Both the position numbers and the translations under genes were made by a program. A stretch of 64,000 nucleotides of DNA from Methanosarcina barkeri str. Wiesmoor (GTDB lineage: Archaea; Halobacteriota; Methanosarcinia; Methanosarcinales; Methanosarcinaceae): contig NZ_CP009526.1 of NCBI RefSeq assembly GCF_000969985.1, positions 4,774,001 through 4,838,000 on the forward strand, in the 5' to 3' direction. Numbering within the stretch: position 1 is the stretch's first letter; every line of letters begins with the position of its first letter. Under the pieces are notes generated by a model. The model was given only the letters and a program-made list of their open reading frames with translations. It was not told where the DNA came from and did no database searches. This document shows positions 1 through 64,000 of this stretch, piece by piece.

Positions 1-124
1 CTAGAGCTTTCACTCATCCTGCCAAAACTAAAAAAATATGATGTAGAACACAATTCCAGGCATTCTAAAATCTTTAAAACTATGGAATGTGTCCTTAAAA
101 AAATAAAGAAATTTTTGTGCCTTT

Positions 125-1144
125 TCAGGCGTAGTACTCGTCTCTTGCTGCGACCAAAGCTTTGACATTTTCGAGAGGAGTCATGGGTGCAATCCCACAG
201 CCAGGTGCAAGCACATCTATGCCGCCTTCAAGAGCTACTTTTGCTTCAGCTTTTATCTTATCAATAGGTCCAGGCAGCAGGGTAAAAGGACTGGAAATAT
301 TTCCTACTAATCTTGCTCTGTCTCCAATGATTTTCTTTCCTTCCGCTGCGGTACCGATCTTTTCTTCGACGCTGAGTCCTTCAAAACCGCAGTCTGCCAT
401 GTCGCTGAGGATCGCGTTAACCTTACCACAGATGTGGAGTACAGTCACGGAGTTAACACCAGCGGAAAACTTCTGTAATCTTGACTGGAGGAACTGTTTA
501 AATGTTTCCGGGCTCATGAGGTCAGGAGAAGCGACAGGGTCTGCAATAGCGATAACATCTGCACCAGCTTCGACCATTGCGTTTGCATAGGCGATTGCAG
601 CTTCTGCGGAGATATCAAGAGCCTGTTCGAAGAGGTCAGTTTTTTTAATGGACCATTTCATGAAGGATTTTACACTTATCAGGTCGGAAGCTAGTGTAAC
701 CGGGCCTTCCATACCTCCGATAATTGGTACATCAGGTCCTACTTTTTCCCTGACAATTTTAATGGCTTCGAGCACGGCTGGAATTCTGTTTCTCTGCAGG
801 AGATCTGCAGGGACGACTGCGCCATCGAGGTTTTTGGGGTAGGGGCTAGCGGTGACAGACGGCTGCCTGTTCTTGGTACCCATGTTGATTTCACAGCCCA
901 TTGCTTCACCAAGAACGGTAAGACAGTAGGGAAGCCTTACAGCTTCAAGTCCACTAAGTTCATAGTTAGCAATTGCCAGTTTTGCCATAAGTTCGGGATT
1001 GGTGTGAGCTTCAGGCCAGGCAGCTCCAACTTTATCCATAAGTTCTACAATCCCGGTCTGGGTTACGGAGCAGACAGGTACTTTGTCAACGGGCTTGCCT
1101 TCAAGGGCAGCTAAGAGTCTCGTTTTAAGTGTAAATTCGCTCAT
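125..1144 (-). CDS. mtaA: Methylcobalamin:coenzyme M methyltransferase, methanol-type (MtaA)
   Basis: Transfers the methyl group from a methylated corrinoid protein (MtaC) to coenzyme M in methanol-dependent methanogenesis; cytoplasmic. It belongs to the uroporphyrinogen-decarboxylase-like (TIM barrel) family. The HICG motif and the GCG near the end place the zinc ligands at H237, C239 and C316 when counted from the second ATG, the positions known for MtaA. That supports this start (339 aa, the family length): the AAAAAGGT SD lies 6 nt before it and directly abuts an upstream ATG at 1150. The gene stands alone, with no mtaBC next to it, as is usual in Methanosarcina. The upstream 1145-1585 region is AT-rich and holds no other gene. 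The methylamine paralogue MtbA is the main alternative, but the sequence reads as MtaA. Confidence 0.9.
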   Translation of the reverse strand: MSEFTLKTRLLAALEGKPVDKVPVCSVTQTGIVELMDKVGAAWPEAHTNPELMAKLAIANYELSGLEAVRLPYCLTVLGEAMGCEINMGTKNRQPSVTASPYPKNLDGAVVPADLLQRNRIPAVLEAIKIVREKVGPDVPIIGGMEGPVTLASDLISVKSFMKWSIKKTDLFEQALDISAEAAIAYANAMVEAGADVIAIADPVASPDLMSPETFKQFLQSRLQKFSAGVNSVTVLHICGKVNAILSDMADCGFEGLSVEEKIGTAAEGKKIIGDRARLVGNISSPFTLLPGPIDKIKAEAKVALEGGIDVLAPGCGIAPMTPLENVKALVAARDEYYA

Positions 1145-1150
1145 AGTCAT

Positions 1151-1714
1151 ACCTTTTTAATTTATCTCTATTTATTTTTATTAAATTTTATTGCCTACTT
1201 GACAATATTATTGTTCAGACCTTTTAAATCCAAAATGTTTCACGCCCCGGAATAGAAAATCCAGAGTTTTGAAACACAGTTAAAATCTTAGGTTTCACCT
1301 GAAAACTCAAAAATAAATTTGAATCTCCCTTTCCACCTCGCCCGAGCAGAGATAGAAACCAGGGCACTAAAAATAATTCTCAGGCTCCTTTGATACATTA
1401 GAGTACGGGCATTTTTTTAGTTAACAACTTATAAAAGCTATTTGTCAAGAATATTTTTTTATCATATTTTTAATAAACGAGGTCATAAATTTCGATCTCG
1501 TTGTTCAGTTTTAAACAGTGGCTAGATTCTACACTTTTTCACCTTACTCTGTTAATGGATCAGGTCTGATCTGATAAAGAATCAAGTGCAATTTATTTCT
1601 ACCTTATTTCTTCTTTTACTTTGCTCCCTCTTTTACTTTGGATTTCGAGATGTTTTTCAGAATCTATGTCAAGCTTCTTATTCTTGTATCTCATTGAATC
1701 ACAATGGGGATTCG
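1151..1714. other. Divergent intergenic region mtaA / P-type ATPase
   Basis: About 560 AT-rich bases between two divergent genes. A long upstream region is plausible for mtaA regulation, but no convincing operator is visible. An open frame from a GTG at 1586 runs into the ATPase; its 43 extra residues begin with a hydrophobic stretch and lack a good SD, so they are treated as non-coding. Confidence 0.4.
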
Positions 1715-4564
1715 ATGGGGAAGAATCTGACTGGCGGTAACAGCAAGATTTGTTCTCCCCAGGGGAACGAACATAGTATTCCACTTTTGGAGTTTCTTCA
1801 AAAGTTAAACGTTGACGAAAATGGACTGAGTGAGCAGGAAGCTACCAGTCGGCTCAAAGAATGTGGAGACAATGTTCTTGAAGAAACAGGGAAAGAGAGC
1901 ATAATAAATAAGTATCTCAGGCAGTTCCGGAATTTATTCTCTATCCTGTTAACTGTGGGATCAATTCTGTCTTTCGTTGGAGAATACCTTGATCCAGGGC
2001 AGGGAAACCTGTATATAGGAATTGCTCTTGCAGGCGTTGTAATCATCAATGGGACCTTTACATTCATACAGGAGTACCAGGCTGAAAAAACCATGGAAAG
2101 TTTTCGTCAGCTTCTTCCTCCCCATGCCAGGGTACTGAGAGAAGGAAAGGTAAAAGATATTCTGGCATCGGAGCTTGTTGTAGGAGACGTCATCCTTCTT
2201 GAGGAAGGAGATAAGGTTCCTGCCGATGGGCGTTTGGTTGAAATTAATACCCTGAAAGTGGACAACTCGGCTATTACTGGCGAATCTGAGCCCCAGCTTC
2301 GGTCACTTGAATGCACTCACCCAAATATGCTGGAGTGCAGGAACATGGTTTTTTCAGGGACTCTGATACAGAGTGGGAATGGAAAAGCTGTTACCTTCGC
2401 CACTGGACAAAATACTCAGATCGGAAGCCTTGCAACACTCACACAACAAACTTCAGGCGTGGATACTCCCATTCGAAGAGAAATAAATTACTTCATAAAA
2501 GTCATATCTACAATTGCGATTTCCCTGGGAATAGTCTTCTTTATACTTGCTTTTCTTCTTCAAGATGTTTTTCTTGCAAGTTTGATCTTTGCGATTGGAA
2601 TTATTGTTGCCAATGTGCCTGAAGGGCTTTTGCCTACAGTTACTCTTGCCCTTAGCCTTGCTTCCAAGCGAATGGCCTCTCGGAATGCCCTTATAAAACA
2701 GCTTGAGTCCGTAGAAACTCTTGGCTCGACAACGGTTATCTGTACGGATAAAACCGGTACCCTTACTCAGAATAAGATGGCAGTAAACTCTATCATGATC
2801 GGTTTTGAATGTCTTGTTATCGAAAACCCTGCCAGCACTAAAAAAACAACCACAGAGCAGGATATCATCGAAAGTACAAACAAAGCAGATATGGAAAAAC
2901 TTACAGATTCAAGGACAGAAGGATTCTGTGCTCTAAAAAAACCTATCTGGGACCCTGAAAAATTGCCATCTGTTTTCATAAGAGTTGCAGGGCTATGTAA
3001 TAATGCAAAACTTCGCGAGTCTGCCCCGGGATATACTGGTGATCCTACCGAAGGGGCACTTCTCGTTTTTGCAAATGGCCTGGAAGATATAGGAAAGCTC
3101 AAGAATGATTACCCTAGGCTGGAAGAATTTCCTTTTGATTCGCTTACGAAAAGAATGGAAGTTATCTGCCGTACTCCTGAAGGAAAACTTGAAGTTTATC
3201 TCAAGGGGGCCCCGGAAGTAGTTGTGAAAATGTGCAGTTCATCCCTAGATTCAAGAGGAATCCGGAAACTGGATGAAACTGAGCAACAAAAACTTCTTGA
3301 CCGGCACCTGGGCCTTGCAAAAAAAGGAGAACGAATTATAGCCCTTGCGTACAGGCAGATAGAAGATATAAATGAATATACTGGGGATTTTATCTTCTTA
3401 GGATTTATAGGAATTGTAGATCCTCCTCGCCCTGAAGCCAGAGAAGCTATTGCAAAGTGCCATACAGCCGGGATCAAGGTTGTCATGATCACAGGTGATC
3501 ACCCGGTCACGGCAGAATCAATAGCAAAGGACGTGGGGCTTGCAAACTCAGGAAACCTTGAGATCATTACCGGAAATGAGCTGGCAACGTTATCACGCGC
3601 AGACCTTGCTTCAAGATTAAAAAATCCGAGCATTGTTTTTGCCCGCACTTCTCCTGTACAAAAACTAAAAATCGTACAGCTCTTTCAGGCCGAAGGGGAA
3701 ATAGTGACCATGACAGGAGATGGGGTCAATGATGCTCCTGCAATCAAGAATGCAGATATGGGCGTTGCTATGGGCAGTGGCACGGATGTGGCGCGCGAAG
3801 CTGCGGATATGGTACTTCTTGATGACAATTTCGCTACGATTGTGAATGCTGTAGAAGAGGGCAGGACGGTTTTCGATAATATTAAAAAATTCATCGCATA
3901 CATTCTTGCCAGCAATATTCCTGAGATCCTGCCTTTCATAGCCTTCGTCCTCTTTGCCCTGCCCCTTCCCATGCCTGTACAGCTTATTCTGGCAATCGAC
4001 CTGGGCACGGATATGCTGCCTGCGATTGCCCTGGGAAAAGAAAAAGGTGAAGGAGATATTATGAAAAGACCTCCCAGAGCGAGAGAAGAAAAGCTTTTGA
4101 CTCCTCCACTACTTTTCACAGCTTATGCAGTAAAGGGTCCTGTAGAAGCTATCGCAGGCTTTTTCTGCTATTTTGCTGTCCTTTTTGAGGGGGGTTGGAG
4201 TTTTGGCGAGCAGCTTGCAAACAACAATCCCCTTTACATGCAGTCAATAACCGCTTTCTTTTCAGCAGTGATTATATGCCAGATTGCTAATGTTTTTGCT
4301 TCCCGAACTCGTTATCAGTCAGTCTTCTCAATGGGTTTATTTAGTAATCGTACTGTTCTGGTAGGAATTGCAAGTGAACTCCTAATTCTGGCATTTATTA
4401 TCTGGAATCCATCGGCAAATCTTATTTTCAATACGTCTCCCCTTGACCTCAGATATTTGCTAATTGCAGTTCCCTTTGCGATTTTATTGCTTGGAATCGA
4501 TGAGTTAAGAAAATATCTGTTGAGAAGGAATGTAAGCTGGGTAACCAGATACCTTAAGTGGTAA
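1715..4564 (+). CDS. P2C-type (Na,K-ATPase-like) cation-transporting P-type ATPase
   Basis: Predicted ATP-driven cation pump of the cytoplasmic membrane. Seen in order: cation-ATPase N domain; actuator motif TGES; M4 VANVPEGLLPT; phosphorylation motif ICTDKTGTLTQNKM; nucleotide domain; hinge TGDGVNDAP; M5 SNIPEILPF; M6 AIDLGTDMLPA; and a C-terminal block that resembles the end of Na,K-ATPase alpha (ELRKYLLRR). The M4-M6 segments are of the animal Na,K/H,K subgroup (P2C) rather than SERCA type. The M5 serine is present, as in Na,K-ATPase (lysine in H,K-ATPase). In M8 the QWADLV motif reads QIANVF, so the aspartate of Na+ site III is Asn. No beta-subunit gene is adjacent. Start: ATG after GGGGA at 1706-1710 gives 949 aa; an upstream GTG (1586) would give 992 aa. 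The transported ion is inferred, not shown. Confidence 0.88.
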   Translation: MGKNLTGGNSKICSPQGNEHSIPLLEFLQKLNVDENGLSEQEATSRLKECGDNVLEETGKESIINKYLRQFRNLFSILLTVGSILSFVGEYLDPGQGNLYIGIALAGVVIINGTFTFIQEYQAEKTMESFRQLLPPHARVLREGKVKDILASELVVGDVILLEEGDKVPADGRLVEINTLKVDNSAITGESEPQLRSLECTHPNMLECRNMVFSGTLIQSGNGKAVTFATGQNTQIGSLATLTQQTSGVDTPIRREINYFIKVISTIAISLGIVFFILAFLLQDVFLASLIFAIGIIVANVPEGLLPTVTLALSLASKRMASRNALIKQLESVETLGSTTVICTDKTGTLTQNKMAVNSIMIGFECLVIENPASTKKTTTEQDIIESTNKADMEKLTDSRTEGFCALKKPIWDPEKLPSVFIRVAGLCNNAKLRESAPGYTGDPTEGALLVFANGLEDIGKLKNDYPRLEEFPFDSLTKRMEVICRTPEGKLEVYLKGAPEVVVKMCSSSLDSRGIRKLDETEQQKLLDRHLGLAKKGERIIALAYRQIEDINEYTGDFIFLGFIGIVDPPRPEAREAIAKCHTAGIKVVMITGDHPVTAESIAKDVGLANSGNLEIITGNELATLSRADLASRLKNPSIVFARTSPVQKLKIVQLFQAEGEIVTMTGDGVNDAPAIKNADMGVAMGSGTDVAREAADMVLLDDNFATIVNAVEEGRTVFDNIKKFIAYILASNIPEILPFIAFVLFALPLPMPVQLILAIDLGTDMLPAIALGKEKGEGDIMKRPPRAREEKLLTPPLLFTAYAVKGPVEAIAGFFCYFAVLFEGGWSFGEQLANNNPLYMQSITAFFSAVIICQIANVFASRTRYQSVFSMGLFSNRTVLVGIASELLILAFIIWNPSANLIFNTSPLDLRYLLIAVPFAILLLGIDELRKYLLRRNVSWVTRYLKW

Positions 4565-4609
4565 ATCAAAGTTACAAAAAGCGGGATTTACAATGAAAAT
4601 TATAATGTT

Positions 4610-4702
4610 GGTCAGGATAGCAAACAGAAGTAAGTCCTGGGGTCAGGGTAGCAAACAGAAGTAAGTCCTGGGGTCAGGGTAGCAAACAGAAATGATTCCT
4701 GG
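4610..4702. repeat. 31-bp tandem repeat, three units
   Basis: Three contiguous 31-bp units (4610-4640, 4641-4671, 4672-4702) sharing the core GTAGCAAACAGAA. Units 1 and 2 are near-identical and unit 3 has diverged in its second half. The array lies 45 bp after the ATPase stop codon. No coding sense is apparent. Confidence 0.9.
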
Positions 4703-4960
4703 TTTTTTCTTCATATTACAGAGATATATTATTTCATTTTTAATATATATTATAAACTATAAAATACTTGAGCTCCATGATTTGTATCTTTTTGTTAATA
4801 ATAAAGCACTAAAATTAGTATTATTTTGTACATAATTGATTTTTTAAACCTTTTTTTCTATAAAAAACTCTAATGTTTACTTATAATTGACATAGTGAAT
4901 GTTATTGTCCTTTAATTTTGATTTAAGAAATCTAATTTTTTATGACATATTGTAGAAAAC

Positions 4961-4970
4961 TTTTATATAG
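4961..4970 (+). promoter_or_regulatory. Putative TATA box of the hybrid kinase operon
   Basis: TTTATATAG stands in the 380-bp AT-rich gap 4703-5083, about 115 bp before the kinase ATG. This would leave an untranslated leader near 90 nt. Called on motif and position only. Confidence 0.4.
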
Positions 4971-5083
4971 ATTCCAATTTAATTTCATCTGTCAGTATTA
5001 TTACATTATGATGTTCCCTGCAGACCCAGCCCAGATCTTACCTCTGTTTAATTAACCCGAAGCCCCAGAAACGAGCTTAAAAT

Positions 5084-8000
5084 ATGAACGTTAGTCGAAA
5101 GATTCTTGCTATTATCTATATCATCTTTGCTCTTCTCATTTCAGTTGTTATTTTTGCGTCCCAGAGCATTCTCGGTTCCACTTTTTCCGATTTGCAAGAA
5201 AAAGAGGTAACTGACAACGTAGAAAAGGTAGAGAGCATGATTGAACTTCAGATACTACAGCTTGAGAAGATTAATTCTGTTCTCTCTTCAAGAGACGATG
5301 TCAGGAACTTAATGCTTAATCAGGATTTTCAAAATCTCAGCAGTGGAACTTCACTCGATGACATCTTTTCCATCAGTGGATGTGATTTTATTTTTCTAGT
5401 AAATAATTCAGGATATATTGTGTATTCTGATATTTCGGATCCTGAGCCCTCTACTAATGCTTCCGCTCTTAATGCTTCCATTCTTAATGTTTCCATTCTT
5501 AATGTTTCCACTCTTAATGCTTCCCCTCTTCCCAAAGTCCGTCAGAGAATTAATGATGGCAGTTTCCTCTGTAAGGGAGCTGAGACTTCTTTAAAAGGAC
5601 TGTTCATGCTGAAAAATGATCCTGCAATAATCTCCAGCCAGCCTGTGTCCGCTGCACCAGAGAGTAAAGAAATCTCAGGTACAATCATTCTTGGCAAATA
5701 TCTTGATTCGAGCTTTATCGAATCCGTTCAGGAAAGTACAGGAAGTACATTTACACTTTACAGTTTTAACAATGCATCCTCGGATCTTCTGCAGGCTTTT
5801 TTTGAGAACCCTGGTCCAAATTTCACATATACGGTAACTGGAGAACACACTACTTGTTATTCCGTGCTTGAGGATCTTTCTGGAAGCCCAGCTATTGTAA
5901 TCAGGGCTGACGCAGGCAGCAATATCTATGCCGAGGGCCAGGAAGCTCTCCGATACATAGTGTTTTTCCTCCTGTTCGCAGGCCTCATGATTGGGGCAAG
6001 TTGCAAGTTTCTTCTTGATAGGGAAGTTGTATCCCGAATAGTTGCAATTGATAATTTCGTAGAGAAAGTAGGAATGAATGAAAATTTTTCCGAACGATAT
6101 TTTATGGAGGGGGATGATGAACTCTCAAGGCTTTCCAAGGGAATAAATCAGACTCTTGACCGCCTGAGAACTACTTCTAATGAATTTAAAGCCCAGGAAC
6201 ACGAAAAAAAGCTAATCCTTGATTCTCTCAGTGAACTGGTAGTCTTTATGGACTCCGAATTGAAGATAATCTGGCTAAATAAAGCAGCTCTTGATCACAT
6301 GGGGATGAAAATTAATGACGTTATCGGGCGTCATTATCAAGATATGTATATTTTATATAAAGAAAACCCGGGTAAATCTCCGGTACTGAAAGTACTGGAA
6401 TCCGGAAACGAAGAGTTCGGGGAAGTAGTTACTCAGGACGGAAAGATCTGGACGGTCACTGCGATTCCTATAAAAAATGAAGACGGCAGGATTACCGGGA
6501 TCTTAAAAACAGGGCTTGATATTACCGCACACAGGCGTTCGGAAGAAAAACTAATTCAGGCAAAACTTGAAGCTGAAGAAGCCAACAATTCCAAGAGTGA
6601 ATTTCTTGCAAATGTGAGCCATGAGTTGCGAACACCTTTGAATTCCATTATAGGCTTTTCGGATATTCTTATTGAGAAAGTTTTCGGAGAGCTTAACGAA
6701 AAGCAGTTCCGATATGTAAACAATATCTCAACCAGTGGGAAACATTTGCTGGTACTTATAAATGATATCCTCGATCTCTCAAAAGTAGAAGCCGGGAAAA
6801 TGGAACTTCACTACAGTGAATTTTCTATTGATCCCGTTTTTGAAGAAGTCAAAGCCGTTCTCTTTCCTCTTATACAGGCAAAACCCCTTGAAGTAACTTT
6901 TAACGTAGAACCCGACTTTACAACGCTTGAAGCCGACAGAGGCCGCCTAATTCAGATTCTTTACAACCTTATAAGTAATGCAATAAAATTTACTCCAAAT
7001 GGTGGAAAAGTCTCGGTATATTGCAAAGAAAGCGGCAACCGAGCGCTTATTTCAGTCATAGATACTGGTATAGGCATTTCTGCTGAAGACCAGGTAAAGC
7101 TTTTCCAACCCTTTACCCAGCTCGATGCCTCAACATCCAGGCAATATTGCGGCACAGGGCTTGGGCTTGCTCTTGTGAAGAAAATCGTGAACTTGCATCA
7201 GGGCGATATCTGGGTTGAGAGCGATCCTGGGAAGGGCAGTAACTTTACCTTTGCACTTCCTCTCAGGAAACCTCTGGAGCGCAGGAAGGTCAGCGAGATT
7301 GGAATCGAAGATGTAACTATAGAATTCGAGATGAATAAAGCAGAAGCCCTTTCAGTAAAAGAAAATGCCGAAAATTTGCAGGAAGAAGTAAAGCTGCCCG
7401 AAATCTGTCATTCTGAAAAGGGAGATGTTAAGCAGGAACTTATTCTGGTAGTTGATGATGACAAAAGTTCCAGCGAACTTCACTCCACTATCCTTAAGGA
7501 CGCAGGATACAGTGTGGCTATCCTTTATAGTGGAAAAAGAGTTTTAGAGGTTGCAAAGAACCTGAAACCCGATATTATTACCCTGGACGTCTTCCTGCCA
7601 GGTACTAATGGCTGGCTTGTCTTGAGGCAACTAAAGAATGACCCTTACACGACTTCTATACCTGTACTTATTATCTCCATGACCAATAATAACGAGCTTG
7701 GTATTACCCTCGGAGCAACCTACTCCTTTGCAAAGCCGGTAAACAGAATTGAACTGGTAAACTCTCTCAGAGAAATTACCGGAAAGTTCCGGTTCGAATA
7801 TCCTAAAGTTCTTATAGTAGATGACGATGAAAATACTGTAGAATTGTTGAGTTCGATGATTGAGCCTGAAGGCTTTGAGACTATAAAAGCTTACAGCGGG
7901 AGGGAATGCCTGCAGAAGCTTTTTTTCTCAGAGCAACAGCCCGATATTCTAATTCTTGACCTCATGATGCCGGAGATTAGCGGATTTGATATTATATCCA

Positions 8001-8224
8001 GCATGAGGGCCGATGTACACACGAAAGATATTCCTCTTATCGTATGCACTTCTGGCGAGCTTACTGAGAAGAATCTCGAAGAATTGAACAGTGAGCTAGA
8101 AAGACATCTTATTTCTATTCTGAAGAAAGGCACTTTCGGAAGAAAAGAGTTAATTAATAGAATAAAACAATTAGCTATGCTGAAGAGGCGTAATGATGAA
8201 AAAAATCCTGATTGTCGAAGATAA
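5084..8224 (+). CDS. Hybrid sensor histidine kinase with two C-terminal receiver domains
   Basis: Membrane signal-transduction kinase. Layout of the 1046 residues: TM1 (about 7-29), extracytoplasmic sensor (30-285), TM2 (288-306), HAMP (310-362), PAS (375-480), HisKA with phospho-acceptor H513 in NVSHELRTP, HATPase with DTGIGI and GTGLGLAL, then two receiver domains with phospho-acceptors D835 (LDVFLPG) and D959 (LDLMMP). The stimulus is unknown. The sensor domain contains five NAS/NVS tripeptides spaced five residues apart around residues 124-147, encoded by a 15-bp tandem repeat; these are N-glycosylation sequons on the side expected to be outside the cell. The gene overlaps the next receiver gene by 32 bp, so the two are probably co-translated and act in one phosphorelay. 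Confidence 0.92.
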   Translation: MNVSRKILAIIYIIFALLISVVIFASQSILGSTFSDLQEKEVTDNVEKVESMIELQILQLEKINSVLSSRDDVRNLMLNQDFQNLSSGTSLDDIFSISGCDFIFLVNNSGYIVYSDISDPEPSTNASALNASILNVSILNVSTLNASPLPKVRQRINDGSFLCKGAETSLKGLFMLKNDPAIISSQPVSAAPESKEISGTIILGKYLDSSFIESVQESTGSTFTLYSFNNASSDLLQAFFENPGPNFTYTVTGEHTTCYSVLEDLSGSPAIVIRADAGSNIYAEGQEALRYIVFFLLFAGLMIGASCKFLLDREVVSRIVAIDNFVEKVGMNENFSERYFMEGDDELSRLSKGINQTLDRLRTTSNEFKAQEHEKKLILDSLSELVVFMDSELKIIWLNKAALDHMGMKINDVIGRHYQDMYILYKENPGKSPVLKVLESGNEEFGEVVTQDGKIWTVTAIPIKNEDGRITGILKTGLDITAHRRSEEKLIQAKLEAEEANNSKSEFLANVSHELRTPLNSIIGFSDILIEKVFGELNEKQFRYVNNISTSGKHLLVLINDILDLSKVEAGKMELHYSEFSIDPVFEEVKAVLFPLIQAKPLEVTFNVEPDFTTLEADRGRLIQILYNLISNAIKFTPNGGKVSVYCKESGNRALISVIDTGIGISAEDQVKLFQPFTQLDASTSRQYCGTGLGLALVKKIVNLHQGDIWVESDPGKGSNFTFALPLRKPLERRKVSEIGIEDVTIEFEMNKAEALSVKENAENLQEEVKLPEICHSEKGDVKQELILVVDDDKSSSELHSTILKDAGYSVAILYSGKRVLEVAKNLKPDIITLDVFLPGTNGWLVLRQLKNDPYTTSIPVLIISMTNNNELGITLGATYSFAKPVNRIELVNSLREITGKFRFEYPKVLIVDDDENTVELLSSMIEPEGFETIKAYSGRECLQKLFFSEQQPDILILDLMMPEISGFDIISSMRADVHTKDIPLIVCTSGELTEKNLEELNSELERHLISILKKGTFGRKELINRIKQLAMLKRRNDEKNPDCRR

Positions 8225-8570
8225 TCCCATGAACATGGAACTGATCCTGGACCTTCTGGAATTCTACGGACATAACATAACTAAAGCCGAGGACGGAATA
8301 AAGGCTCTTGAAAGCCTTGCTGAGACAAAATTCGACATCATCCTGCTGGATATGCAGTTACCGAAGATGGACGGACTTGAGGTTCTCGATCGAATTAAGA
8401 AAAATCCTGCGACTGCAGATATCCCTGTGATAGCGGTTACTGCCCATGCTATGAAAGGCAGTGAAGAACATTTCATAGAAATGGGCTGCGTGGACTATGT
8501 CTCCAAACCTATAGATATCCACAAGTTCAGGGCTCTGATAGATAAGTATCTAGGAGAGGGCTCATCTTAA
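8193..8570 (+). CDS. Stand-alone response-regulator receiver (CheY/DivK-like)
   Basis: A 125-aa single receiver domain: acidic pocket ED near the N-terminus, phospho-acceptor Asp in LLDMQLPKMDG, conserved Thr/Ala in VTAHAMKG and Lys in SKPID. It has no output domain, as is common in archaeal phosphorelays. It starts inside the 3' end of the hybrid kinase (32-bp overlap, different frame), which argues for translational coupling and for this being the kinase's partner. Confidence 0.92.
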   Translation: MMKKILIVEDNPMNMELILDLLEFYGHNITKAEDGIKALESLAETKFDIILLDMQLPKMDGLEVLDRIKKNPATADIPVIAVTAHAMKGSEEHFIEMGCVDYVSKPIDIHKFRALIDKYLGEGSS

Positions 8571-8584
8571 CTTCAGAAGGGCAG

Positions 8585-9370
8585 TTATAGTTTCTCCAGT
8601 TGTACGGATCTGTCTTTATAGTATGAAAAGAGTTCTTCGCACCACTTCAGTGCGCTCTCGTCAAAACTCATCAAGCGTTGATGGTCAAACTTTCCCTTCT
8701 TGTCGAAAAGCACAAGTGAGCAGAAACGCTCTGTCACTACGTCTTTCAGGGTTACGCTTTTTTCACAAGTGTAAATCTCAACATTTTTCGATTCCAGAAG
8801 AAATTTCAGATCCTCATAATAATCCTTTTTCATCCTGTCAAAAACGGGTTCTGTCAGGATAAGACATATCTCAGCCTCTTTTCTTGCAAGTTCCAGGTAT
8901 ATCTCAACGTGAAGAGGGTTGAAATAGGAGAGAAACATTTTGACATGCTTTGATTCCAGAAGGTTGCTTCTGAAATCTTCAGGAATTTCAAAAAGTCGGT
9001 TAAGGTCGGGTTCAAGCATGAAATAGTTCCCTAATTCATCAATCCTGTTAAGGAGATATTCGGGAATTGCGGTAAAGTCGTGGTTTGTCCAGTAATCGTA
9101 ATTTTCCTCAAAGACCCTTACGGTGTTCAATAAAGGCTCCATTTTTTCAACTACTATCTCTCCGATCTCCGAGAGCTTGTAGGTGTTTCTATCGTCCTGT
9201 TCTATCAGGCGTCCTTCTTTTAGTTTTTTGATTTGGGGCATTATCGACGTTGAGTTGACGTTGAGGGCTGTTTTTATTTCGTCTCCGGTCTTTGGCCCTT
9301 CTTCTAGCAGGAGTAGTACATCCTTCCTTTTTTCTGAAAGAAACGCCAGATCAATAAGTGATGTTTTCAT
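8585..9370 (-). CDS. ArsR-like winged-helix regulator with FilR1/DUF1724 domain (Msr-like)
   Basis: Predicted DNA-binding regulator, 261 aa. The first 85 residues form a winged helix (TGDEIKTALNVNSTSIMPQ region), followed by the C-terminal domain typical of methanogen regulators such as the Msr proteins that control methanol methyltransferase operons in Methanosarcina. The SD GGGAGATG precedes the ATG. It converges with the kinase/receiver pair. Its target is not known; mtaA is 7 kb away, so a link to methanol genes is only a family-based guess. Confidence 0.8.
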   Translation of the reverse strand: MKTSLIDLAFLSEKRKDVLLLLEEGPKTGDEIKTALNVNSTSIMPQIKKLKEGRLIEQDDRNTYKLSEIGEIVVEKMEPLLNTVRVFEENYDYWTNHDFTAIPEYLLNRIDELGNYFMLEPDLNRLFEIPEDFRSNLLESKHVKMFLSYFNPLHVEIYLELARKEAEICLILTEPVFDRMKKDYYEDLKFLLESKNVEIYTCEKSVTLKDVVTERFCSLVLFDKKGKFDHQRLMSFDESALKWCEELFSYYKDRSVQLEKL

Positions 9371-9617
9371 TTTGTTCCATCTCCCCGGGAAAGTATTATA
9401 TTTAGAAGAGATATTTCTCCTTTATTTCTTTTCAGAAAGCAGTCTGAGTTAGCAAAAATTCTTTCTTCCTCCAGAAAAACTTTGAAGGAACTTCTCGTAA
9501 CATTATTGCGCTACTTTCCAATTGATCCTTTATATTTTTTTCCAAAAAACCTTGTTTTTCCCGTAGCTAATACATAACTCACATATTTTGAGGTTGATTT
9601 TTTCGGAGAAAAATTTT

Positions 9618-10190
9618 TTACTTTTTTCCAGTCTTTTGAATCAATATCGAATCTTTTTGCTTAAGAAGTAGTACTTCAATATTTTCAAGATCGTGTCTAT
9701 AAGGTACTCTACAAAGTTTTAGGTACTCCCATTGCTTCTGCCATGTATTTTGTTTCCTGAAAATACCGGTAGGTTTGCACATTCTTAAATTAACATCTTT
9801 CAATCCTGCTCTTTCAAGTTCTTCTTTTCATTCTTCAGGTGACAACAGGGAAAACGGAAGTCTTTTTATTCTTCAATTATTTTTTTTGCCTTGAGCGATT
9901 TCTTTGGCAGCACAATTAATTTGTTTCTCATGCCTGCTTCAAAGTTCGTAGCGTGAGCATCTCCTATTATGAATTGTGCTTTGTCTGAAACTTCCTATCT
10001 TTTTGCTCTTTTCGTTTTCTTCCTCAATAGAAAGTCGCAATATCAATTCCTACTACCTCACAGACTCTTTCCCTGGCAAGGTAACAGGCAGAAATACTGC
10101 TTCCATATCCAACCAACAAGATTTTTTTGTAGATTCAACATTTACTAAGGCAAAAATCCCGCTAATTTTTTATTTTGGAGAGGGAATTTT
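9618..10190 (-). pseudogene. Decayed class I SAM-dependent methyltransferase
   Basis: Three reading frames of the minus strand hold successive pieces of one methyltransferase. Around 10060-10150 is a motif I remnant (LLVGYGSSISACYLARER, then CEVVGIDIA). Around 9890-9980 is FIIGDAHATNFEAG (motif II/III region). Around 9620-9860 is LLSPEE-stop-KEELERAGLKDVNLRM, where TGA replaces an expected tryptophan codon. At least two frameshifts and several stops separate them, so no functional protein is made. The N-terminal part may extend to about 10430, but I cannot align that stretch. The neighbouring stretch 9371-9617 shows nothing. Confidence 0.65.
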
Positions 10191-10532
10191 TACAGGAATT
10201 TTTATATACACAGGTAGAATTTTGTCAACTCCAACGTCTACGATTCAATATTTATGCCCTAATTGTTCAGAGTTTAGGTTTAAAAAATACCTCCATAGTC
10301 GAGCTCAAGAAAGGATAATTTCTAAAGTGTTTTCCCTAATTTTGCTCAAGAGAGGTAATTTTAAAGGTAATCACTATGGACCGTCTTCCCAATGCGACAT
10401 CCGGGAAGCAGAATTTTTGCAAAAGTTAATTGAGCCCATTTACAAGACTTCTTAGTCTTTAAATCTCTAAGATCCATTAATTGTAAGTCATTAGGTGATA
10501 AATTCGTACTAAATACTGTATTTCCAGCTCTT

Positions 10533-11204
10533 TTATTCTTTCAAAACCCGATACATCAGATGTACATATTGCTTTTCCACAATTTCATCTCTTAAAAGTT
10601 CAAGTCTAGTCCCACTCTTTTCAAGAGTCCTGAAAAGATTTGTTCCATTCTTCCCTACAATTTCAGGAGTGAGAATCAGACTAATTTCTTCGACAAGTCC
10701 CTGTTCGAGTAATATACTGTTCAGCACTCCCCCGCTGTCCGAAACTACAAGTTCAAAACCATATCTTTCATTTGCAATTTCCAGTGCCTGTCTGATGTTT
10801 ACACGGTCTGCTCCGGCCCTGATGAAATCATAATTCCTTTCTTTGAGGTAATTTATATAAGCTTCAGGAGTCTTTTCCGAGACCAGAACGATTGCGTCTT
10901 TGCTGAACTCGGAACGTCTGAACACATGCATCAAACCTTCAAGGATTCCCTTTGAGTCCGCAATCAGCCAGTATGCCCTGGGATCGTCGGGCTGGATTTC
11001 AGGTTTCTTGAAGTCCGATTCATTTTCAGGCGGAATTTTTTCGCAGAAGAACTGGGTTCCGGTTTTCGCAGTGTTCGAGCCTACTATCATTGCCTCGGGC
11101 TGATAACTGCTCAGAATTTTGTAGTGAACTTCAATATTTGCTTCGAAGCCCGTAGTAGAACCGTCGAGACTTATACTGTTGTGAATAATTACTTTTGGTA
11201 TCAT
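10533..11204 (-). CDS. RibD C-terminal / dihydrofolate-reductase-like reductase
   Basis: A 223-aa protein of the family that includes archaeal 2,5-diamino-6-ribosylamino-pyrimidinone 5'-phosphate reductase (riboflavin and F420 precursor pathway). Features: N-terminal SLDGSTTG, the NAD(P)H-binding-like segment VVSDSGGVLNSILLEQGLV, and the C-terminal LTPEIVG followed by a beta strand. The SD GGGGAT precedes the ATG. It is divergent from the ABC exporter operon. It may be a paralogue of unknown substrate rather than the riboflavin enzyme itself, since no rib genes are adjacent. Confidence 0.75.
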   Translation of the reverse strand: MIPKVIIHNSISLDGSTTGFEANIEVHYKILSSYQPEAMIVGSNTAKTGTQFFCEKIPPENESDFKKPEIQPDDPRAYWLIADSKGILEGLMHVFRRSEFSKDAIVLVSEKTPEAYINYLKERNYDFIRAGADRVNIRQALEIANERYGFELVVSDSGGVLNSILLEQGLVEEISLILTPEIVGKNGTNLFRTLEKSGTRLELLRDEIVEKQYVHLMYRVLKE

Positions 11205-11345
11205 ACTATCCCCTGAATTTTCCTTAGTTATCCGATTGAATTCCCACTGATCCTTTTAATAGTAAATTATTACTTTTAAAAGACAAATCAGATTTTAATT
11301 ACTTTGAAGTTTCTATAATATATCGAAGGAGTTATCTGTATTGGA

Positions 11346-12272
11346 ATGTATTTAATTTTAATGCATACTATAGAATTTGAAAGCGTATCAAAGTCTTTCT
11401 CAGAAAAGACTATTCTTGAGGATATATCGTTTTCAGTGAGGCAAGGCGAAATCTTTGGGCTTCTCGGGCCAAACGGGGCAGGAAAAACAACACTTATAAG
11501 GCTTCTTCTTGACATTATCAGACCGGACTCCGGGGAAATACGTGTCTTTGGGGATTTCCTGAGCCCTACTGCAAAAAACAGGATAGGATACCTTCCCGAA
11601 GAACGGGGATTGTATAAGAAAACAAGACTTCTTGATATGCTGGTTTATCTTGCGCAGCTTAAAGGCATACCAGAAAAACAGGCTCATCTAAATGCCGAAT
11701 CCCTTCTCAAATCCCTGGAATTAGATCAATATAAAAATAAAAAAGTTGAAGAGCTTTCCAAGGGGATGCAACAGAAGATTCAGTTCCTCTCTGCAATTAT
11801 CCATGAACCTGAACTTTTAATCCTTGATGAACCTTTTTCCGGGCTTGACCCTGTAAATACGAAGACCATTATGACCAGAATCCTGGGACTCAGGGCAGCA
11901 GGAAAAACAATAATCCTTTCTACACATATGATGGAGCAGGCCCAGAAACTTTGTGACAGAATCCTTATGCTTAATAAAGGCAGGAGAGTACTTTATGGTC
12001 CTGTAGATGAGATCAGAAGGGAGCATGGAAAAAACTCTCTGATTGTAGAGTTTGCAGAAAAAGGAGATTTGAACGCAATTCGGGAAATTTCTGGCATAAA
12101 GAAAGTAATAGAACATGGAAAATCGGTTGAAATTTTCCCTGAAGAAAAAATAAGCGTCCAGATCCTTCTTGAGGAACTTGTCCGAAAAGCAAACCTCATA
12201 CGTTTTGAAAAAACGCTTCCTTCTCTGAATGAAATCTTTATTCAAACCCTGGAGAGTGCTTCCAATGACTAG
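11346..12272 (+). CDS. ABC transporter ATP-binding protein (ABC-2 exporter)
   Basis: Nucleotide-binding subunit, 308 aa: Walker A GPNGAGKTT, signature ELSKGMQQK, Walker B LLILDEP, H-loop LSTHMM, and a C-terminal DUF4162-like extension (from about residue 215). It overlaps the permease gene by 8 bp, so the two form one operon. An internal ATG at 11361 is an alternative start (303 aa); GGAG at 11328 suits neither perfectly. Substrate unknown; similar pairs are annotated as Na+ or drug exporters (NatAB type). Confidence 0.9.
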   Translation: MYLILMHTIEFESVSKSFSEKTILEDISFSVRQGEIFGLLGPNGAGKTTLIRLLLDIIRPDSGEIRVFGDFLSPTAKNRIGYLPEERGLYKKTRLLDMLVYLAQLKGIPEKQAHLNAESLLKSLELDQYKNKKVEELSKGMQQKIQFLSAIIHEPELLILDEPFSGLDPVNTKTIMTRILGLRAAGKTIILSTHMMEQAQKLCDRILMLNKGRRVLYGPVDEIRREHGKNSLIVEFAEKGDLNAIREISGIKKVIEHGKSVEIFPEEKISVQILLEELVRKANLIRFEKTLPSLNEIFIQTLESASND

Positions 12273-13518
12273 TTTTTCCGAAAAAACCTTTATTGTTGCA
12301 AAGCACGAATTCCTGAAAACAATAAAGCGTAAAGAATTTCTTTTTATGACCTTCTTCTTCCCTGTCCTATTTGCAGGAATCAGTGTTCTTCCTTTATTGC
12401 TTTCAGGCATGACCCCAACTGAAGACCAGAGAGTAGGTTATATAGATATGACTGGTTCCTTCGAATTTCCAGAATCAATAAAGAGCGAAGACTTTTCTCT
12501 GGGATCCTCAGAGGCAAAAACCTCAGTTGTAGAATTTGTAATGTACAGGGAAGTTTCCGATGCAAGGCAGGCCTTACAGGCAGGCCAGCTTTCGTCCTAC
12601 CTCGTAATTCCTGAAGACTTTCTTAAAACCGGAACAATAGGATTGTATGGCCTTGAAAAAGAAGCATCTATGCAAAATATTGGGCTGTCCTCCGAACTCT
12701 CGAATATCGTTATTACTTCTCTACTTAAGGATAAAGTGGACGAGCTAACTCTCAACAGGGTCCGAGATCCGGTTAACATAAAGTTTTATAATGTAGGAGA
12801 GAGCGGAGAGTCTTCTGAGCAGGGTATTGCTGATGTCTTTGCCAGTTTTGGCCTTCCTTTTATTACAGCTTTTCTCCTCTTCCTCAGCATTTTTTCATCA
12901 TCTGGCTTTCTGCTTCGCGGTGTTGCCGAAGAAAAAGAAAACAGGATAATAGAAATTCTGCTGTCTTCAGCAACTCCTTTTGAAATCCTTACAGGCAAGA
13001 TCTTTGGCCTTGGTGCAGTCGGCCTTCTGCAGGTTGTAATCTGGCTTGCGGCAATAATGCTCGGGAGCAGGTACGCCCTTCCTGTACAAATCGAACCTAT
13101 TACTCTCTGCCTTGCTCTCATTTATTTTATATTTGGCTTCCTCTTTTTTGCCAGCGTGATGGCAGGAATTGGGGCTGTCACCAGTTCCCTTCAGGAGAGC
13201 CAGCAGATTGCAGGAATTTTTACGTTTGTAGCCGTATTTCCCCTCATATTCATGCAAATGATCGTTACAAACCCAGACAGCTTATTTTCAGTCTTTCTTT
13301 CTCTCTTTCCCCTTAGTTCGCCTGTAGCCATGCTTGCCAGGATAGGGACTACATCTGTGCCTCTTTATCAGATTCTTGCCAGCATCTTCATTCTGCTTAT
13401 TTCGGTTCATGGAACGATCCTGCTCTCCAGCCGGCTTTTCAGAACTTATCTGCTTATGTACGGAAAAAGACCGAAAGTAAAGGAGATCTGGAAGAATATC
13501 TGGACAGGATCTAGATAA
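12265..13518 (+). CDS. ABC-2 type permease (NatB-like)
   Basis: Membrane subunit, 417 aa. An N-terminal TM (about residues 25-47 of the mature frame) is followed by a large extracytoplasmic domain (about 50-190), then five or six TM segments to the end; the EEKENRIIEILLSSATP motif is typical of ABC-2 permeases. The start is taken at the ATG inside the ATGACTAG overlap with the ATPase stop, with GGAGAG upstream, rather than the longer frame from 12229. Partner of the preceding ATPase. Confidence 0.88.
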   Translation: MTSFSEKTFIVAKHEFLKTIKRKEFLFMTFFFPVLFAGISVLPLLLSGMTPTEDQRVGYIDMTGSFEFPESIKSEDFSLGSSEAKTSVVEFVMYREVSDARQALQAGQLSSYLVIPEDFLKTGTIGLYGLEKEASMQNIGLSSELSNIVITSLLKDKVDELTLNRVRDPVNIKFYNVGESGESSEQGIADVFASFGLPFITAFLLFLSIFSSSGFLLRGVAEEKENRIIEILLSSATPFEILTGKIFGLGAVGLLQVVIWLAAIMLGSRYALPVQIEPITLCLALIYFIFGFLFFASVMAGIGAVTSSLQESQQIAGIFTFVAVFPLIFMQMIVTNPDSLFSVFLSLFPLSSPVAMLARIGTTSVPLYQILASIFILLISVHGTILLSSRLFRTYLLMYGKRPKVKEIWKNIWTGSR

Positions 13519-13889
13519 AAATAAAAAACGATGGTTTTAATTTTCCTGTAGAACTCTTAAACTCTTTAGTTAAAAGGATTTTTGAGTACTTGCTCTTCAT
13601 AGAAAGCCGAATAATAAAGTCACTTCTTATAGGATAACTTGTTTAAATATCGGAATAATAAGAGGTCCCATTTTAGGTAAATAAAGGTGCTCAATTGAGT
13701 AATATAAAAACAGATTAAATAAAATATAATTCTATCGTTAGTATTTTATAATATCGATTATATAGTATTAATTGGTTCATAAGGAAGTAGCTGTGAAATG
13801 GAGGGAAATACCGGGCAGCTTCAAAACTGATCCAGTAATAAACTTCATTGACATAGAACAAACCTTGTGAACCACCTAACTGATTTTAA

Positions 13890-14121
13890 TTCAACTGGTT
13901 TTAATTCAACTGGTTTTAATTCAACTGGTTTTAATTCAACTTTCATTCAATTCAACTGGTTTTAATTCAACTGGTTTTAATTCAACTTTCATTCAATTCA
14001 ACTTTCATTCAATTCAACTGGTTTTAATTCAACTTTCATTCAATTCAACTTTCATTCAATTCAACTGGTTTTAATTCAACTGGTTTTAATTCAACTTTCA
14101 TTCAATTCAACTTTCATTCAA
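13890..14121. repeat. Composite tandem repeat of two interleaved words
   Basis: Fifteen contiguous units of two types sharing the start TTCAACT: A = TTCAACTGGTTTTAA (15 bp) and B = TTCAACTTTCATTCAA (16 bp). The order is AAABAABBABBAABB, 232 bp in all. It lies in the long gap after the ABC exporter (13519-14459), where I see no gene. Confidence 0.92.
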
Positions 14122-14459
14122 TGCCTAAATTTTATGAATCTTGAATTTACAAATAGATCTTTTTTTCAGTCTTACTTCATATCCCCCGCTGTTTTATCCA
14201 CAATTTTTTACTTCTGCTGTGGGTTACTTCTATTGTGGGTCCAGCAGTCTCTCGATTTCTACGGCGATTTTCTACGGCGATTTTGTTCTTTGCCCTGGAT
14301 ATTCTTGAATATCTCCTGCGCTGATGCAGGTGTTGTAATTCATTACATGGGAAACTGTATTCTGTTTCTGGTATTGATTCTGTAAACTTACTTGTATTGT
14401 TAACATTAATATGTTTATAGATACAGACACCACAACCCAAAATACGAAAACCAAAATAA

Positions 14460-14672
14460 GGGAGTTGGAGAACAGAGTATCTCTCCTACCTGAAGGGATC
14501 AGGAACGTTAAGCCGGAGAAGACCGGAAGTCGAAAGACATCTCAAGTATAATCTCATGCTCATATTCTATTTCACCTTCGGAACGAGGGGCTAGAGCCTT
14601 ACAACTCGTCAACATTGGTTGGGAGGATATGACTCAGGAAGCCCCTGAGTCTTTAGCTTAGGGGTAGTTCAC
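14460..14672 (+). mobile_element. Solo right end of an IS200/IS605 (IS1341-type) element
   Basis: Bases 14572-14668 align clearly with the region downstream of tnpB in the IS605-type element at 45 kb: both have CGGAACG, AGAGCC, GGGAGGA, CAGGAAGCC, AGTCTTTAG and end in GGTAGTTC. The end forms a hairpin (CCCCTGAG ... CTTAGGGG, 14642-14664). Just upstream an open frame ending at a TAA at 14549-14551 may be the last codons of a lost tnpB. The rest of the element is missing, so this is a relic. Its edge coincides with the 3' end of the sensor gene on the other strand. If still transcribed, it would contain an omega-RNA-like scaffold. Confidence 0.7.
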
Positions 14673-16249
14673 GAGAGTTCTGCTTGAATGCAGACTGGAG
14701 CGATATAATTCACCACCTGAAGAGCAATGCTCTCAAGAAAGTTTCGGATATCCCAGGGAATCTTATCAAGGGTATGGGAGGCGAAGTTTAAGCTGCCCAC
14801 AATATCTCCTCTATAGTTGAGAGGAATTATGGCAATAGATTTTATTCCTTCCCTCTTTACTGCGTCAACCGTTGTATCAGAGTAAAATTCCAGTGAGTAT
14901 ATGGGCTTTCCAATAAAAATTTGCCTTGCCTCCAGAGAATCTGCCTTATATCTGGAAATTTTTTCTCTAAACTCGGGGGAAATTCCCCTATATGCAACCA
15001 GGTTTAGCTGGTCCAGGAGTTCGTCCTTGATGTGTATAACCCCTACATCGAGTCCATTTATTTGAAGGCAGGAATCAAGAACTCGGGAGAGTATTGTCTG
15101 GAGATTCCAGGTAGTACTCAGTTCCTTTCCTAGTTCTCGCTGGATCTCAAGCATTTTCTGGGCTTCTTTTCTTTCGGTAATATCAACTACAAGACCCTGA
15201 AAATGAGTTGCTTTTCCTTCTTCATCTCTCTGGATAAAGGTCTTCTCTTCTACCCAGAGCATTTTTCCATCCCCTGTAAAAATTCTATATTCAACGTCGA
15301 AGTAATCCTGTTTCTCTGCAATGTTGCGTTTGAGGGTTTCAATAACAGAGCCTATATCATCTTTGTGAATAATGCTTTCGTAAGGTACTTTTCCTGAAGT
15401 AAAATCTTCTACCCTATACCCGAACTTAGTTACGTTTTCTGAAACGTACACTGTTGGCAGGTTTTCTTTGTTTTCCCACAAAAAAGCCACTGCCTGGCTG
15501 TTATTGATTATAGTTCTTAAGAGTTTCTGAGTCTCTAAAGACTTTCTGAGAGCTTCTTCGTTCTCTTTTCTCTCAGTTACGTCCAGCACAAGCCCTTGAA
15601 AGTGAGTCACTTCTCCTTCAGGACTTCGCTGGATAAATGTCCTTTCATTCACCCAGTGGAGATCGCCGACTTTTGTAAAGATTCTATATTCTATATTGAA
15701 GTCAACTTCACCTTTCTGGATACGCTCTTTAAGCGAATCCTCAACTCTCTTCAGGTCATCAGGATGGATAATATCTCCATACAGGACCCTACCTGAAATG
15801 AAGTCCTCCACTGTGTACCCAAACTGGACCACATTTTCAGAAACAAACTCAGAAGGCCATTTTTCTTCATTTTTCCATAGAAATACCACTGCAGGACTGT
15901 TATTTACCACAGTCCTGATTATTTCCTGCATCTCAAGAACAGAAAGTAAATCCACGATTCCTATTGCTGCAATAACTTTCCCATCTTCTGAGAAAATGGG
16001 AGAAACAACCACGTTCCTACCCAGATACGTGCCTTCCTTTGGCACTCCACGTATGGTCTCGCCGGTCCTGAGCACCTCTTCAAGTACAGGGCCTGTATAT
16101 TCTCTGTCAAGGATTTGACCTTTCTCCAGGCGAAGTCCCTTTCGATTGAGGCTGCGGATAGTGGTTGGAAGCCCAACAAGAGAGTGCACTGCGACCGCTA
16201 TAGACTCAAGTTCATCAGACCCCGCATCTTCAGATATTAAAGAAGTAAT
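14669..16249 (-). CDS. DUF2111-PAS-PAS-GAF sensor protein, 3' end in an IS relic
   Basis: Predicted cytoplasmic sensor. Order: DUF2111-like domain (about 1-120), PAS1 (135-240), PAS2 (265-370), GAF (380-520). Each PAS ends in a THFQGLV-DVTERKE or VDITERKE linker. No kinase domain follows: the stop TGA at 14669-14671 lies inside the IS605 right end, so the original 3' part was probably lost. No ATG/GTG/TTG opens the conserved N-terminus; the first is a GTG at 16189 inside it. GGGGGTGA stands 4 nt before an ATT codon at 16249-16247, which I take as a possible non-canonical start (526 aa). The frame is closed by TAG at 16319-16321. Confidence 0.7.
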   Translation of the reverse strand: MTSLISEDAGSDELESIAVAVHSLVGLPTTIRSLNRKGLRLEKGQILDREYTGPVLEEVLRTGETIRGVPKEGTYLGRNVVVSPIFSEDGKVIAAIGIVDLLSVLEMQEIIRTVVNNSPAVVFLWKNEEKWPSEFVSENVVQFGYTVEDFISGRVLYGDIIHPDDLKRVEDSLKERIQKGEVDFNIEYRIFTKVGDLHWVNERTFIQRSPEGEVTHFQGLVLDVTERKENEEALRKSLETQKLLRTIINNSQAVAFLWENKENLPTVYVSENVTKFGYRVEDFTSGKVPYESIIHKDDIGSVIETLKRNIAEKQDYFDVEYRIFTGDGKMLWVEEKTFIQRDEEGKATHFQGLVVDITERKEAQKMLEIQRELGKELSTTWNLQTILSRVLDSCLQINGLDVGVIHIKDELLDQLNLVAYRGISPEFREKISRYKADSLEARQIFIGKPIYSLEFYSDTTVDAVKREGIKSIAIIPLNYRGDIVGSLNFASHTLDKIPWDIRNFLESIALQVVNYIAPVCIQAELS

Positions 16250-16599
16250 TCTTTCACCCCCAGAAATCCTAAAAATTATTAAAAGTAAAAAGGTTGAAGA
16301 GTTTTCAGCAAGAAGAAACTAAGAGCTGAACCCTCTATACATCCTTTTTTCCTTATTTTAATGCATTTTGAGTGGTTATATATTGATCTTAATTTATATA
16401 ATTTAGATTTTTCTCAAATTTCCAGATTCCACTTTCCTTTGAGACCGTTCTTTTCTGGTTTCCATCTCGGTTCTTGATCCCGATTCCTCGGCGAGTATGT
16501 TTTTTCAACCGCCGCAGAAACGTAACAGTTCAGTAGTTTCGATTTATTATAGTTCCGAATGACAAATCTCATTCATTTATAATTTTTACTTTAATAGTT

Positions 16600-16649
16600 C
16601 ATGAGAAATGTCTTCATTTCATCGCATGAGAAATGTCTTCATTTCATCG
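16600..16649. repeat. 25-bp direct repeat, two units
   Basis: Two adjacent identical 25-bp units beginning CATGAGAAATGTCTTC. They lie in the gap 16250-17036 between two minus-strand genes. Nearby (16786-16806) is a perfect 7-bp inverted repeat, ATCGAGC-N7-GCTCGAT, which could be an RNA hairpin. Confidence 0.85.
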
Positions 16650-16817
16650 ATTTGATTTCATTTTTGAAAATGAACTCTAAAAATTTGAGCATTGTAAAAT
16701 TCTGAAGTCGAATTTGTGTATAGTCTCTACTAACCGATTTTACGATTTTATTTTTGATTATATTTTAAAATTTATATATCTCGTAATCGAGCGCAAAGTG
16801 CTCGATTTCTTTCTCGA

Positions 16818-16976
16818 TTAAACTTCATTAAGCAGTGCAGATAACTTGACTGGAATATCACATAACGAATCAATTTCGTTCATTACTGCTTTAATAATGT
16901 CTTGATTTATTACTGATTTCATTTGATATGCTGTAATGTCAAGAACTGATTTTAAGACATTCAAAATGTTATACAT
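16818..16976 (-). CDS. Possible small hypothetical protein, 52 aa
   Basis: An ATG-started frame of 52 codons with protein-like composition (MYNILNVLKS at the start, KLSALLNEV at the end). No SD and no recognised family. It may be a relic or chance frame; the codon pattern is better than its surroundings, which is the only support. Confidence 0.3.
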   Translation of the reverse strand: MYNILNVLKSVLDITAYQMKSVINQDIIKAVMNEIDSLCDIPVKLSALLNEV

Positions 16977-17036
16977 TATACACTGTATTACAAAAATACT
17001 CTATTAATATATAGTGGGAAGTACACTGAAATATCT

Positions 17037-19196
17037 CTAAAGGTTTGCTTTTGAGCCAGTTTTAAATTTATCCTTTAAATGTGAGTAAAACTCCTGCTCT
17101 TTTCCAGTGGTCTTTCTGAACAGCCGTTCCACAATCAACTCGGGAGTGCTTCGAGCAATAAGATTGTATACAGGATTCCGGTTTACGATTAACTCAAGGT
17201 TGGAGTCCAGACCATCGGCCTCAATTCCATCTACTCTTACTTTAGCTCCGGTATTTTCAAGGATAAGTTCCGAAAGATGGGAGACAAAAACTCCAAGACT
17301 CTGTTCATTTCTGGAAAGATATTCAAGAATTCCTGCTATAATTCGTGCAGAAGCTCCAGGCTCAGTGATCGATTCCAGTTCGTCTGCAAGCACCAGTTTT
17401 TCTGAGGCTTCGGAAAGCACTGAAAATTGCTTGAGAGTAGTCTCGAAAGCTCCTGCATCGAGAGTTCCTTTCGATTTCCCAAAATAGTAGAATTCCTCTA
17501 CAGGCCCTAGTTCAAGTTTTTTTGCAGGAACCGGAAAGCCCATGTACCCAAGAATTACGCATTGGGCAAAGAGCTCGAGCAGGGAAGTTTTGCCACCTGA
17601 ATTTACTCCGCTCAAAAGTACAACCCTGTTTTCCAGACCTGCTGGAGAAAAGCCGGTTTTTCCAATGGAATAACTGATAGGATCGATCTTTCCGTAACGA
17701 GCTTTTAAAAATAGGTTTTCTCCGCCTGTAAAACCTATTCCGGCTTCAGAAATCAGTTCAGGAAGGTTAAGCTGGAACTTTGTCGAAAAACAGGCAATTG
17801 AAAAGCCAAGGTCAAAATCCAGGACTTTTCTGACAAGCTTTTCTACAGGTTGGTGGAAAACTGAAAGCGTTTTTGCAAGTTCCCTTTTCCGGACAAGCCT
17901 TGTTTTCTCAAGGCTATTGTTCAACTTTTGCCTGAGAAGCATCAGCTGGGACTGATCTGCGCAGAGAGGGTAGGAAATTTCATCGGAAAAGAGTGAGTCG
18001 AGCATTAGTTTTTCTTGCTTTTGAAGCCCTAGCTTTTCAACAAGCTCTTCTTTGACGACTGAAGTTTCAGTTTTATAGATTCTATTAAGTTCCTTTGTAA
18101 GCAGGTCCTTAATCTCCATTCCCCCGCTCACAAGCCTGACGAGTTCCTGCCCGCTCAGAGTAAGCGAACTTGCTTCAAGGGTTCGGTTCATACGCTTGTT
18201 AGCCTCACGCAGGGCAGAAGTCAATGCAGAGTCCAGGTTTTGAAGGGCTGCTCCGAGCCTGTCAATTTCAGGGTCAAAACCTTCAACAGGCTTTCCATCC
18301 TCACCGAGTTTTGAGAGAGCAGTCTCGAGTATATCAAGTTTCTCTTTAGAAAACTCCTCAAAGAGCTCAAAATTCTCTGAGCGGAGAGATGATACGATAC
18401 TCAGGCAGGCACGGATGCAGTCCAGATTCCGCGCAAAAAACGCCAGTTCTTTTTCAGGTAAAACCTGCCAGAATTCAGCTCTGGAAAGATCCTGGAAATA
18501 TTCGGGTTCAATGTCTTCAGGTAGATCAAAGCCAAGATAAGTATCATCAAAAACAGTAACATTGGAATAACCCCTTGCAAGATCCACGAATTCCGATAGG
18601 TTTTCTACAGACTGGACAGGCAAAAAGGCCTGGAACTTTTCTCGGGCTGCTTCAAGGGTTTTTGAGTCTCCGCACAGAATGATCCGGTCCCTGACTCTGA
18701 AGTTTCCGGGAACAGGCCTGAGTTCACTGACTCTCGTAAGCAATTTCAGAAATTCGGAATTCTCGGGGAAGGCATTTCCCAGTTCAAGGTATTCTCTTAC
18801 GAAAGCCTGCCTTTCCTGGATAAGATCCATGCGTGAAGCAGGTAGTGGGTAAAAAAGGTTTAGCTTATCCCTGGCATGCGTCGTATGGGCAAAACTTTTT
18901 ATCAGCTCAAGCAGGCGGGAATAAATATCCAGGGCTTCTTTTGTCCTGAGAAAATCAGAAATTGAGCAGCCCTCAGCCCTGGATCTGGCATATCTGGCAA
19001 GAGAAAGGGCAAAATTGTGGCTGATGCCGTTGATTTCCGAAAGCGAAGCTATATCGCCCTCGCAAATAGCCTGAAGAGCTGCTTCTTCAGTGCCGAAATG
19101 CTCAATCAGCCTGTCAGCTACCCGTTCACCGATTCCATGGATTTCCCGCAGGCTTGAGAGCGGCTGAGAAGTTTTCATACCCAAAATACTTTTCAT
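17037..19196 (-). CDS. MutS-family ATPase with N-terminal helix-hairpin-helix region
   Basis: A protein of about 719 aa. Residues 10-75 carry helix-hairpin-helix motifs (REIHGIGERVADRLIEHFG, then SEINGISHNFALSLARYA), indicating DNA binding. The middle is long and helical. The C-terminal third is a MutS/ABC-type ATPase: Walker A SGVNSGGKTSLLE, signature-like region FETTLKQFS, Walker B KLVLADELES, then VSHLSE. It lacks the MutS mismatch-recognition domain, so a role in recombination or branched DNA metabolism, as for MutS2-like proteins, is likelier than classic mismatch repair. Start chosen at an ATG two codons after a TTG at 19202; a further ATG is at codon 7 of this frame. Confidence 0.75.
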   Translation of the reverse strand: MKSILGMKTSQPLSSLREIHGIGERVADRLIEHFGTEEAALQAICEGDIASLSEINGISHNFALSLARYARSRAEGCSISDFLRTKEALDIYSRLLELIKSFAHTTHARDKLNLFYPLPASRMDLIQERQAFVREYLELGNAFPENSEFLKLLTRVSELRPVPGNFRVRDRIILCGDSKTLEAAREKFQAFLPVQSVENLSEFVDLARGYSNVTVFDDTYLGFDLPEDIEPEYFQDLSRAEFWQVLPEKELAFFARNLDCIRACLSIVSSLRSENFELFEEFSKEKLDILETALSKLGEDGKPVEGFDPEIDRLGAALQNLDSALTSALREANKRMNRTLEASSLTLSGQELVRLVSGGMEIKDLLTKELNRIYKTETSVVKEELVEKLGLQKQEKLMLDSLFSDEISYPLCADQSQLMLLRQKLNNSLEKTRLVRKRELAKTLSVFHQPVEKLVRKVLDFDLGFSIACFSTKFQLNLPELISEAGIGFTGGENLFLKARYGKIDPISYSIGKTGFSPAGLENRVVLLSGVNSGGKTSLLELFAQCVILGYMGFPVPAKKLELGPVEEFYYFGKSKGTLDAGAFETTLKQFSVLSEASEKLVLADELESITEPGASARIIAGILEYLSRNEQSLGVFVSHLSELILENTGAKVRVDGIEADGLDSNLELIVNRNPVYNLIARSTPELIVERLFRKTTGKEQEFYSHLKDKFKTGSKANL

Positions 19197-19249
19197 ATTC
19201 AAGATACTCTTGTTTCAATAAATTCAGCTGGGCATTAAGCCCATATGGT

Positions 19250-20263
19250 TTAGTTTAAAAGAAGGGCAAGTTCTTTTTCAAGATAAGGGCGCATTGAGGC
19301 TGTATATCCGTGTGTTGCCTCAGTAACGTTATACATCGCTTTTGGCTCTTTTGCAAGGGAATAGGTGCGGAGTGCCAGATCATGGGAGATTATCGGATCA
19401 TTAGAAGAATGAATCAGCACGAATTTTGCAGGCGGAAGAGTAGAGAGATAAGTATCTGGATCAATTGAACGATAGAACTGATAAGCTTCAGAATCGCTTG
19501 CAAGGGAAGAATCAATTTCTCCAGTGCCATACCCTGAGGTGCTGATTCCGATAACTCCTTTAAAGGAAGGATTAAGAGCGCAGGCAAGAATTGCAAATCT
19601 TCCACCATTACTTTCCCCGAGGATGGCAAGCTTTTTAGGGTTAATTTCAGGCTGAGCCGCAAGCACATCTGAGGCTTTAAGAGCATCATAAACCATGTCA
19701 TATTCTACGGGCTCAAGGCCTGCCTTGAAAAGTTCCAGATCTTTTTCTGTATTTATACCGCCCAGATTGCGTTGGTCAAGAGTGAGAGTTGCATATCCCA
19801 TATTAGAGAGTTCCACAGCTAGACCCTGTTCAGCTTCTTTGCTAACCCCTGCTCCAGGCAGCAGGACCAGGCCAGGAGAAGAAGAGGAATTTGCAGGAAT
19901 TCTTAAGAGAGCCTGGATTTTTTCCCCTTTGCTTTCAAAAGACAACAGTTTTAAAGTATCCAAGTTTTCAGGAGCGTATACATCTTCGATTTCCTGAGCT
20001 GTAAATACTGGCTCTTCTCGATCTGGGAAAGATAGAGTACCTGCTTCCGAAACCTTCCAGGGGGCCGCAGAGCCTGTAGAATTGGAAGGATTATACAGGA
20101 CTCCAAAAATACCCACAAGTATAAGAAGAAAACCCAGAAGAAAAATTGTGGGCTTGGAGATTCTTGTCCCTGAAGAAGCCTTGCGTTTACTTTCTTTTTT
20201 TCCTGAACTCTGCCTGCTCAAGGGAACCCTGCCAAGAAAATTGCGATTACGGCCAGAAACCAT
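19250..20263 (-). CDS. Membrane-anchored alpha/beta hydrolase
   Basis: A 337-aa protein with a basic N-terminus, one TM segment (about 40-60) and an alpha/beta-hydrolase fold: strand-turn LLPGAG, nucleophile elbow GESNGG, acid in HSSNDPI and His in THGYTASM. It resembles dienelactone-hydrolase or acyl-peptidase type enzymes; the substrate is unknown. The topology suggests the catalytic domain lies outside the cell. The ATG overlaps the end of secG by 17 bp, so the two are likely co-transcribed. Confidence 0.8.
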   Translation of the reverse strand: MVSGRNRNFLGRVPLSRQSSGKKESKRKASSGTRISKPTIFLLGFLLILVGIFGVLYNPSNSTGSAAPWKVSEAGTLSFPDREEPVFTAQEIEDVYAPENLDTLKLLSFESKGEKIQALLRIPANSSSSPGLVLLPGAGVSKEAEQGLAVELSNMGYATLTLDQRNLGGINTEKDLELFKAGLEPVEYDMVYDALKASDVLAAQPEINPKKLAILGESNGGRFAILACALNPSFKGVIGISTSGYGTGEIDSSLASDSEAYQFYRSIDPDTYLSTLPPAKFVLIHSSNDPIISHDLALRTYSLAKEPKAMYNVTEATHGYTASMRPYLEKELALLLN

Positions 20264-20414
20264 TTACAGCACTTAAGAATAATACTGCAATGCCAACAAT
20301 TGCACCGACAATCAGCACTACCTTAGGCTGGACTTGAACTGCATTTTTATCTGCTTCATAATAGCGCATGAGCCCTGCAGAAGACTGGAGCCCGGAACCT
20401 GATTTTTTAGCCAT
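20247..20414 (-). CDS. secG: Preprotein translocase Sec61-beta / SecG subunit
   Basis: A 55-aa gene. The protein starts MAKKSGSGLQSSAGLMRYYE and ends with one TM helix (KVVLIVGAIVGIAVLFL) and NGFWP. This is the archaeal Sec61-beta pattern: a short cytoplasmic Gly/Ser-rich segment, the AGLMRYYE core and a single C-terminal membrane anchor. It is the third subunit of the SecYE-beta channel. The start has ATTAACACCTGT-type sequence opposite, with an AGGTG SD on the coding strand. The alpha/beta hydrolase gene overlaps its end. Confidence 0.93.
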   Translation of the reverse strand: MAKKSGSGLQSSAGLMRYYEADKNAVQVQPKVVLIVGAIVGIAVLFLSAVNGFWP

Positions 20415-20519
20415 GTATTAACACCTGTATGAACGCATTGATTGGGATATAATTTCACTGCTCGTACTTGCCTGTAATAGGTTTTTCTGGCTGATAATTA
20501 AAGATTATCTGGAAATTAA

Positions 20520-20710
20520 CAGTTGAAAATTAGAAAATTTAACATAACTGTTAATTACTTATTAAATAACTATTAAACAACTGTTAATTACTTGTTAAAT
20601 AACTTTTAATTAACTATTAAACAACTGTTAATTACCTATTAGATATTTAAATTAACTATTAAATATTTTAATCAATTATTAAATAACTGTTAAATTTCCT
20701 CTTAAATTTG
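20520..20710. repeat. Degenerate AT-rich repeat (TAACTGTTAATTA / TATTAAATAAC words)
   Basis: Irregular repetition of two short words, ACTGTTAATTAC and CTATTAAA(T/C)AAC, fills most of the gap 20415-20823 upstream of secG. The unit length is not constant. No gene is seen here. Confidence 0.7.
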
Positions 20711-20823
20711 GTAATTATCACATAATTTACAGTTCTGATATATAAATCCAGCAGAGAAACTTCTTAATAATCGAATTCTGAAAAGTTGAATGGAATTTAT
20801 CACTCTCTTGAAGCGGGCAATTC

Positions 20824-21843
20824 TCAAACAAGTACTTCGTCCAAGAGGAATGGCGGGTAAAATACTCCTTTCTCAGTAACTACTGCAGTCACGTTTTCCA
20901 TGGGAGTTGCGTCAAAGGCAGGGTTGTAAACTTCCACGTCTTTTGGGGCAAGTTGCTCGGATCCAAAAAAGCGCAACTCATCCGGGTCTCGCATCTCTAT
21001 CTTTACACTGCCTTCCCAGCCATTGAAATCGAAAGTAGAGGCAGGAGCTGCTACATAAAATGGAATATTGTGCTCTTTTGCAAGAATGGAGAGGGAATAA
21101 GTACCTATTTTGTTGAAAATAACATCCTGGGTAATCCTGTCAGCCCCTACAAGCACGCTGTCTACAAATCCCTGCTGCATTACCCATCCAGCCATAGAAT
21201 CCGAAATAAGGGTTACTGGAATCTTGTCCTGCATCAGCTCCCATGCAGTAATCCTGCTTCCCTGGTTCAGGGGCCTGGTCTCACAGGCAATAACCTTTAT
21301 CTCTTTGCCCTCAGCAATAGCCGAGCGCACAACCCCAAGAGCTGTACCCCAGTCAACACAGGCTAGCCTGCCTGCATTGCAGTGTGTGAGTATGGTATCT
21401 CCATCCTTCAGGAGTTTTGTCCCGGATTCACCTATCAATTTATTAGTAGTTACATCTTCTTCCGCAATATCCCTGGCTTCCTGAAGGGCAATTTCCCGGA
21501 CTCTCTGAACATCAAAGGCATCTGAAACCGCTTTCAGAACTCTGTCCACACCCCAACTAAGGTTTACTGCCGTAGGTCGGGTTGATTTAAGGGTTTTTCC
21601 CGCAACCTTAAGATCTCTTATTATTGTTTCGAAATCTCTAGCCCCACTCAGGAAAGCTGCAAGGGCAATCCCGAAACCTCCTGCTGCACCGAGAGCAGGA
21701 GCACCCCTGACCCGGAGAAATTTTATAGCTTCGCAGAGAGAACTCAGGGTTTTGCATTCTATTATCCTGTACTCTTTAGGGAGAAGGGTCTGGTCTACCA
21801 GCACCACGGAGTTAGACTCTTCCTTCCAGTCAATTGTCCTCAT
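20824..21843 (-). CDS. mtnA: S-methyl-5-thioribose-1-phosphate isomerase (MtnA/aIF2B-like)
   Basis: Isomerises 5-methylthioribose-1-phosphate to the ribulose form in methylthioadenosine salvage. Motifs: RVRGAPALGAAGG (substrate loop), THCNAGRLA with the catalytic Cys, CETRPLNQG, and GADRI with the catalytic Asp. The length of 339 aa from this ATG fits the family. The GTGATC SD lies just upstream of it. An upstream in-frame ATG at 21912 adds 23 basic residues and has a weaker SD. Related proteins are ribose-1,5-bisphosphate isomerase and aIF2B subunits; the RVRGAPALGAAGG and NAG motifs favour MtnA. Confidence 0.85.
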   Translation of the reverse strand: MRTIDWKEESNSVVLVDQTLLPKEYRIIECKTLSSLCEAIKFLRVRGAPALGAAGGFGIALAAFLSGARDFETIIRDLKVAGKTLKSTRPTAVNLSWGVDRVLKAVSDAFDVQRVREIALQEARDIAEEDVTTNKLIGESGTKLLKDGDTILTHCNAGRLACVDWGTALGVVRSAIAEGKEIKVIACETRPLNQGSRITAWELMQDKIPVTLISDSMAGWVMQQGFVDSVLVGADRITQDVIFNKIGTYSLSILAKEHNIPFYVAAPASTFDFNGWEGSVKIEMRDPDELRFFGSEQLAPKDVEVYNPAFDATPMENVTAVVTEKGVFYPPFLLDEVLV

Positions 21844-21912
21844 TAGATCACTTTCCGATGTAAGCGTCAGATTCTGCCGGAAAAATTTCCGCTTTTCTTT
21901 CAAGCTTCCCAT

Positions 21913-22379
21913 AAGATAAAAACCTATTCAACTGGCATGCCTCATCACCCTCATATCGTTACTTTTTTCTTTTATTATACAAATAATCAGAGAAAGTTAA
22001 AATTAATTATATTAAAGACAATTCTTAAACCTTAGAATAACCAGAAAAATACGGCAGATCACGCTTCTGGAAGCCAACATTCATAATAAAAACTTTGTTT
22101 AAAGAATAAGTAACACGTGAGATATAAATAAAGCAATCTCTTTTTCCATAGAAGCAAACTTACAAATAATAGATTTATAGAGTAACAGAGCAATAAGACA
22201 AGACTTAAAATCCATAGCTAAAATACAGGAAGTCGTAATTTTCAGAAATATAAATTATTAAACTTCATGGACCTTGAATCCGTAAATCCTTGAATCTGTA
22301 GATTCAGAAATAACAAGAGATCTTCATTTCATTAATGCGGTTTATGAGAATCTGGGTATTCATCGGAGAGTAAGCGCTT
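21913..22379. other. Divergent intergenic region mtnA / ino1
   Basis: About 470 AT-rich bases. A TATA-like GATATAAATAAAG stands near 22110-22125 on the plus strand, far upstream of ino1; the SD GGAGAG at 22365-22370 serves ino1. Nothing else is recognisable. Confidence 0.35.
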
Positions 22380-23480
22380 ATGACAAAAATAAAAATAGCA
22401 ATTGCAGGAATCGGGAACTGTGCAAGCTCTTTGATACAGGGCATTGAGTACTATAAAGTCGACGATAAAGAACCCATAGGACTGATGCACAGGGAAATTG
22501 GAGGGTATAAACCTGGCGACATTAAGGTTGTTGCTGCCTTTGACATTGATGCCAGAAAAGTAGGAAAAGACGTCTCTGAGGCCATCTTTGCTCCCCCGAA
22601 CTGCACAGCAGTTTTTTGTCCTGATGTTCCGTCCACAGGTGTGAAGGTTAAAATGGGCAGGGTTCTCGATGGGGTCTCTGACCATATGAAAAACTATAAA
22701 GAAAGTCAAACTTTTGTTGTCAGCAAGGAACAGGAAGCTACAAAAGCCGATATCGTGAACGAAATTAAAAACTCGGGTGCTGATATGCTTCTCAATTACC
22801 TGCCTGTAGGTTCTGAAGAAGCGGTCCGTTTTTATGCCGAGTGTGCTCTTGAAGCAGGTGTGGCTTTAGTTAATAATATGCCTGTTTTTATCGCAAGCAA
22901 TCCAGAATGGGCAAAAAAATTTGAGGAAAAGAATATTCCTATCATTGGTGATGATGTTAAAGCTCAACTCGGAGCTACCATCACGCATAGGATTCTTGCA
23001 GACCTTTTCGAAAAACGAGGCGTAAAACTTGAGAGAACATACCAGCTAAATACCGGGGGAAATACGGATTTCCTGAATATGCTCAACAGGAACAGGCTCG
23101 CTTCCAAACGGGAATCAAAGACCGAAGCTGTTCAGTCCGTGCTTTCCAGGAAGCTTGATGACGACAATATCCACATCGGACCCAGCGACTACGTAGCCTG
23201 GCAAAAGGACAACAAGATTTGCTTCCTGAGAATGGAAGGTAAGCTTTTTGGAGATGTGCCTATGAACCTTGAACTCCGCCTTTCCGTAGAAGACTCTCCT
23301 AACTCCGGAGGTGTGGTAATCGATGCCATCCGATGCTGTAAGCTGGCTCTTGATCGCGGAATAGGAGGCGTGTTGTATTCCCCGGCTTCCTACTTTATGA
23401 AACACCCGGCAATTCAGTACCCTGATGACGAGGCTTACAGGCGGACTGAAGAATTCATATCTGGAACCAGAGAACGTTAA
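22380..23480 (+). CDS. ino1: myo-Inositol-1-phosphate synthase
   Basis: Converts glucose-6-phosphate to L-myo-inositol-1-phosphate with NAD; in methanogens this feeds archaetidylinositol phospholipids. A 366-aa protein with N-terminal Rossmann motif AIAGIGNCASS, NYLPVGSEEA, the NTGGNTDFLNM motif and SPNSGGVVIDAIRC near the end, all characteristic of the prokaryotic-type Ino1 family. SD GGAGAG is 7-9 nt before the ATG. Two hairpins follow its stop. Confidence 0.93.
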   Translation: MTKIKIAIAGIGNCASSLIQGIEYYKVDDKEPIGLMHREIGGYKPGDIKVVAAFDIDARKVGKDVSEAIFAPPNCTAVFCPDVPSTGVKVKMGRVLDGVSDHMKNYKESQTFVVSKEQEATKADIVNEIKNSGADMLLNYLPVGSEEAVRFYAECALEAGVALVNNMPVFIASNPEWAKKFEEKNIPIIGDDVKAQLGATITHRILADLFEKRGVKLERTYQLNTGGNTDFLNMLNRNRLASKRESKTEAVQSVLSRKLDDDNIHIGPSDYVAWQKDNKICFLRMEGKLFGDVPMNLELRLSVEDSPNSGGVVIDAIRCCKLALDRGIGGVLYSPASYFMKHPAIQYPDDEAYRRTEEFISGTRER

Positions 23481-23492
23481 AACCCTGGTGAG

Positions 23493-23545
23493 AAATTCCT
23501 GTAAAAAGGAATTCTAAAAACCCCCGGAAGTACCGGGAGTTTTAA
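23493..23545 (+). terminator. Terminator region after ino1
   Basis: Two stem-loops: AATTCCT...AGGAATT (23493-23513) and AAAACCCCCGG-AAGTA-CCGGGAGTTTT (23517-23543), the second followed by T-rich sequence. It separates ino1 from the convergent radB and its repeat tail. Confidence 0.6.
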
Positions 23546-23628
23546 GTTTTTCTGTCCAGAATAAGTATTAAAAGGTTCCTCTAAGAACTTTTTCCCGATT
23601 TCTTAATTCGGTTTATCGAATCTCTCCA

Positions 23629-23755
23629 GTTTAGCGAATTTCCTTAGTTTAGCGAATTTCCTCAGCTTAGCGGTTTTTTCAGCTTAGCGGATTTTTTCAG
23701 CTTAGCGGATTTTTTCAGCTTAGCGGATTTCTTCGGCTTAGCGAATCCCTTCGGC
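23629..23755. repeat. 18-bp tandem repeat derived from the radB 3' end
   Basis: Seven units of 17-18 bp. Read on the radB strand, the first unit is the gene's own last six codons, Ala-Glu-Gly-Ile-Arg-stop (23755-23738). The next three read Ala-Glu-Glu-Ile-Arg-stop and twice Ala-Glu-Lys-Ile-Arg-stop, in the same frame; the remaining units have drifted. The array therefore repeats a coding tail together with its stop codon. Confidence 0.9.
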
Positions 23756-24406
23756 TGTAATTCTAAATTCTGCACTCGAACCTTCAGGGCAGGACCGATG
23801 TTTGTACAGAATAGCGCGCCTGGTTCCTTCGCCGGTTTTTTCAAGCTGGATGATCGTCTTTGAAATATGCTCCAGGGAACTACCGCCAAGCGGACGCACC
23901 CCCCCTGAAGTAATATCGGAATATACCTGGTTGGTTATGACTGCGGCAAAACCGTATTTACGGGCAAGAGCATGCAAATATCCTATCTGGCTAGCAAGTT
24001 CTCTGCGGCTTTTCATGCCTGTCTCATCGTCTTCAAGCTCGAACCTGTAGTATGAGGTCGCAGAATCAAGGATCACGAGACCTATATTCTCACTGGCTAT
24101 TCTCTCCACTTCCCTTACGGCCGCATATTGTTCTTCAAAATTCAGGGGTTCATAGATAATGATGCTTCTAGCTAGTTCTTTTGCATTATCCCCTGCAATC
24201 TGCTTGAATCGAGTAGGAGAAAGCCCTTCGGTATCTATGAAGATGACTCTCTGCCCTTGCTTTACGCATTCCACTGCAAGCTGGATGCAGACATTTGTTT
24301 TCCCTGTTCCTGCAGCTCCGAAGATTTGAGTCACAATCCCTTTTTCGAAACCTCCTCCTAGAAGTTCGTCAAGAGGCTTGCAGCCGGAAGATAGTAATTT
24401 TTCTAT
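23738..24406 (-). CDS. radB: DNA repair and recombination protein RadB
   Basis: Archaeal RecA/Rad51 paralogue that assists homologous recombination; unlike RadA it lacks the N-terminal DNA-binding domain. It begins with a SGCKPLDELLGGG core, Walker A GAAGTGKTN, Walker B LVILDS, ITNQVYSD and a short end TAEGIR. The family normally starts at about IEKLLSSG. No ATG is available there: the nearest usable codon is a TTG at 24469 with no SD. A strong SD, AGAGGTG (24420-24414), lies 7 nt before an ATA at 24406-24404, which I take as the likely start (222 aa). Its last codons are the source of the adjoining 18-bp repeat. Confidence 0.88.
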   Translation of the reverse strand: MEKLLSSGCKPLDELLGGGFEKGIVTQIFGAAGTGKTNVCIQLAVECVKQGQRVIFIDTEGLSPTRFKQIAGDNAKELARSIIIYEPLNFEEQYAAVREVERIASENIGLVILDSATSYYRFELEDDETGMKSRRELASQIGYLHALARKYGFAAVITNQVYSDITSGGVRPLGGSSLEHISKTIIQLEKTGEGTRRAILYKHRSCPEGSSAEFRITAEGIR

Positions 24407-24770
24407 GAAGTGACACCTCTTTTGTGCTTGGTAAATATAACTGACCCATGATATAACGTTTTTTTGCAATTTCCAACCTTTTCAGGAAAATTAACGATTT
24501 TCTAAGAGGAATAAAAAGACAAAGTGGATATAAAAGAAATGCTCGGGTATAGATTCCTGACCCTTCCAAGAATTAAAAAAATTCACAAGAGTACAGTGAA
24601 AATGAGAATGATGATTTGGTAATATTTTTTCAAAGTGTGGAGGAATAATTCCTTATACATGTTAGCCGTACTGTACCCGGCAAATCGGGTATGGGTATCC
24701 CTTAAAGTCTTCTGTGCTTGAAATTATTTCATTAAAGAAGGCAGTTTTTCAAAAACAGGGGTCCTTAAAT

Positions 24771-24792
24771 TTGTTACCAGATCTGATAACAA
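24771..24792. promoter_or_regulatory. 22-bp imperfect palindrome, possible operator
   Basis: TTGTTACCAGATCTGATAAC followed by AA: two 11-bp halves with a single mismatched pair, centred on AGATCT. It lies alone in the 800-bp gap 24407-25223 between radB and the nrd genes. No binding protein can be named. Confidence 0.35.
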
Positions 24793-25130
24793 AGAGACTG
24801 TCTTTGTATACAAAACAAAGATGTTATTGTATCCAGATAAAGGTTTCACTGTATCCAGACCTGAGGTAAAAAACCATTATTAAGGATAGGGCGTTTAGAA
24901 TATTTACTTGAAAAATAAAGGTCATTTTAACTGAGTAAAATGAAAAAAACAATATTATGGGGGTCACTTTATAGAAGCTGCACCCTTTTTCGATATTGCT
25001 TACTGATATTTGAAAATACAAATTTGTAGGGATTATAAGGGTTAGCTGAGGAATGGTAACCCATGTGGGGCTTTGTTTTATGCTGCAACGCGCTCTGTAC
25101 CTGCGCGCTCACTCCGTATACAATGTAAAT

Positions 25131-25140
25131 AAATATAAAA
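25131..25140 (+). promoter_or_regulatory. Putative TATA box of the nrdH-nrdD-nrdG genes
   Basis: AAATATAAAA, 84 bp before the nrdH ATG. A GC-rich imperfect inverted repeat (CGCGCTCTGTACCTGCGCG, 25089-25107) stands just upstream in otherwise AT-rich DNA and could be an operator. Confidence 0.4.
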
Positions 25141-25223
25141 AGTATGCACGAAACAAGCGCCACGTTAAAACGGTAACTAAAAATCAGATTAAGAATTAGA
25201 GTAAACTCAAAGGGACGTAAAGC

Positions 25224-25475
25224 ATGGCAAAAATAATCATATATACAACGGAAAGCTGTCCGAAATGCAATAAATTAAAAAATTTCCTGGAGGCACACTC
25301 AGTCGCTTTTGAGGTAGAAGATATGTCTACTCCTGAAGCTCTAACGGAACTGCGTTTCAATGGAGTCTTCACAGTGACAGCGCCTGTTTTACAGATCAAT
25401 GACACATTCCTTACGCACGAGGAACTCTTCAGTGGAGGAGAAGTAAACCCTGAAAAAATCCAGGAAGTCCTGTAA
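25224..25475 (+). CDS. nrdH: Glutaredoxin/NrdH-like redoxin
   Basis: A small thioredoxin-fold protein, 83 aa, with the redox motif CPKC at residues 12-15, the cis-Pro segment VTAPVL, and a C-terminal GG. Its place 120 bp before nrdD suggests it re-reduces the class III ribonucleotide reductase after each turnover, as NrdH-type redoxins do for methanogen enzymes. An AAGGGACGT sequence precedes the ATG. Confidence 0.85.
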   Translation: MAKIIIYTTESCPKCNKLKNFLEAHSVAFEVEDMSTPEALTELRFNGVFTVTAPVLQINDTFLTHEELFSGGEVNPEKIQEVL

Positions 25476-25597
25476 TGAAGGAAAACCTGTGATAAAAAAG
25501 ATCTGAAATTAAAAACAAATTGAATATTTCTTCAAATTTCATCATGAAATTCTATTAATGAAATTCTATTATTAAGACAATCACTGAAGATGAGAAA

Positions 25598-27982
25598 ATG
25601 ACAAGCGAGATTCTCTTACACGATTACCAATTATCTGACAACCAATCAGCCCAAAAGACGCTTGAAGAATTGTCCGTCTCTCCCCTCTCCAAAAATGACC
25701 AGTTATCTGACAACAAGCCAGTGCAAAAAACCCTTGACGGGCTGTCTGTCTCTCCGTTCCCCAAAGTAAGGACAACAGATGGTTTTATTCTTAACTGGGA
25801 CAGGAATATTATTGTAAACCAGCTTCTGAAAGAAACAAAATTAAGCGAAATTTTCTATAACAAACCCTCAATCACAAAAGAAGAAGCCATTGAGATTGCA
25901 AAGGACGCAGAAAAGATCATTAAAAAGATGAATCTCAAGTTTCTCTCAGGTCCTCTTATCCGGGAAATAGTAAACAATATTCTGCTTGACAGGGGACATG
26001 TTGAATGGAGAAACATTATGACCAGAGTCGGAGCTTCGGTCTACGACGCCTATGAAATCGACACTGGTTACGGCTTTGAAGCAAATGATAATGCAAACCA
26101 GTTGAACAATGCCGAAACCTCACATAAAAGAAAAGCTGACAAAATGTCCAAGGAGCAAAATCTCCTTCTAATGCCAAAAGAGCTTTCCGACCTTCATCTC
26201 AACGGGGATTTCCATATTCATGACCTTGAATATATGGGCACAAGACCATTTTGCCAGGATTGGGATCTCCGCTACTTTTTTTATTATGGACTCATGCCTG
26301 ATGGAGTGGGAACCCAATCAAGCGTGGCAAAGCCCGCGAAGAATGCCGAGGTAGCTTTCCTTCATGCGGTAAAAGCTATGGGTTCGGCTCAGACCAATTT
26401 TGCAGGCGGGCAGGGTTTTTACAATTTCCTGACTTTTATGGCTCCCTATCTGGAAGGGAAGTCTGAAACCGAGATAAGACAGCTTATGCAAATGTTCGTC
26501 TATGAAATGATGCAGATGATGTGTGCAAGAGGCGGACAGACTGTTTTTTCATCCGTGCAACTTTCCCCTGGGGTCCCAAAACTCTGGAAAAATATACCGA
26601 TTGTTGCTAAGGGAACGGTCTGGGACGGCAAGCAGGCTCCTCTCAGAACCTATGGAGAATTCGAAAAGGAAGTCCGCCTCGGGTTCAAGGCTCTTATGGA
26701 TGTTATGCTTGAAGGAGATGCCTGGGGTAAACCTTTCAGTTTCCCAAAGCCCGAAATTTCCATTGAACCTGACTTTATGGAAGAAAATGAGGAATTCAAC
26801 AAGGCTCACCCTGAGCTTCCGACTTACAAAGAGTTATACAGAATGACCTTCGAGCTGGCTGCTAAATTCGGGACTCCTTACTTTGATAATCAGCTTCCTG
26901 AGTACAGGGGCGCAGGAGAAGGAATTTCATGTTATCAATGTTGCGCGTATCAGTTTTCTGCAAACCCTACTGATGATAAAGAGTTCGATGACAAACTTTA
27001 TTTCAGGGATGGAAAACACTTTTCAATGGGCTCATGGATGGTCCTGTCTTTAAACTGCCCAAGAGCAGCATACAGGGCTGAACATAATGATGAAAAACTT
27101 TTCAATGAGCTCAAGACCCTGATGAATAAGGGAGTGGAAGTTTTCAAGATCAAGCGCAGATGGATGAATAGTCTGATCAAGAAAAACCGGATTCCCTTTG
27201 CAGCCCAGCGTCCCAAAGATCCTAATACAGGAGAAAAAGGAGCCATAGCTGTGGACTTCGAAAGCCTTGTCTATACTATCGGAGTGATCGGGATCAATGA
27301 AATGGTCCAGTACCATACAGGCTACCAAATCCATGAGTCTCCTGTTGCATACAAGCTTGCAATAAGGGCTATGTTTGAAATGAAAATGCACGCTCAAAAG
27401 CTTTCAAAGGAAACTGGTATGGAAATTGCTCTTGCAAGAACGCCTGCAGAAACGACAGCCCAGCGTTTCGCAGTCTCGGACCTCCTGCATAAAGAATATG
27501 CCGACAAGGCCGAATTCACAATTAAAGGGAATTTGGAAGCCGCAAAAAGCGAGTTGAATCAGACGCATGACCTGCCAATCTACTATACTAATGGAACTCA
27601 TGTTACCGTTGGTGCAGATATATCTCTGCCTGAAAGGATAAAGTACGAGCATACTTTCTTCCCGATTGTGGACGGCGGAAATATCCTGCATGTATGGCTT
27701 GGAGAAGGACAGCCGGATCCTGACGGCCTTCAGGAGCTTGCGATGCATATAGCAAAGAACACCCAGACAGGTTACTTTGCCTTTACCAAAGACATGACCG
27801 TATGCACCGACGAAGGATATGTAGCCGATGGATTACTGGACAGATGCCCGAAGTGTAAGTCTAAAAACGTACAGCATCTCTCAAGGATCACAGGATACCT
27901 TCAATCGGTTGAAGGCTGGAACAAAGGCAAGCGCCAGGAACTTCTGGACAGAAAACGATACAGTCCAAGGGAACTCAGGTAA
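25598..27982 (+). CDS. nrdD: Anaerobic (class III) ribonucleoside-triphosphate reductase
   Basis: Makes deoxyribonucleotides without oxygen through a glycyl radical. A 794-aa protein: N-terminal tail, ATP-cone (about 55-145, from VRTTDGFILNWDR), catalytic barrel with GISCYQCCAYQFS, a C-terminal CPKC pair of the metal site, and the glycyl radical loop RITGYLQ near the end. The tail before the ATP-cone is an internal duplication of about 24 residues (LSDN...KTL...LSVSP twice; 25622-25769). It follows nrdH and precedes nrdG, and is activated by the latter. Confidence 0.94.
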   Translation: MTSEILLHDYQLSDNQSAQKTLEELSVSPLSKNDQLSDNKPVQKTLDGLSVSPFPKVRTTDGFILNWDRNIIVNQLLKETKLSEIFYNKPSITKEEAIEIAKDAEKIIKKMNLKFLSGPLIREIVNNILLDRGHVEWRNIMTRVGASVYDAYEIDTGYGFEANDNANQLNNAETSHKRKADKMSKEQNLLLMPKELSDLHLNGDFHIHDLEYMGTRPFCQDWDLRYFFYYGLMPDGVGTQSSVAKPAKNAEVAFLHAVKAMGSAQTNFAGGQGFYNFLTFMAPYLEGKSETEIRQLMQMFVYEMMQMMCARGGQTVFSSVQLSPGVPKLWKNIPIVAKGTVWDGKQAPLRTYGEFEKEVRLGFKALMDVMLEGDAWGKPFSFPKPEISIEPDFMEENEEFNKAHPELPTYKELYRMTFELAAKFGTPYFDNQLPEYRGAGEGISCYQCCAYQFSANPTDDKEFDDKLYFRDGKHFSMGSWMVLSLNCPRAAYRAEHNDEKLFNELKTLMNKGVEVFKIKRRWMNSLIKKNRIPFAAQRPKDPNTGEKGAIAVDFESLVYTIGVIGINEMVQYHTGYQIHESPVAYKLAIRAMFEMKMHAQKLSKETGMEIALARTPAETTAQRFAVSDLLHKEYADKAEFTIKGNLEAAKSELNQTHDLPIYYTNGTHVTVGADISLPERIKYEHTFFPIVDGGNILHVWLGEGQPDPDGLQELAMHIAKNTQTGYFAFTKDMTVCTDEGYVADGLLDRCPKCKSKNVQHLSRITGYLQSVEGWNKGKRQELLDRKRYSPRELR

Positions 27983-28030
27983 GGGTTCCTTTATCCTTTT
28001 TTATACATAAAAGTGTGAGAACGGTAGGCT

Positions 28031-28813
28031 ATGAAAGTAAACTACGCAGGGACTGTCCCTCTTTCGACCGTGGACTGGAAAGGGAGGGCGGCAGTTACTA
28101 TCTTTTTTGGGGGGTGCCCGCTTCGCTGCCCCTACTGCCAGAACCATCCCTACCTCCAGGGGCTTAATCCTGTAGAACTGGAGTTCGTGGAAGAGCAGAT
28201 AAAAGAATCGACACTCTTTGTGAGTGCAGTTGTATTTTCAGGAGGGGAACCTCTGATGCAGAAAGCAATTGTGCCTCTCGCTGAGTTTGCAAGAGAAATT
28301 GGGCTTGCAATTGGGATTCATACAAACGGCTGCTACCCTGAAATGGTAAACGAACTGGTTAAACGAAAGCTAGTTGATAAATTTTTTATCGATATAAAAG
28401 CTCCCCTAGATGATCCCGAACTTTATGGGAAAGTTACGGGTTTCGAAGAATCTGAAGCGATGAAAAAAAATCCAGAACAGATTACTGCATCTGTAATAAA
28501 AACGCTTGAAATTGTAGATTCCTGCGGCTTAGAACTGGAACTTCGGACAACGTTAATTAGAGATTTTATCGGAAGCAAGGAAGAAATTGCCAGTATAGCT
28601 GCCTGGATCTCGAAACATATGAAAAATAGAGAACTTACCTATGTACTGCAGCAGGGGATTCCGGAACATAGCTTGCAGGAAAATTTAAGAGAGCTGCGGA
28701 TTCTGGAAAGGGAAGAGTTATATGAACTCGGTAAAATCGCAAAAAATTTTCTGGAAAATGTGAGAATAAGAACAAAAGAAGGCGGAGACGAAGTGCTCTC
28801 AGACTCTGTATGA
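28031..28813 (+). CDS. nrdG: Anaerobic ribonucleotide reductase activating protein (radical SAM)
   Basis: Radical SAM enzyme that installs the glycyl radical on NrdD. The CxxxCxxC motif is in GGCPLRCPYCQNHP (residues about 30-43); FSGGEPLMQ is the SAM-binding GGE motif. The 260 aa length is longer than bacterial NrdG but usual for archaeal ones. The start is 48 bp after nrdD, so the genes form one operon. The stop codon lies in the loop of a perfect hairpin. Confidence 0.88.
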   Translation: MKVNYAGTVPLSTVDWKGRAAVTIFFGGCPLRCPYCQNHPYLQGLNPVELEFVEEQIKESTLFVSAVVFSGGEPLMQKAIVPLAEFAREIGLAIGIHTNGCYPEMVNELVKRKLVDKFFIDIKAPLDDPELYGKVTGFEESEAMKKNPEQITASVIKTLEIVDSCGLELELRTTLIRDFIGSKEEIASIAAWISKHMKNRELTYVLQQGIPEHSLQENLRELRILEREELYELGKIAKNFLENVRIRTKEGGDEVLSDSV

Positions 28814-28822
28814 CAGAGTCTG
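28800..28822 (+). terminator. Hairpin enclosing the nrdG stop codon
   Basis: CAGACTCTG-TATGA-CAGAGTCTG: a perfect 9-bp stem whose 5-nt loop holds the last base pair of codons including the TGA stop. No T-run follows directly, so it may stabilise the mRNA 3' end rather than terminate. Confidence 0.55.
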
Positions 28823-29270
28823 ACGGAATCAAGTGCTTTATTTTGTCTGATCATATCTGACAGTTTATTGATATTAACTTGTATTTCTCCTTGCACTTAT
28901 TTTGTCTGGATCGTGAATAAAGTGTAAACTATTTCTCTTTTAAAATTCTACAGAAAACTACACTTTAAGTTCAAATGAATTTGAAGTTTACAAAAGTCTT
29001 ATACATTCCTAGAGATAAAAAACAAATGTAAAGCCCTTAAGAAATTTATTTGAGAAAATTTGTTTATTCAATGCTCGTGGAAAAAAGTAGAATTTTTGAG
29101 AAAAATGTATCACTTAATACCGAAAATGCTCTGTGAAAAAACTGTTTAAATTTTTGTGTGACTTTACGTGTTACACAAATTAAATAAAGGAGAGGGACTC
29201 AGTGATTTTTGGCTCACAGAGTGCATTTATCTAGAAAAGAAAACAAAAATTATCTTTTTCAAAAAAGACC
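28823..29270. other. Intergenic region nrdG / thiL
   Basis: About 450 AT-rich bases. I looked for a TPP riboswitch before thiL and did not find its conserved CTGAGA and ACCTGATC elements. No gene or repeat is evident. Confidence 0.4.
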
Positions 29271-30293
29271 ATGAAAAACACAAAAGTATATTCAGTTGGA
29301 GAGCGCGCTCTAATCTCCATATTATCTGAGATTTTCAAAGCACCTGATGGCAGGGAGAAAGAACAGGAAGGAATCCTTATAGGCGCAGGTTCGGATGACT
29401 GCGCCGTCCTTGACCTGAAAGGCGAAGACTGCCTGGTTGTTACTACTGATATGCTGCACAGGACTACTGATTTTCCGGAAGAGATGACACCCTGGCAAAT
29501 AGGCTGGATGTCAGCAGCCGTAAACCTCAGTGACATTGCAGCCATGGGTGCAGAGCCCACAGGACTTGTTATGGCAATTGGGATGCCTGCAGATACCGAA
29601 ATTGCTTTTGTTGAAGCCCTTGCAAAAGGTATGCAGGCATGTACCGAATTCTGCGGAACTATGATTATAGGGGGCGATCTTGATACCCACACAGAACTGA
29701 CAATTACAGGAACGGCACTTGGCAGGGTGAAAAAAAGCCAGCTCCTTCTTCGGCGCGGAGCAAGACCAGGTGACCTTGTCTGTGTCACGGGCTATACAGG
29801 ATCGGCAGGAGCAGCTCTGGAAGCCCTTCAGTCTGGGAAGCCAGTGAGCGAAACCGTCTTGAAGGCACTTTTTGAACCTGTCCCGCGCACGAAAGAAGCC
29901 AGGAAGCTAGCCGAATCCGGAGCAGTCACATCAATGATGGATACGAGTGACGGCCTTGCAATGTCCCTTTACGACCTTTCCAGGCAGAGCCGCGTGGGAT
30001 TCATGATCCGGGAAAATGCCCTTCCTGTCCTCAGAGAGGTACGGAAATTTGCTTCAAATCCGAACAGGCTAAGGGAATTTTCCCTTTACACGGGTGGAGA
30101 TTTCGAACTTCTTATTACAATTGACCCGCAAAAGATCAAAAAAGTACAAAATATATGTAACTTAGTCGTTATAGGAGAATGTACAAAGTATGAAGCAGGC
30201 ATTGTACTCGAATCCCCAGAATGCGAGCATATAACTATAGAGCAGAGAGGATACCAGCAGCTAAAAGCCGAAACTGTTGATAGATCCACCTGA
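29271..30293 (+). CDS. thiL: Thiamine-monophosphate kinase
   Basis: Phosphorylates thiamine monophosphate to thiamine pyrophosphate. A 340-aa protein of the PurM-like ATP-binding fold: GSDDCAVLDL (Mg-ATP motif), NLSDIAAMGAEP, GGDLDTH, and DTSDGLAMSLYDLS, all standard ThiL signatures in order. It stands alone. The ATG overlaps AAAGACC, with no strong SD. Confidence 0.92.
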   Translation: MKNTKVYSVGERALISILSEIFKAPDGREKEQEGILIGAGSDDCAVLDLKGEDCLVVTTDMLHRTTDFPEEMTPWQIGWMSAAVNLSDIAAMGAEPTGLVMAIGMPADTEIAFVEALAKGMQACTEFCGTMIIGGDLDTHTELTITGTALGRVKKSQLLLRRGARPGDLVCVTGYTGSAGAALEALQSGKPVSETVLKALFEPVPRTKEARKLAESGAVTSMMDTSDGLAMSLYDLSRQSRVGFMIRENALPVLREVRKFASNPNRLREFSLYTGGDFELLITIDPQKIKKVQNICNLVVIGECTKYEAGIVLESPECEHITIEQRGYQQLKAETVDRST

Positions 30294-30455
30294 TTAAAAA
30301 TAATTACCCCCGTGAAACAAAAGTCTGGATTAAAGAGACGAAAATTAGGTATCTTTGATTGATAAACACAAAAAAACTCACAAAAATAGAACAGATCTTA
30401 GGAGAAACATACTAAATTCATAATAATTTATGCACAAGGTTCAGAAGGATAGACC

Positions 30456-33400
30456 ATGAAAAAAGCTAGTTTACAGATATTTACAGCAATTCTGGTGCTG
30501 GGTCTATTTTGCGGAGCTGCAACTGCAGCCCCGAATATAATAGCAGCATCGCCCGGAGAGAATGCAACTGTCAATACGATAGTCGGCGAGATTCAAGCTT
30601 TTAGCATTCAAACAAACGAGTCAGCAACTATTGACTGGCAGGTTGATGGAAGCAATGTTTCCCAAACATCGTATGATGATGCAACGAATACCTCTGCCCT
30701 CAATCACACGGTTAAGCAAGGTACATATGATGTCAAAGCGACTGTTCAGTCAACTGGAGTGAGCAGAACTTGGAGTGTAACCGGAGGATCGAATGTACCG
30801 GAAATCGTATCATTTTCCCCTTCATACTCAACCGTTAACAATAAAGTAGGGCAATCAAGAAAATTTAATGCAACTGTTAGCCAGACTTCAAATATAACAT
30901 GGTATCTTGATGATGTCCAGGTTCAGGAAAACGAGTCTGTCACTGAGTCATCATATATCAATACTTCTGCAACACAGGGCATGCATACAATTAAAATGAA
31001 CGCAGAAAACGAAAACGGCAGTGCAGAAAACTCCTGGGCATGGAATGTATCAACGCTCGGAGGATTATCTGTTAATTCTGACCCCTCCGAAGAAAATGTT
31101 TCAGTTGATAAAGGAGTATCTAAAACTTTCAACGTCAATTCCAGCACGGAAGACCAGGATATTAATGTTGAGTGGCTTGTTGACGATGAATCACAGAAAA
31201 AGGATGAAAGTGTAACCTCTTCTTCATACGACTTTGAAGAAGATGAGAGAGGAAATTATACCCTCAAGGCAGTGGTAAGTGATCCCAATAGCGTTTATGA
31301 TTCATCGACAAAAACATGGACTGTGAGCGTCGGATCCACAGACAATTCAACTGGAAACAGAATCTGGGAAGAAGGAATGCCAGATACCTACACATGGACT
31401 GCCCAGAGTTATTCAGGCTTCTACTATGACCTTGATTCCGGAGTATCCTCAGAAGAGATGACCATTACAGGTATAGGTAGAAACATAAAATCAGGAAACA
31501 TTGAGTACTCCACAAAACCTACTGAAACTGATTTTGAATACAATGATTGGGGTTCGTACCAGATAATCGGGTTCATGGCAGAGAAATACTTCGCAGGCTA
31601 TACTGAAAATGGTTCGGAAGTTATAGGAGATGACATTAGCCCTATTTCTGATGGGGTTCTTTCCAAGATTCTCATAGACACTGATGATGAAAAATCAGCA
31701 AATGCCGGAGATTCTCTTGTTCTTGAAGAAGGATATTCCCTGAATATCGTGGAAGTGGATATCAATGGAGACTCTGTCCGGGTCCAGCTTGAAAAAGATG
31801 GTGATGTCGTAGACGAGGCATTCCTCAGCTCGGGCGATGACTATGTCTATGAAACTGATCTTGGAAACGCAGAAGATGTGCCCATAATCATTGCTCATAT
31901 TGGCTCGGTTTTCCAAGGACATGAGTCCTCTGCTGTCTTCATACAGGGTCTCTTCCAGATTTCGGATGATTATGTAGAAGTTGAAAACGGAGATACCTTG
32001 GGGGAAATGGAAGTAAATTCCGTTAGCAGCAGTGAAATAAAGATGGAGAATGATGATAATGTCGGACTCGATAAGGGAGATACGATAGACCTTATGGGTA
32101 AAATACAGATTCAGGTAGCTGATGATGACACACTGCGCTTTGCCCCGACACTTGACACCTCGGAAGAGGGTACATATGAGCTGCGCGGGACTGTCTATGA
32201 CAAAGACATGGATGGTGATTCACTCCCTAGCTGGACGCCCTTTAACTTTGAAGGTTTCTATTACAACATAGATGAAGGAATTGGGACTGAAAATCTTACA
32301 ATAGGAGAGCTTGACGGCAGAAATATACCTTCAGGCGAACTTGTCTACAAATCAACACCACAAGCTGTTGATTTTGATCACGATGAATGGGGCAACTTTA
32401 CAGTTATTGGTTTCATGGCAGACAAGTACTTTGCCGGGTATACTGATGATTCCGTTGGAGGAGCTGTTGATGATGTGAGCCTTCTTTCGGATAATATTCT
32501 CTCTAAAGTCCTTACAGACAGCGATGACAAAAGGTCTATGGATTCAGGTTCTGCCCTTACCCTTGAAGAGGGTTATTCTTTGAAGATCAAAGAAGTCAAT
32601 ATCAATGGAGACTCTGTCTGGGTTCAGCTAGAAAAAGATGGTGATGTTGTAGACGAGGCATTCCTCAGCTCGGACGATGACTATGTCTATGAAACTGATC
32701 TTGGAGACGCAGAAGACGTACCGCTGATTATAGTCCATTTCGGCACGGTTTTCCAAGGAGCTGAGTCCTCTGCTGTCTTCATACAGGGCCTCTTCCAGCT
32801 CTCAGACCAGTACACCGAAATTGATAATGGAGATACTTTTGGCGAGATGGAGATCACCAGTGTCTCTGAAAGTGGCATTACAATGAAAAACGATGATAGC
32901 ATCGGGCTTGACAAGGATGATACCACCGAGATCATGGGCAATGTCAGTTTCAAGACTGCTGATGACAGTACTCTCAGGTTCTACCCCTTCGTGGAAGTTG
33001 AAACCGGCGGTAGTGGAAACGACGACAATTCACTGAAAATAAGTGTGCCTGATAAGATCTATGCCGGAAATCCGTTTAATATCGAAGTGACTGCAGGTGG
33101 AGAAACAATCGAAGGCGCTAATGTTTCGGTTAACGAAAGTAATGTAGGTGAAACCGATGATGATGGAGTTATTGAATATACAGCCGAAGATGTCGGAACT
33201 TTGAAGATAACTGCAGAAAAGGATGACTACGAAACTGCAAATAAAAACATTAACGTCAGTGCTCCGAAAGTAGAAATGACAGTTAACGTTTCACCTGAGA
33301 CAGTTTATGTAGGCGATACCCTGAACATTGAGGTTGTCAAGTCAATAGGCGGCGATCCAATTGAGGATGCAAACGTATTGATTGACGGAAACATCATTGG

Positions 33401-33941
33401 TAAAACAGATTCCAGCGGAAAAGCTACCTACAAGACAGATAAAAGCGGTAATCTTGAATTGGGCTTAACAAAAGAAGGATTTGAAGACCAGGAAGTAAAT
33501 GTAAAAGTAAAAGATTTGGAAGCTATCTTCAAATACTCAAACCTGGTAATCGATCCTTTGGAAATAAGTGCAGGAAAGGACGCTACAATCTCAGTTAACG
33601 TCGAAAATACAGGTAACGCTGCAGGAAATGAAAGTGTAGAGTTGCTTATTAACGGAAACATAAGTGACTCAAAAGACGTTTCCCTAGGCGTTGGGAACAA
33701 TACCACTGTAACCTTTGAGCACGCAGAAGAGGAACCAGGAACCTACAAGGTAGAAATTGGAGAAGAAACCGCAAACTACACTGTAAAGGAAAAATCTTCC
33801 TTAATGCTCTACATTCTTGGATTAATTGTCCTGTTAATAATCGGTGGAGCTGCTTATTACTTTACAAAAGGCGGCGGAGATGTGACAAAGTTATCTGAAC
33901 AGGCAAAGGAATTTATTAACTCGGTGAAACCAAAGAAATAA
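30456..33941 (+). CDS. Large S-layer-related surface protein with two DUF1608 domains
   Basis: A cell-surface protein of 1161 aa. Signal peptide (1-25, ending GAATAA); three Ig-like/PKD-like modules (26-285); two Methanosarcina S-layer duplication domains (DUF1608) at about 318-565 and 598-851; two carboxypeptidase-regulatory-like beta modules (860-1025); a CARDB-like module (1028-1115); a TM anchor (about 1119-1139) and a short basic tail. Many N-x-S/T sequons. It is longer than the major S-layer protein of the genus (about 670 aa), so it is probably an accessory or alternative surface-layer protein. The two S-layer domains contain long nearly identical DNA stretches (31750-31950 versus 32592-32800). 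Confidence 0.88.
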   Translation: MKKASLQIFTAILVLGLFCGAATAAPNIIAASPGENATVNTIVGEIQAFSIQTNESATIDWQVDGSNVSQTSYDDATNTSALNHTVKQGTYDVKATVQSTGVSRTWSVTGGSNVPEIVSFSPSYSTVNNKVGQSRKFNATVSQTSNITWYLDDVQVQENESVTESSYINTSATQGMHTIKMNAENENGSAENSWAWNVSTLGGLSVNSDPSEENVSVDKGVSKTFNVNSSTEDQDINVEWLVDDESQKKDESVTSSSYDFEEDERGNYTLKAVVSDPNSVYDSSTKTWTVSVGSTDNSTGNRIWEEGMPDTYTWTAQSYSGFYYDLDSGVSSEEMTITGIGRNIKSGNIEYSTKPTETDFEYNDWGSYQIIGFMAEKYFAGYTENGSEVIGDDISPISDGVLSKILIDTDDEKSANAGDSLVLEEGYSLNIVEVDINGDSVRVQLEKDGDVVDEAFLSSGDDYVYETDLGNAEDVPIIIAHIGSVFQGHESSAVFIQGLFQISDDYVEVENGDTLGEMEVNSVSSSEIKMENDDNVGLDKGDTIDLMGKIQIQVADDDTLRFAPTLDTSEEGTYELRGTVYDKDMDGDSLPSWTPFNFEGFYYNIDEGIGTENLTIGELDGRNIPSGELVYKSTPQAVDFDHDEWGNFTVIGFMADKYFAGYTDDSVGGAVDDVSLLSDNILSKVLTDSDDKRSMDSGSALTLEEGYSLKIKEVNINGDSVWVQLEKDGDVVDEAFLSSDDDYVYETDLGDAEDVPLIIVHFGTVFQGAESSAVFIQGLFQLSDQYTEIDNGDTFGEMEITSVSESGITMKNDDSIGLDKDDTTEIMGNVSFKTADDSTLRFYPFVEVETGGSGNDDNSLKISVPDKIYAGNPFNIEVTAGGETIEGANVSVNESNVGETDDDGVIEYTAEDVGTLKITAEKDDYETANKNINVSAPKVEMTVNVSPETVYVGDTLNIEVVKSIGGDPIEDANVLIDGNIIGKTDSSGKATYKTDKSGNLELGLTKEGFEDQEVNVKVKDLEAIFKYSNLVIDPLEISAGKDATISVNVENTGNAAGNESVELLINGNISDSKDVSLGVGNNTTVTFEHAEEEPGTYKVEIGEETANYTVKEKSSLMLYILGLIVLLIIGGAAYYFTKGGGDVTKLSEQAKEFINSVKPKK

Positions 33942-34009
33942 AGCGGCAGGAAAACAAAAAAGTCAAAAACAGAAAATTCAAAAACAAAAGAGAATAAAAA
34001 CTTAAAATT

Positions 34010-34032
34010 CCCGCGTTAACCCAAAACGCGGG
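34010..34032 (+). terminator. Terminator after the S-layer gene
   Basis: CCCGCGTT-AACCCAA-AACGCGGG, a perfect 8-bp GC-rich stem followed by CTTTTCCTATTTTT. It lies 69 bp after the stop codon. Confidence 0.65.
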
Positions 34033-34218
34033 CTTTTCCTATTTTTAGAACAGTTCAAACTTGATTTAAGTTCAGCAGTCTTTCAGTGTTTTGCTGGCAG
34101 ATATTCAGTATCTTTTATTTCAGGAAACTTTTTGTTCCACATGATACAGTATTTATTTCTAGCAAGTTATTTCTAGAACTGTATTTCTAGCATTCAATTT
34201 CTAGCACTCTATACAGTT

Positions 34219-34740
34219 TTACTGCATCTTTTTGAGCGCAAGTTCGATAGCAACTACAAGACTGTTCTTCGGGATCATGGTTGTTACTGGAATATTGAGG
34301 ATCTTTTCCACTGTAGGGCTCACTATAGGAGCACAAACAAGGGCTTTTGCTCCATCCCTTTCGGCGTTAACGGCTGCTATTATGGCTTCTTCCATTGAGG
34401 TTGCCGAATATTCCCTGATTGTGACAAGCCTACCAGCTATTTTTTTCTTTGTTTCTACGATATTGTCAAGCACCGAGCGAGCTGCAATTACAGCGATAAA
34501 ATCTCCACTATCTGTTTCTTTAATATCGCGAATAGTTTTCACTATCTGGCGAAGAGTTTTAATGTTGGGATCCCGATTCCCTGACAGGATCTTATAAAGA
34601 GTACTCGGGGGAATGTTTGCTTTTTTCGCGAAATCCACAGCAGTTAAGTTAAGATCCTCTTTTATTACAGCGGAAAGCGTTTTTTGAAAAACTTCATCGG
34701 ATTCAAATGCGGATTTGATAACTTTGTCTGCAACATTCAT
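34219..34740 (-). CDS. HTH (Cro/XRE-type) transcriptional regulator
   Basis: A 173-aa predicted regulator. Residues 25-80 form a helix-turn-helix (TAVDFAKKANIPPSTLYKIL then GNRDPNIKTLRQIV); the C-terminal domain (85-173) is a small alpha/beta domain of the kind found in archaeal COG2522 regulators, likely ligand-binding. Start placed at the ATG 9 nt after AAAAGG; a TTG three codons upstream touches the SD. It is divergent from the ABC transporter operon and may control it. Confidence 0.8.
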   Translation of the reverse strand: MNVADKVIKSAFESDEVFQKTLSAVIKEDLNLTAVDFAKKANIPPSTLYKILSGNRDPNIKTLRQIVKTIRDIKETDSGDFIAVIAARSVLDNIVETKKKIAGRLVTIREYSATSMEEAIIAAVNAERDGAKALVCAPIVSPTVEKILNIPVTTMIPKNSLVVAIELALKKMQ

Positions 34741-35115
34741 AAAATTCAACCTTTTAAGTCCTGTAAAGAGTTTTAAACAACGGAAAATAATCTACATTTC
34801 ACAGGAAATTTAGTCCTTAATGAGAAATATATTCAGATCTATTAATACATTTGGGATATAATCAAGGCTACTTTGAGAAGATATATATAGGGAGTGTAAA
34901 AATATTAATATACCGTTAGATATTTACTTTTAATTTTTACCGGGATTTTGATCTGGAGAAATATAAACTTTCTTGCAAAAGAGTTTATGGAAAGCTGACA
35001 AAAAGGATAGAAGTCTGTTGATTTTTCAATAGAAAGGCTTGATTTCAAAAAACAGTATTTAGTAATGAAAGTTATCATTTTATATGGTTCATATCAGTAT
35101 ATGGACTATTATCAG

Positions 35116-35300
35116 TACATGAATAATTATCAGTAACATGCTTAATTACCCGTACATGAATAATTATCAGTAACATGCTTAATTACCCGTACATGAATAA
35201 TTATCAGTAACATGCTTAATTACCCGTACATGAATAATTATCAGTAACATGCTTAATTACCCGTACATGAATAATTATCAGTAACATGCTTAATTACCAG
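35116..35300. repeat. 37-bp tandem repeat, five units
   Basis: Five contiguous 37-bp units beginning at 35116, 35153, 35190, 35227 and 35264, identical apart from the end of the last one. Core words: TACATGAATAATTATCAGTA and ACATGCTTAATTACCCG. The array ends 25 bp before the TTG start of the transporter's binding-protein gene, so it must lie in its promoter or leader. No spacers, hence not CRISPR. The rest of the gap 34741-35115 shows only a TATATATAG near 34883. Confidence 0.95.
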
Positions 35301-35325
35301 TTGCAATGATTATCGAGGTGACGCT

Positions 35326-36309
35326 TTGAAAAAACTAGGCATACTTATACTTACTTTATTGTTGGTCGCATCTATCTTCGTATCTGGCTGTGCATCCAAT
35401 GATCTTACTGAATTGAACATCGGCTATCAGCCAAGTACCCATCAGATCGCATATATGACTGCGGCTGAAAAAGGATGGTGGGAAGCAGACCTTGCACCAT
35501 ATGGGATTACGAAAATTAATGAATATCAGTTTCCGACAGGAGCCCCTGAAATGCAGGCAATGCTGTCTGGAGACCTGGATGTTGCCTATGTAGGGGCAGC
35601 CCCCGTAATTACAGCTCTCAGCCAGGGCCTTGACGCAAAGATTGTTGCGCCTGTCCAGATAAACGGTTCAAGTCTTGTTCTTCGTAACGAGTACAAATAC
35701 GAAAGCCCTCAAGACTTAAAAGGTCTTAAAATCGCTACTTACCCCCCAGGAACTATTCAGGATACCCTGATAAGAAATTGGCTCCAGAATAATGGGCTTG
35801 ACCCAGAAAAAGATGTGAAAATCCTTGGAATGACTCCAGGAGATGCTATCACCGCTATTTCAGCTAAACAGGTTGATGCTGTCTTCCTGCCTCACCCCTC
35901 CCCAACAGTTATAGAAAAGGAAGGTAATGGGCGTATCATAGTGCAATCTGGAGAGATGGAAGCAAACCACTCCTGCTGTGTGCTTGTCGTAAGTGGAAAA
36001 CTTATCAGGGAGCACCCGGAGATTGTGGAACAGATTGTAAAGACCCATATTAAGGCAACTGAGTATAGCCAGGCACATATGGACGAATCCGCTCAGATTT
36101 TTGCAAATAAGACTACAGAGGATCTTGACACTGTAAAAGACTCGCTTAAGGAATGGGATGGAAAATGGATTACAGATCCAGCCTTGATTGAAGACTCAGC
36201 TGTCAATTACTCAAAGGTTCAGTACGAACTTGGGTATATTCCGAAATCCCTGACCAAGGAAGAAATCTTTGATACGAGTTTCTATGAGAAAGCCACAGGT
36301 GAGAAATAA
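35326..36309 (+). CDS. NitT/TauT-type ABC transporter substrate-binding lipoprotein
   Basis: Extracytoplasmic binding protein, 327 aa. Signal peptide with lipobox VSGC (Cys at about 22), then a SsuA/TauA-like domain: IGYQPSTHQIAYMTAAEKGWW, GAPEMQAMLSGDLDVAYVGAAP and DAVFLPHPSP. The start is TTG with the strong SD GAGGTGA 4 nt away. It is followed by the permease and ATPase of the same importer. The substrate (sulfonate, nitrate-like anion or a vitamin precursor) cannot be told from the sequence. Confidence 0.88.
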   Translation: MKKLGILILTLLLVASIFVSGCASNDLTELNIGYQPSTHQIAYMTAAEKGWWEADLAPYGITKINEYQFPTGAPEMQAMLSGDLDVAYVGAAPVITALSQGLDAKIVAPVQINGSSLVLRNEYKYESPQDLKGLKIATYPPGTIQDTLIRNWLQNNGLDPEKDVKILGMTPGDAITAISAKQVDAVFLPHPSPTVIEKEGNGRIIVQSGEMEANHSCCVLVVSGKLIREHPEIVEQIVKTHIKATEYSQAHMDESAQIFANKTTEDLDTVKDSLKEWDGKWITDPALIEDSAVNYSKVQYELGYIPKSLTKEEIFDTSFYEKATGEK

Positions 36310-36348
36310 AAATAGAGGTAACTGAAGAAAAATAGAAGTCTAAATAAA

Positions 36349-36392
36349 GGGTTCAACTACTTCGGCTTTCTAGGGCAATTGAACCCTTATTT
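36349..36392 (+). terminator. Hairpin between binding protein and permease genes
   Basis: GGGTTCAA (36349-36356) pairs with TTGAACCC (36379-36386), followed by TTATTTTTTC. It probably attenuates transcription, giving more binding protein than membrane subunits. Confidence 0.6.
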
Positions 36393-36450
36393 TTTCTGAA
36401 AAATGAGATCTGCCGGAAAGATAAAAAGGTAAGAATTCTTTTAATTAGAC

Positions 36451-37236
36451 ATGAACGTTAACTTCATAAAAACAATTAAAGAAAAAGGCGTTGAAGCATT
36501 ATCTCTCATAGTTGCAATTGCAATATGGCAGCTCGCAGCAGACGTGATTGTACAGAACAAATTTAAGCTGCCTAGTTTTTATGATGTGATAATCTCTTTT
36601 TCTGCAATTGTAAAGAGCGGGCTAATTTTTACAGATACATTAACAAGCCTGATTAACTTTTCAATTGGTATTGCTGGCGCTTTTGTAATTGGAATTCCCC
36701 TTGGAATAGCCATGGGATGGTTTAAGGAAATAAACAGAGCAATCGACCCTATAATAGAGATACTGCGTCCTATCCCCCCCATCGCCTGGATTCCCTTTGC
36801 TATCATATGGTTTGGGCTTACCCACCAGGCCGCAGGTTTTGTTGTATTTGCAGGAATGGTTTTTCCAATTATCATCAATACATATACTGGCTTTAAGAAC
36901 GTACCGAAAGTTTATGTTGAAGCCGCAAGAGTTCTTGGTTGTACCCGAAACCTGGACCTTATACGTTATATTGCAATTCCCTCAGCTATGCCTTCAATTG
37001 TTGCAGGAATCAGGATTGCTATGGGTGTAGGCTGGATGTGCCTTGTAGCTGCAGAAATGTTTGGGAGCGACAGCGGACTCGGATATGAGATATGGCACAA
37101 TTACTACATGCACAGGATGGATTTCGTACTTGTTTATATGTTGCTGCTCGGATTTGTTGGCCTTTTAATTGACCGTTTCTTCAGGCGTTATGTAGACGCA
37201 AAATTACTGAGATGGACATCAGGAACTGTGGTATAA
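36451..37236 (+). CDS. NitT/TauT-type ABC transporter permease
   Basis: Membrane subunit, 261 aa with about six TM segments. The EAA loop reads EAARVLGCTRNLDLIRYIAIPSAMPS, typical of the SsuC/TauC family (BPD_transp_1). It lies one base before the ATPase gene start, so the two are translated together. Confidence 0.9.
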   Translation: MNVNFIKTIKEKGVEALSLIVAIAIWQLAADVIVQNKFKLPSFYDVIISFSAIVKSGLIFTDTLTSLINFSIGIAGAFVIGIPLGIAMGWFKEINRAIDPIIEILRPIPPIAWIPFAIIWFGLTHQAAGFVVFAGMVFPIIINTYTGFKNVPKVYVEAARVLGCTRNLDLIRYIAIPSAMPSIVAGIRIAMGVGWMCLVAAEMFGSDSGLGYEIWHNYYMHRMDFVLVYMLLLGFVGLLIDRFFRRYVDAKLLRWTSGTVV

Positions 37237-37237
37237 G

Positions 37238-38002
37238 ATGGGCAGAGTAAGTGTAAAAAATGTTTCACGTATCTTTACTAAAAAAGAAGATAATGTAGGT
37301 ACAGAGGCTTTGCACGATGTGAGCTTTGATGTTGAAGATGGAGAGTTTATCTGCCTTCTGGGACCGTCCGGCTGTGGGAAGACCACTCTGCTACGTATCA
37401 CTGCTGGACTCGAAACTCAGACTTCAGGAGAAATTACACTGAATAGTGTACCTATAACTGGCCCAGACCCCAAAAGGGGTATGGTTTTTCAGCAATATTC
37501 TCTATTTCCTTGGAGAACAGTTATCGATAACATTACTTTTGGACTTGAAATGCAGGGAATTAGTAAGGCTGAAGCCAGAAAGCAGGTGGAGAAGTATATA
37601 GACCTTGTGGGCCTGGGACAGTTCAAAAATAGCTATCCATATGAACTCTCAGGCGGCATGCAGCAGCGTGCAGCCATTGCACGAGCCCTTGCCAATGAGC
37701 CCGAAGTCCTTCTTATGGATGAGCCCTTTGGGGCCCTGGATGCCCAGACTAGAAATATCCTTCAGGACGAACTCCTGAAGATATGGGAACAAAAACATGT
37801 GACCTTCCTTTTCGTAACTCATAGTGTGGATGAGGCGGTTGTTCTCTCGGACAGGATATTGGTCATGACCGCAAGACCGGGAAGAATAAAAGAGATCGTA
37901 AAAGTGGACCTGCCCCGCCCGCGTTCCAGAACAAGTCAAGAGGTTAACCGTTTAAGAGACCGCATCCTGAGACTTCTTGAAGAAGAAAGATTCCACAGGT
38001 AA
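37238..38002 (+). CDS. NitT/TauT-type ABC transporter ATP-binding protein
   Basis: ATPase subunit, 254 aa: Walker [12 protein letters not shown]-loop [10 protein letters not shown], signature [16 protein letters not shown], Walker [13 protein letters not shown]-loop VTHSVDEAV. Of the SsuB/TauB/NrtD type. Last gene of the importer operon. Confidence 0.92.
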
Positions 38003-38117
38003 GGTACTATGGTTTTGATAAAACAGAGATAAAGCCACAGTGCGAAGGGAAAAAGAATAAAAAAGGGAAAGAAGAAGTGAAAAAAGAATAAAAAAGGGAA
38101 AGAAAAGAAAGAAAAAG

Positions 38118-38570
38118 TTAAATGTTCATTGGAAACTCCCGATTATCTTCAGCCCGGATAATCACTTTCGTTAACGGCTCTACTTTCCTAACAAGAACTT
38201 TTCCGATAAGTTCAAGTGTACCGTCTGCTTTTACGGAGTCGATGGTGCACCCAGGCCTGACACGGATATCTCCCTGGCAGACTGCAGCATTTATTTTAGC
38301 TTTATCGAGAAGGACAAGCTCAGAAACCGTTTCTATATTGCCTAGAATTTTTGCCTCTGAACAGACAAGCGCACTTCTGGCTTTTACATTGCCTCTAACA
38401 ACCGAACCTTTTCCTAGTTCAAGCATGCCAGTTACTGTGAGGTTCTTCCAGAACTTCACTTCCTGCCCAACAATTACATTGCCATCCAGAGTAAGATCTT
38501 CATCAAGAAAAGCTCGTTTTTCAATGACGTAAGTATTGGACCTGGGGTGGTACTTGATAAAACGAATCAT
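38118..38570 (-). CDS. Bactofilin-like polymer-forming protein
   Basis: A 150-aa protein made mainly of short beta-helix repeats (for example LTLDGNVIVGQEV, TVTGMLELGKGSVVRGNV, ILGNIETVSELVLLD), as in the bactofilin/polymer-forming cytoskeletal family. No signal peptide or TM. SD GGAGTGAT precedes the ATG. Its role in archaea is not established; a structural or envelope-associated scaffold is the family-based guess. It converges with the ABC operon across a purine-rich spacer (38030-38117). Confidence 0.7.
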   Translation of the reverse strand: MIRFIKYHPRSNTYVIEKRAFLDEDLTLDGNVIVGQEVKFWKNLTVTGMLELGKGSVVRGNVKARSALVCSEAKILGNIETVSELVLLDKAKINAAVCQGDIRVRPGCTIDSVKADGTLELIGKVLVRKVEPLTKVIIRAEDNREFPMNI

Positions 38571-38958
38571 TAGAAATCACTCCGGGCTACTTTCCCCGGT
38601 TATAGATATAAAGCAAATACTTATTCTGTAAGGCATTTACAAAAATTTTGTCAATTGATTTTCCAAAATATGATTGAATATCTATTATTTAACAGCATCG
38701 AATGTTCATTATCAGACGCCATGAACAAACGATTAAAGCATAAACGACATGCTGAAAAATAAGCGAAAAATAGAACCCTATCAAAGTAAGCTGAAAAATA
38801 GGATTGATAAAAACAGCGAAAAACGTAGTCTGCTCAAAGAAACTGAAAAGGAAATTACCGATAAAAGTAAAGTCTAGCTTAAAGAAAAATCTAGCTTAAA
38901 GAAAAATAATTCCGGTAATAAAGTATCCGGAGATTAATTAATGTCTGTGAATGGAAAA

Positions 38959-38998
38959 GAGACTGAATAATTAGATATAGATATCATTTTTCAGTCTC
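38959..38998. terminator. Bidirectional terminator-like hairpin
   Basis: GAGACTGA (38959-38966) pairs with TCAGTCTC (38991-38998), with GGTTTTTTC on the plus side and TTTTCC on the minus side. It follows the last TRAM gene. The gap 38571-38958 is otherwise AT-rich, with one 17-bp duplication (TCTAGCTTAAAGAAAAA) near 38873-38906. Confidence 0.55.
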
Positions 38999-39026
38999 GG
39001 TTTTTTCTCGTTTGAAATAATCCTGC

Positions 39027-39233
39027 TTATTCAACGAGGCTGGCGAAACCGTATTTGGGAAGAACCCTTTCGATTTTAATCCGGACATTATCGCCAACTT
39101 TGGTGCCTGGGACAAAGACAACAAAACCTTCAATACGTGCAATGCCGTCTCCCTGGCGAGCGATATCCTGGATAGTTACATCGTAAACTTCGCCTTCTTC
39201 AACAGGAACAGAGCTACTCTCATCTCTGAACAT
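39027..39233 (-). CDS. TRAM-domain protein, copy 4 of the cluster
   Basis: A 68-aa stand-alone TRAM domain (EEGEVYDVTIQDIARQGDGIARIEG split across strands), an OB-like RNA-binding fold. In methanogens such proteins act as RNA chaperones, taking the part of bacterial cold-shock proteins (family knowledge). The start is set at the ATG 9 nt after AGGA, matching the paralogues; a further ATG three codons upstream abuts the SD. It is the most diverged of the four tandem copies (KYGFASLVE end) and last in the row. Confidence 0.9.
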   Translation of the reverse strand: MFRDESSSVPVEEGEVYDVTIQDIARQGDGIARIEGFVVFVPGTKVGDNVRIKIERVLPKYGFASLVE

Positions 39234-39285
39234 GAAAACCATTCCTAATGACGTAATTAAAGTTGATATGATTTATTTCTCGCAT

Positions 39286-39492
39286 TTACTCGACAACGCT
39301 TGCAAATGCAAATTTGGGAAGAACCCTTTCGACTTTAATCCGGACTTCATCTCCAACTTTGGTGCCCGGGACAAAGATAACAAAACCTTCAATACGTGCG
39401 ATGCCGTCTCCCTGACGAGCAATGTCCTGAATTGTTACATCGTAAACTTCGCCCTCTTCGACAGGGACTGAGCGACTTTCTTCTCTGAACAT
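39286..39492 (-). CDS. TRAM-domain protein, copy 3
   Basis: 68 aa. It differs from copy 2 by a single residue (GFVIFVPG versus GFVVFVPG), so the duplication is recent. It has its own SD (AAAGGA, 9-10 nt before ATG). RNA-binding TRAM fold with the GDGIARIEG and KVGDEVRIKVERV motifs. Confidence 0.9.
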   Translation of the reverse strand: MFREESRSVPVEEGEVYDVTIQDIARQGDGIARIEGFVIFVPGTKVGDEVRIKVERVLPKFAFASVVE

Positions 39493-39578
39493 AAAAAATC
39501 ATTCCTTTAATATAACTTTAATATATTTAATATAACTTTAATATATTTAATATAACGTGGTTGTTTTATTTCCCACAT

Positions 39579-39785
39579 TTACTCGACAACGCTTGCAAAT
39601 GCAAATTTGGGAAGTACTCTTTCGACTTTAATCCGAACCTCGTCACCAACTTTGGTGCCCGGGACAAAGACTACAAAACCCTCAATGCGAGCGATGCCGT
39701 CTCCCTGACGAGCAATGTCCTGAATTGTTACATCGTAAACTTCGCCCTCTTCGACAGGGACTGAGCGACTTTCTTCTCTGAACAT
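39579..39785 (-). CDS. TRAM-domain protein, copy 2
   Basis: 68 aa, practically identical to copy 3. The 86-bp spacer downstream of it (39493-39578) contains three tandem TTTAATATAACTTTAATATA-like words. Same SD arrangement as its neighbours, suggesting each copy is translated independently from a shared transcript or has its own promoter. Confidence 0.9.
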   Translation of the reverse strand: MFREESRSVPVEEGEVYDVTIQDIARQGDGIARIEGFVVFVPGTKVGDEVRIKVERVLPKFAFASVVE

Positions 39786-39841
39786 AAAAATATCATTCCT
39801 TTAATTTACTGAATTTAACGTGGCTATTTTATTTCCCACAT

Positions 39842-40048
39842 TTACTCGACAATGCTTGCAAATGCAAATTTGGGAAGTACTCTTTCGATCTTAATCTGGA
39901 CTTCATCGCCAACACTCGTATTCGGGACAAAAACTACAAAACCTTCGATACGGGCAATGCCGTCTCCCTGGCGAGCAATATCCTGAATAGTTACATCGTA
40001 GGTTTCGCCCTCTTCAATGGGCACAGGAGCACGTTCATCTCTAAACAT
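39842..40048 (-). CDS. TRAM-domain protein, copy 1
   Basis: 68 aa from the ATG 9 nt after AAAGGA (a second ATG at 40057 abuts the SD and is less likely). The protein starts MFRDERAPVPIEEGETYDV and differs from copies 2 and 3 at about a dozen positions. It is first in the row in the direction of transcription. The upstream gap 40049-40594 has no gene; a long leader, as in cold-shock genes, is possible but not demonstrated. Confidence 0.9.
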   Translation of the reverse strand: MFRDERAPVPIEEGETYDVTIQDIARQGDGIARIEGFVVFVPNTSVGDEVQIKIERVLPKFAFASIVE

Positions 40049-40594
40049 TACATTCATTCCTTTAACTTCTATTAATCAGCTTAAGAAAGCTCTATCGACA
40101 GAAAAGAGTAAAAGCAGCACTTGACAAACCAAACTTGATAACCCAAATTCAGGAAGTACACATTCTACTTAATCTATTTTCTACTTAATCTATTTGATTA
40201 ATTGATCCCCAACAGAGCTTCGGATAAGTCAATTAATTGGTCATACTCATATTCGCTTGTATATAACGTTTTGCTTTATTATCTATGAAAAAAGGAAAAT
40301 AATGAAGTTTGGAAAACGTTCAATCCCTAATTGTCAGACTTCTGATTTCTAATTTCAAAGATACATAAATAAGGACAATTCATCAAAAAAATAAAATCAT
40401 TCAGAATAATAAGATATTTTTCTATTAAATTTAAAGATTTCTGAGGAAGAGTTTTCCTGAAAAAGCCTGAATAAACTCGATAAAATTAAGATTTAATCTC
40501 AAAAAGATTAGAAGGATAAGGGATTGTTCCGAAATCTATAAATAATTAAAGCTCCATTGTGAGAATCGCTCATTCAATGATAATAACAACGCGT

Positions 40595-40668
40595 GGGCCC
40601 GTAGCTTAGTCAGGCAGAGCGATGGACTCTTAATCCATAGGCCGGGGGTTCAAATCCCTTCGGGCCCG
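40595..40668 (+). tRNA. tRNA-Lys (anticodon CTT)
   Basis: Full cloverleaf: acceptor GGGCCCG/CGGGCCC, D arm with AGTCAGGCAGAGC, anticodon stem ATGGA/TCCAT around loop CTCTTAA (anticodon CTT), T loop GGTTCAAAT, discriminator G. CCA is not encoded. A TATA-like CTATAAATAA near 40537 may be its promoter. No intron. Confidence 0.95.
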
Positions 40669-40984
40669 CTATCGTTATCTATTTCTGAGATTTTTTTACT
40701 GATTTTGAGTATTATTTCACTTATCTTAGATATTATTGCACTTATTTTGTGTATCGTTTTACTAATTTTAGGCATCTCTCAATAATTTGATTATAAGCTG
40801 ACCCTAAAACTTAAAATTGTTTCTCTGAATCCCAGATACACAATAATAAGTAAATTTTCTAATCACAAAAATAATTTTGAAATTTTACTAATTTGAAGGC
40901 AAAATTAGTTTTGGAATAGGCTCCTTATTAAAATATCAGTTGCATGTTTGGAAACGATTAATTGCTAAAAATCGCATAGAATAA

Positions 40985-41050
40985 TTGCTAAAAATCAGTT
41001 GCTAAAAATCAGTTGCTAAAAATCAGTTGCTAAAAATCAGTTGCTAAATA
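40985..41050. repeat. 14-bp tandem repeat before the CopG-type gene
   Basis: Four full units of TTGCTAAAAATCAG (40985, 40999, 41013, 41027) and a partial fifth. The last unit ends about 40 bp before the small regulator's ATG, so it lies in its promoter region. The remainder of the gap from the tRNA (40669-40984) is AT-rich with loose repeats. Confidence 0.9.
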
Positions 41051-41091
41051 AAACCTCAAACATATAAAATATCTCAATAGGTGCAGCTCTA

Positions 41092-41262
41092 ATGCCAAAA
41101 GTAAGTGTTGAAATTCCTCAAGAACTTCTGGATGACCTTAACAGGCATGTGGGAGATAACAAAAAATTTGTCAGTCAATCTGATGCTATCCGAACCGCTA
41201 TTCGAAAAATGCTGGACATGATGGATGAGATCGATAGAAGGCATGGGAGACTCGAGAAGTGA
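41092..41262 (+). CDS. Ribbon-helix-helix (CopG/NikR-type) regulator, 56 aa
   Basis: A short gene: MPKVSVEIPQELLDDLNRHV, then KKFVSQSDAIRTAIRKML. This is a ribbon-helix-helix DNA-binding domain: beta strand KVSVEIP, two helices, SQSDAIRTAIR. AGGTG lies 9 nt before the ATG. It stands alone, so it may be autoregulatory or an orphan antitoxin. Confidence 0.85.
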   Translation: MPKVSVEIPQELLDDLNRHVGDNKKFVSQSDAIRTAIRKMLDMMDEIDRRHGRLEK

Positions 41263-41527
41263 TTAAAAATCCTGAAAATTGAAGTAAAACAGTTGAAGGT
41301 TTAATGCTATTTATTTCTCAGTTCAACAATGTAAATCTTAAACATTATAAAAATACCCCATTAATTCCACTGTATTTTGAGATCTGTCGGCTAATTTTAA
41401 GAATTTTGGACTTATAGCAGAGTTTCCACTGGAATAAGAAACATAACCTGATTTCTCAGGTTATAGACTTTTCAGGCATGGATTTTCGGGATAAACTTAA
41501 TAAAAAAGTTAATTAAAAATTAAGGGA

Positions 41528-42562
41528 TTAGAGAGATTCCCTGAAATCCCTTATACCCTGAGCTATATTGGAAAGCAATATAAATGCTATTTTCTGGTTA
41601 GGCCAAGAGCCCAACCCGCAGTCAGGACCCACATACTTTATCAGGTTGCCAAAACGCCTGTAATAAACCTTCAGCCTTTTAGTTATCGTAGCCGGGGTCT
41701 CAAGTCCGCTAACAATTTCTGGAAGGTATTGCTGCTCTTTCCAGACGTTAGTACAGTACTTTTCACTAATGATTCCTGCCAGTGTATAGACATCAGTTCT
41801 TGCAATCCCAAGCCTCAGGAAGCAATCTGTGTCCTCCAGAATTTTCTTGTCTATCAACTCCAGGTAAGAGGGTGTGCCTGCGGACTCCACTCCTATGACG
41901 TTTATTGTGGGGACCTGACAGGCAATATTATAGTAGAGAGGAGAATGAAGGTGAATCTGTACGTCAGCTCCCCACTTACTGGCCGCTTTTGAGGCGCTGG
42001 TAAGGGCAGAAATAATATCGTTCTCATCAAAAGCAAGCTCAGGGTTCAGCCCTATACTTGGTTCATCAATAGAAACCGTTGCAATCTTGAAATTTTTTGC
42101 AGATCTCATGGAATTTCTTACAAAATTATTCACGCTTTTTGCAAAAATAGAATAGATATCCGTATACCGTGTACCTCCAAACTCCTTCAGATAAAGTTCA
42201 GTTGGACCAGTTACACAGATCCGAACCTTGAGTGTCTCTCCGAATTGTTCCTTATAGGCTTTTGCAACCTTCTCTATAGCCTCAAGTTCCTCAATCCTGG
42301 CACACTCAAGTTTTACTTCAAAGGGACTGTCACAGCAATTAGAGTCCCGAATAACCTTCAGGAACTGTTCATTCATATCCTGATACTGAGGATAGGTAGG
42401 AACATTAACACCTGCATCTACTTTTTGCTGAAAGGCATCATTGATTACCGTAAAGAGTTTCTCATCTTCAGTTCTCGTTTTAAAGGCATTTTGGACCCAT
42501 TCCTTACTGACTCCGTCAGGAAGGGGATAACTCCCAATATCGTCAAAGATGATTTCTTCCAT
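41528..42562 (-). CDS. MetE-like core methionine synthase paralogue 1
   Basis: A 344-aa TIM-barrel protein related to the catalytic half of cobalamin-independent methionine synthase, as in archaeal core-MetE proteins that use a methylated corrinoid protein rather than methyl-folate. Motifs: IGSYPLPDG at the start, TGPTELYL, IDEPSIGLN, VESAG and PDCGLGSWP at the end. The zinc-site motif H-x-C reads HLHSPL, so the first cysteine ligand is missing while the Glu and the last Cys (PDCG) remain. A second paralogue lies directly upstream. The thiol or methyl substrate is uncertain. Confidence 0.78.
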   Translation of the reverse strand: MEEIIFDDIGSYPLPDGVSKEWVQNAFKTRTEDEKLFTVINDAFQQKVDAGVNVPTYPQYQDMNEQFLKVIRDSNCCDSPFEVKLECARIEELEAIEKVAKAYKEQFGETLKVRICVTGPTELYLKEFGGTRYTDIYSIFAKSVNNFVRNSMRSAKNFKIATVSIDEPSIGLNPELAFDENDIISALTSASKAASKWGADVQIHLHSPLYYNIACQVPTINVIGVESAGTPSYLELIDKKILEDTDCFLRLGIARTDVYTLAGIISEKYCTNVWKEQQYLPEIVSGLETPATITKRLKVYYRRFGNLIKYVGPDCGLGSWPNQKIAFILLSNIAQGIRDFRESL

Positions 42563-42688
42563 ATTCTCTTAGTAGACCTGTAAGGATTTAGTGTTATTGG
42601 AAAGACAGAAAAAATATAAAAAAATAGAAAAATTTGAGGAAACGTAAAATATTATTCTTTTATTCGATTGTTCGAATATTTGAAAGAT

Positions 42689-43735
42689 TTACTCTTCCTG
42701 TTTTTTCTTCTCTTCATTAAATTCGTTAATGCCTTTTGCGGTATTCTCAAGAAGTTTGAAGGCAAGCTCCTGATCCGGCCAGAAAGCCAGCCCGCAATCC
42801 GGACTTGCATATTTTATCCGGTCTCCAAGGGCAGAATAAGCCGTTTCAAGCCTCTTTTTTACGACTGCCGGAGTTTCCAGATCAGTAACGATTTTTTGCA
42901 TATACTCCTTTTCCTTCCAGACATTAACCCCATACGTTTCATTGACAATGCCTATAAGACTGGAAATATCGGTTCTTGAGACTCCGAGCCGGATATAGGT
43001 GTCTGAATCCTCAAGCACTTTTTTATCCAGGAGGTTCAGATAAGAAGGAGTTGCCGCATATTCAAAACCGATAACATTAATAGGGGTCTCGCAGATAAGT
43101 TTGTACTTTAACGGGGAATGAAGGTGAATTCCCATATCAACTCCCTGTTTCCGGGCGTAAGTGGAAGCGACGGTGAGAGCAGAGACGATGTCGGCGTCAG
43201 AAAACTTGATTCTGTCATTTATCCCAAGGCTTGGCTCATCCAGAGCTATAATCTTTATTTTGAAATTTTTCGCAGCTACAAATGCCTGTTTTATGAAATC
43301 TTCAATGTCCAGTGCTAGGATATGATAAGCGTCCGCATAACCCGTTGCCCCAAAGGCCTGGAGGTAGAGGTCTGTTGGGCCTGAAATACAAACCCTGACT
43401 TCAAGCGTTTCTCCTGTTTCTTCCCTGTAATGTTTTGCAACCTCGTCAATTATCTCCAGCTCGAGGATTTTTGCATTTTCCTCTTTCAGTACATAAGGTT
43501 CATAACAGTTTTTTTCGTCTTTGATAATGTCCAGAAACTGTCCTATCATGTCCCTGAACTGAGGATAAGTGGGGACATTCAGTCCCACATCGATTTTCCT
43601 CTGGAAAGCCTCCCTTACAATGGAAAAAAGTTTATCATCTTCGTCCCGGTTTTCAGCCGCATTCTCTATCCATTCCCTCGTAATACCCTCAGGCGTGGGA
43701 AGGCTGCCTCCATCAGTAAAAATAATGTCCTGCAT
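42689..43735 (-). CDS. MetE-like core methionine synthase paralogue 2
   Basis: A paralogue of about 348 aa with the same layout: MQDIIFTDGGSLPTPEG, SGPTDLYLQ, LDEPSLGIN, HLHSPLKYK, FEYAATPSYL, PDCGLAFWP. As in paralogue 1 the H-x-C cysteine is Pro. The start is the ATG at 43735; a TTG eight codons upstream (43759) is the alternative. The two genes are 126 bp apart in the same direction and are probably an operon. They have diverged clearly in sequence, so the duplication is old. Confidence 0.78.
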   Translation of the reverse strand: MQDIIFTDGGSLPTPEGITREWIENAAENRDEDDKLFSIVREAFQRKIDVGLNVPTYPQFRDMIGQFLDIIKDEKNCYEPYVLKEENAKILELEIIDEVAKHYREETGETLEVRVCISGPTDLYLQAFGATGYADAYHILALDIEDFIKQAFVAAKNFKIKIIALDEPSLGINDRIKFSDADIVSALTVASTYARKQGVDMGIHLHSPLKYKLICETPINVIGFEYAATPSYLNLLDKKVLEDSDTYIRLGVSRTDISSLIGIVNETYGVNVWKEKEYMQKIVTDLETPAVVKKRLETAYSALGDRIKYASPDCGLAFWPDQELAFKLLENTAKGINEFNEEKKKQEE

Positions 43736-43805
43736 ACCTGTTATGTAAGAAAGTATCAAGTATTATAAGTATTGGAATTGATTTGAGCTAAAAATTCAAA
43801 GTGAA

Positions 43806-43945
43806 GAAGTAAAAGTAGAGAAGTAAAAGTAGAGAAGTAAAAGTAGAGAAGTAAAAGTAGAGAAGTAAAAGTAGAGAAGTAAAAGTAGAGAAGTAAAAGT
43901 AAAGAAGTAAAAGTAAAGAAGTAAAAGTAAAGAAGTAAAAGTAAA
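43806..43945. repeat. 14-bp tandem repeat, ten units
   Basis: Ten exact-length units of GAAGTAAAAGTAGA or GAAGTAAAAGTAAA. The first six carry the AGAG variant and the last four AAAG, so the array grew in two blocks. It fills the space between relE (stop at 43961) and MetE-like paralogue 2. Confidence 0.95.
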
Positions 43946-43960
43946 GGAGAAAAACAGATT

Positions 43961-44215
43961 TTATTTGTAGATATCCCGTCGGTGCCCAATTTTAAGCACG
44001 AGTATTTTCAAGCAACTGCCCTGAATCTCCAAGATCACTCTATAGTCACCGACCCTCAACCGGTAATTTGGAGACCCGACCAGTTTTGTTACATAGCGAA
44101 ATGGATCCTCCTTCAGCTCAGAGACCTTACGAAAAATACGCTTTGCCAGCTGCCGATCGAGCTTTCTGAGCTGATTGACCGCAGGTTCAGACCAGATGAT
44201 TTGGTAATGCATCAA
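43961..44215 (-). CDS. RelE/ParE-type toxin
   Basis: An 84-aa protein of the RelE/ParE fold: YQIIWSEPAVNQLRKLD, YRLRVGDYRVI and a basic C-terminus KIGHRRDIYK, the last typical of RelE mRNA interferases. It follows the antitoxin gene by 24 bp in the same direction, the usual order. Confidence 0.85.
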   Translation of the reverse strand: MMHYQIIWSEPAVNQLRKLDRQLAKRIFRKVSELKEDPFRYVTKLVGSPNYRLRVGDYRVILEIQGSCLKILVLKIGHRRDIYK

Positions 44216-44239
44216 AATCTCGCTCTCAGTATCAGTTTC

Positions 44240-44464
44240 TTAGAAACCCAGCTCTTTTTTTAAATCTTCATGTGTTATGTACCTGCCTTCCTCAACAGCT
44301 TTTCGAGCAAGTTCGATTTCTTTTTTTGTTTCCTCATTTAGTTCCTGGACTTCTTCCAGTAACCGCTCAAGTACCTCGTTGTAAGTTTCCCGCTTATAGA
44401 TCTTCATTTTTTCAAGAGCTTCTTTAGTGCTCTGTTTCACTTGAATGGTTGTTGTCTCAGCCAT
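44240..44464 (-). CDS. RelB-type antitoxin
   Basis: A 74-aa protein: N-terminal ribbon-helix-helix (TTIQVKQSTKEALEKMK, then YNEVLERLLEE) and a charged helical tail (ARKAVEEGRYITHEDLKKEL) of the toxin-binding type. Partner of the following RelE toxin. Confidence 0.82.
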   Translation of the reverse strand: MAETTTIQVKQSTKEALEKMKIYKRETYNEVLERLLEEVQELNEETKKEIELARKAVEEGRYITHEDLKKELGF

Positions 44465-44652
44465 GTTTTACTTTATACAGAGAGATTTACTTATAGTTTA
44501 TTATAACAGATTATAACAAACTATAGCGAGAAGAAGGTTAGTTGAAGTTTATTTGATAATTAATCCAGAGTGCAAAACTGATACCTTAAAGAATAGACAA
44601 AAAAAATGAAGATTCTCAGTATAGTTGACGAAATTGGAAATGGGATCTGAGC

Positions 44653-45165
44653 TCATTTTTCTTCAGTTTCAAGATCTTCGTCTTCCAGTTCAAGTTCTTT
44701 CCGCAACTTTACCTCTCTGTTCTCCAACATTTTCATAAAAGTAGAAACAGGGACAATGAGTCCATTGACCATTACGAAGTCATTAAAAGGATTCTCATTT
44801 TGCACCCTTTCTGTGGAGAACTCATCATTAAAATGTCTTATTTTGAACATATCGCGGATTTTCTTTGCTTTCTGAGAAGTTGTGCTCTGGCTTGTCCCAA
44901 AATAATCACAGAGATCAGTAGCACTTACATAGGGCTCAGAACTTCTGTCAAAAAGAAAATTGATCTGCCCAAGCGCATAAACCACCGCAGCAGCCCAAAT
45001 ATCCAGCCTTCCGGAAAGAAAAGGTACCTGCCTTTTCCGACTCATTTTATTGATTAATTTTCGACACAGCATTTTATAGTCTTCGTCAAGGTAGCTGTCT
45101 GCAAATCCATCTGTCATCTGGATAAGAGTGTCTTTCTTTTGTTGCACAAGTTCGCGGTTGGTCAT
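44653..45165 (-). CDS. TFB-like cyclin-fold/HTH protein (DUF6398-like)
   Basis: A 170-aa hypothetical. Residues 25-110 resemble a TFIIB-type cyclin repeat: a helix ending SGRLDIWAAAVVYALGQIN, then SATDLCDYFGTSQSTTSQKA, which is a helix-turn-helix. The C-terminus is acidic (ELEDEDLETEEK). This suggests a DNA-binding or transcription role, but I know no function. AGAGGAT precedes the ATG. An IS605-type element ends 20 bp upstream, at its leader. Confidence 0.55.
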   Translation of the reverse strand: MTNRELVQQKKDTLIQMTDGFADSYLDEDYKMLCRKLINKMSRKRQVPFLSGRLDIWAAAVVYALGQINFLFDRSSEPYVSATDLCDYFGTSQSTTSQKAKKIRDMFKIRHFNDEFSTERVQNENPFNDFVMVNGLIVPVSTFMKMLENREVKLRKELELEDEDLETEEK

Positions 45166-45186
45166 AATTTATCCTCTGAATCTCAA

Positions 45187-45330
45187 ATAATGAGAACTAC
45201 CACTCATCTAAAGACTTAGTGGCTTCCTGGTTCATTCCTCCCTCCATTGAGGGCAAGTTCCCCAGGCTCTTCCCCACGTTCCGTAGGTGTTACAACCCAA
45301 TTAGATTTTGATCTATGAGAGCGAATTTCT
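45187..45330 (-). ncRNA. Putative omega-RNA (TnpB guide RNA) scaffold
   Basis: The segment spans the tnpB 3' end and the element's right end, where TnpB guide RNAs are made in IS200/IS605 elements (family knowledge). Support: about 95 bases are conserved with a second, solo right end at 14572-14672, although no protein lies there. The guide would be read from the flank beyond 45187, which is the leader of the TFB-like gene. Confidence 0.45.
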
Positions 45331-46399
45331 TGATATTGATAGCGGCATTTATGTCTCTATCATGTTTTGTTTTACAGTCTGGACAAGTCCATTCTCTATC
45401 TTTTAATGTCAAATCTGAATTATTATATCCGCAGACATTACAAAGCTTAGAAGATGGCTCAAACTGTCCAATTCTCAGGATGGTTTTTCCGAACAATGCC
45501 GCTTTGTATTCTAATTTTGTAACAAAGATACTCCATGCAGAATCACTTATAGCCTGTGATAAGTGGTGATTCTTAACCATTCCTTTAACGTTCAGAGTTT
45601 CCAGAACTATAGCTTGGTTTTCGCTTATAAGTTTAAAAGAGAGTTTGTTCTGGAAATCATGTCTCTGATTGCTTATTTTCTCATGGAGTACAGCAAACCT
45701 CTTTTTGGCTTTTGCTCTGTTCTTTGAACCTTTCTGTTTCCTTGATACTTTTTTTTGAAGAACCTTTAACCTTTTCAAAGAGTTTTTCAGGTAGTTAGGA
45801 TTCTCAATCTTTTCTCCTGTGGAAAGTATAGCAAAATCCTTAATCCCGACATCTATACCCACTGTAGTAGATTCTGAATACTTCTGTTTTGTAGGAAGTT
45901 CTTTTCCGTCTTCAACAAGGACACTAATGTAGTAATTCCCTTTACAAGACCTTGATACTGTAGCTGTTTTAAGATCTCCATCAAACTTTCGGTGAAGAAC
46001 TGCTTTAATCGGTTCGATTTTTGGAAGCTTAACTGTGTTGTTTTCAAAATTCACAGAATAGTGTTGGGGTATAGGAAATGATTGAATTGGATTTTTCTTT
46101 GATTTAAACTTAGGAAATCCATTCTTTTCTCTGAAAAATCTGGTGAAAGCAGATTCTACCTGCTTAGTCATTCCTTGTAATGACTGTGAGTTTACTTTTC
46201 CTAACCATTCATTAGAAGATTTCAAGACAGAAATCTTTTTGTTTAAGTCAAATCTGGAAATAGATTTTCCTGTTTGTTCGTAAGTTTTAATTTTTTGATC
46301 CAACGCCCAATTGTAGACAAATCTACAGCTACCTATATGCTGATTCAATTGAACAGCCTGCGTAGCTGTAGGATAGAGTCTAAATTTGAACGCTTTCAT
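45290..46399 (-). CDS. tnpB: TnpB RNA-guided nuclease of the IS605-type element
   Basis: A 369-aa protein from the second of two adjacent ATGs (46402/46399). N-terminal MKAFKFRLYPT and helical REC-like region, RuvC motifs GIDVGIKDFA (Asp), VLETLNVKG (Glu) and HDRDINAAINI (Asp), and a zinc ribbon CNVCG...CPDC. All three catalytic acids and four cysteines are present and the length is normal, so the nuclease appears intact even though tnpA is not. Confidence 0.9.
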   Translation of the reverse strand: MKAFKFRLYPTATQAVQLNQHIGSCRFVYNWALDQKIKTYEQTGKSISRFDLNKKISVLKSSNEWLGKVNSQSLQGMTKQVESAFTRFFREKNGFPKFKSKKNPIQSFPIPQHYSVNFENNTVKLPKIEPIKAVLHRKFDGDLKTATVSRSCKGNYYISVLVEDGKELPTKQKYSESTTVGIDVGIKDFAILSTGEKIENPNYLKNSLKRLKVLQKKVSRKQKGSKNRAKAKKRFAVLHEKISNQRHDFQNKLSFKLISENQAIVLETLNVKGMVKNHHLSQAISDSAWSIFVTKLEYKAALFGKTILRIGQFEPSSKLCNVCGYNNSDLTLKDREWTCPDCKTKHDRDINAAINIKKFALIDQNLIGL

Positions 46400-46447
46400 C
46401 ATACAGAGTAGTATACGCTTTAACAATATATAGATTTTTTAGTAAAT

Positions 46448-46795
46448 ATGAAATGCGAGACAAGGAATCATAGCAAGTTTTTGTTAATGTGTCATATTAT
46501 CTTTGTTTGCAAATACCGAAAAGTAGCACTTGAACCGATTTTTGAAATTCTTGAAATGGAAACAGACAAAGACCATATACATTTCCTGATTAAGAGCGAG
46601 CCTAAAGTCAGTGTTTTGTCAATTGTCAGAAAATTGAAACAAGAATCTGCGAACAGAATATGGAAAACACAAAAAGAGTAGCTGGAAAAGTATTATTGGA
46701 GTAAAAATACGTTATGGAGTGATGGTTATTTTGCATCTACAATCGGAAATGTTAGTAAAGAGGCGGCAGAATATTATATACGAAATCAGGGGTGA
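46448..46795 (+). pseudogene. tnpA: IS200-type transposase TnpA, internally deleted and with an amber codon
   Basis: The frame runs MKCETRNHSKFLLMCHIIFVC ... DKDHIHFLIKSEP (HUH motif) ... KLKQESANRIW, then TAG at 46679-46681, then LEKYYWSKNTLWSDGYF and ends IRNQG. The part after TAG is clearly the normal TnpA C-terminus. About 20-25 residues expected between KYRKVALEP and FEILEME are missing without loss of frame. The deletion should inactivate it whatever happens at the TAG. Confidence 0.75.
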
Positions 46796-46860
46796 AGTTG
46801 ACGCTTATATCCCACGAAGCTAAAGACTTAGGGGTTTTACGCTTCTACCTATAAATTATA

Positions 46861-47241
46861 CTTTATAGCTTGTGACTATTCAGTTTACAAATAATCAGCC
46901 GCTTGATACCAATAGTAAAAAGAATATTATGCAACATGATGAAATCTTTTAAAAAAGAGATTTTTCAAGTTATGTGCGGTCTCAATGACATTTTAAGAAG
47001 TTGACTAAATTGTAGGAAGTTTAAAATGAAAGTAAAGTTAGACCACTAATTGATAGCAGTTAAAGTATCCCGAATATAGTATTTAATCGTTTTTCGCCTT
47101 ACATTTATTCCTCTTTCTTGCAAGCGGCATTTTCCTTATAAAGACAAAACGAAATATAAAAGAAAGTGTTACCACCAGAAACCAGACCAAATGAAAAAGC
47201 AGTTTATAGATAAAGAAAAATAATAAAAAAGGTGATCCAGT
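46861..47241. other. Intergenic region upstream of hsdM with probable promoter
   Basis: About 380 AT-rich bases. A TATA-like AAATATAAAAG at about 47151-47161 lies 80-90 bp before the hsdM start. No repeat or gene seen. Confidence 0.4.
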
Positions 47242-49284
47242 TTGAATAATTTTCAGGAAAAAACGAGTTTTATCTGGTCAGTTGCAGATGAAGTCTTAAG
47301 GGACGACTTCAAGAGAGGAGAATACCCTGATGTGATCCTTCCATTCACGGTATTGAGGCGGCTTGACTGCGTACTTGCGCCTACAAAAGATAAAGTCCTT
47401 GAGTATGACAAAAAACTGGAAGGAAAAATTGAGAACAAAAATGGTGCACTACGTCATGCTTCAGGTTACAGTTTTTACAATACATCACCTTATGATTTTG
47501 AAAAACTTCTTGCAGCCCCAACCAGCATTGGCCAGAACCTCCGCGCCTATATAAATGGTTTTTCGGAAAACATGCGAGAGGTTATAGACAAGTTCAAACT
47601 CTGGGGAACCATCGACACGCTGGAAGAAAAAGGCCTGCTCTTCCTTTTGATCCAGAAGTTTGCAAACGTTGACCTGCATCCCGACGCTGTCAGCAACCAT
47701 GAAATGGGCTACATATTTGAAGAACTGATCCGCAAGTTCAATGAGCAGACGAATGAAAACCCAGGCGAACACTTTACTCCGAGAGAGGTAATTCGGCTGA
47801 TGGTGAACTTACTGTTAAGCCAGGACCAGGAAAAGCTTGCTCAGAACCACATTGTTAGAACGGTTTACGATCCTGCCTGCGGTACAGGCGGAATGCTGAC
47901 AATTGCAAAAGAGCATATCCTTGACCACATTAACCCCAATGCAAATATCAAACTCTTTGGCCAGGAAGTAAACGACAAAACCTTTGCAATCTCCAAATCA
48001 GATATGCTGATTAAAGGCGACGACAAAGATGCCGACAACATCAAGCCTGACTCTTCCTTTTCAAAAGACGGCCATGCAGGAGAAACCTTTGATTATATCC
48101 TCTCAAATCCCCCCTACGGCAAAGACTGGAAAAAAGAGGAGGATTTCATTGAAAAAGAGGCAAAGAAAGGCTATGAAGGCCGTTTCGGAGCCGGACTTCC
48201 AAGAAAAAGCGACGGCCAGCTTATTTTTGTCCAGCACATGATCTCCAAGATGAAGCCCACGGAAGAAGGCGGCTCAAGAATCGCCATCGTCATGAACGGA
48301 TCACCCCTCTTTACAGGCGATGCAGGCTCAGGAGAAAGTGAGATCCGCCGCTGGATTATTGAAAACGACTGGCTCGAAGCGATTGTGGCCCTTCCAAATC
48401 AACTTTTCTACAACACAGGCATTAACACCTATATCTGGATTATCACAAACCGCAAGGATGAACAGCGCAGAGGAAAAGTTCAGCTTATAAACGCTGCCGA
48501 TTTCTACGTAAAAATGCGAAAGAGCCTCGGCGACAAGCGCAATGAGATCTCCCCTTCCCAGATCGAAGAGATCACAAAGCTTCATACCGATTTCAAAGAG
48601 AACGAGTTTGTGAAGATTTTCGATGACGAAGCCTTCGGCTACAGGAAAATTACAGTTGAACGCCCCTTGCGCCTGAATTTCCAGGCCTCTCCGGAACGGA
48701 TAACACGCCTGAAAGAGCAGTCAGCTTTCCAGAAACTTGCTGTCAGCAAAAAGAAAAAAGACCTCCAGGAAAAAGCCAGGGAGGAAGCTGAAGGCCGAAA
48801 AGTCCGGGAGGAGATCATAAATGCCCTTTCCGGCATGGATGCAAATGTTTTCTACACAGACCGGGAACAGTTTGAAAAAGACCTGAACGCAGCCCTGAAA
48901 AAAGCAGACCTGAAACCTGCCACAGCAGTAAAAAAATCTATCTTTGAAGCCCTTTCCGAAAGCGACGAAAACGCCGAGACCTGTAAAGATAAAAAAGGTA
49001 ATAACGAAGCCGATTCCCAGCTTAAGGACACTGAAAATGTTCCCCTGAAAGAGGATATTTACACTTACTTTGAAAGAGAAGTCAAGCCTCATGTTCCGGA
49101 TGCCTGGATTGATGAAACAACCCGCGACCCAAAAGACGGAAAGGTCGGAAAAGTCGGGTACGAGATTAACTTCAACCGCTATTTCTACAAATACGAGCCT
49201 CCGAGAGCACTTGAAGATATCGAGGCTGATATCAATAAACTGGAGAATGAAATTCTGGAATTGTTGAGGGAGATGGCTGAATGA
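47242..49284 (+). CDS. hsdM: Type I restriction-modification DNA methyltransferase subunit
   Basis: N6-adenine methylase subunit, 680 aa. N-terminal HsdM_N helical domain (1-150), SAM-binding motif I DPACGTGGML, catalytic motif IV SNPPYGKDW, and a long charged C-terminal extension (500-680) that is helical and Lys/Glu-rich. Starts at TTG with the strong SD AGGTGATC. It overlaps hsdS by 4 bp (ATGA). First gene of hsdM-hsdS-hsdR. Confidence 0.95.
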   Translation: MNNFQEKTSFIWSVADEVLRDDFKRGEYPDVILPFTVLRRLDCVLAPTKDKVLEYDKKLEGKIENKNGALRHASGYSFYNTSPYDFEKLLAAPTSIGQNLRAYINGFSENMREVIDKFKLWGTIDTLEEKGLLFLLIQKFANVDLHPDAVSNHEMGYIFEELIRKFNEQTNENPGEHFTPREVIRLMVNLLLSQDQEKLAQNHIVRTVYDPACGTGGMLTIAKEHILDHINPNANIKLFGQEVNDKTFAISKSDMLIKGDDKDADNIKPDSSFSKDGHAGETFDYILSNPPYGKDWKKEEDFIEKEAKKGYEGRFGAGLPRKSDGQLIFVQHMISKMKPTEEGGSRIAIVMNGSPLFTGDAGSGESEIRRWIIENDWLEAIVALPNQLFYNTGINTYIWIITNRKDEQRRGKVQLINAADFYVKMRKSLGDKRNEISPSQIEEITKLHTDFKENEFVKIFDDEAFGYRKITVERPLRLNFQASPERITRLKEQSAFQKLAVSKKKKDLQEKAREEAEGRKVREEIINALSGMDANVFYTDREQFEKDLNAALKKADLKPATAVKKSIFEALSESDENAETCKDKKGNNEADSQLKDTENVPLKEDIYTYFEREVKPHVPDAWIDETTRDPKDGKVGKVGYEINFNRYFYKYEPPRALEDIEADINKLENEILELLREMAE

Positions 49285-50714
49285 GTGGGCTTGTGGGTGA
49301 GGTTAACGAGAATATTCAGGTAAAAAACAGCCAGGAAAAATATGATGTAAATCTGGGTATTCGTGAGTGGAAACGCTATCCAGAGTATAAGGATTCAGGG
49401 GTGGAATGGATTGGGGAAATTCCGAAAGAGTGGGAAGTAAAAAAAATAAAGCATACAACCTATGTGAAAGGGAGAATTGGCTGGCAAGGCTTAAAATCTG
49501 ATGAATTCATAGATGAAGGACCTTTTTTAGTTACTGGAACTGATTTTATTAATGGATCTGTTAATTGGGGATCTTGTTATCACGTAAACGAAGAAAGATA
49601 TAATGAAGATCCTTATATACAGTTAAAAGAAAAAGATCTATTAATTACAAAAGATGGAACTATAGGAAAGGTAGCTCTAGTAACAAGATTAAAAACAAAA
49701 GCTACTTTGAACAGCGGTATATTTTTAACAAGACCTCTTACCGGAGAGTATTATACCAATTTCATGTACTGGCTACTGAATTCGGAAGTTTTTGAAACTT
49801 TTTTTAATTACATTTCAAATGGATCTACAATTCAACATCTTTACCAAAACGTATTTGTTATCTTTTCATTCCCACTACCCTCACTTTCAGAACAACAATC
49901 TATTGTGAGCTTTCTAGACCGCGAAACCTCCAAAATCGAGACCTTGATCGAAAAAAAGCAACGCTTAATTGAACTTTTAGAAGAAAAGCGCTCTGCCCTG
50001 ATAAGCCATGCAGTAACAAAAGGGCTTGATCCTTATGCGAAAAAGAAGAATTCTGGTGTGGAATGGGTTGGGGAAATTCCTGAAGGTTGGTTTTTAAGTA
50101 AATTAAAATATCTCACATCAAAAATTGGAAGCGGAAAAACTCCTCGGGGCGGTTCCGAAATTTACTGTGACTCAGGAATTCTTTTTTTGAGAAGCCAGAA
50201 CGTACATTTTGATGGTTTAAGATTGGATGATGTTGTCTATATTGATGAAAGTATAGATTCGGAAATGTCTTCTACACGTGTATTACCTGATGATGTTCTT
50301 TTAAACATAACTGGGGCCTCAATTGGAAGATCGAGCATTGTTCCAAAAGATTTTCCTCAAGCAAATGTCAATCAACACGTGTGTATTATTCGTCCCTTGA
50401 AAAAGAAAATTGATTCACGATTATTACACTACGAACTTAGCTCAAACGGGGTACAAGCCCTGATTTTTTCAAATGAAAATGGAACATCTAGGGAAGGATT
50501 AACATTTTCACAGATATCTAATTTTGTTATAGCAATTCCAAATAATCTGGATGAACAAAGACACATTGCCAATTTCCTCGACCACAAAACTGAAAAAATT
50601 GATACATTTATAAATAAGATAAGCGCGCAGATAGAAAAACTGAAAGAGTACCGCACTGCTCTGATCTCTGCGGCTGTCACTGGAAAAATTGATGTGCGGG
50701 AGGAAGTTGCATAA
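49281..50714 (+). CDS. hsdS: Type I restriction-modification specificity subunit
   Basis: DNA-recognition subunit, 477 aa: two target-recognition domains (about 35-200 and 255-425), each starting with GVEW(I/V)GEIP, and two conserved helical spacers (EQQSIVSFLDRETSKIETLI and EQRHIANFLDHKTEKIDTFI). The two halves differ in sequence, so a bipartite asymmetric site is expected. ATGA overlap with hsdM; the stop TAA overlaps an ATA that may start hsdR. Confidence 0.93.
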   Translation: MSGLVGEVNENIQVKNSQEKYDVNLGIREWKRYPEYKDSGVEWIGEIPKEWEVKKIKHTTYVKGRIGWQGLKSDEFIDEGPFLVTGTDFINGSVNWGSCYHVNEERYNEDPYIQLKEKDLLITKDGTIGKVALVTRLKTKATLNSGIFLTRPLTGEYYTNFMYWLLNSEVFETFFNYISNGSTIQHLYQNVFVIFSFPLPSLSEQQSIVSFLDRETSKIETLIEKKQRLIELLEEKRSALISHAVTKGLDPYAKKKNSGVEWVGEIPEGWFLSKLKYLTSKIGSGKTPRGGSEIYCDSGILFLRSQNVHFDGLRLDDVVYIDESIDSEMSSTRVLPDDVLLNITGASIGRSSIVPKDFPQANVNQHVCIIRPLKKKIDSRLLHYELSSNGVQALIFSNENGTSREGLTFSQISNFVIAIPNNLDEQRHIANFLDHKTEKIDTFINKISAQIEKLKEYRTALISAAVTGKIDVREEVA

Positions 50715-53700
50715 TCGATACGTCTGAAAAGGATTTTGAAGAGAGCATTGAGAAGAGCCTGCTTGAGGACGGATATCTGAAGAGGAAATCTGAGAATTAT
50801 GATAGAGAACTCTGCCTGGATACGGAAATGCTCTTTGACTTTTTGAGGACTACACAACCTGAGACATGGGATGAATTTAAAAAACGCAGGGGACCGAGGC
50901 ATAGGGAACTTTTTCTGGAAAGACTTCAGAAACAGATTGATAGACGCGGAGTGCTTGACCTTCTGCGGAAAGGGATTAAGGACAGTGGGTGCCATTTCAA
51001 GCTCGCTTATTTCAAGCCGGAAAGTGATCTTAATGAAGAACACAGACGGCTTTACAATGGGAATATCTTTTCTGTAGTGCGGCAGCTTCATTACAGTAAA
51101 AAGGAACCTTTGCTTTCCCTTGATCTTGCGCTTTTTTTGAATGGGTTTCCGGTAGTTACAGCAGAACTTAAAAATCCTCTGAAGGATCAGAACGTTCAGG
51201 ATGCCGTAAAACAGTACAGGGATACCAGAAACCAGAACGAGCCTCTTTTTAAGCTGGGACGTTGTTTTGCTCATTTTGCGGTTGATCCTGACCTTGTATT
51301 CATGACTACGGAACTGAAAGGGAGTTACACGGATTTTCTGCCATTTAACAGGGGAAGAAACGGAGGAGCTGGGAATCCTGACAACCCGAATGGGTACAGG
51401 ACTTTTTACCTCTGGAAGCGGGTCTGGCAGAAAGACCAGATGCTTGAGATTATCCAGAATTTCCTGCAGTTCGTAAAGGAAGAAAAGGAAGGAAGAACCG
51501 GAAAGAATAAAAAAGATGGAAAAGATGGAAAAGAAAAGAAAATTGTCCGGAAATTCATTTTCCCGCGCTATCACCAGCTCTATTCTGTAAAAAATCTTGT
51601 TACACATGCCAAATATCACGGTACAGGTTATAATTACCTTATCCAGCACAGCGCAGGAAGTGGGAAAAGCAACACCATAGCCTGGCTCTGTCTGCAACTT
51701 TGCGGGCTGCATGATACCGAAAACAAGCGGGTTTTTGACTCAATTATTGTTGTTACGGACCGAAGAGTGCTTGACAGGCAGCTCCAGGAAACCATCACAC
51801 AGTTCGAACATGTCAAGGGCACAGTTGCAACCATCAAAAAAGACAAAGCAAAAAGCCTGACAGCCGCACTTCAGGAAGGAAAGGATATCATCATCTGTAC
51901 ACTTCAGACTTTTCCCTTTGCCGTAAACGCGATCAGTGAGATGTCGGGAAAGCACTTTGCCGTAGTCGTCGATGAAGCCCATTCTTCCCAGAGTGGGGAA
52001 GGGGCAGACAGCGTAAAAAAGATCCTTGGATCTGCGGATCTCGAAAGTGATGAGCAGGAAGAAGAGCCTGAAGATGATGAAGACCTCGTAAACCAGAGAG
52101 TAGAGGCAGAACTGAAGCACAAAGGCAGGCTTCCCAATGTCAGTTTCTTTGCCTTTACCGCAACCCCGAAAACCAAAACCCTTGAACTCTTCGGTACCCA
52201 GCAGCCTGACGGGAGCTATGAGCCTTTTAGCCTCTATACAATGAAGCAGGCAATTGAGGAAAAATTCATCCTGGATGTGCTTGAAAATTACACTACCTTC
52301 AAAGTTTATTTCAACCTGCTCAAAACAATAGAAGACGACCCCAGATACAGCAAAAAGAAAGGCATGCATCTCCTCAAAGCTTATGTGGACAACCATGACC
52401 ACTCCATAAGGACAAAAACGGTCATCATTGTCGAGAACTTCCGTGAACAGGTCATGCATAGAATTGACGGGCAGGCAAAGGCAATGCTTGTCACAAAATC
52501 CAGGGCAAGCGCAGTTAAATATAAACTGGCTTTTGACAGGTACATAAAGACCCATGAATATCCTTTCAAAGCCCTTGTAGCCTTTTCAGGTACGGTTCAG
52601 GATGGGGAAACCGGCAGAGAATTTACAGAAGCAATCATGAACGGTTTTTCGGAAAGCCAGACTGCAGAAGTTTTCAAGCGGGAAGAATACCGCATCCTGA
52701 TAGTGGCCAATAAATTCCAGACCGGCTTTGACCAGCCTTTATTGTACGCAATGTATGTGGATAAAAGGCTCGGGGGCGTAAATGCTGTCCAGACTTTAAG
52801 CCGCTTGAACCGTAAATATCCAGATAAAGAAGATACGATGGTCCTGGACTTTGAAAACGAAGCAGACCTTATTCAGCGGAGTTTTCAGCCCTACTACGAA
52901 AAAACCCTGCTCACTGAAGCAACTGACCCCAATAAGCTCTACGATTTTGAGTATGAGCTTAAAGAATACCATATTTTTGAAGAAGAAGATGTAGAAACCT
53001 TTGCCAGGGAATATTTCTCACCAAAAGGCAAACAAGAAAAGCTTCATTCCATACTTTCCCCGGTTGTTGACCGCTACCTCGCAAAACCAAAAGAGAAACA
53101 GCATGATTTCAGAACGCTGGCTAAAAGATATGTAAGGCTCTATTCCTACCTTTCTCATGTAATTCCCTTCAAAGACGTTGATCTGGAAAAACTTTACCAG
53201 TTTTTGCGGCACCTGCACAGGAAACTTCCAGTTTCAAGAGACCGCCTTCCTGTGGAAATTACTGAAAACATAAACATGGATTCTTACCGTATTCAGCAGA
53301 CCAGCAACGGAAAGATAGCTCTTGCGGACGAGGAAGGAAAGCTTGGCCCTAGCCGGGAACCCGAAAACTTCAGTGAACCTGAAGAAGAACTCACACCCCT
53401 CTCCATAATTATTCAGGAAATAAATGAAAGATTTGGAGATATTGATTTTACAGACGCAGATAGACTAAGATACTTTTCAGAAGATATGGAGCGCCGTCTT
53501 GTAGAAAACGAAAACCTTGCACGGGCTGCAAATCCGGAAATAAACACAAAGGACAACTTCAAACTTATCTATAACGACTACTTTGACGATATCCTGAACG
53601 ATATGATAGATTCAAACTTTGATCTCTACACCAAAATCAATGATGACAGAGATTTCGGAAATATATTCAGAAAAGCTCTCTTTGAAAGTGTTTACAGGCA

Positions 53701-53725
53701 TTTGACTAAAGGAAAGAAAAAATAA
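50711..53725 (+). CDS. hsdR: Type I restriction endonuclease/translocase subunit
   Basis: Motor and nuclease subunit, about 1004 aa. N-terminal DTSEKDFEESIEKSLLEDGY and nuclease motif VVTAELKNP (PD-ExK type), Walker A HSAGSGKSNT, DEAH box VVVDEAHSSQ, then SF2 motifs (FTATPKTKT, FQTGFDQPLLYAMYVDK, QTLSRLNR) and a C-terminal helical domain. The first ATG (50828) would cut off 39 conserved residues. The frame is open upstream to a TGA with no ATG/GTG/TTG; GGGAGGA (50697-50703) stands 7 nt before ATA 50711-50713, which overlaps the hsdS stop as ATAA. I take this ATA as the start. Confidence 0.9.
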   Translation: MIDTSEKDFEESIEKSLLEDGYLKRKSENYDRELCLDTEMLFDFLRTTQPETWDEFKKRRGPRHRELFLERLQKQIDRRGVLDLLRKGIKDSGCHFKLAYFKPESDLNEEHRRLYNGNIFSVVRQLHYSKKEPLLSLDLALFLNGFPVVTAELKNPLKDQNVQDAVKQYRDTRNQNEPLFKLGRCFAHFAVDPDLVFMTTELKGSYTDFLPFNRGRNGGAGNPDNPNGYRTFYLWKRVWQKDQMLEIIQNFLQFVKEEKEGRTGKNKKDGKDGKEKKIVRKFIFPRYHQLYSVKNLVTHAKYHGTGYNYLIQHSAGSGKSNTIAWLCLQLCGLHDTENKRVFDSIIVVTDRRVLDRQLQETITQFEHVKGTVATIKKDKAKSLTAALQEGKDIIICTLQTFPFAVNAISEMSGKHFAVVVDEAHSSQSGEGADSVKKILGSADLESDEQEEEPEDDEDLVNQRVEAELKHKGRLPNVSFFAFTATPKTKTLELFGTQQPDGSYEPFSLYTMKQAIEEKFILDVLENYTTFKVYFNLLKTIEDDPRYSKKKGMHLLKAYVDNHDHSIRTKTVIIVENFREQVMHRIDGQAKAMLVTKSRASAVKYKLAFDRYIKTHEYPFKALVAFSGTVQDGETGREFTEAIMNGFSESQTAEVFKREEYRILIVANKFQTGFDQPLLYAMYVDKRLGGVNAVQTLSRLNRKYPDKEDTMVLDFENEADLIQRSFQPYYEKTLLTEATDPNKLYDFEYELKEYHIFEEEDVETFAREYFSPKGKQEKLHSILSPVVDRYLAKPKEKQHDFRTLAKRYVRLYSYLSHVIPFKDVDLEKLYQFLRHLHRKLPVSRDRLPVEITENINMDSYRIQQTSNGKIALADEEGKLGPSREPENFSEPEEELTPLSIIIQEINERFGDIDFTDADRLRYFSEDMERRLVENENLARAANPEINTKDNFKLIYNDYFDDILNDMIDSNFDLYTKINDDRDFGNIFRKALFESVYRHLTKGKKK

Positions 53726-53806
53726 GAATGAAAAAAGGCAAAATTGGCACAAAGAACTCATATTGGATCTTTATAGACCGTTAGAACACAAAACTTGATT
53801 TTCTCC

Positions 53807-54517
53807 TCATCGGGGCAGCACATTCCCGCTTTCGAGAATCTTCCAGACCTTTCCCGTTTTTGCAACCCAAAGAGAAACCGTCCAGCCAACTTTGCACTTT
53901 GAACTGATTTCCTCAGAAACAACAACCGGTCCTACGCGTTTCCCTGATTCCAGGTAGTCTTCAAGCCAGAGTTTTCCAGGTTCGATTTTTACGATATCGA
54001 AATATGCATCAAGGTCACTGGTATACCGGGTTTCAACCGGATGTCTCTTTACATAATCATAGATCAGGTCAGTTACTTCTCCAACTAACGGGAGGTCTAT
54101 TTTAAGCTCTTTTACGTTTTCAGCCGCTTCTTCATATTCTTTATCAGGCATGTAACCTTTTTCATGCAGCCATTTGACCAGTTTATGCATGACCCTGCCT
54201 GTTGTTTCCATAAGGGTTCTGCTGCCTGCAACCTTTCTGACCATGAAATCAGCAAGAAAATAAGAGATTTCCGAAGAGCTAAGGTGTTCAGGGCCAAAAA
54301 TATCCCAGAACTGCTTGCCTTCGGAAGCTTCAAGTTCCTCATATCTTTCAGTCTCAGCCCTATTCAAGCGCTGATGCCCGAAGTTATTGAGATAGGTCCT
54401 GAAAAAAGAGATTGTCTCCTCATAACCAGAATAAGTTTTGGAGCTAAGGCGGGCTTCCTGTTCAGCCAGGAATTCCTCCAGAATTTCATGAATTGACCTA
54501 CTAACTGTTGTTTTCAT
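53807..54517 (-). CDS. Integrase-N-domain-like hypothetical protein, long form
   Basis: A 236-aa protein. The N-terminal half (SIHEILEEFLAEQEARLSSK, then YSGYEETISFFRTYL) resembles the SAM-like core-binding domain of tyrosine recombinases; the central DIFGPEHLSSSEISYFLADF motif is shared with the paralogue at 55925. The C-terminal 90 residues are predicted beta-rich. No recombinase catalytic residues are visible. Start at the ATG 8 nt after AGGT; a longer frame to 54622 is unlikely. It faces hsdR convergently. Function unknown. Confidence 0.6.
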   Translation of the reverse strand: MKTTVSRSIHEILEEFLAEQEARLSSKTYSGYEETISFFRTYLNNFGHQRLNRAETERYEELEASEGKQFWDIFGPEHLSSSEISYFLADFMVRKVAGSRTLMETTGRVMHKLVKWLHEKGYMPDKEYEEAAENVKELKIDLPLVGEVTDLIYDYVKRHPVETRYTSDLDAYFDIVKIEPGKLWLEDYLESGKRVGPVVVSEEISSKCKVGWTVSLWVAKTGKVWKILESGNVLPR

Positions 54518-54754
54518 TTTATCGACCTGAAGAAACAGATTCAAAAAATATACTGAAGAAACAAAATAAACAGAAAAAGAGGAGAAAGGAACTTCCTGAA
54601 AACAAGATTCTCCGGTTTCCATTCCAGCAAAAGGTTCTTCAATACATATACCTCTTCAAAACATTTTCTGGTGTCTCGTCAATCCTCAAGAATTTAACGA
54701 TTCTGAATAATTGCAATTGATTTTATACGACATTTTGCTAGTTACGCGACACTA
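54518..54754. other. Spacer between the long-form gene and the IS630 element
   Basis: About 240 bases. Before the IS630 insertion this ran on into the short-form paralogue's 3' end. It contains the upstream region of the long-form gene and no other gene. Confidence 0.35.
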
Positions 54755-55925
54755 GTGTTTCACCCATTTAATTTTTGGACATCTTTATAAGCTTTGAATC
54801 CCTTTATCCATTCATGCTACAGATTAAACTTGAAGATAATGAGGTAACTTTCCTTCTTGACTTTACAAGAAAAGGACATAGAAGTGCAAGAGAACTAACT
54901 CGAGCCCGTATTCTCCTTTTGTCTAACCAGCAAAAAAGAGTTACTGAGATAGCAGAAATATTAGGTGTTTCCAGGAATACTACTTTGAATGTTAGGAAAA
55001 GATACCTTGATGAAGGTCTTCCCCATGCTCTTTTGGATAAACCAAGATCTGGTCAACCTGTAAAATATACTGAAAAACATGTTGCAGAAATAATCGCTTT
55101 AGCCTGCAGCGGTTCTCCTCATGGAAGCAAGAGGTGGTCTCTTTCTCTACTTACCGAAGAACTTAGGAAAAAAGAAGGATTTGAAACTATAGGTAAAGAA
55201 AGTGTAAGGCTTATTTTGAAAAAAGCAAAACTAAACCTTGGTTAAAAAGGATGTGGTGCATTCAGACGATTGATTCTGAATATAGAGACAGAATGTATGA
55301 TATTCTTGATCTGTATGAAGAGGATTACGACCCTAAAAAACCTCTTATTTGTCTTGATGAAAAGCCAAAGCAACTGCTTATGGATAAGAGAATGAGAATT
55401 CCTATGAAATCTGGAAGCTCAGAAAAATGATTATGAGTATGTCAGGAACGGAACAGCAAACATATTCATGGCAGTAGAGTTCAAAGCAGGAAAAAGAGTG
55501 ACTCGGGTAACAAAGAGTAGAACAATGAAGGATTTTGCACAATTCGTGAAGATTCTAGTTATCGAAGAATATTCTGAAGCAGAAGTTATCAGACTGGTTA
55601 CGGATAATCTCAATATCCATAAAGAAAAGTCATTCTACGAAACATTTTCCAAAGAAGAAGCAAAGCAGATTATGGACAAGATAGAGTTCCACTACACGCC
55701 AAAACATGCAAGTTGGCTCAATGCTGCAGAAATAGAGATCAATGTGATGGATATTGAATGTACAGACAGAAGAATAGGCGACATGGAGACGCTTAAGCAT
55801 GAAGTGGGTGCATGGACAAAAAGAAGGAATGAACAAAAAAAGAAAATTGAATGGAAGTTTACAAGGAAGAATGCAGATGAGAAAATGTCAAAGTATTATG
55901 TGAAATAATTAAATGTACAGGACAC
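54755..55925 (+). mobile_element. IS630-family insertion sequence
   Basis: 1171 bp bounded by TA dinucleotides (54753-54754 and 55926-55927), the target duplication of this family. The inverted ends are similar: GTGTTTCACCCATTTAAT at the left and GTGTCCTGTACATTTAAT at the right. It holds one transposase gene with two frameshifts. It sits exactly at the stop codon of the short-form integrase-like gene. Confidence 0.82.
54814..55908 (+). pseudogene. IS630 transposase with two frameshifts
   Basis: Frame 1 (54814-55245) is the HTH region (RVTEIAEILGVSRNTTLNVRK). A shift near 55240 leads to KRMWCIQTIDSEYRDRMYD and LICLDEKPKQLL (first catalytic Asp). A second near 55425 leads to the rest (from DYEYVRNG, LVTDNLNIH with the second Asp, WLNAAEIEINV with the Glu). 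The DDE residues are all still there, so decay is recent. No slippery sequence is obvious at the first site, so programmed frameshifting is not favoured. Confidence 0.8.
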
Positions 55926-56335
55926 TAGTACCTTTTCTTATACTTCCTGAGAACTTCGCTGTTTACTTCAAAAGCTTTCTCGTCAATGTAACCTTTTCCC
56001 TTAGCCCATTCAAAGAATTTTTCAATGACTTTCGCGGCTGTACCTATAAACTTCTTGCCTCCTCCGACCTCAACTACATAATCATCGAGGAATTCTTTAA
56101 TTCTTGATGGAGTGAGATGCTCAGGGCCGAAAATGTCGCAGTAACTTCTGTTTTCGTGTTCGTGCCGGGCATTATAAAGTTCCCTGTCTTCTTCAGAAAA
56201 AGAATCTTCTGCACTGAATTCAAGGAATTCCTCGTAAAGAAGGATCACATCTTCAAGGTCCAGGAAGGCATCCGGTTTCAAGCTGGCTTCCTGTTCATTC
56301 AGGAACATCCGAAAAGCTTCATTTATCGTGGTCAT
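55925..56335 (-). CDS. Integrase-N-domain-like hypothetical protein, short form
   Basis: A 136-aa paralogue of the 53807 gene, sharing FLNEQEASLK, YCDIFGPEHLTPSRIKEFLDD and a helical KVIEKFFEWAKGKGYI, but without the beta-rich C-terminal part. SD GCAGGAT before ATG. The stop TAG (55925-55927) is shared with the IS630 junction; the pre-insertion sequence would give the same TAG, so the protein end is probably native. Function unknown; the pair may be leftovers of a mobile region around hsd. Confidence 0.6.
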   Translation of the reverse strand: MTTINEAFRMFLNEQEASLKPDAFLDLEDVILLYEEFLEFSAEDSFSEEDRELYNARHEHENRSYCDIFGPEHLTPSRIKEFLDDYVVEVGGGKKFIGTAAKVIEKFFEWAKGKGYIDEKAFEVNSEVLRKYKKRY

Positions 56336-56504
56336 AATATCCTGCAGCAGTAGTTGTAAATTACCTTTTTTGCTGCAAAAGATTTTATATTTTTCTCAAG
56401 GCCTTCTGCACACAGGACTGAATAAATGATTTTCAATAACCAGTATATCTAGACGACGTCCAGGCAGCATCAAACTCGTATATACACATAAACAGTAAAA
56501 CACA

Positions 56505-56640
56505 AAAGTAAGACTGAGGAAAAATAAAATATAAAGGAAAGAAAGAGGAGAAAAAAAGAAAAGAAAGAAAGGAAGAAAAGGGAAAAAAGAAAGAGAGAAA
56601 ACGAAAAAGGAGAAAATGGAGAAAGAGAAAAAAGAAAAAT
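56505..56640 (+). repeat. Homopurine tract
   Basis: About 135 bases almost purely A and G on the plus strand (AAAGAAAGG-type words), directly after the argS stop on the other strand, where it reads as a pyrimidine-rich RNA. It could serve as a U-rich archaeal terminator or form triplex DNA. Confidence 0.7.
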
Positions 56641-56642
56641 AT

Positions 56643-58352
56643 TTACATAGATTCGGGAGCTGCAATTCCAAGCGTGTCAAGCGAGTTTGCAAGCACAATC
56701 CTTGCGCAGTTCACAAGAGCCAGTCTTGAAGCCCTGACTTTTTCGTCCTCAGCAGCAATTACAGGGACAAAGCGGTAGAACTGGTTAAAAGCATCTGCGA
56801 GTTCACGGGCGTAGATTGCAAGCACATGAGGTTTGAGTTCGCGAGCTGCAAGGTCGATTACTCTGTCAAACGATGCCATCTTCTTGATAAGATCGATTTC
56901 AGTATCTTCAACAAGCAGGGAAGGATCGATTTCTGCGGAGGAATTCCAGGCTGCTTCTTCTTTTGCCTTCTCAAGAATACTGCAGGCACGGGCATGGGAA
57001 TACTGAATATAAGGAGCACCCTGCTTCTCAAAGTCCAGAGCCTCTTTCCAGTTGAAAACCGTAGACTTTTCAGGGGATACTCTTACTATATCGTATCTTA
57101 CCGCACCAATTCCGACCATTTCCGCAACCTGCTTCTTGAACTCTTCAGAGGTTTCAGGACGGCGGGTTTCGACCTGTTCAAGAGCAGCTTCCGTAACCCT
57201 ATCAAAGAGCTCATCTGCACTTATGAACTGCCCGCGGCGGGTACTCATTGAACCTTCAGGGAGGGAGACAAACTCGAAGATAACGACCTCAGGTTCCTTG
57301 ACACCGATTGAGTTCAACGTAGCCCTGAGCTGGCCTGAAATCAGCTTGTGGTCAGCTCCGAAAATATCGATTATGCGATCTGCCTGACCGGCTTTCCATT
57401 CATGGTAAGCAAGATCTCTGGTTGTGTAAAGAGAAGTGCCGTTTGAACGCTGGATAACAAGGGTTTTTTTAAACCCGTAATCCGAAAGGTCTACTACGAG
57501 AGCTCCTTTGTCTGTTTTTGTTCTTCCAGTTGCTTTGATCCGCTCAACGATATCATGTACTGCGCCGGATTTAAGGAAAGTTGATTCACTGACAAATTTA
57601 TCATGGACAACGTTTAAACGAAGTAAGGTTTCCTTGATCCCGGAAATCGCCAGAGAAACTGCCTTGTAAAAACTGTCGATCGTCTTGACATCCCCGGCTT
57701 CTACCTTTTCCATAAGAGCGTCGATTTCCTTTACATACTCCGGGTTTTTATCCAGCTCAACATTTGCTTTGATATACACATCGGCAATGGCAGAGTCGGA
57801 CTTTCTGGAAAGGTCAAGCTCAAAGCGTTCGCACGCCCAGGAAACTACTGCAATCTGGCGGCCCATATCATTGACATAATACTGTACCTCCACATCGTAT
57901 CCTGCTCGCCTGAGAATGCGGGCAAGAGTGTCTCCGATAATGGAATTTCGGATGTGACCTACATGCAGAGGACCGTTAGGATTTGCTGAGGTGTGCTCAA
58001 GTAAAATTTTATCCTTTGGAGCGCCACAGCCAAATTTCTCTTTCTCTTCAAGGACTGTAGCAACCGTCTTATCCATATAGCGCCTGCTTGCATGAAAGTT
58101 AATGTAAGGGCCAGAAGCACTTACTTTTCCTATGTACGAACCATCAGGAATTTCAACTGCAGAAACAATACGGGTTGCAAGTTCTTTCGGGTTTTGCCTG
58201 TACAGACTTGCCAGTCTGAAAGCGGCTCTGCTTGCGAGGTCAGCGTAAGAAGAGGTTTCGAAGTAGAGTTCGGAATCTTCAATTTCAAGTCCGGCCTTTT
58301 GGATAGCGTCTTTTAAGATTGATGTAGCCTGAGCTTTTAATTCCAGGAACAA
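56643..58352 (-). CDS. argS: Arginyl-tRNA synthetase
   Basis: Class I aminoacyl-tRNA synthetase, 569 aa. N-terminal Arg-specific domain (ASGPYINFHAS), HIGH motif as HVGHIRNS, KMSKS-like MSTRRGQF, and the C-terminal anticodon-binding DALR domain ending LDTLGIAAPESM. Starts at TTG with the SD AGGTGAT 6 nt away. Intact and of normal length. Confidence 0.95.
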   Translation of the reverse strand: MFLELKAQATSILKDAIQKAGLEIEDSELYFETSSYADLASRAAFRLASLYRQNPKELATRIVSAVEIPDGSYIGKVSASGPYINFHASRRYMDKTVATVLEEKEKFGCGAPKDKILLEHTSANPNGPLHVGHIRNSIIGDTLARILRRAGYDVEVQYYVNDMGRQIAVVSWACERFELDLSRKSDSAIADVYIKANVELDKNPEYVKEIDALMEKVEAGDVKTIDSFYKAVSLAISGIKETLLRLNVVHDKFVSESTFLKSGAVHDIVERIKATGRTKTDKGALVVDLSDYGFKKTLVIQRSNGTSLYTTRDLAYHEWKAGQADRIIDIFGADHKLISGQLRATLNSIGVKEPEVVIFEFVSLPEGSMSTRRGQFISADELFDRVTEAALEQVETRRPETSEEFKKQVAEMVGIGAVRYDIVRVSPEKSTVFNWKEALDFEKQGAPYIQYSHARACSILEKAKEEAAWNSSAEIDPSLLVEDTEIDLIKKMASFDRVIDLAARELKPHVLAIYARELADAFNQFYRFVPVIAAEDEKVRASRLALVNCARIVLANSLDTLGIAAPESM

Positions 58353-58423
58353 GATAAATCACCTGTAAAAACTACGAAAACAATGTGATAGCCTTAAATT
58401 TATAATTTTAATTTACTAACTTT

Positions 58424-58550
58424 AATTTACTAATTATAATTCAATCGTTTTAATTTATTAATTTTAATTCAATAGTTTTAATTTATTAATTTTAATTCAA
58501 TAGTTTTAATTTATTAATTTTAATTCAATAGTTTTAATTTACTAATTTTG
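58424..58550. repeat. 28-bp AT-rich tandem repeat between argS and prf1
   Basis: About four units of AATTCAATAGTTTTAATTTA plus TTAATTTT, with drift at both ends. It fills most of the 290-bp gap upstream of argS and downstream of prf1. Confidence 0.85.
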
Positions 58551-58646
58551 ATTCAGTGATCTAAGGACGGTCTAATTAAAAAAGTATTGGGTAAAAAGTA
58601 TTGGATAGGAGCCAAAGTGAGATCAGACTCCAGATCAAACTCCGGC

Positions 58647-59894
58647 TTAGACTCCAGTACTGTACCTGAGAATTGCAGCAATGCCTCCGAAAGCGTTCAT
58701 AAGTTGCGAGCCTTCGTCAAAGTCTGTAGACACGAAAACAACTTTTGCATTACTTCTGTCAGCAAGGTCCGAGAGCTCGTCAACAACATCGGTAACATCC
58801 GTAACTTCAAGGGACGCTCCACAATTTGGACAATTCCCGGCTGTAGGTGCAGCTTCTCCAGGTTTCCAGCGACGTGTCCACTTATTTTCATATCCGCAAA
58901 CACTGCACTTTGTGGTTACCCTTTCTGCCCGCAGGTCTTCGGAAAGCAGAAGTACATCCACAGCATTGATTTCAAGGTTTGCCCGTACCTGGGTTTCCCC
59001 ATAGGCTACTTTCCCCGAGTCGGAAATAAGTTCTTTGAAGAAAGCTCTGACAGCGTTCTTCTGCCCCATGAGCTCAAGGTCCTGGAGCTTATCTGCGGCA
59101 GCATTCACAAGTTCCGAGAGCCCTGATTCGTCGGTGTAAGCCGTATCAAAAAGCCCAAGGATCTTTCTCATAAGCTCGTGGTGAAGAAACTCCCCGGCAT
59201 AGAACTCTTCCTTCGTAGGAGAAGGACCTCCTATCAGGATGCCTTTGAGATCTTTAGGTTCAACGGCGAGGAAAATATCATCTGCGGCATCTCCTATCCT
59301 CTTATAGAACTCGTGGATAGCAATTAACCTGAGTTGCTGGAAACGATGAGAACTCTGACCACCTTTCCTCTGTTTTCCCGGAACTGTTGAGGTAAGGTTG
59401 CGGAAGGCCTCGATTCGCTTGCCGACAAGAAGCCCTACTGTGGCTTCCCTGCGGTCAAGCACTAGAAGTCCAAATGTGCCCTTATCCTTGAGCATATCCT
59501 CCAGGGGCTCAAGATAGAAAGAGGAGTCGCAATGATATTTATAGACAGTAATTGGTTCCGGAGGGACAATTACTTCACTCTCCATGTTCGTCTTGTTAGC
59601 TCCGATATCCACGGCTCCTGTAAAATAAACAATCCCGTTTTCAGGAACCTTGTCAAGATATCTGAGTCTTGAAAGGAGAGATTCAATGGCCCCCTGTACA
59701 TTAGTCCTGGTAAGTTTGGACTTGATATTTGCAGCCTGTCCGTGCTCGTCTTTCAACTGGTTTGTAACATCAAAAATCTGCTTGTCAGCAGGGATATAAA
59801 GAGAAATTAGTTCAGTACTCCTTCCCTTTTTATCCCTCAGGCTCTCAAGCTTCTTTTTAAATTCGTACTTTTCGTGTGCAGATTGTTCAGTCAT
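58647..59894 (-). CDS. prf1: Archaeal peptide chain release factor 1 (aRF1)
   Basis: Terminates translation at stop codons; 415 aa. Motifs for stop decoding: AANIKSKLTR (NIKS) and YHCDSSF (YxCxxxF); hydrolysis motif KGGQSSHRF (GGQ); zinc ribbon CSVCGYENKW...CPNCG in the C-terminal domain. Start at the ATG 9 nt after GGGGAA; a frame to 59924 is longer. In Methanosarcina UAG can also be read as pyrrolysine, so this factor competes with that tRNA. Some species have a second aRF1 homologue; the NIKS and YxCxxxF motifs here are standard. Confidence 0.94.
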   Translation of the reverse strand: MTEQSAHEKYEFKKKLESLRDKKGRSTELISLYIPADKQIFDVTNQLKDEHGQAANIKSKLTRTNVQGAIESLLSRLRYLDKVPENGIVYFTGAVDIGANKTNMESEVIVPPEPITVYKYHCDSSFYLEPLEDMLKDKGTFGLLVLDRREATVGLLVGKRIEAFRNLTSTVPGKQRKGGQSSHRFQQLRLIAIHEFYKRIGDAADDIFLAVEPKDLKGILIGGPSPTKEEFYAGEFLHHELMRKILGLFDTAYTDESGLSELVNAAADKLQDLELMGQKNAVRAFFKELISDSGKVAYGETQVRANLEINAVDVLLLSEDLRAERVTTKCSVCGYENKWTRRWKPGEAAPTAGNCPNCGASLEVTDVTDVVDELSDLADRSNAKVVFVSTDFDEGSQLMNAFGGIAAILRYSTGV

Positions 59895-60675
59895 TTTAAA
59901 GGTTCCCCGTAAAGATAATAGCAAAATTTGGGTATTTCTGGCAAATTTAAGATTGAATCCTTTATTGAGTTTGAAATTGTCTTTTCGATCGAGATTGATA
60001 AATTTAAGGCCGATGAATTCAAACTACTAAATAAATTTGGACTATGGAATTAACTTAAACTGCTGAATTAACTTGAGCTATTGATTACGTCGAAGTTTTC
60101 AATGGATTGGTTAGCCTTTTTGAAACTATTGAATTTGAAAACACATTTAAGAATTTCAATTTTATTTCAAATGTGAAATCTTTGTAATTTTTATTACCCA
60201 GTTTATCGTTAGTTTAGCTTTTCGGTTAGTTTAACAAGGGTGACAGAGAATTTAATAACGATAAATCACACAGCGAGCCCCATCTCACCGAAAGCTAAAT
60301 GTAAAAACCGCTCTGAACACAAAAAACTGAGAGTAAGAGTACACTGCTAGAAAAGCCGATACTCCGAAATTCCAAAAAAATATTCAGAAATTACGGAAAA
60401 AATCCAGCTCCTTTGCTGCGTAAACTTGTCCTGTTTCGTGCTCTGTTGATATCACTAGATGTGAGACATAATTTTACTCAAACTGTATATAACTATAAAA
60501 CTGAATACATCCATACTGGAGTTATACCCTAAATGAAACCTGAGTTTATATTTGTTTCTATCCCTTGACTTGTATTATATATTTACAGATATATAAAAGT
60601 TTTTTAATGTTTTCACACTTGATATACAGGTACTAAAGATAAAAAGCTTGAATTTAGTCACGAAAGTGAATTGTT
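59895..60675. other. Long intergenic region upstream of prf1
   Basis: About 780 bases, AT-rich, without a gene that I can support. Small words repeat near 60000-60080 (AATTTGAACTA variants). A more GC-rich patch at 60260-60330 (ACAGCGAGCCCCATCTCACC region) could be a small RNA, but no structure is convincing. Confidence 0.35.
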
Positions 60676-60866
60676 TTAATAGTAGAGTTTTTCTAGTCAA
60701 CAGGGAATTTTTCTTCTTGATAGTAGACTTTTTCTAGTCAACAGGGGATTTTTCTTCTTGAGAGTAGACTTTTTCACATTAACAGGGAATTTTTTTCTCG
60801 TTGACAGGAGACTTTCTCCCTTTAACGGGAGATTTTTTCCCCATTGACAGGAGACTTTCTCCCGTC
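60676..60866. repeat. 21-23-bp repeat array overlapping the taw1 3' end
   Basis: About nine related units such as GGGAGAAAGTCTCCTGTCAAC (on the taw1 strand), alternating with GAAAAAAATTCCCTGTTAAT-like ones. The last two lie inside taw1 and encode its final residues (GRKSPVNGEKISR); the others continue past the TAA. Confidence 0.85.
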
Positions 60867-61859
60867 CTTTGATAACAGGACTACCCTGCTGATTTCAGAT
60901 TCATCTGCGATTTCATATCCAAGATATTTTGCAAGTTCCTGTGAGAACTCGAGAACTTCCTCATGAGTAGGCATTGCAGAGCGGTCAAGCCTGAGTCGTG
61001 AGAAACCCAGATGCATATACGCTTTTATCTCCACAAAATCAGGGGAGGCTTTTTCCATTAGCCTGGCATAAGCCTCAGGCTTGAACAGGTTTTCACCTTT
61101 CACAAGGGTAGTTCGGATGACTGTCCTTGATTTTTTCTGTTTCATCAGGGACAAAGATTCATTGATCTTTTCCCAGAGGGCAGGCGATTTGGGCTGGCAG
61201 ACTTTCAGGTAAGTCTCAAGATCCGGGGCATCGAGACTCATATAGAGCTGGGAAGGAGAAACCTGTGCAAGCATCTCAGGAACTGTGCCGTTTGTGACAA
61301 GAAAAGTCGTAAAACCTCTTTTTTTGTACTCCTCGATAAGTTCCGGGAGATAAGGGTAAAAGGTCGGCTCCCCGGACAGGGAGATTGCAACGTTGTTAGG
61401 CTCATTACCCTCAAGCCAGCGTTCTTTAATTGCATTTGGAGAACCGCCAAAGCCAGTAATTAACTTACGTTGGCAGGCAATACTTTCTTCCACTATCTTT
61501 TCAGGCGAATCCCACTCCTCGGGAGCAGGAACAGGAACCTCAGTCGGACGCCAGCAGAAAAGGCAACGTTGGTTGCACATAAGTGTTGGAGTCATCTGAA
61601 GACAGCGATGGGACTGAACTCCATAAAATTTCGACTTATAGCAAAAGCCCTGATCATTCATAGCATGCCTTAGCCAGAGACAGGTCTTAACAGCTGAGTG
61701 GCGGCCTGCCATGGCATAACCCTGTTTTTTCAGGAGAGTTTTAAAATCAGGGATATCAAAAGGAAGCGAAGCAGTATCTTCCTTCCTGTTTTTTTTCTGA
61801 GCTTCCGGAAAATTTTCCCCAGTATTTTCCTTTTTTTCTTCCAAAGGCATTTTCCGCAT
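60822..61859 (-). CDS. taw1: tRNA 4-demethylwyosine synthase (Taw1/TYW1-like, radical SAM)
   Basis: Makes the tricyclic wyosine base next to the anticodon of tRNA-Phe. About 345 aa from this ATG. The radical SAM motif is MCNQRCLFCW; LSGEPTFYP is the GE motif; YMSLDAPD and IKAYMHLGFSR follow, as in archaeal Taw1. An extra N-terminal charged segment is rich in Lys/Glu. No SD; a TATATATAA box (61875-61883, minus strand) is about 24 bp before the ATG, so the mRNA is probably leaderless or nearly so. The C-terminal 13 residues come from a repeat array. Confidence 0.88.
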   Translation of the reverse strand: MRKMPLEEKKENTGENFPEAQKKNRKEDTASLPFDIPDFKTLLKKQGYAMAGRHSAVKTCLWLRHAMNDQGFCYKSKFYGVQSHRCLQMTPTLMCNQRCLFCWRPTEVPVPAPEEWDSPEKIVEESIACQRKLITGFGGSPNAIKERWLEGNEPNNVAISLSGEPTFYPYLPELIEEYKKRGFTTFLVTNGTVPEMLAQVSPSQLYMSLDAPDLETYLKVCQPKSPALWEKINESLSLMKQKKSRTVIRTTLVKGENLFKPEAYARLMEKASPDFVEIKAYMHLGFSRLRLDRSAMPTHEEVLEFSQELAKYLGYEIADESEISRVVLLSKDGRKSPVNGEKISR

Positions 61860-61874
61860 ATTAAATCTTTGTGG

Positions 61875-61883
61875 TATATATAA
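61875..61883 (-). promoter_or_regulatory. TATA box of taw1
   Basis: TTATATATA on the minus strand, with CCGATCC upstream as a possible BRE. Its distance to the ATG (about 24 bp from its start) predicts transcription beginning at or next to the start codon. Confidence 0.5.
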
Positions 61884-61916
61884 GGATCGGAAAATAATTT
61901 TGGAGAAGACTTCAGC

Positions 61917-62024
61917 GATCCAGTGAAAATCAAGAGATCCAGTGAAAATCAAGTGATCCAGTGAAAATCAAGAGATCCAGTGAAAATCAAGTGATCCAGT
62001 GAAAATCAAGAGATCCAGTGAAAG
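61917..62024. repeat. 19-bp tandem repeat, six units
   Basis: Units of GATCCAGTGAAAATCAAGA or ...AAGT start at 61917, 61936, 61955, 61974, 61993 and 62012 (last partial). The final base alternates A/T, so the true period may be 38 bp. It lies in the 175-bp gap between polD small subunit and taw1, next to the taw1 promoter. Confidence 0.95.
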
Positions 62025-62035
62025 TTTATAAAAGT

Positions 62036-63997
62036 TCAGTCAAAAGCAAGAATCTTTACATCAAAATCTTCAAGATCCACAATTGGTACCCTAGCAGGGA
62101 CAGGTACTAGATTCACACGCTTCTGAAACTCTGTTTGACCCTGCCATGTTCCGGAATTGACCAGAAGGACATTCTTATAGCGCTGGACTCCCAGGGTATG
62201 GACGTGACCTGTATGAATAATATCAGGCACAGGATCAATTATGAAATAATCCTTTTTCTCAGGGGATATGGAAACTCTACTCCCATAGGTTGGAGCAAGA
62301 TGCCTGCATTTCAGCATCTCAAGGACTGCTCCTGCAGGTTCCTGATACGAGACTCCGGGAACAGTCGCCACAAGATCGTCAATCGACCTGCCGTGGTAGA
62401 TAAGAAGGCGGACACCGTCAAGTTCCAGAAAAGCAGGGTTACCAACAAAAACAAAATTCTCAGGGAAATACGCCTGAATACTTTCCGGCAGGGCAGGCTG
62501 GGGTTCTGCCTGGCGAACAGCATCGTGGTTGCCTGGACTTATGATTACACGAATATGCTCGGGAATTTCCCTGAAATATTCGGCAGCCTTCCTGTACTGT
62601 TCGTAGACATCCAGAATGTCAAGTTCCATTTCCTGATCAGGATAGATCCCTATCCCGTCAACAATGTCTCCTGCGACAACAAGATAACGAACACTGGCTG
62701 CAAGTTCCCGCATATCCTCCGAATCCGATTCCCCTTTCAAAAAATCCAAGAAATCCAGCCAGGAATCTTCCATAAACTGGGAGCTGCCCACGTGCACATC
62801 CGAAATCAATACAGCTTTCCCATGGCTTCCGGTTCTGCGCTGGACATTATTCGGGACATCGGGTTGTATTAGCTTTGTTGCCAGCATGAGGCTTCCGTCG
62901 TTGGTTATCGAGCCAGTTACCCCTATGACCTCATCCAGGATAATTTTTGACGCAAGTTCAAAAAGTTCTTTATCAGAGTTCCGAATGAGGACTGAAAAAG
63001 AACCTGTTGGGTCCTCCAGAGAAAGGATTTTGTGGCCGTTCGTTGTGCTGCTGATATCCGAAACCATGCCTATAATCGAGATTTCTTCAGAGCCTCCGTC
63101 TCCTCCTCTGCGGAAGCTTCTTCTTTTTAAACTTTCGATGGGGCGTGCGTTGATCCTTCCCCGGATAATCTCTGAAAGCCTGCTGTATCTGTCCCTGAAA
63201 TACTGCACAAATTGCATATATTCCCCAACACAGGTGGAATGCCCTGTTATATCCGAAACTACAGTCACAGGGTTTCTACCCGGGTAATGTTTATACTCAT
63301 CCCTGGAACCCGAAAATATCCCTCTCTCAGAAGCGGAGGAAGATGGTTCTGTCCTGAAACTCCTATTTGAAGGGAATGAAGAAAGAGAGTTCCCCTGCCC
63401 GAAAAAAGAAGAGGCTGACCTGTTTACAGCCAGGGAGGAATGAGAAGAGAAAGTTGGAGAAGCTGCCTTCGCCGAAGAAAGGGAGTCTGAGGCAAGATTG
63501 GAGGCCGAATCTTCGTCAGATAAAACATTGCCTGATTGTACATCCAGAGTATCCGGAATATTCGGAGTATCTGGAGTATTTGAAGCATCTGGAGTATCCG
63601 GGGCTGATTCATAAGCCTTGTCCAGAACCATATCCTGAACTGAAGAATCAGGAACAGAGTCTTGAGATGGTTTTATACTTGGGTCAGGAGCTGCAGTAAT
63701 AACATCAGGCTCTGAGGAAAGAACAGGTTCTGAAAGAGGATCAGGCACTAAAAAGGAATCAGATTCTGAAGATGGATTGCCTGATCTAGAAGAGAGTATG
63801 GAAACCCCAGAAAGGATTTTCCTTTCTTCTGGAACGAGAGCATTTATCTTATCTGAAGGCGACTCCCCTGCTGAAAAAGCGGCAAAGCCTTCAATATCTA
63901 TATCTTCGACACCTATAACAATAACAGAGTCATTTACAGTTGAAAGGATATATTTAAGCAGGTCCTCGGGAGAGTTACTGGAATAAATAAGTTCCAC
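62036..63997 (-). CDS. polB: DNA polymerase D (pol II) small subunit DP1
   Basis: Small subunit of the archaeal replicative polymerase D, with 3'-5' exonuclease activity. At least 653 aa. N-terminal domain (1-80); a long low-complexity linker rich in Ser, Asp and Pro (about 85-225, with repeated DTPD/NTPD words); OB fold (IIGMVSDISSTTNGHKIL); and a calcineurin-like phosphoesterase domain with ISDVHVG, VVAGDIVDG, SPGNHDAVR, YHGRS and HTGHVHT. The GTG at 63997 is 3 bases from the window edge, so the true start may lie outside. Confidence 0.92.
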   Translation of the reverse strand: MELIYSSNSPEDLLKYILSTVNDSVIVIGVEDIDIEGFAAFSAGESPSDKINALVPEERKILSGVSILSSRSGNPSSESDSFLVPDPLSEPVLSSEPDVITAAPDPSIKPSQDSVPDSSVQDMVLDKAYESAPDTPDASNTPDTPNIPDTLDVQSGNVLSDEDSASNLASDSLSSAKAASPTFSSHSSLAVNRSASSFFGQGNSLSSFPSNRSFRTEPSSSASERGIFSGSRDEYKHYPGRNPVTVVSDITGHSTCVGEYMQFVQYFRDRYSRLSEIIRGRINARPIESLKRRSFRRGGDGGSEEISIIGMVSDISSTTNGHKILSLEDPTGSFSVLIRNSDKELFELASKIILDEVIGVTGSITNDGSLMLATKLIQPDVPNNVQRRTGSHGKAVLISDVHVGSSQFMEDSWLDFLDFLKGESDSEDMRELAASVRYLVVAGDIVDGIGIYPDQEMELDILDVYEQYRKAAEYFREIPEHIRVIISPGNHDAVRQAEPQPALPESIQAYFPENFVFVGNPAFLELDGVRLLIYHGRSIDDLVATVPGVSYQEPAGAVLEMLKCRHLAPTYGSRVSISPEKKDYFIIDPVPDIIHTGHVHTLGVQRYKNVLLVNSGTWQGQTEFQKRVNLVPVPARVPIVDLEDFDVKILAFD

Positions 63998-64000
63998 GGC

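Follow-up and report, generated by a model that had tools for sequence, protein, structure and literature searches.

In Escherichia coli, translation of infC starts at an AUU codon located behind a Shine-Dalgarno (SD) sequence. In Staphylococcus, AUA or AUU starts located behind strong SD sequences have been mapped by ribosome profiling in ccpN, cvfC1, infC and citZ, reporters carrying these codons giving ~10% of the AUG yield, and the starts of ccpN and cvfC1 are conserved over Staphylococcus species (PMC13009471). Conserved AUA and AUU starts are hence already published for bacteria. For archaea in general and Methanosarcina in particular, no report of AUA, AUU or AUC starts was found in the open-access library searched. 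The starts of small open reading frames named in a Ribo-seq study of M. mazei are ATG, GTG, TTG and CTG, ATA being nowhere mentioned (PMC11456600). According to a survey of archaeal gene overlaps, termination-reinitiation is favoured where subunit genes overlap by a short stretch; non-canonical starts were invoked there only as a rare possibility to account for odd overlaps (PMC10666635). At a coupled E. coli junction devoid of SD sequence, the second gene was no longer translated once AUGA had been changed into AUAA (PMC9955659).

Here we analysed a window of 64,000 nucleotides from Methanosarcina barkeri str. Wiesmoor, in which the restriction gene of a type I system overlaps the preceding gene by ATAA. 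As judged from sequence comparisons, hsdR is probably translated from the AUA codon at 50711-50713, as one case of a family-wide use of AUA, AUC or AUU (AUH) starts behind a strong SD sequence.

The hsd operon and the hsdS-hsdR junction

The hsdM-hsdS-hsdR operon occupies positions 47242-53725 of the forward strand. Its first gene, hsdM (47242-49284), has a TTG start codon behind an eight-base perfect SD sequence (AGGTGATC), while hsdS (49281-50714) encodes two target-recognition domains. Both contain the expected Pfam domains above cut-off, N6_Mtase and HsdM_N in the former and two stretches of Methylase_S in the latter. The third gene, hsdR (50711-53725), encodes a restriction subunit of 1004 amino acids, counted from ATA, which matches HSDR_N, ResIII, SWI2_SNF2 and T1R_D3-like, all above cut-off; the NCBIfam hsdR and hsdM models matched below their cut-offs. 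With methylase, specificity and restriction/translocase domains predicted in three adjacent genes, the operon corresponds to a type I restriction-modification gene set. The start codons differ in all three genes, being TTG for hsdM, ATG for hsdS and, as proposed here, ATA for hsdR. By eye, the operon is flanked by an apparent TnpB-type IS605 protein (45290-46426, reverse strand) on one side and by an apparent helix-turn-helix transposase fragment (54775-55245, forward strand) on the other, which suggests a mobile neighbourhood.

A sequence-only reading of this DNA had claimed that hsdR lacks a canonical start codon at its N-terminus and begins at an ATA fused to the hsdS stop, in the same way as ATGA links hsdM and hsdS. 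Reading of the frames confirmed this description. The ATGA overlap is located at 49281-49284. At the second junction, hsdS ends with GTT GCA TAA, its stop codon occupying 50712-50714, and the ATA at 50711-50713, in the hsdR frame, overlaps this stop, the four common letters being ATAA. Upstream, the open stretch of the hsdR frame is limited by a TGA codon (50690-50692), followed by TGT GCG GGA GGA AGT TGC ATA ATC GAT ACG TCT GAA AAG. No ATG, GTG or TTG, the only starts recognised by the open reading frame lister used here, is found between this TGA and the ATG at 50828-50830, which is located 39 codons past ATA and is not preceded by an SD word. The SD sequence GGGAGGA (50698-50704) is embedded in the end of hsdS. 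Its distance to ATA proved to be 7 nt, as had been stated, when counted from the final G in GGAGG (50703), in agreement with the modal spacing of 7-8 nt calibrated on the ATG genes of this genome.

The N-terminus of HsdR and the start codons of its relatives

Conservation and structure prediction indicate that the 39 residues ahead of ATG 50828 are part of HsdR. As the earlier reading had pointed out, a start at this ATG would remove conserved residues; these comprise six positions invariant among 36 aligned homologues, namely E6, E10, I13, L17, Y22 and D37 (numbering from ATA). An AlphaFold model of residues 1-330 places a helix (residues 6-19) and a strand (residues 23-25) with high confidence within the nuclease domain, the pLDDT of this block reaching 96-97 from residue 11 on, while residues 1-4 are disordered, as expected of a true N-terminus. 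VIA-align superimposed the model on HsdR of EcoR124I with a Z score of 17-18 over ~260 residues (rmsd 3.3), starting at chain residue 27, and the predicted N-terminal nuclease domain thus has the EcoR124I fold.

Across the order, four genomes were found to possess the same hsdS-hsdR junction. Their hsdR genes start with GTG ACT GAT (L101 and L102), GTG AGT AAG (L002) or GTG AAT AAA (L104), each GTG having its own SD sequence. DNA alignment places these GTG codons in the ATA column, and the distance to a conserved Phe is eight codons for all four and for ATA. The earlier reading had proposed checking whether ATG stands at this position in other Methanosarcina; L002, the sole other Methanosarcina genome with the junction, has GTG and not ATG, so that only one genome is known to have AUA in hsdR. 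Two further relatives depart by one codon. In L107, GTG is located one codon further out than the ATA column, while in L103, which is 59% identical over the searched region and has a different upstream region, ATG aligns with ATC, the codon after ATA. In these alignments, the hsdR start is conserved in position but not in codon identity.

A search for related loci retrieved mostly bacterial hsdR genes, mainly with ATG starts and with variable N-termini; they were used for conservation and are too distant to compare the junction. Searching plasmids for hsdR returned distant matches to parts of the gene only, and viral contigs, scanned for the hsdS-hsdR junction with either A or G at position 50713, contained no copy. 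The closest hsdR homologue by identity, L100, lacks any canonical start ahead of codon +59; its contig begins just upstream, which makes it uninformative. In this contig (L100:1-480), ~68 open codons precede IDTSEKDFEE, up to the contig end, without ATG, GTG or TTG.

AUA, AUC and AUU starts in other genes of the family

The sequence-only reading had ascribed the same pattern to two other genes of the window, radB and a sensor gene. This claim stood for radB, which begins at ATA; the sensor gene follows the pattern in kind, with ATT in place of ATA.

From its ATA (24406-24404), radB extends over 23738-24406 of the reverse strand (NCBIfam recomb_radB) and is preceded by the SD sequence GAGGTG (24414-24419). 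The start listed by the open reading frame lister, TTG 24469, lies in poorly conserved sequence. All 30 Methanosarcina loci compared have ATA, behind AGAGGTG, at the beginning of the conserved RadB N-terminus. Twelve alignment columns are invariably Ile. The first of them is ATA in 30/30 loci, whereas codon choice varies in each of the remaining 11, as expected if this ATA is retained for initiation rather than to encode Ile. Beyond Methanosarcina, the column, behind GAGGTG, is ATA in 19 genomes from eleven further genera of the family and ATC in five genomes of a twelfth. In seven genomes (L222, L224, L225, L226, L227, L230 and L233), an in-frame stop codon lies between GAGGTG and ATA, directly before ATA in one of them and one codon before it in the others, so that no upstream codon can be the start there. 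In six other genomes of the family, no stop separates ATA from an in-frame GTG located three codons upstream, and this GTG may be the start there. That a DNA-repair gene has kept AUA across an archaeal family, although a single mutation would give AUG, is suggestive of selection for weak initiation.

The sensor gene, encoding a DUF2111/PAS/GAF protein (Pfam; 14669-16249, reverse strand), would start at ATT 16249-16247 behind GGTGA (16254-16258, reverse strand), within GGGGGTGA. Behind this same GGGGGTGA, the start column is ATT throughout the genus, except for ATC in L178. In a draft genome (L180), TAG is found three codons past the ATT column, which speaks against that start in L180. Separate small DUF2111 paralogues (e.g., L358) share ATT behind a conserved GGGGTGA, and another paralogue, L189, has ATG one codon upstream of the ATT column.

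Two further genes were found outside the window. In a hexulose-6-phosphate synthase/RraA fusion (NCBIfam PRK07028; L251:8609, i.e. G000:C2:4628609, reverse strand), the predicted start is ATA, and the corresponding column, behind GAGGTGAT, is ATA in 16, ATC in 12, ATT in one and ATG in one (L327) of 30 Methanosarcina. The lone ATG falls exactly in this column, thereby identifying it as the start position. Over most of the sampled Methanosarcinaceae genera the column is AUH, one genus having ATG (L420), and in L377 and L378 an in-frame TAG directly precedes it. A NikA-like ABC substrate-binding protein (L240:5448, i.e. G000:C2:4405448, forward strand) would start at ATC. The start column is ATC or ATT in 13 orthologues and ATT, ATC or ATA in 9 paralogues, always with (A)GGAGG ahead, and a start at the next ATG would remove the signal peptide.

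The SD spacing is 7 nt for hsdR, the sensor, the synthase and the NikA-like protein, and 9 nt for radB, compared with 7-8 nt for ATG genes. As with hsdR, no canonical start is present at the conserved N-terminus of RadB, the synthase or the NikA-like protein. The AUH column is kept across species in radB, synthase/RraA, the sensor and the NikA-like protein, whereas hsdR relatives have GTG. Since they recur over tens of genomes, the AUH starts of these other genes are not sequencing errors, radB and the synthase above all. Several conserved Methanosarcinaceae genes thus appear, from alignment, to begin at AUA, AUC or AUU. The claim is confined to Methanosarcinaceae, because in outgroup families of this order ATG is often present in radB and the synthase, or else an in-frame GTG located three codons upstream of the AUH column.

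The frequency of such starts was assessed on 1.26 Mb of this genome, taken as stretches, in which 584 coding frames were called. For ATG starts preceded by a perfect SD word, the spacing peaked at 7-8 nt. Among frames with coding signal well before any canonical start (25 in total), eight in-frame triplets were located 6-9 nt behind an SD word. Half of these (4/8) were ATA, ATC or ATT, against 11.5% expected (binomial P = 0.008): the ATA of hsdR, the ATA of synthase/RraA, the ATC of the ABC binding protein and the ATT of the sensor. In bulk, triplets behind SD words were enriched in ATG, GTG and TTG over the 1.26 Mb, with no excess of ATA (23 versus 21 expected), which indicates that AUH starts are rare. 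Two candidates, C2:2270891 and 2276930, were set aside as ambiguous because of an ATG inside the SD sequence. A further candidate ATA start, at L277:13275 (G000:C2:1373275, forward strand), lies behind AAAGGAGG (IKYQHDNTFRIMSLC...) and is flanked by canonical codons, 12 upstream and 11 downstream.

Initiation of hsdR, its alternatives and known systems

Translation of hsdR likely starts at ATA 50711, as the earlier reading had proposed, because GTG stands in this column of its homologues and AUH starts occur in other genes of the family. It is improbable that initiation takes place one codon on, at AUC 50714-50716, which would still be a non-canonical AUH start. ATG is found in the same column of L103 and AUC starts are used by other genes in the genus; however, the spacing would be 10 nt instead of the modal 7-8, the relatives sharing the hsdS junction start one codon earlier, and the upstream context of L103 differs. 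To the same degree, it is improbable that a recent mutation of an ATG or GTG start left hsdR nearly silent, or translated as a damaged protein from ATG 50828, the system being reduced to methylation. Such a loss would account for the occurrence of the hsdR ATA in one genome only, a G-to-A change at 50713 would make ATAA from ATGA while preserving the hsdS stop, and E. coli AUAA junctions without SD sequence are dead (PMC9955659). The hsdR frame is nevertheless intact over 1004 codons with its domains present, a strong and well-spaced SD sequence is retained, and AUA starts are conserved elsewhere in Methanosarcinaceae.

That position 50713 (or both 50711 and 50713) was misread or misassembled, concealing a true ATG or GTG start, is more unlikely still. 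Although a single base would restore ATGA, the junction has been read in one isolate and the scan of viral contigs supplied no copy of it, the assembly consists of two contigs and is 99.95% complete, and the AUH starts of other genes are found again in tens of genomes. An HsdS-HsdR fusion produced by -1 frameshifting from hsdS is the least credible alternative and a very improbable one. The two frames do overlap in the right register, but just six open codons of the hsdR frame precede ATA, no slippery heptamer is present, and homologous junctions start with GTG behind their own SD sequence.

If hsdR starts at AUA, the GGGAGGA located inside the end of hsdS would set this codon in the ribosomal P site, where initiator Met-tRNA would read it with a third-position mismatch, HsdR thus beginning with Met. 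Through the ATAA overlap, ribosomes ending hsdS would stop on the spot, and termination-reinitiation would probably give much of hsdR initiation. Such coupling fits the preference of short subunit-gene overlaps for termination-reinitiation in archaea (PMC10666635). Considering that the E. coli AUAA junction without SD sequence was dead, the SD sequence should be essential for hsdR, and the yield from AUA would be lower than from AUG. At the scale of the family, a few genes would use AUA, AUC or AUU as start codon, at standard spacing from a strong SD sequence, several of these starts being conserved over genera.

A weak start might hold the restriction subunit HsdR below the methylase, the protective arrangement put forward in the sequence-only reading. 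Dosage control need not be the reason for the AUA of hsdR, however, because genes for DNA repair, metabolism, sensing and transport have AUH starts as well, and a need for scarcity of a nuclease does not apply to them. Bearing on this idea of nuclease scarcity, hsdR relatives have GTG or, in bacteria, mostly ATG. It may also be speculated, with considerable doubt, that Methanosarcinaceae keep a set of AUA, AUC and AUU genes by selection, their output following start-codon stringency (e.g., aIF1 or initiator-tRNA supply), and that type I restriction in this strain is linked to such control.

The family-wide pattern, above all radB and the hexulose-phosphate synthase, is the part worth following and is stronger evidence than hsdR. 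Gene-finders limited to ATG, GTG and TTG misplace or truncate proteins with AUH starts, and RadB or HsdR cloned from a canonical-start annotation would carry a false N-terminus. As Methanosarcina is genetically tractable, the AUA of radB across the family lends itself readily to studies of archaeal start-codon fidelity.

As in the candidate genes described here, E. coli infC combines an AUH start with an SD sequence, but its product, IF3, itself senses the start codon, while the archaeal genes encode no initiation factor. The Staphylococcus genes likewise have AUA or AUU behind a strong SD sequence (PMC13009471); the present cases differ in that they concern an archaeal family and several gene families, with a third base drifting between A, C and U, and are predicted from sequence. 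Similar to archaeal ATGA and GTGA overlaps (PMC10666635), the hsdS-hsdR overlap is 4 nt long and joins subunit genes of one complex, but it reads ATAA. Finally, the gene set, domains and predicted fold are like those of EcoR124I-type systems (HsdM, HsdS and HsdR), and in comparison with such type I systems the start codon of hsdR is the only unusual feature.
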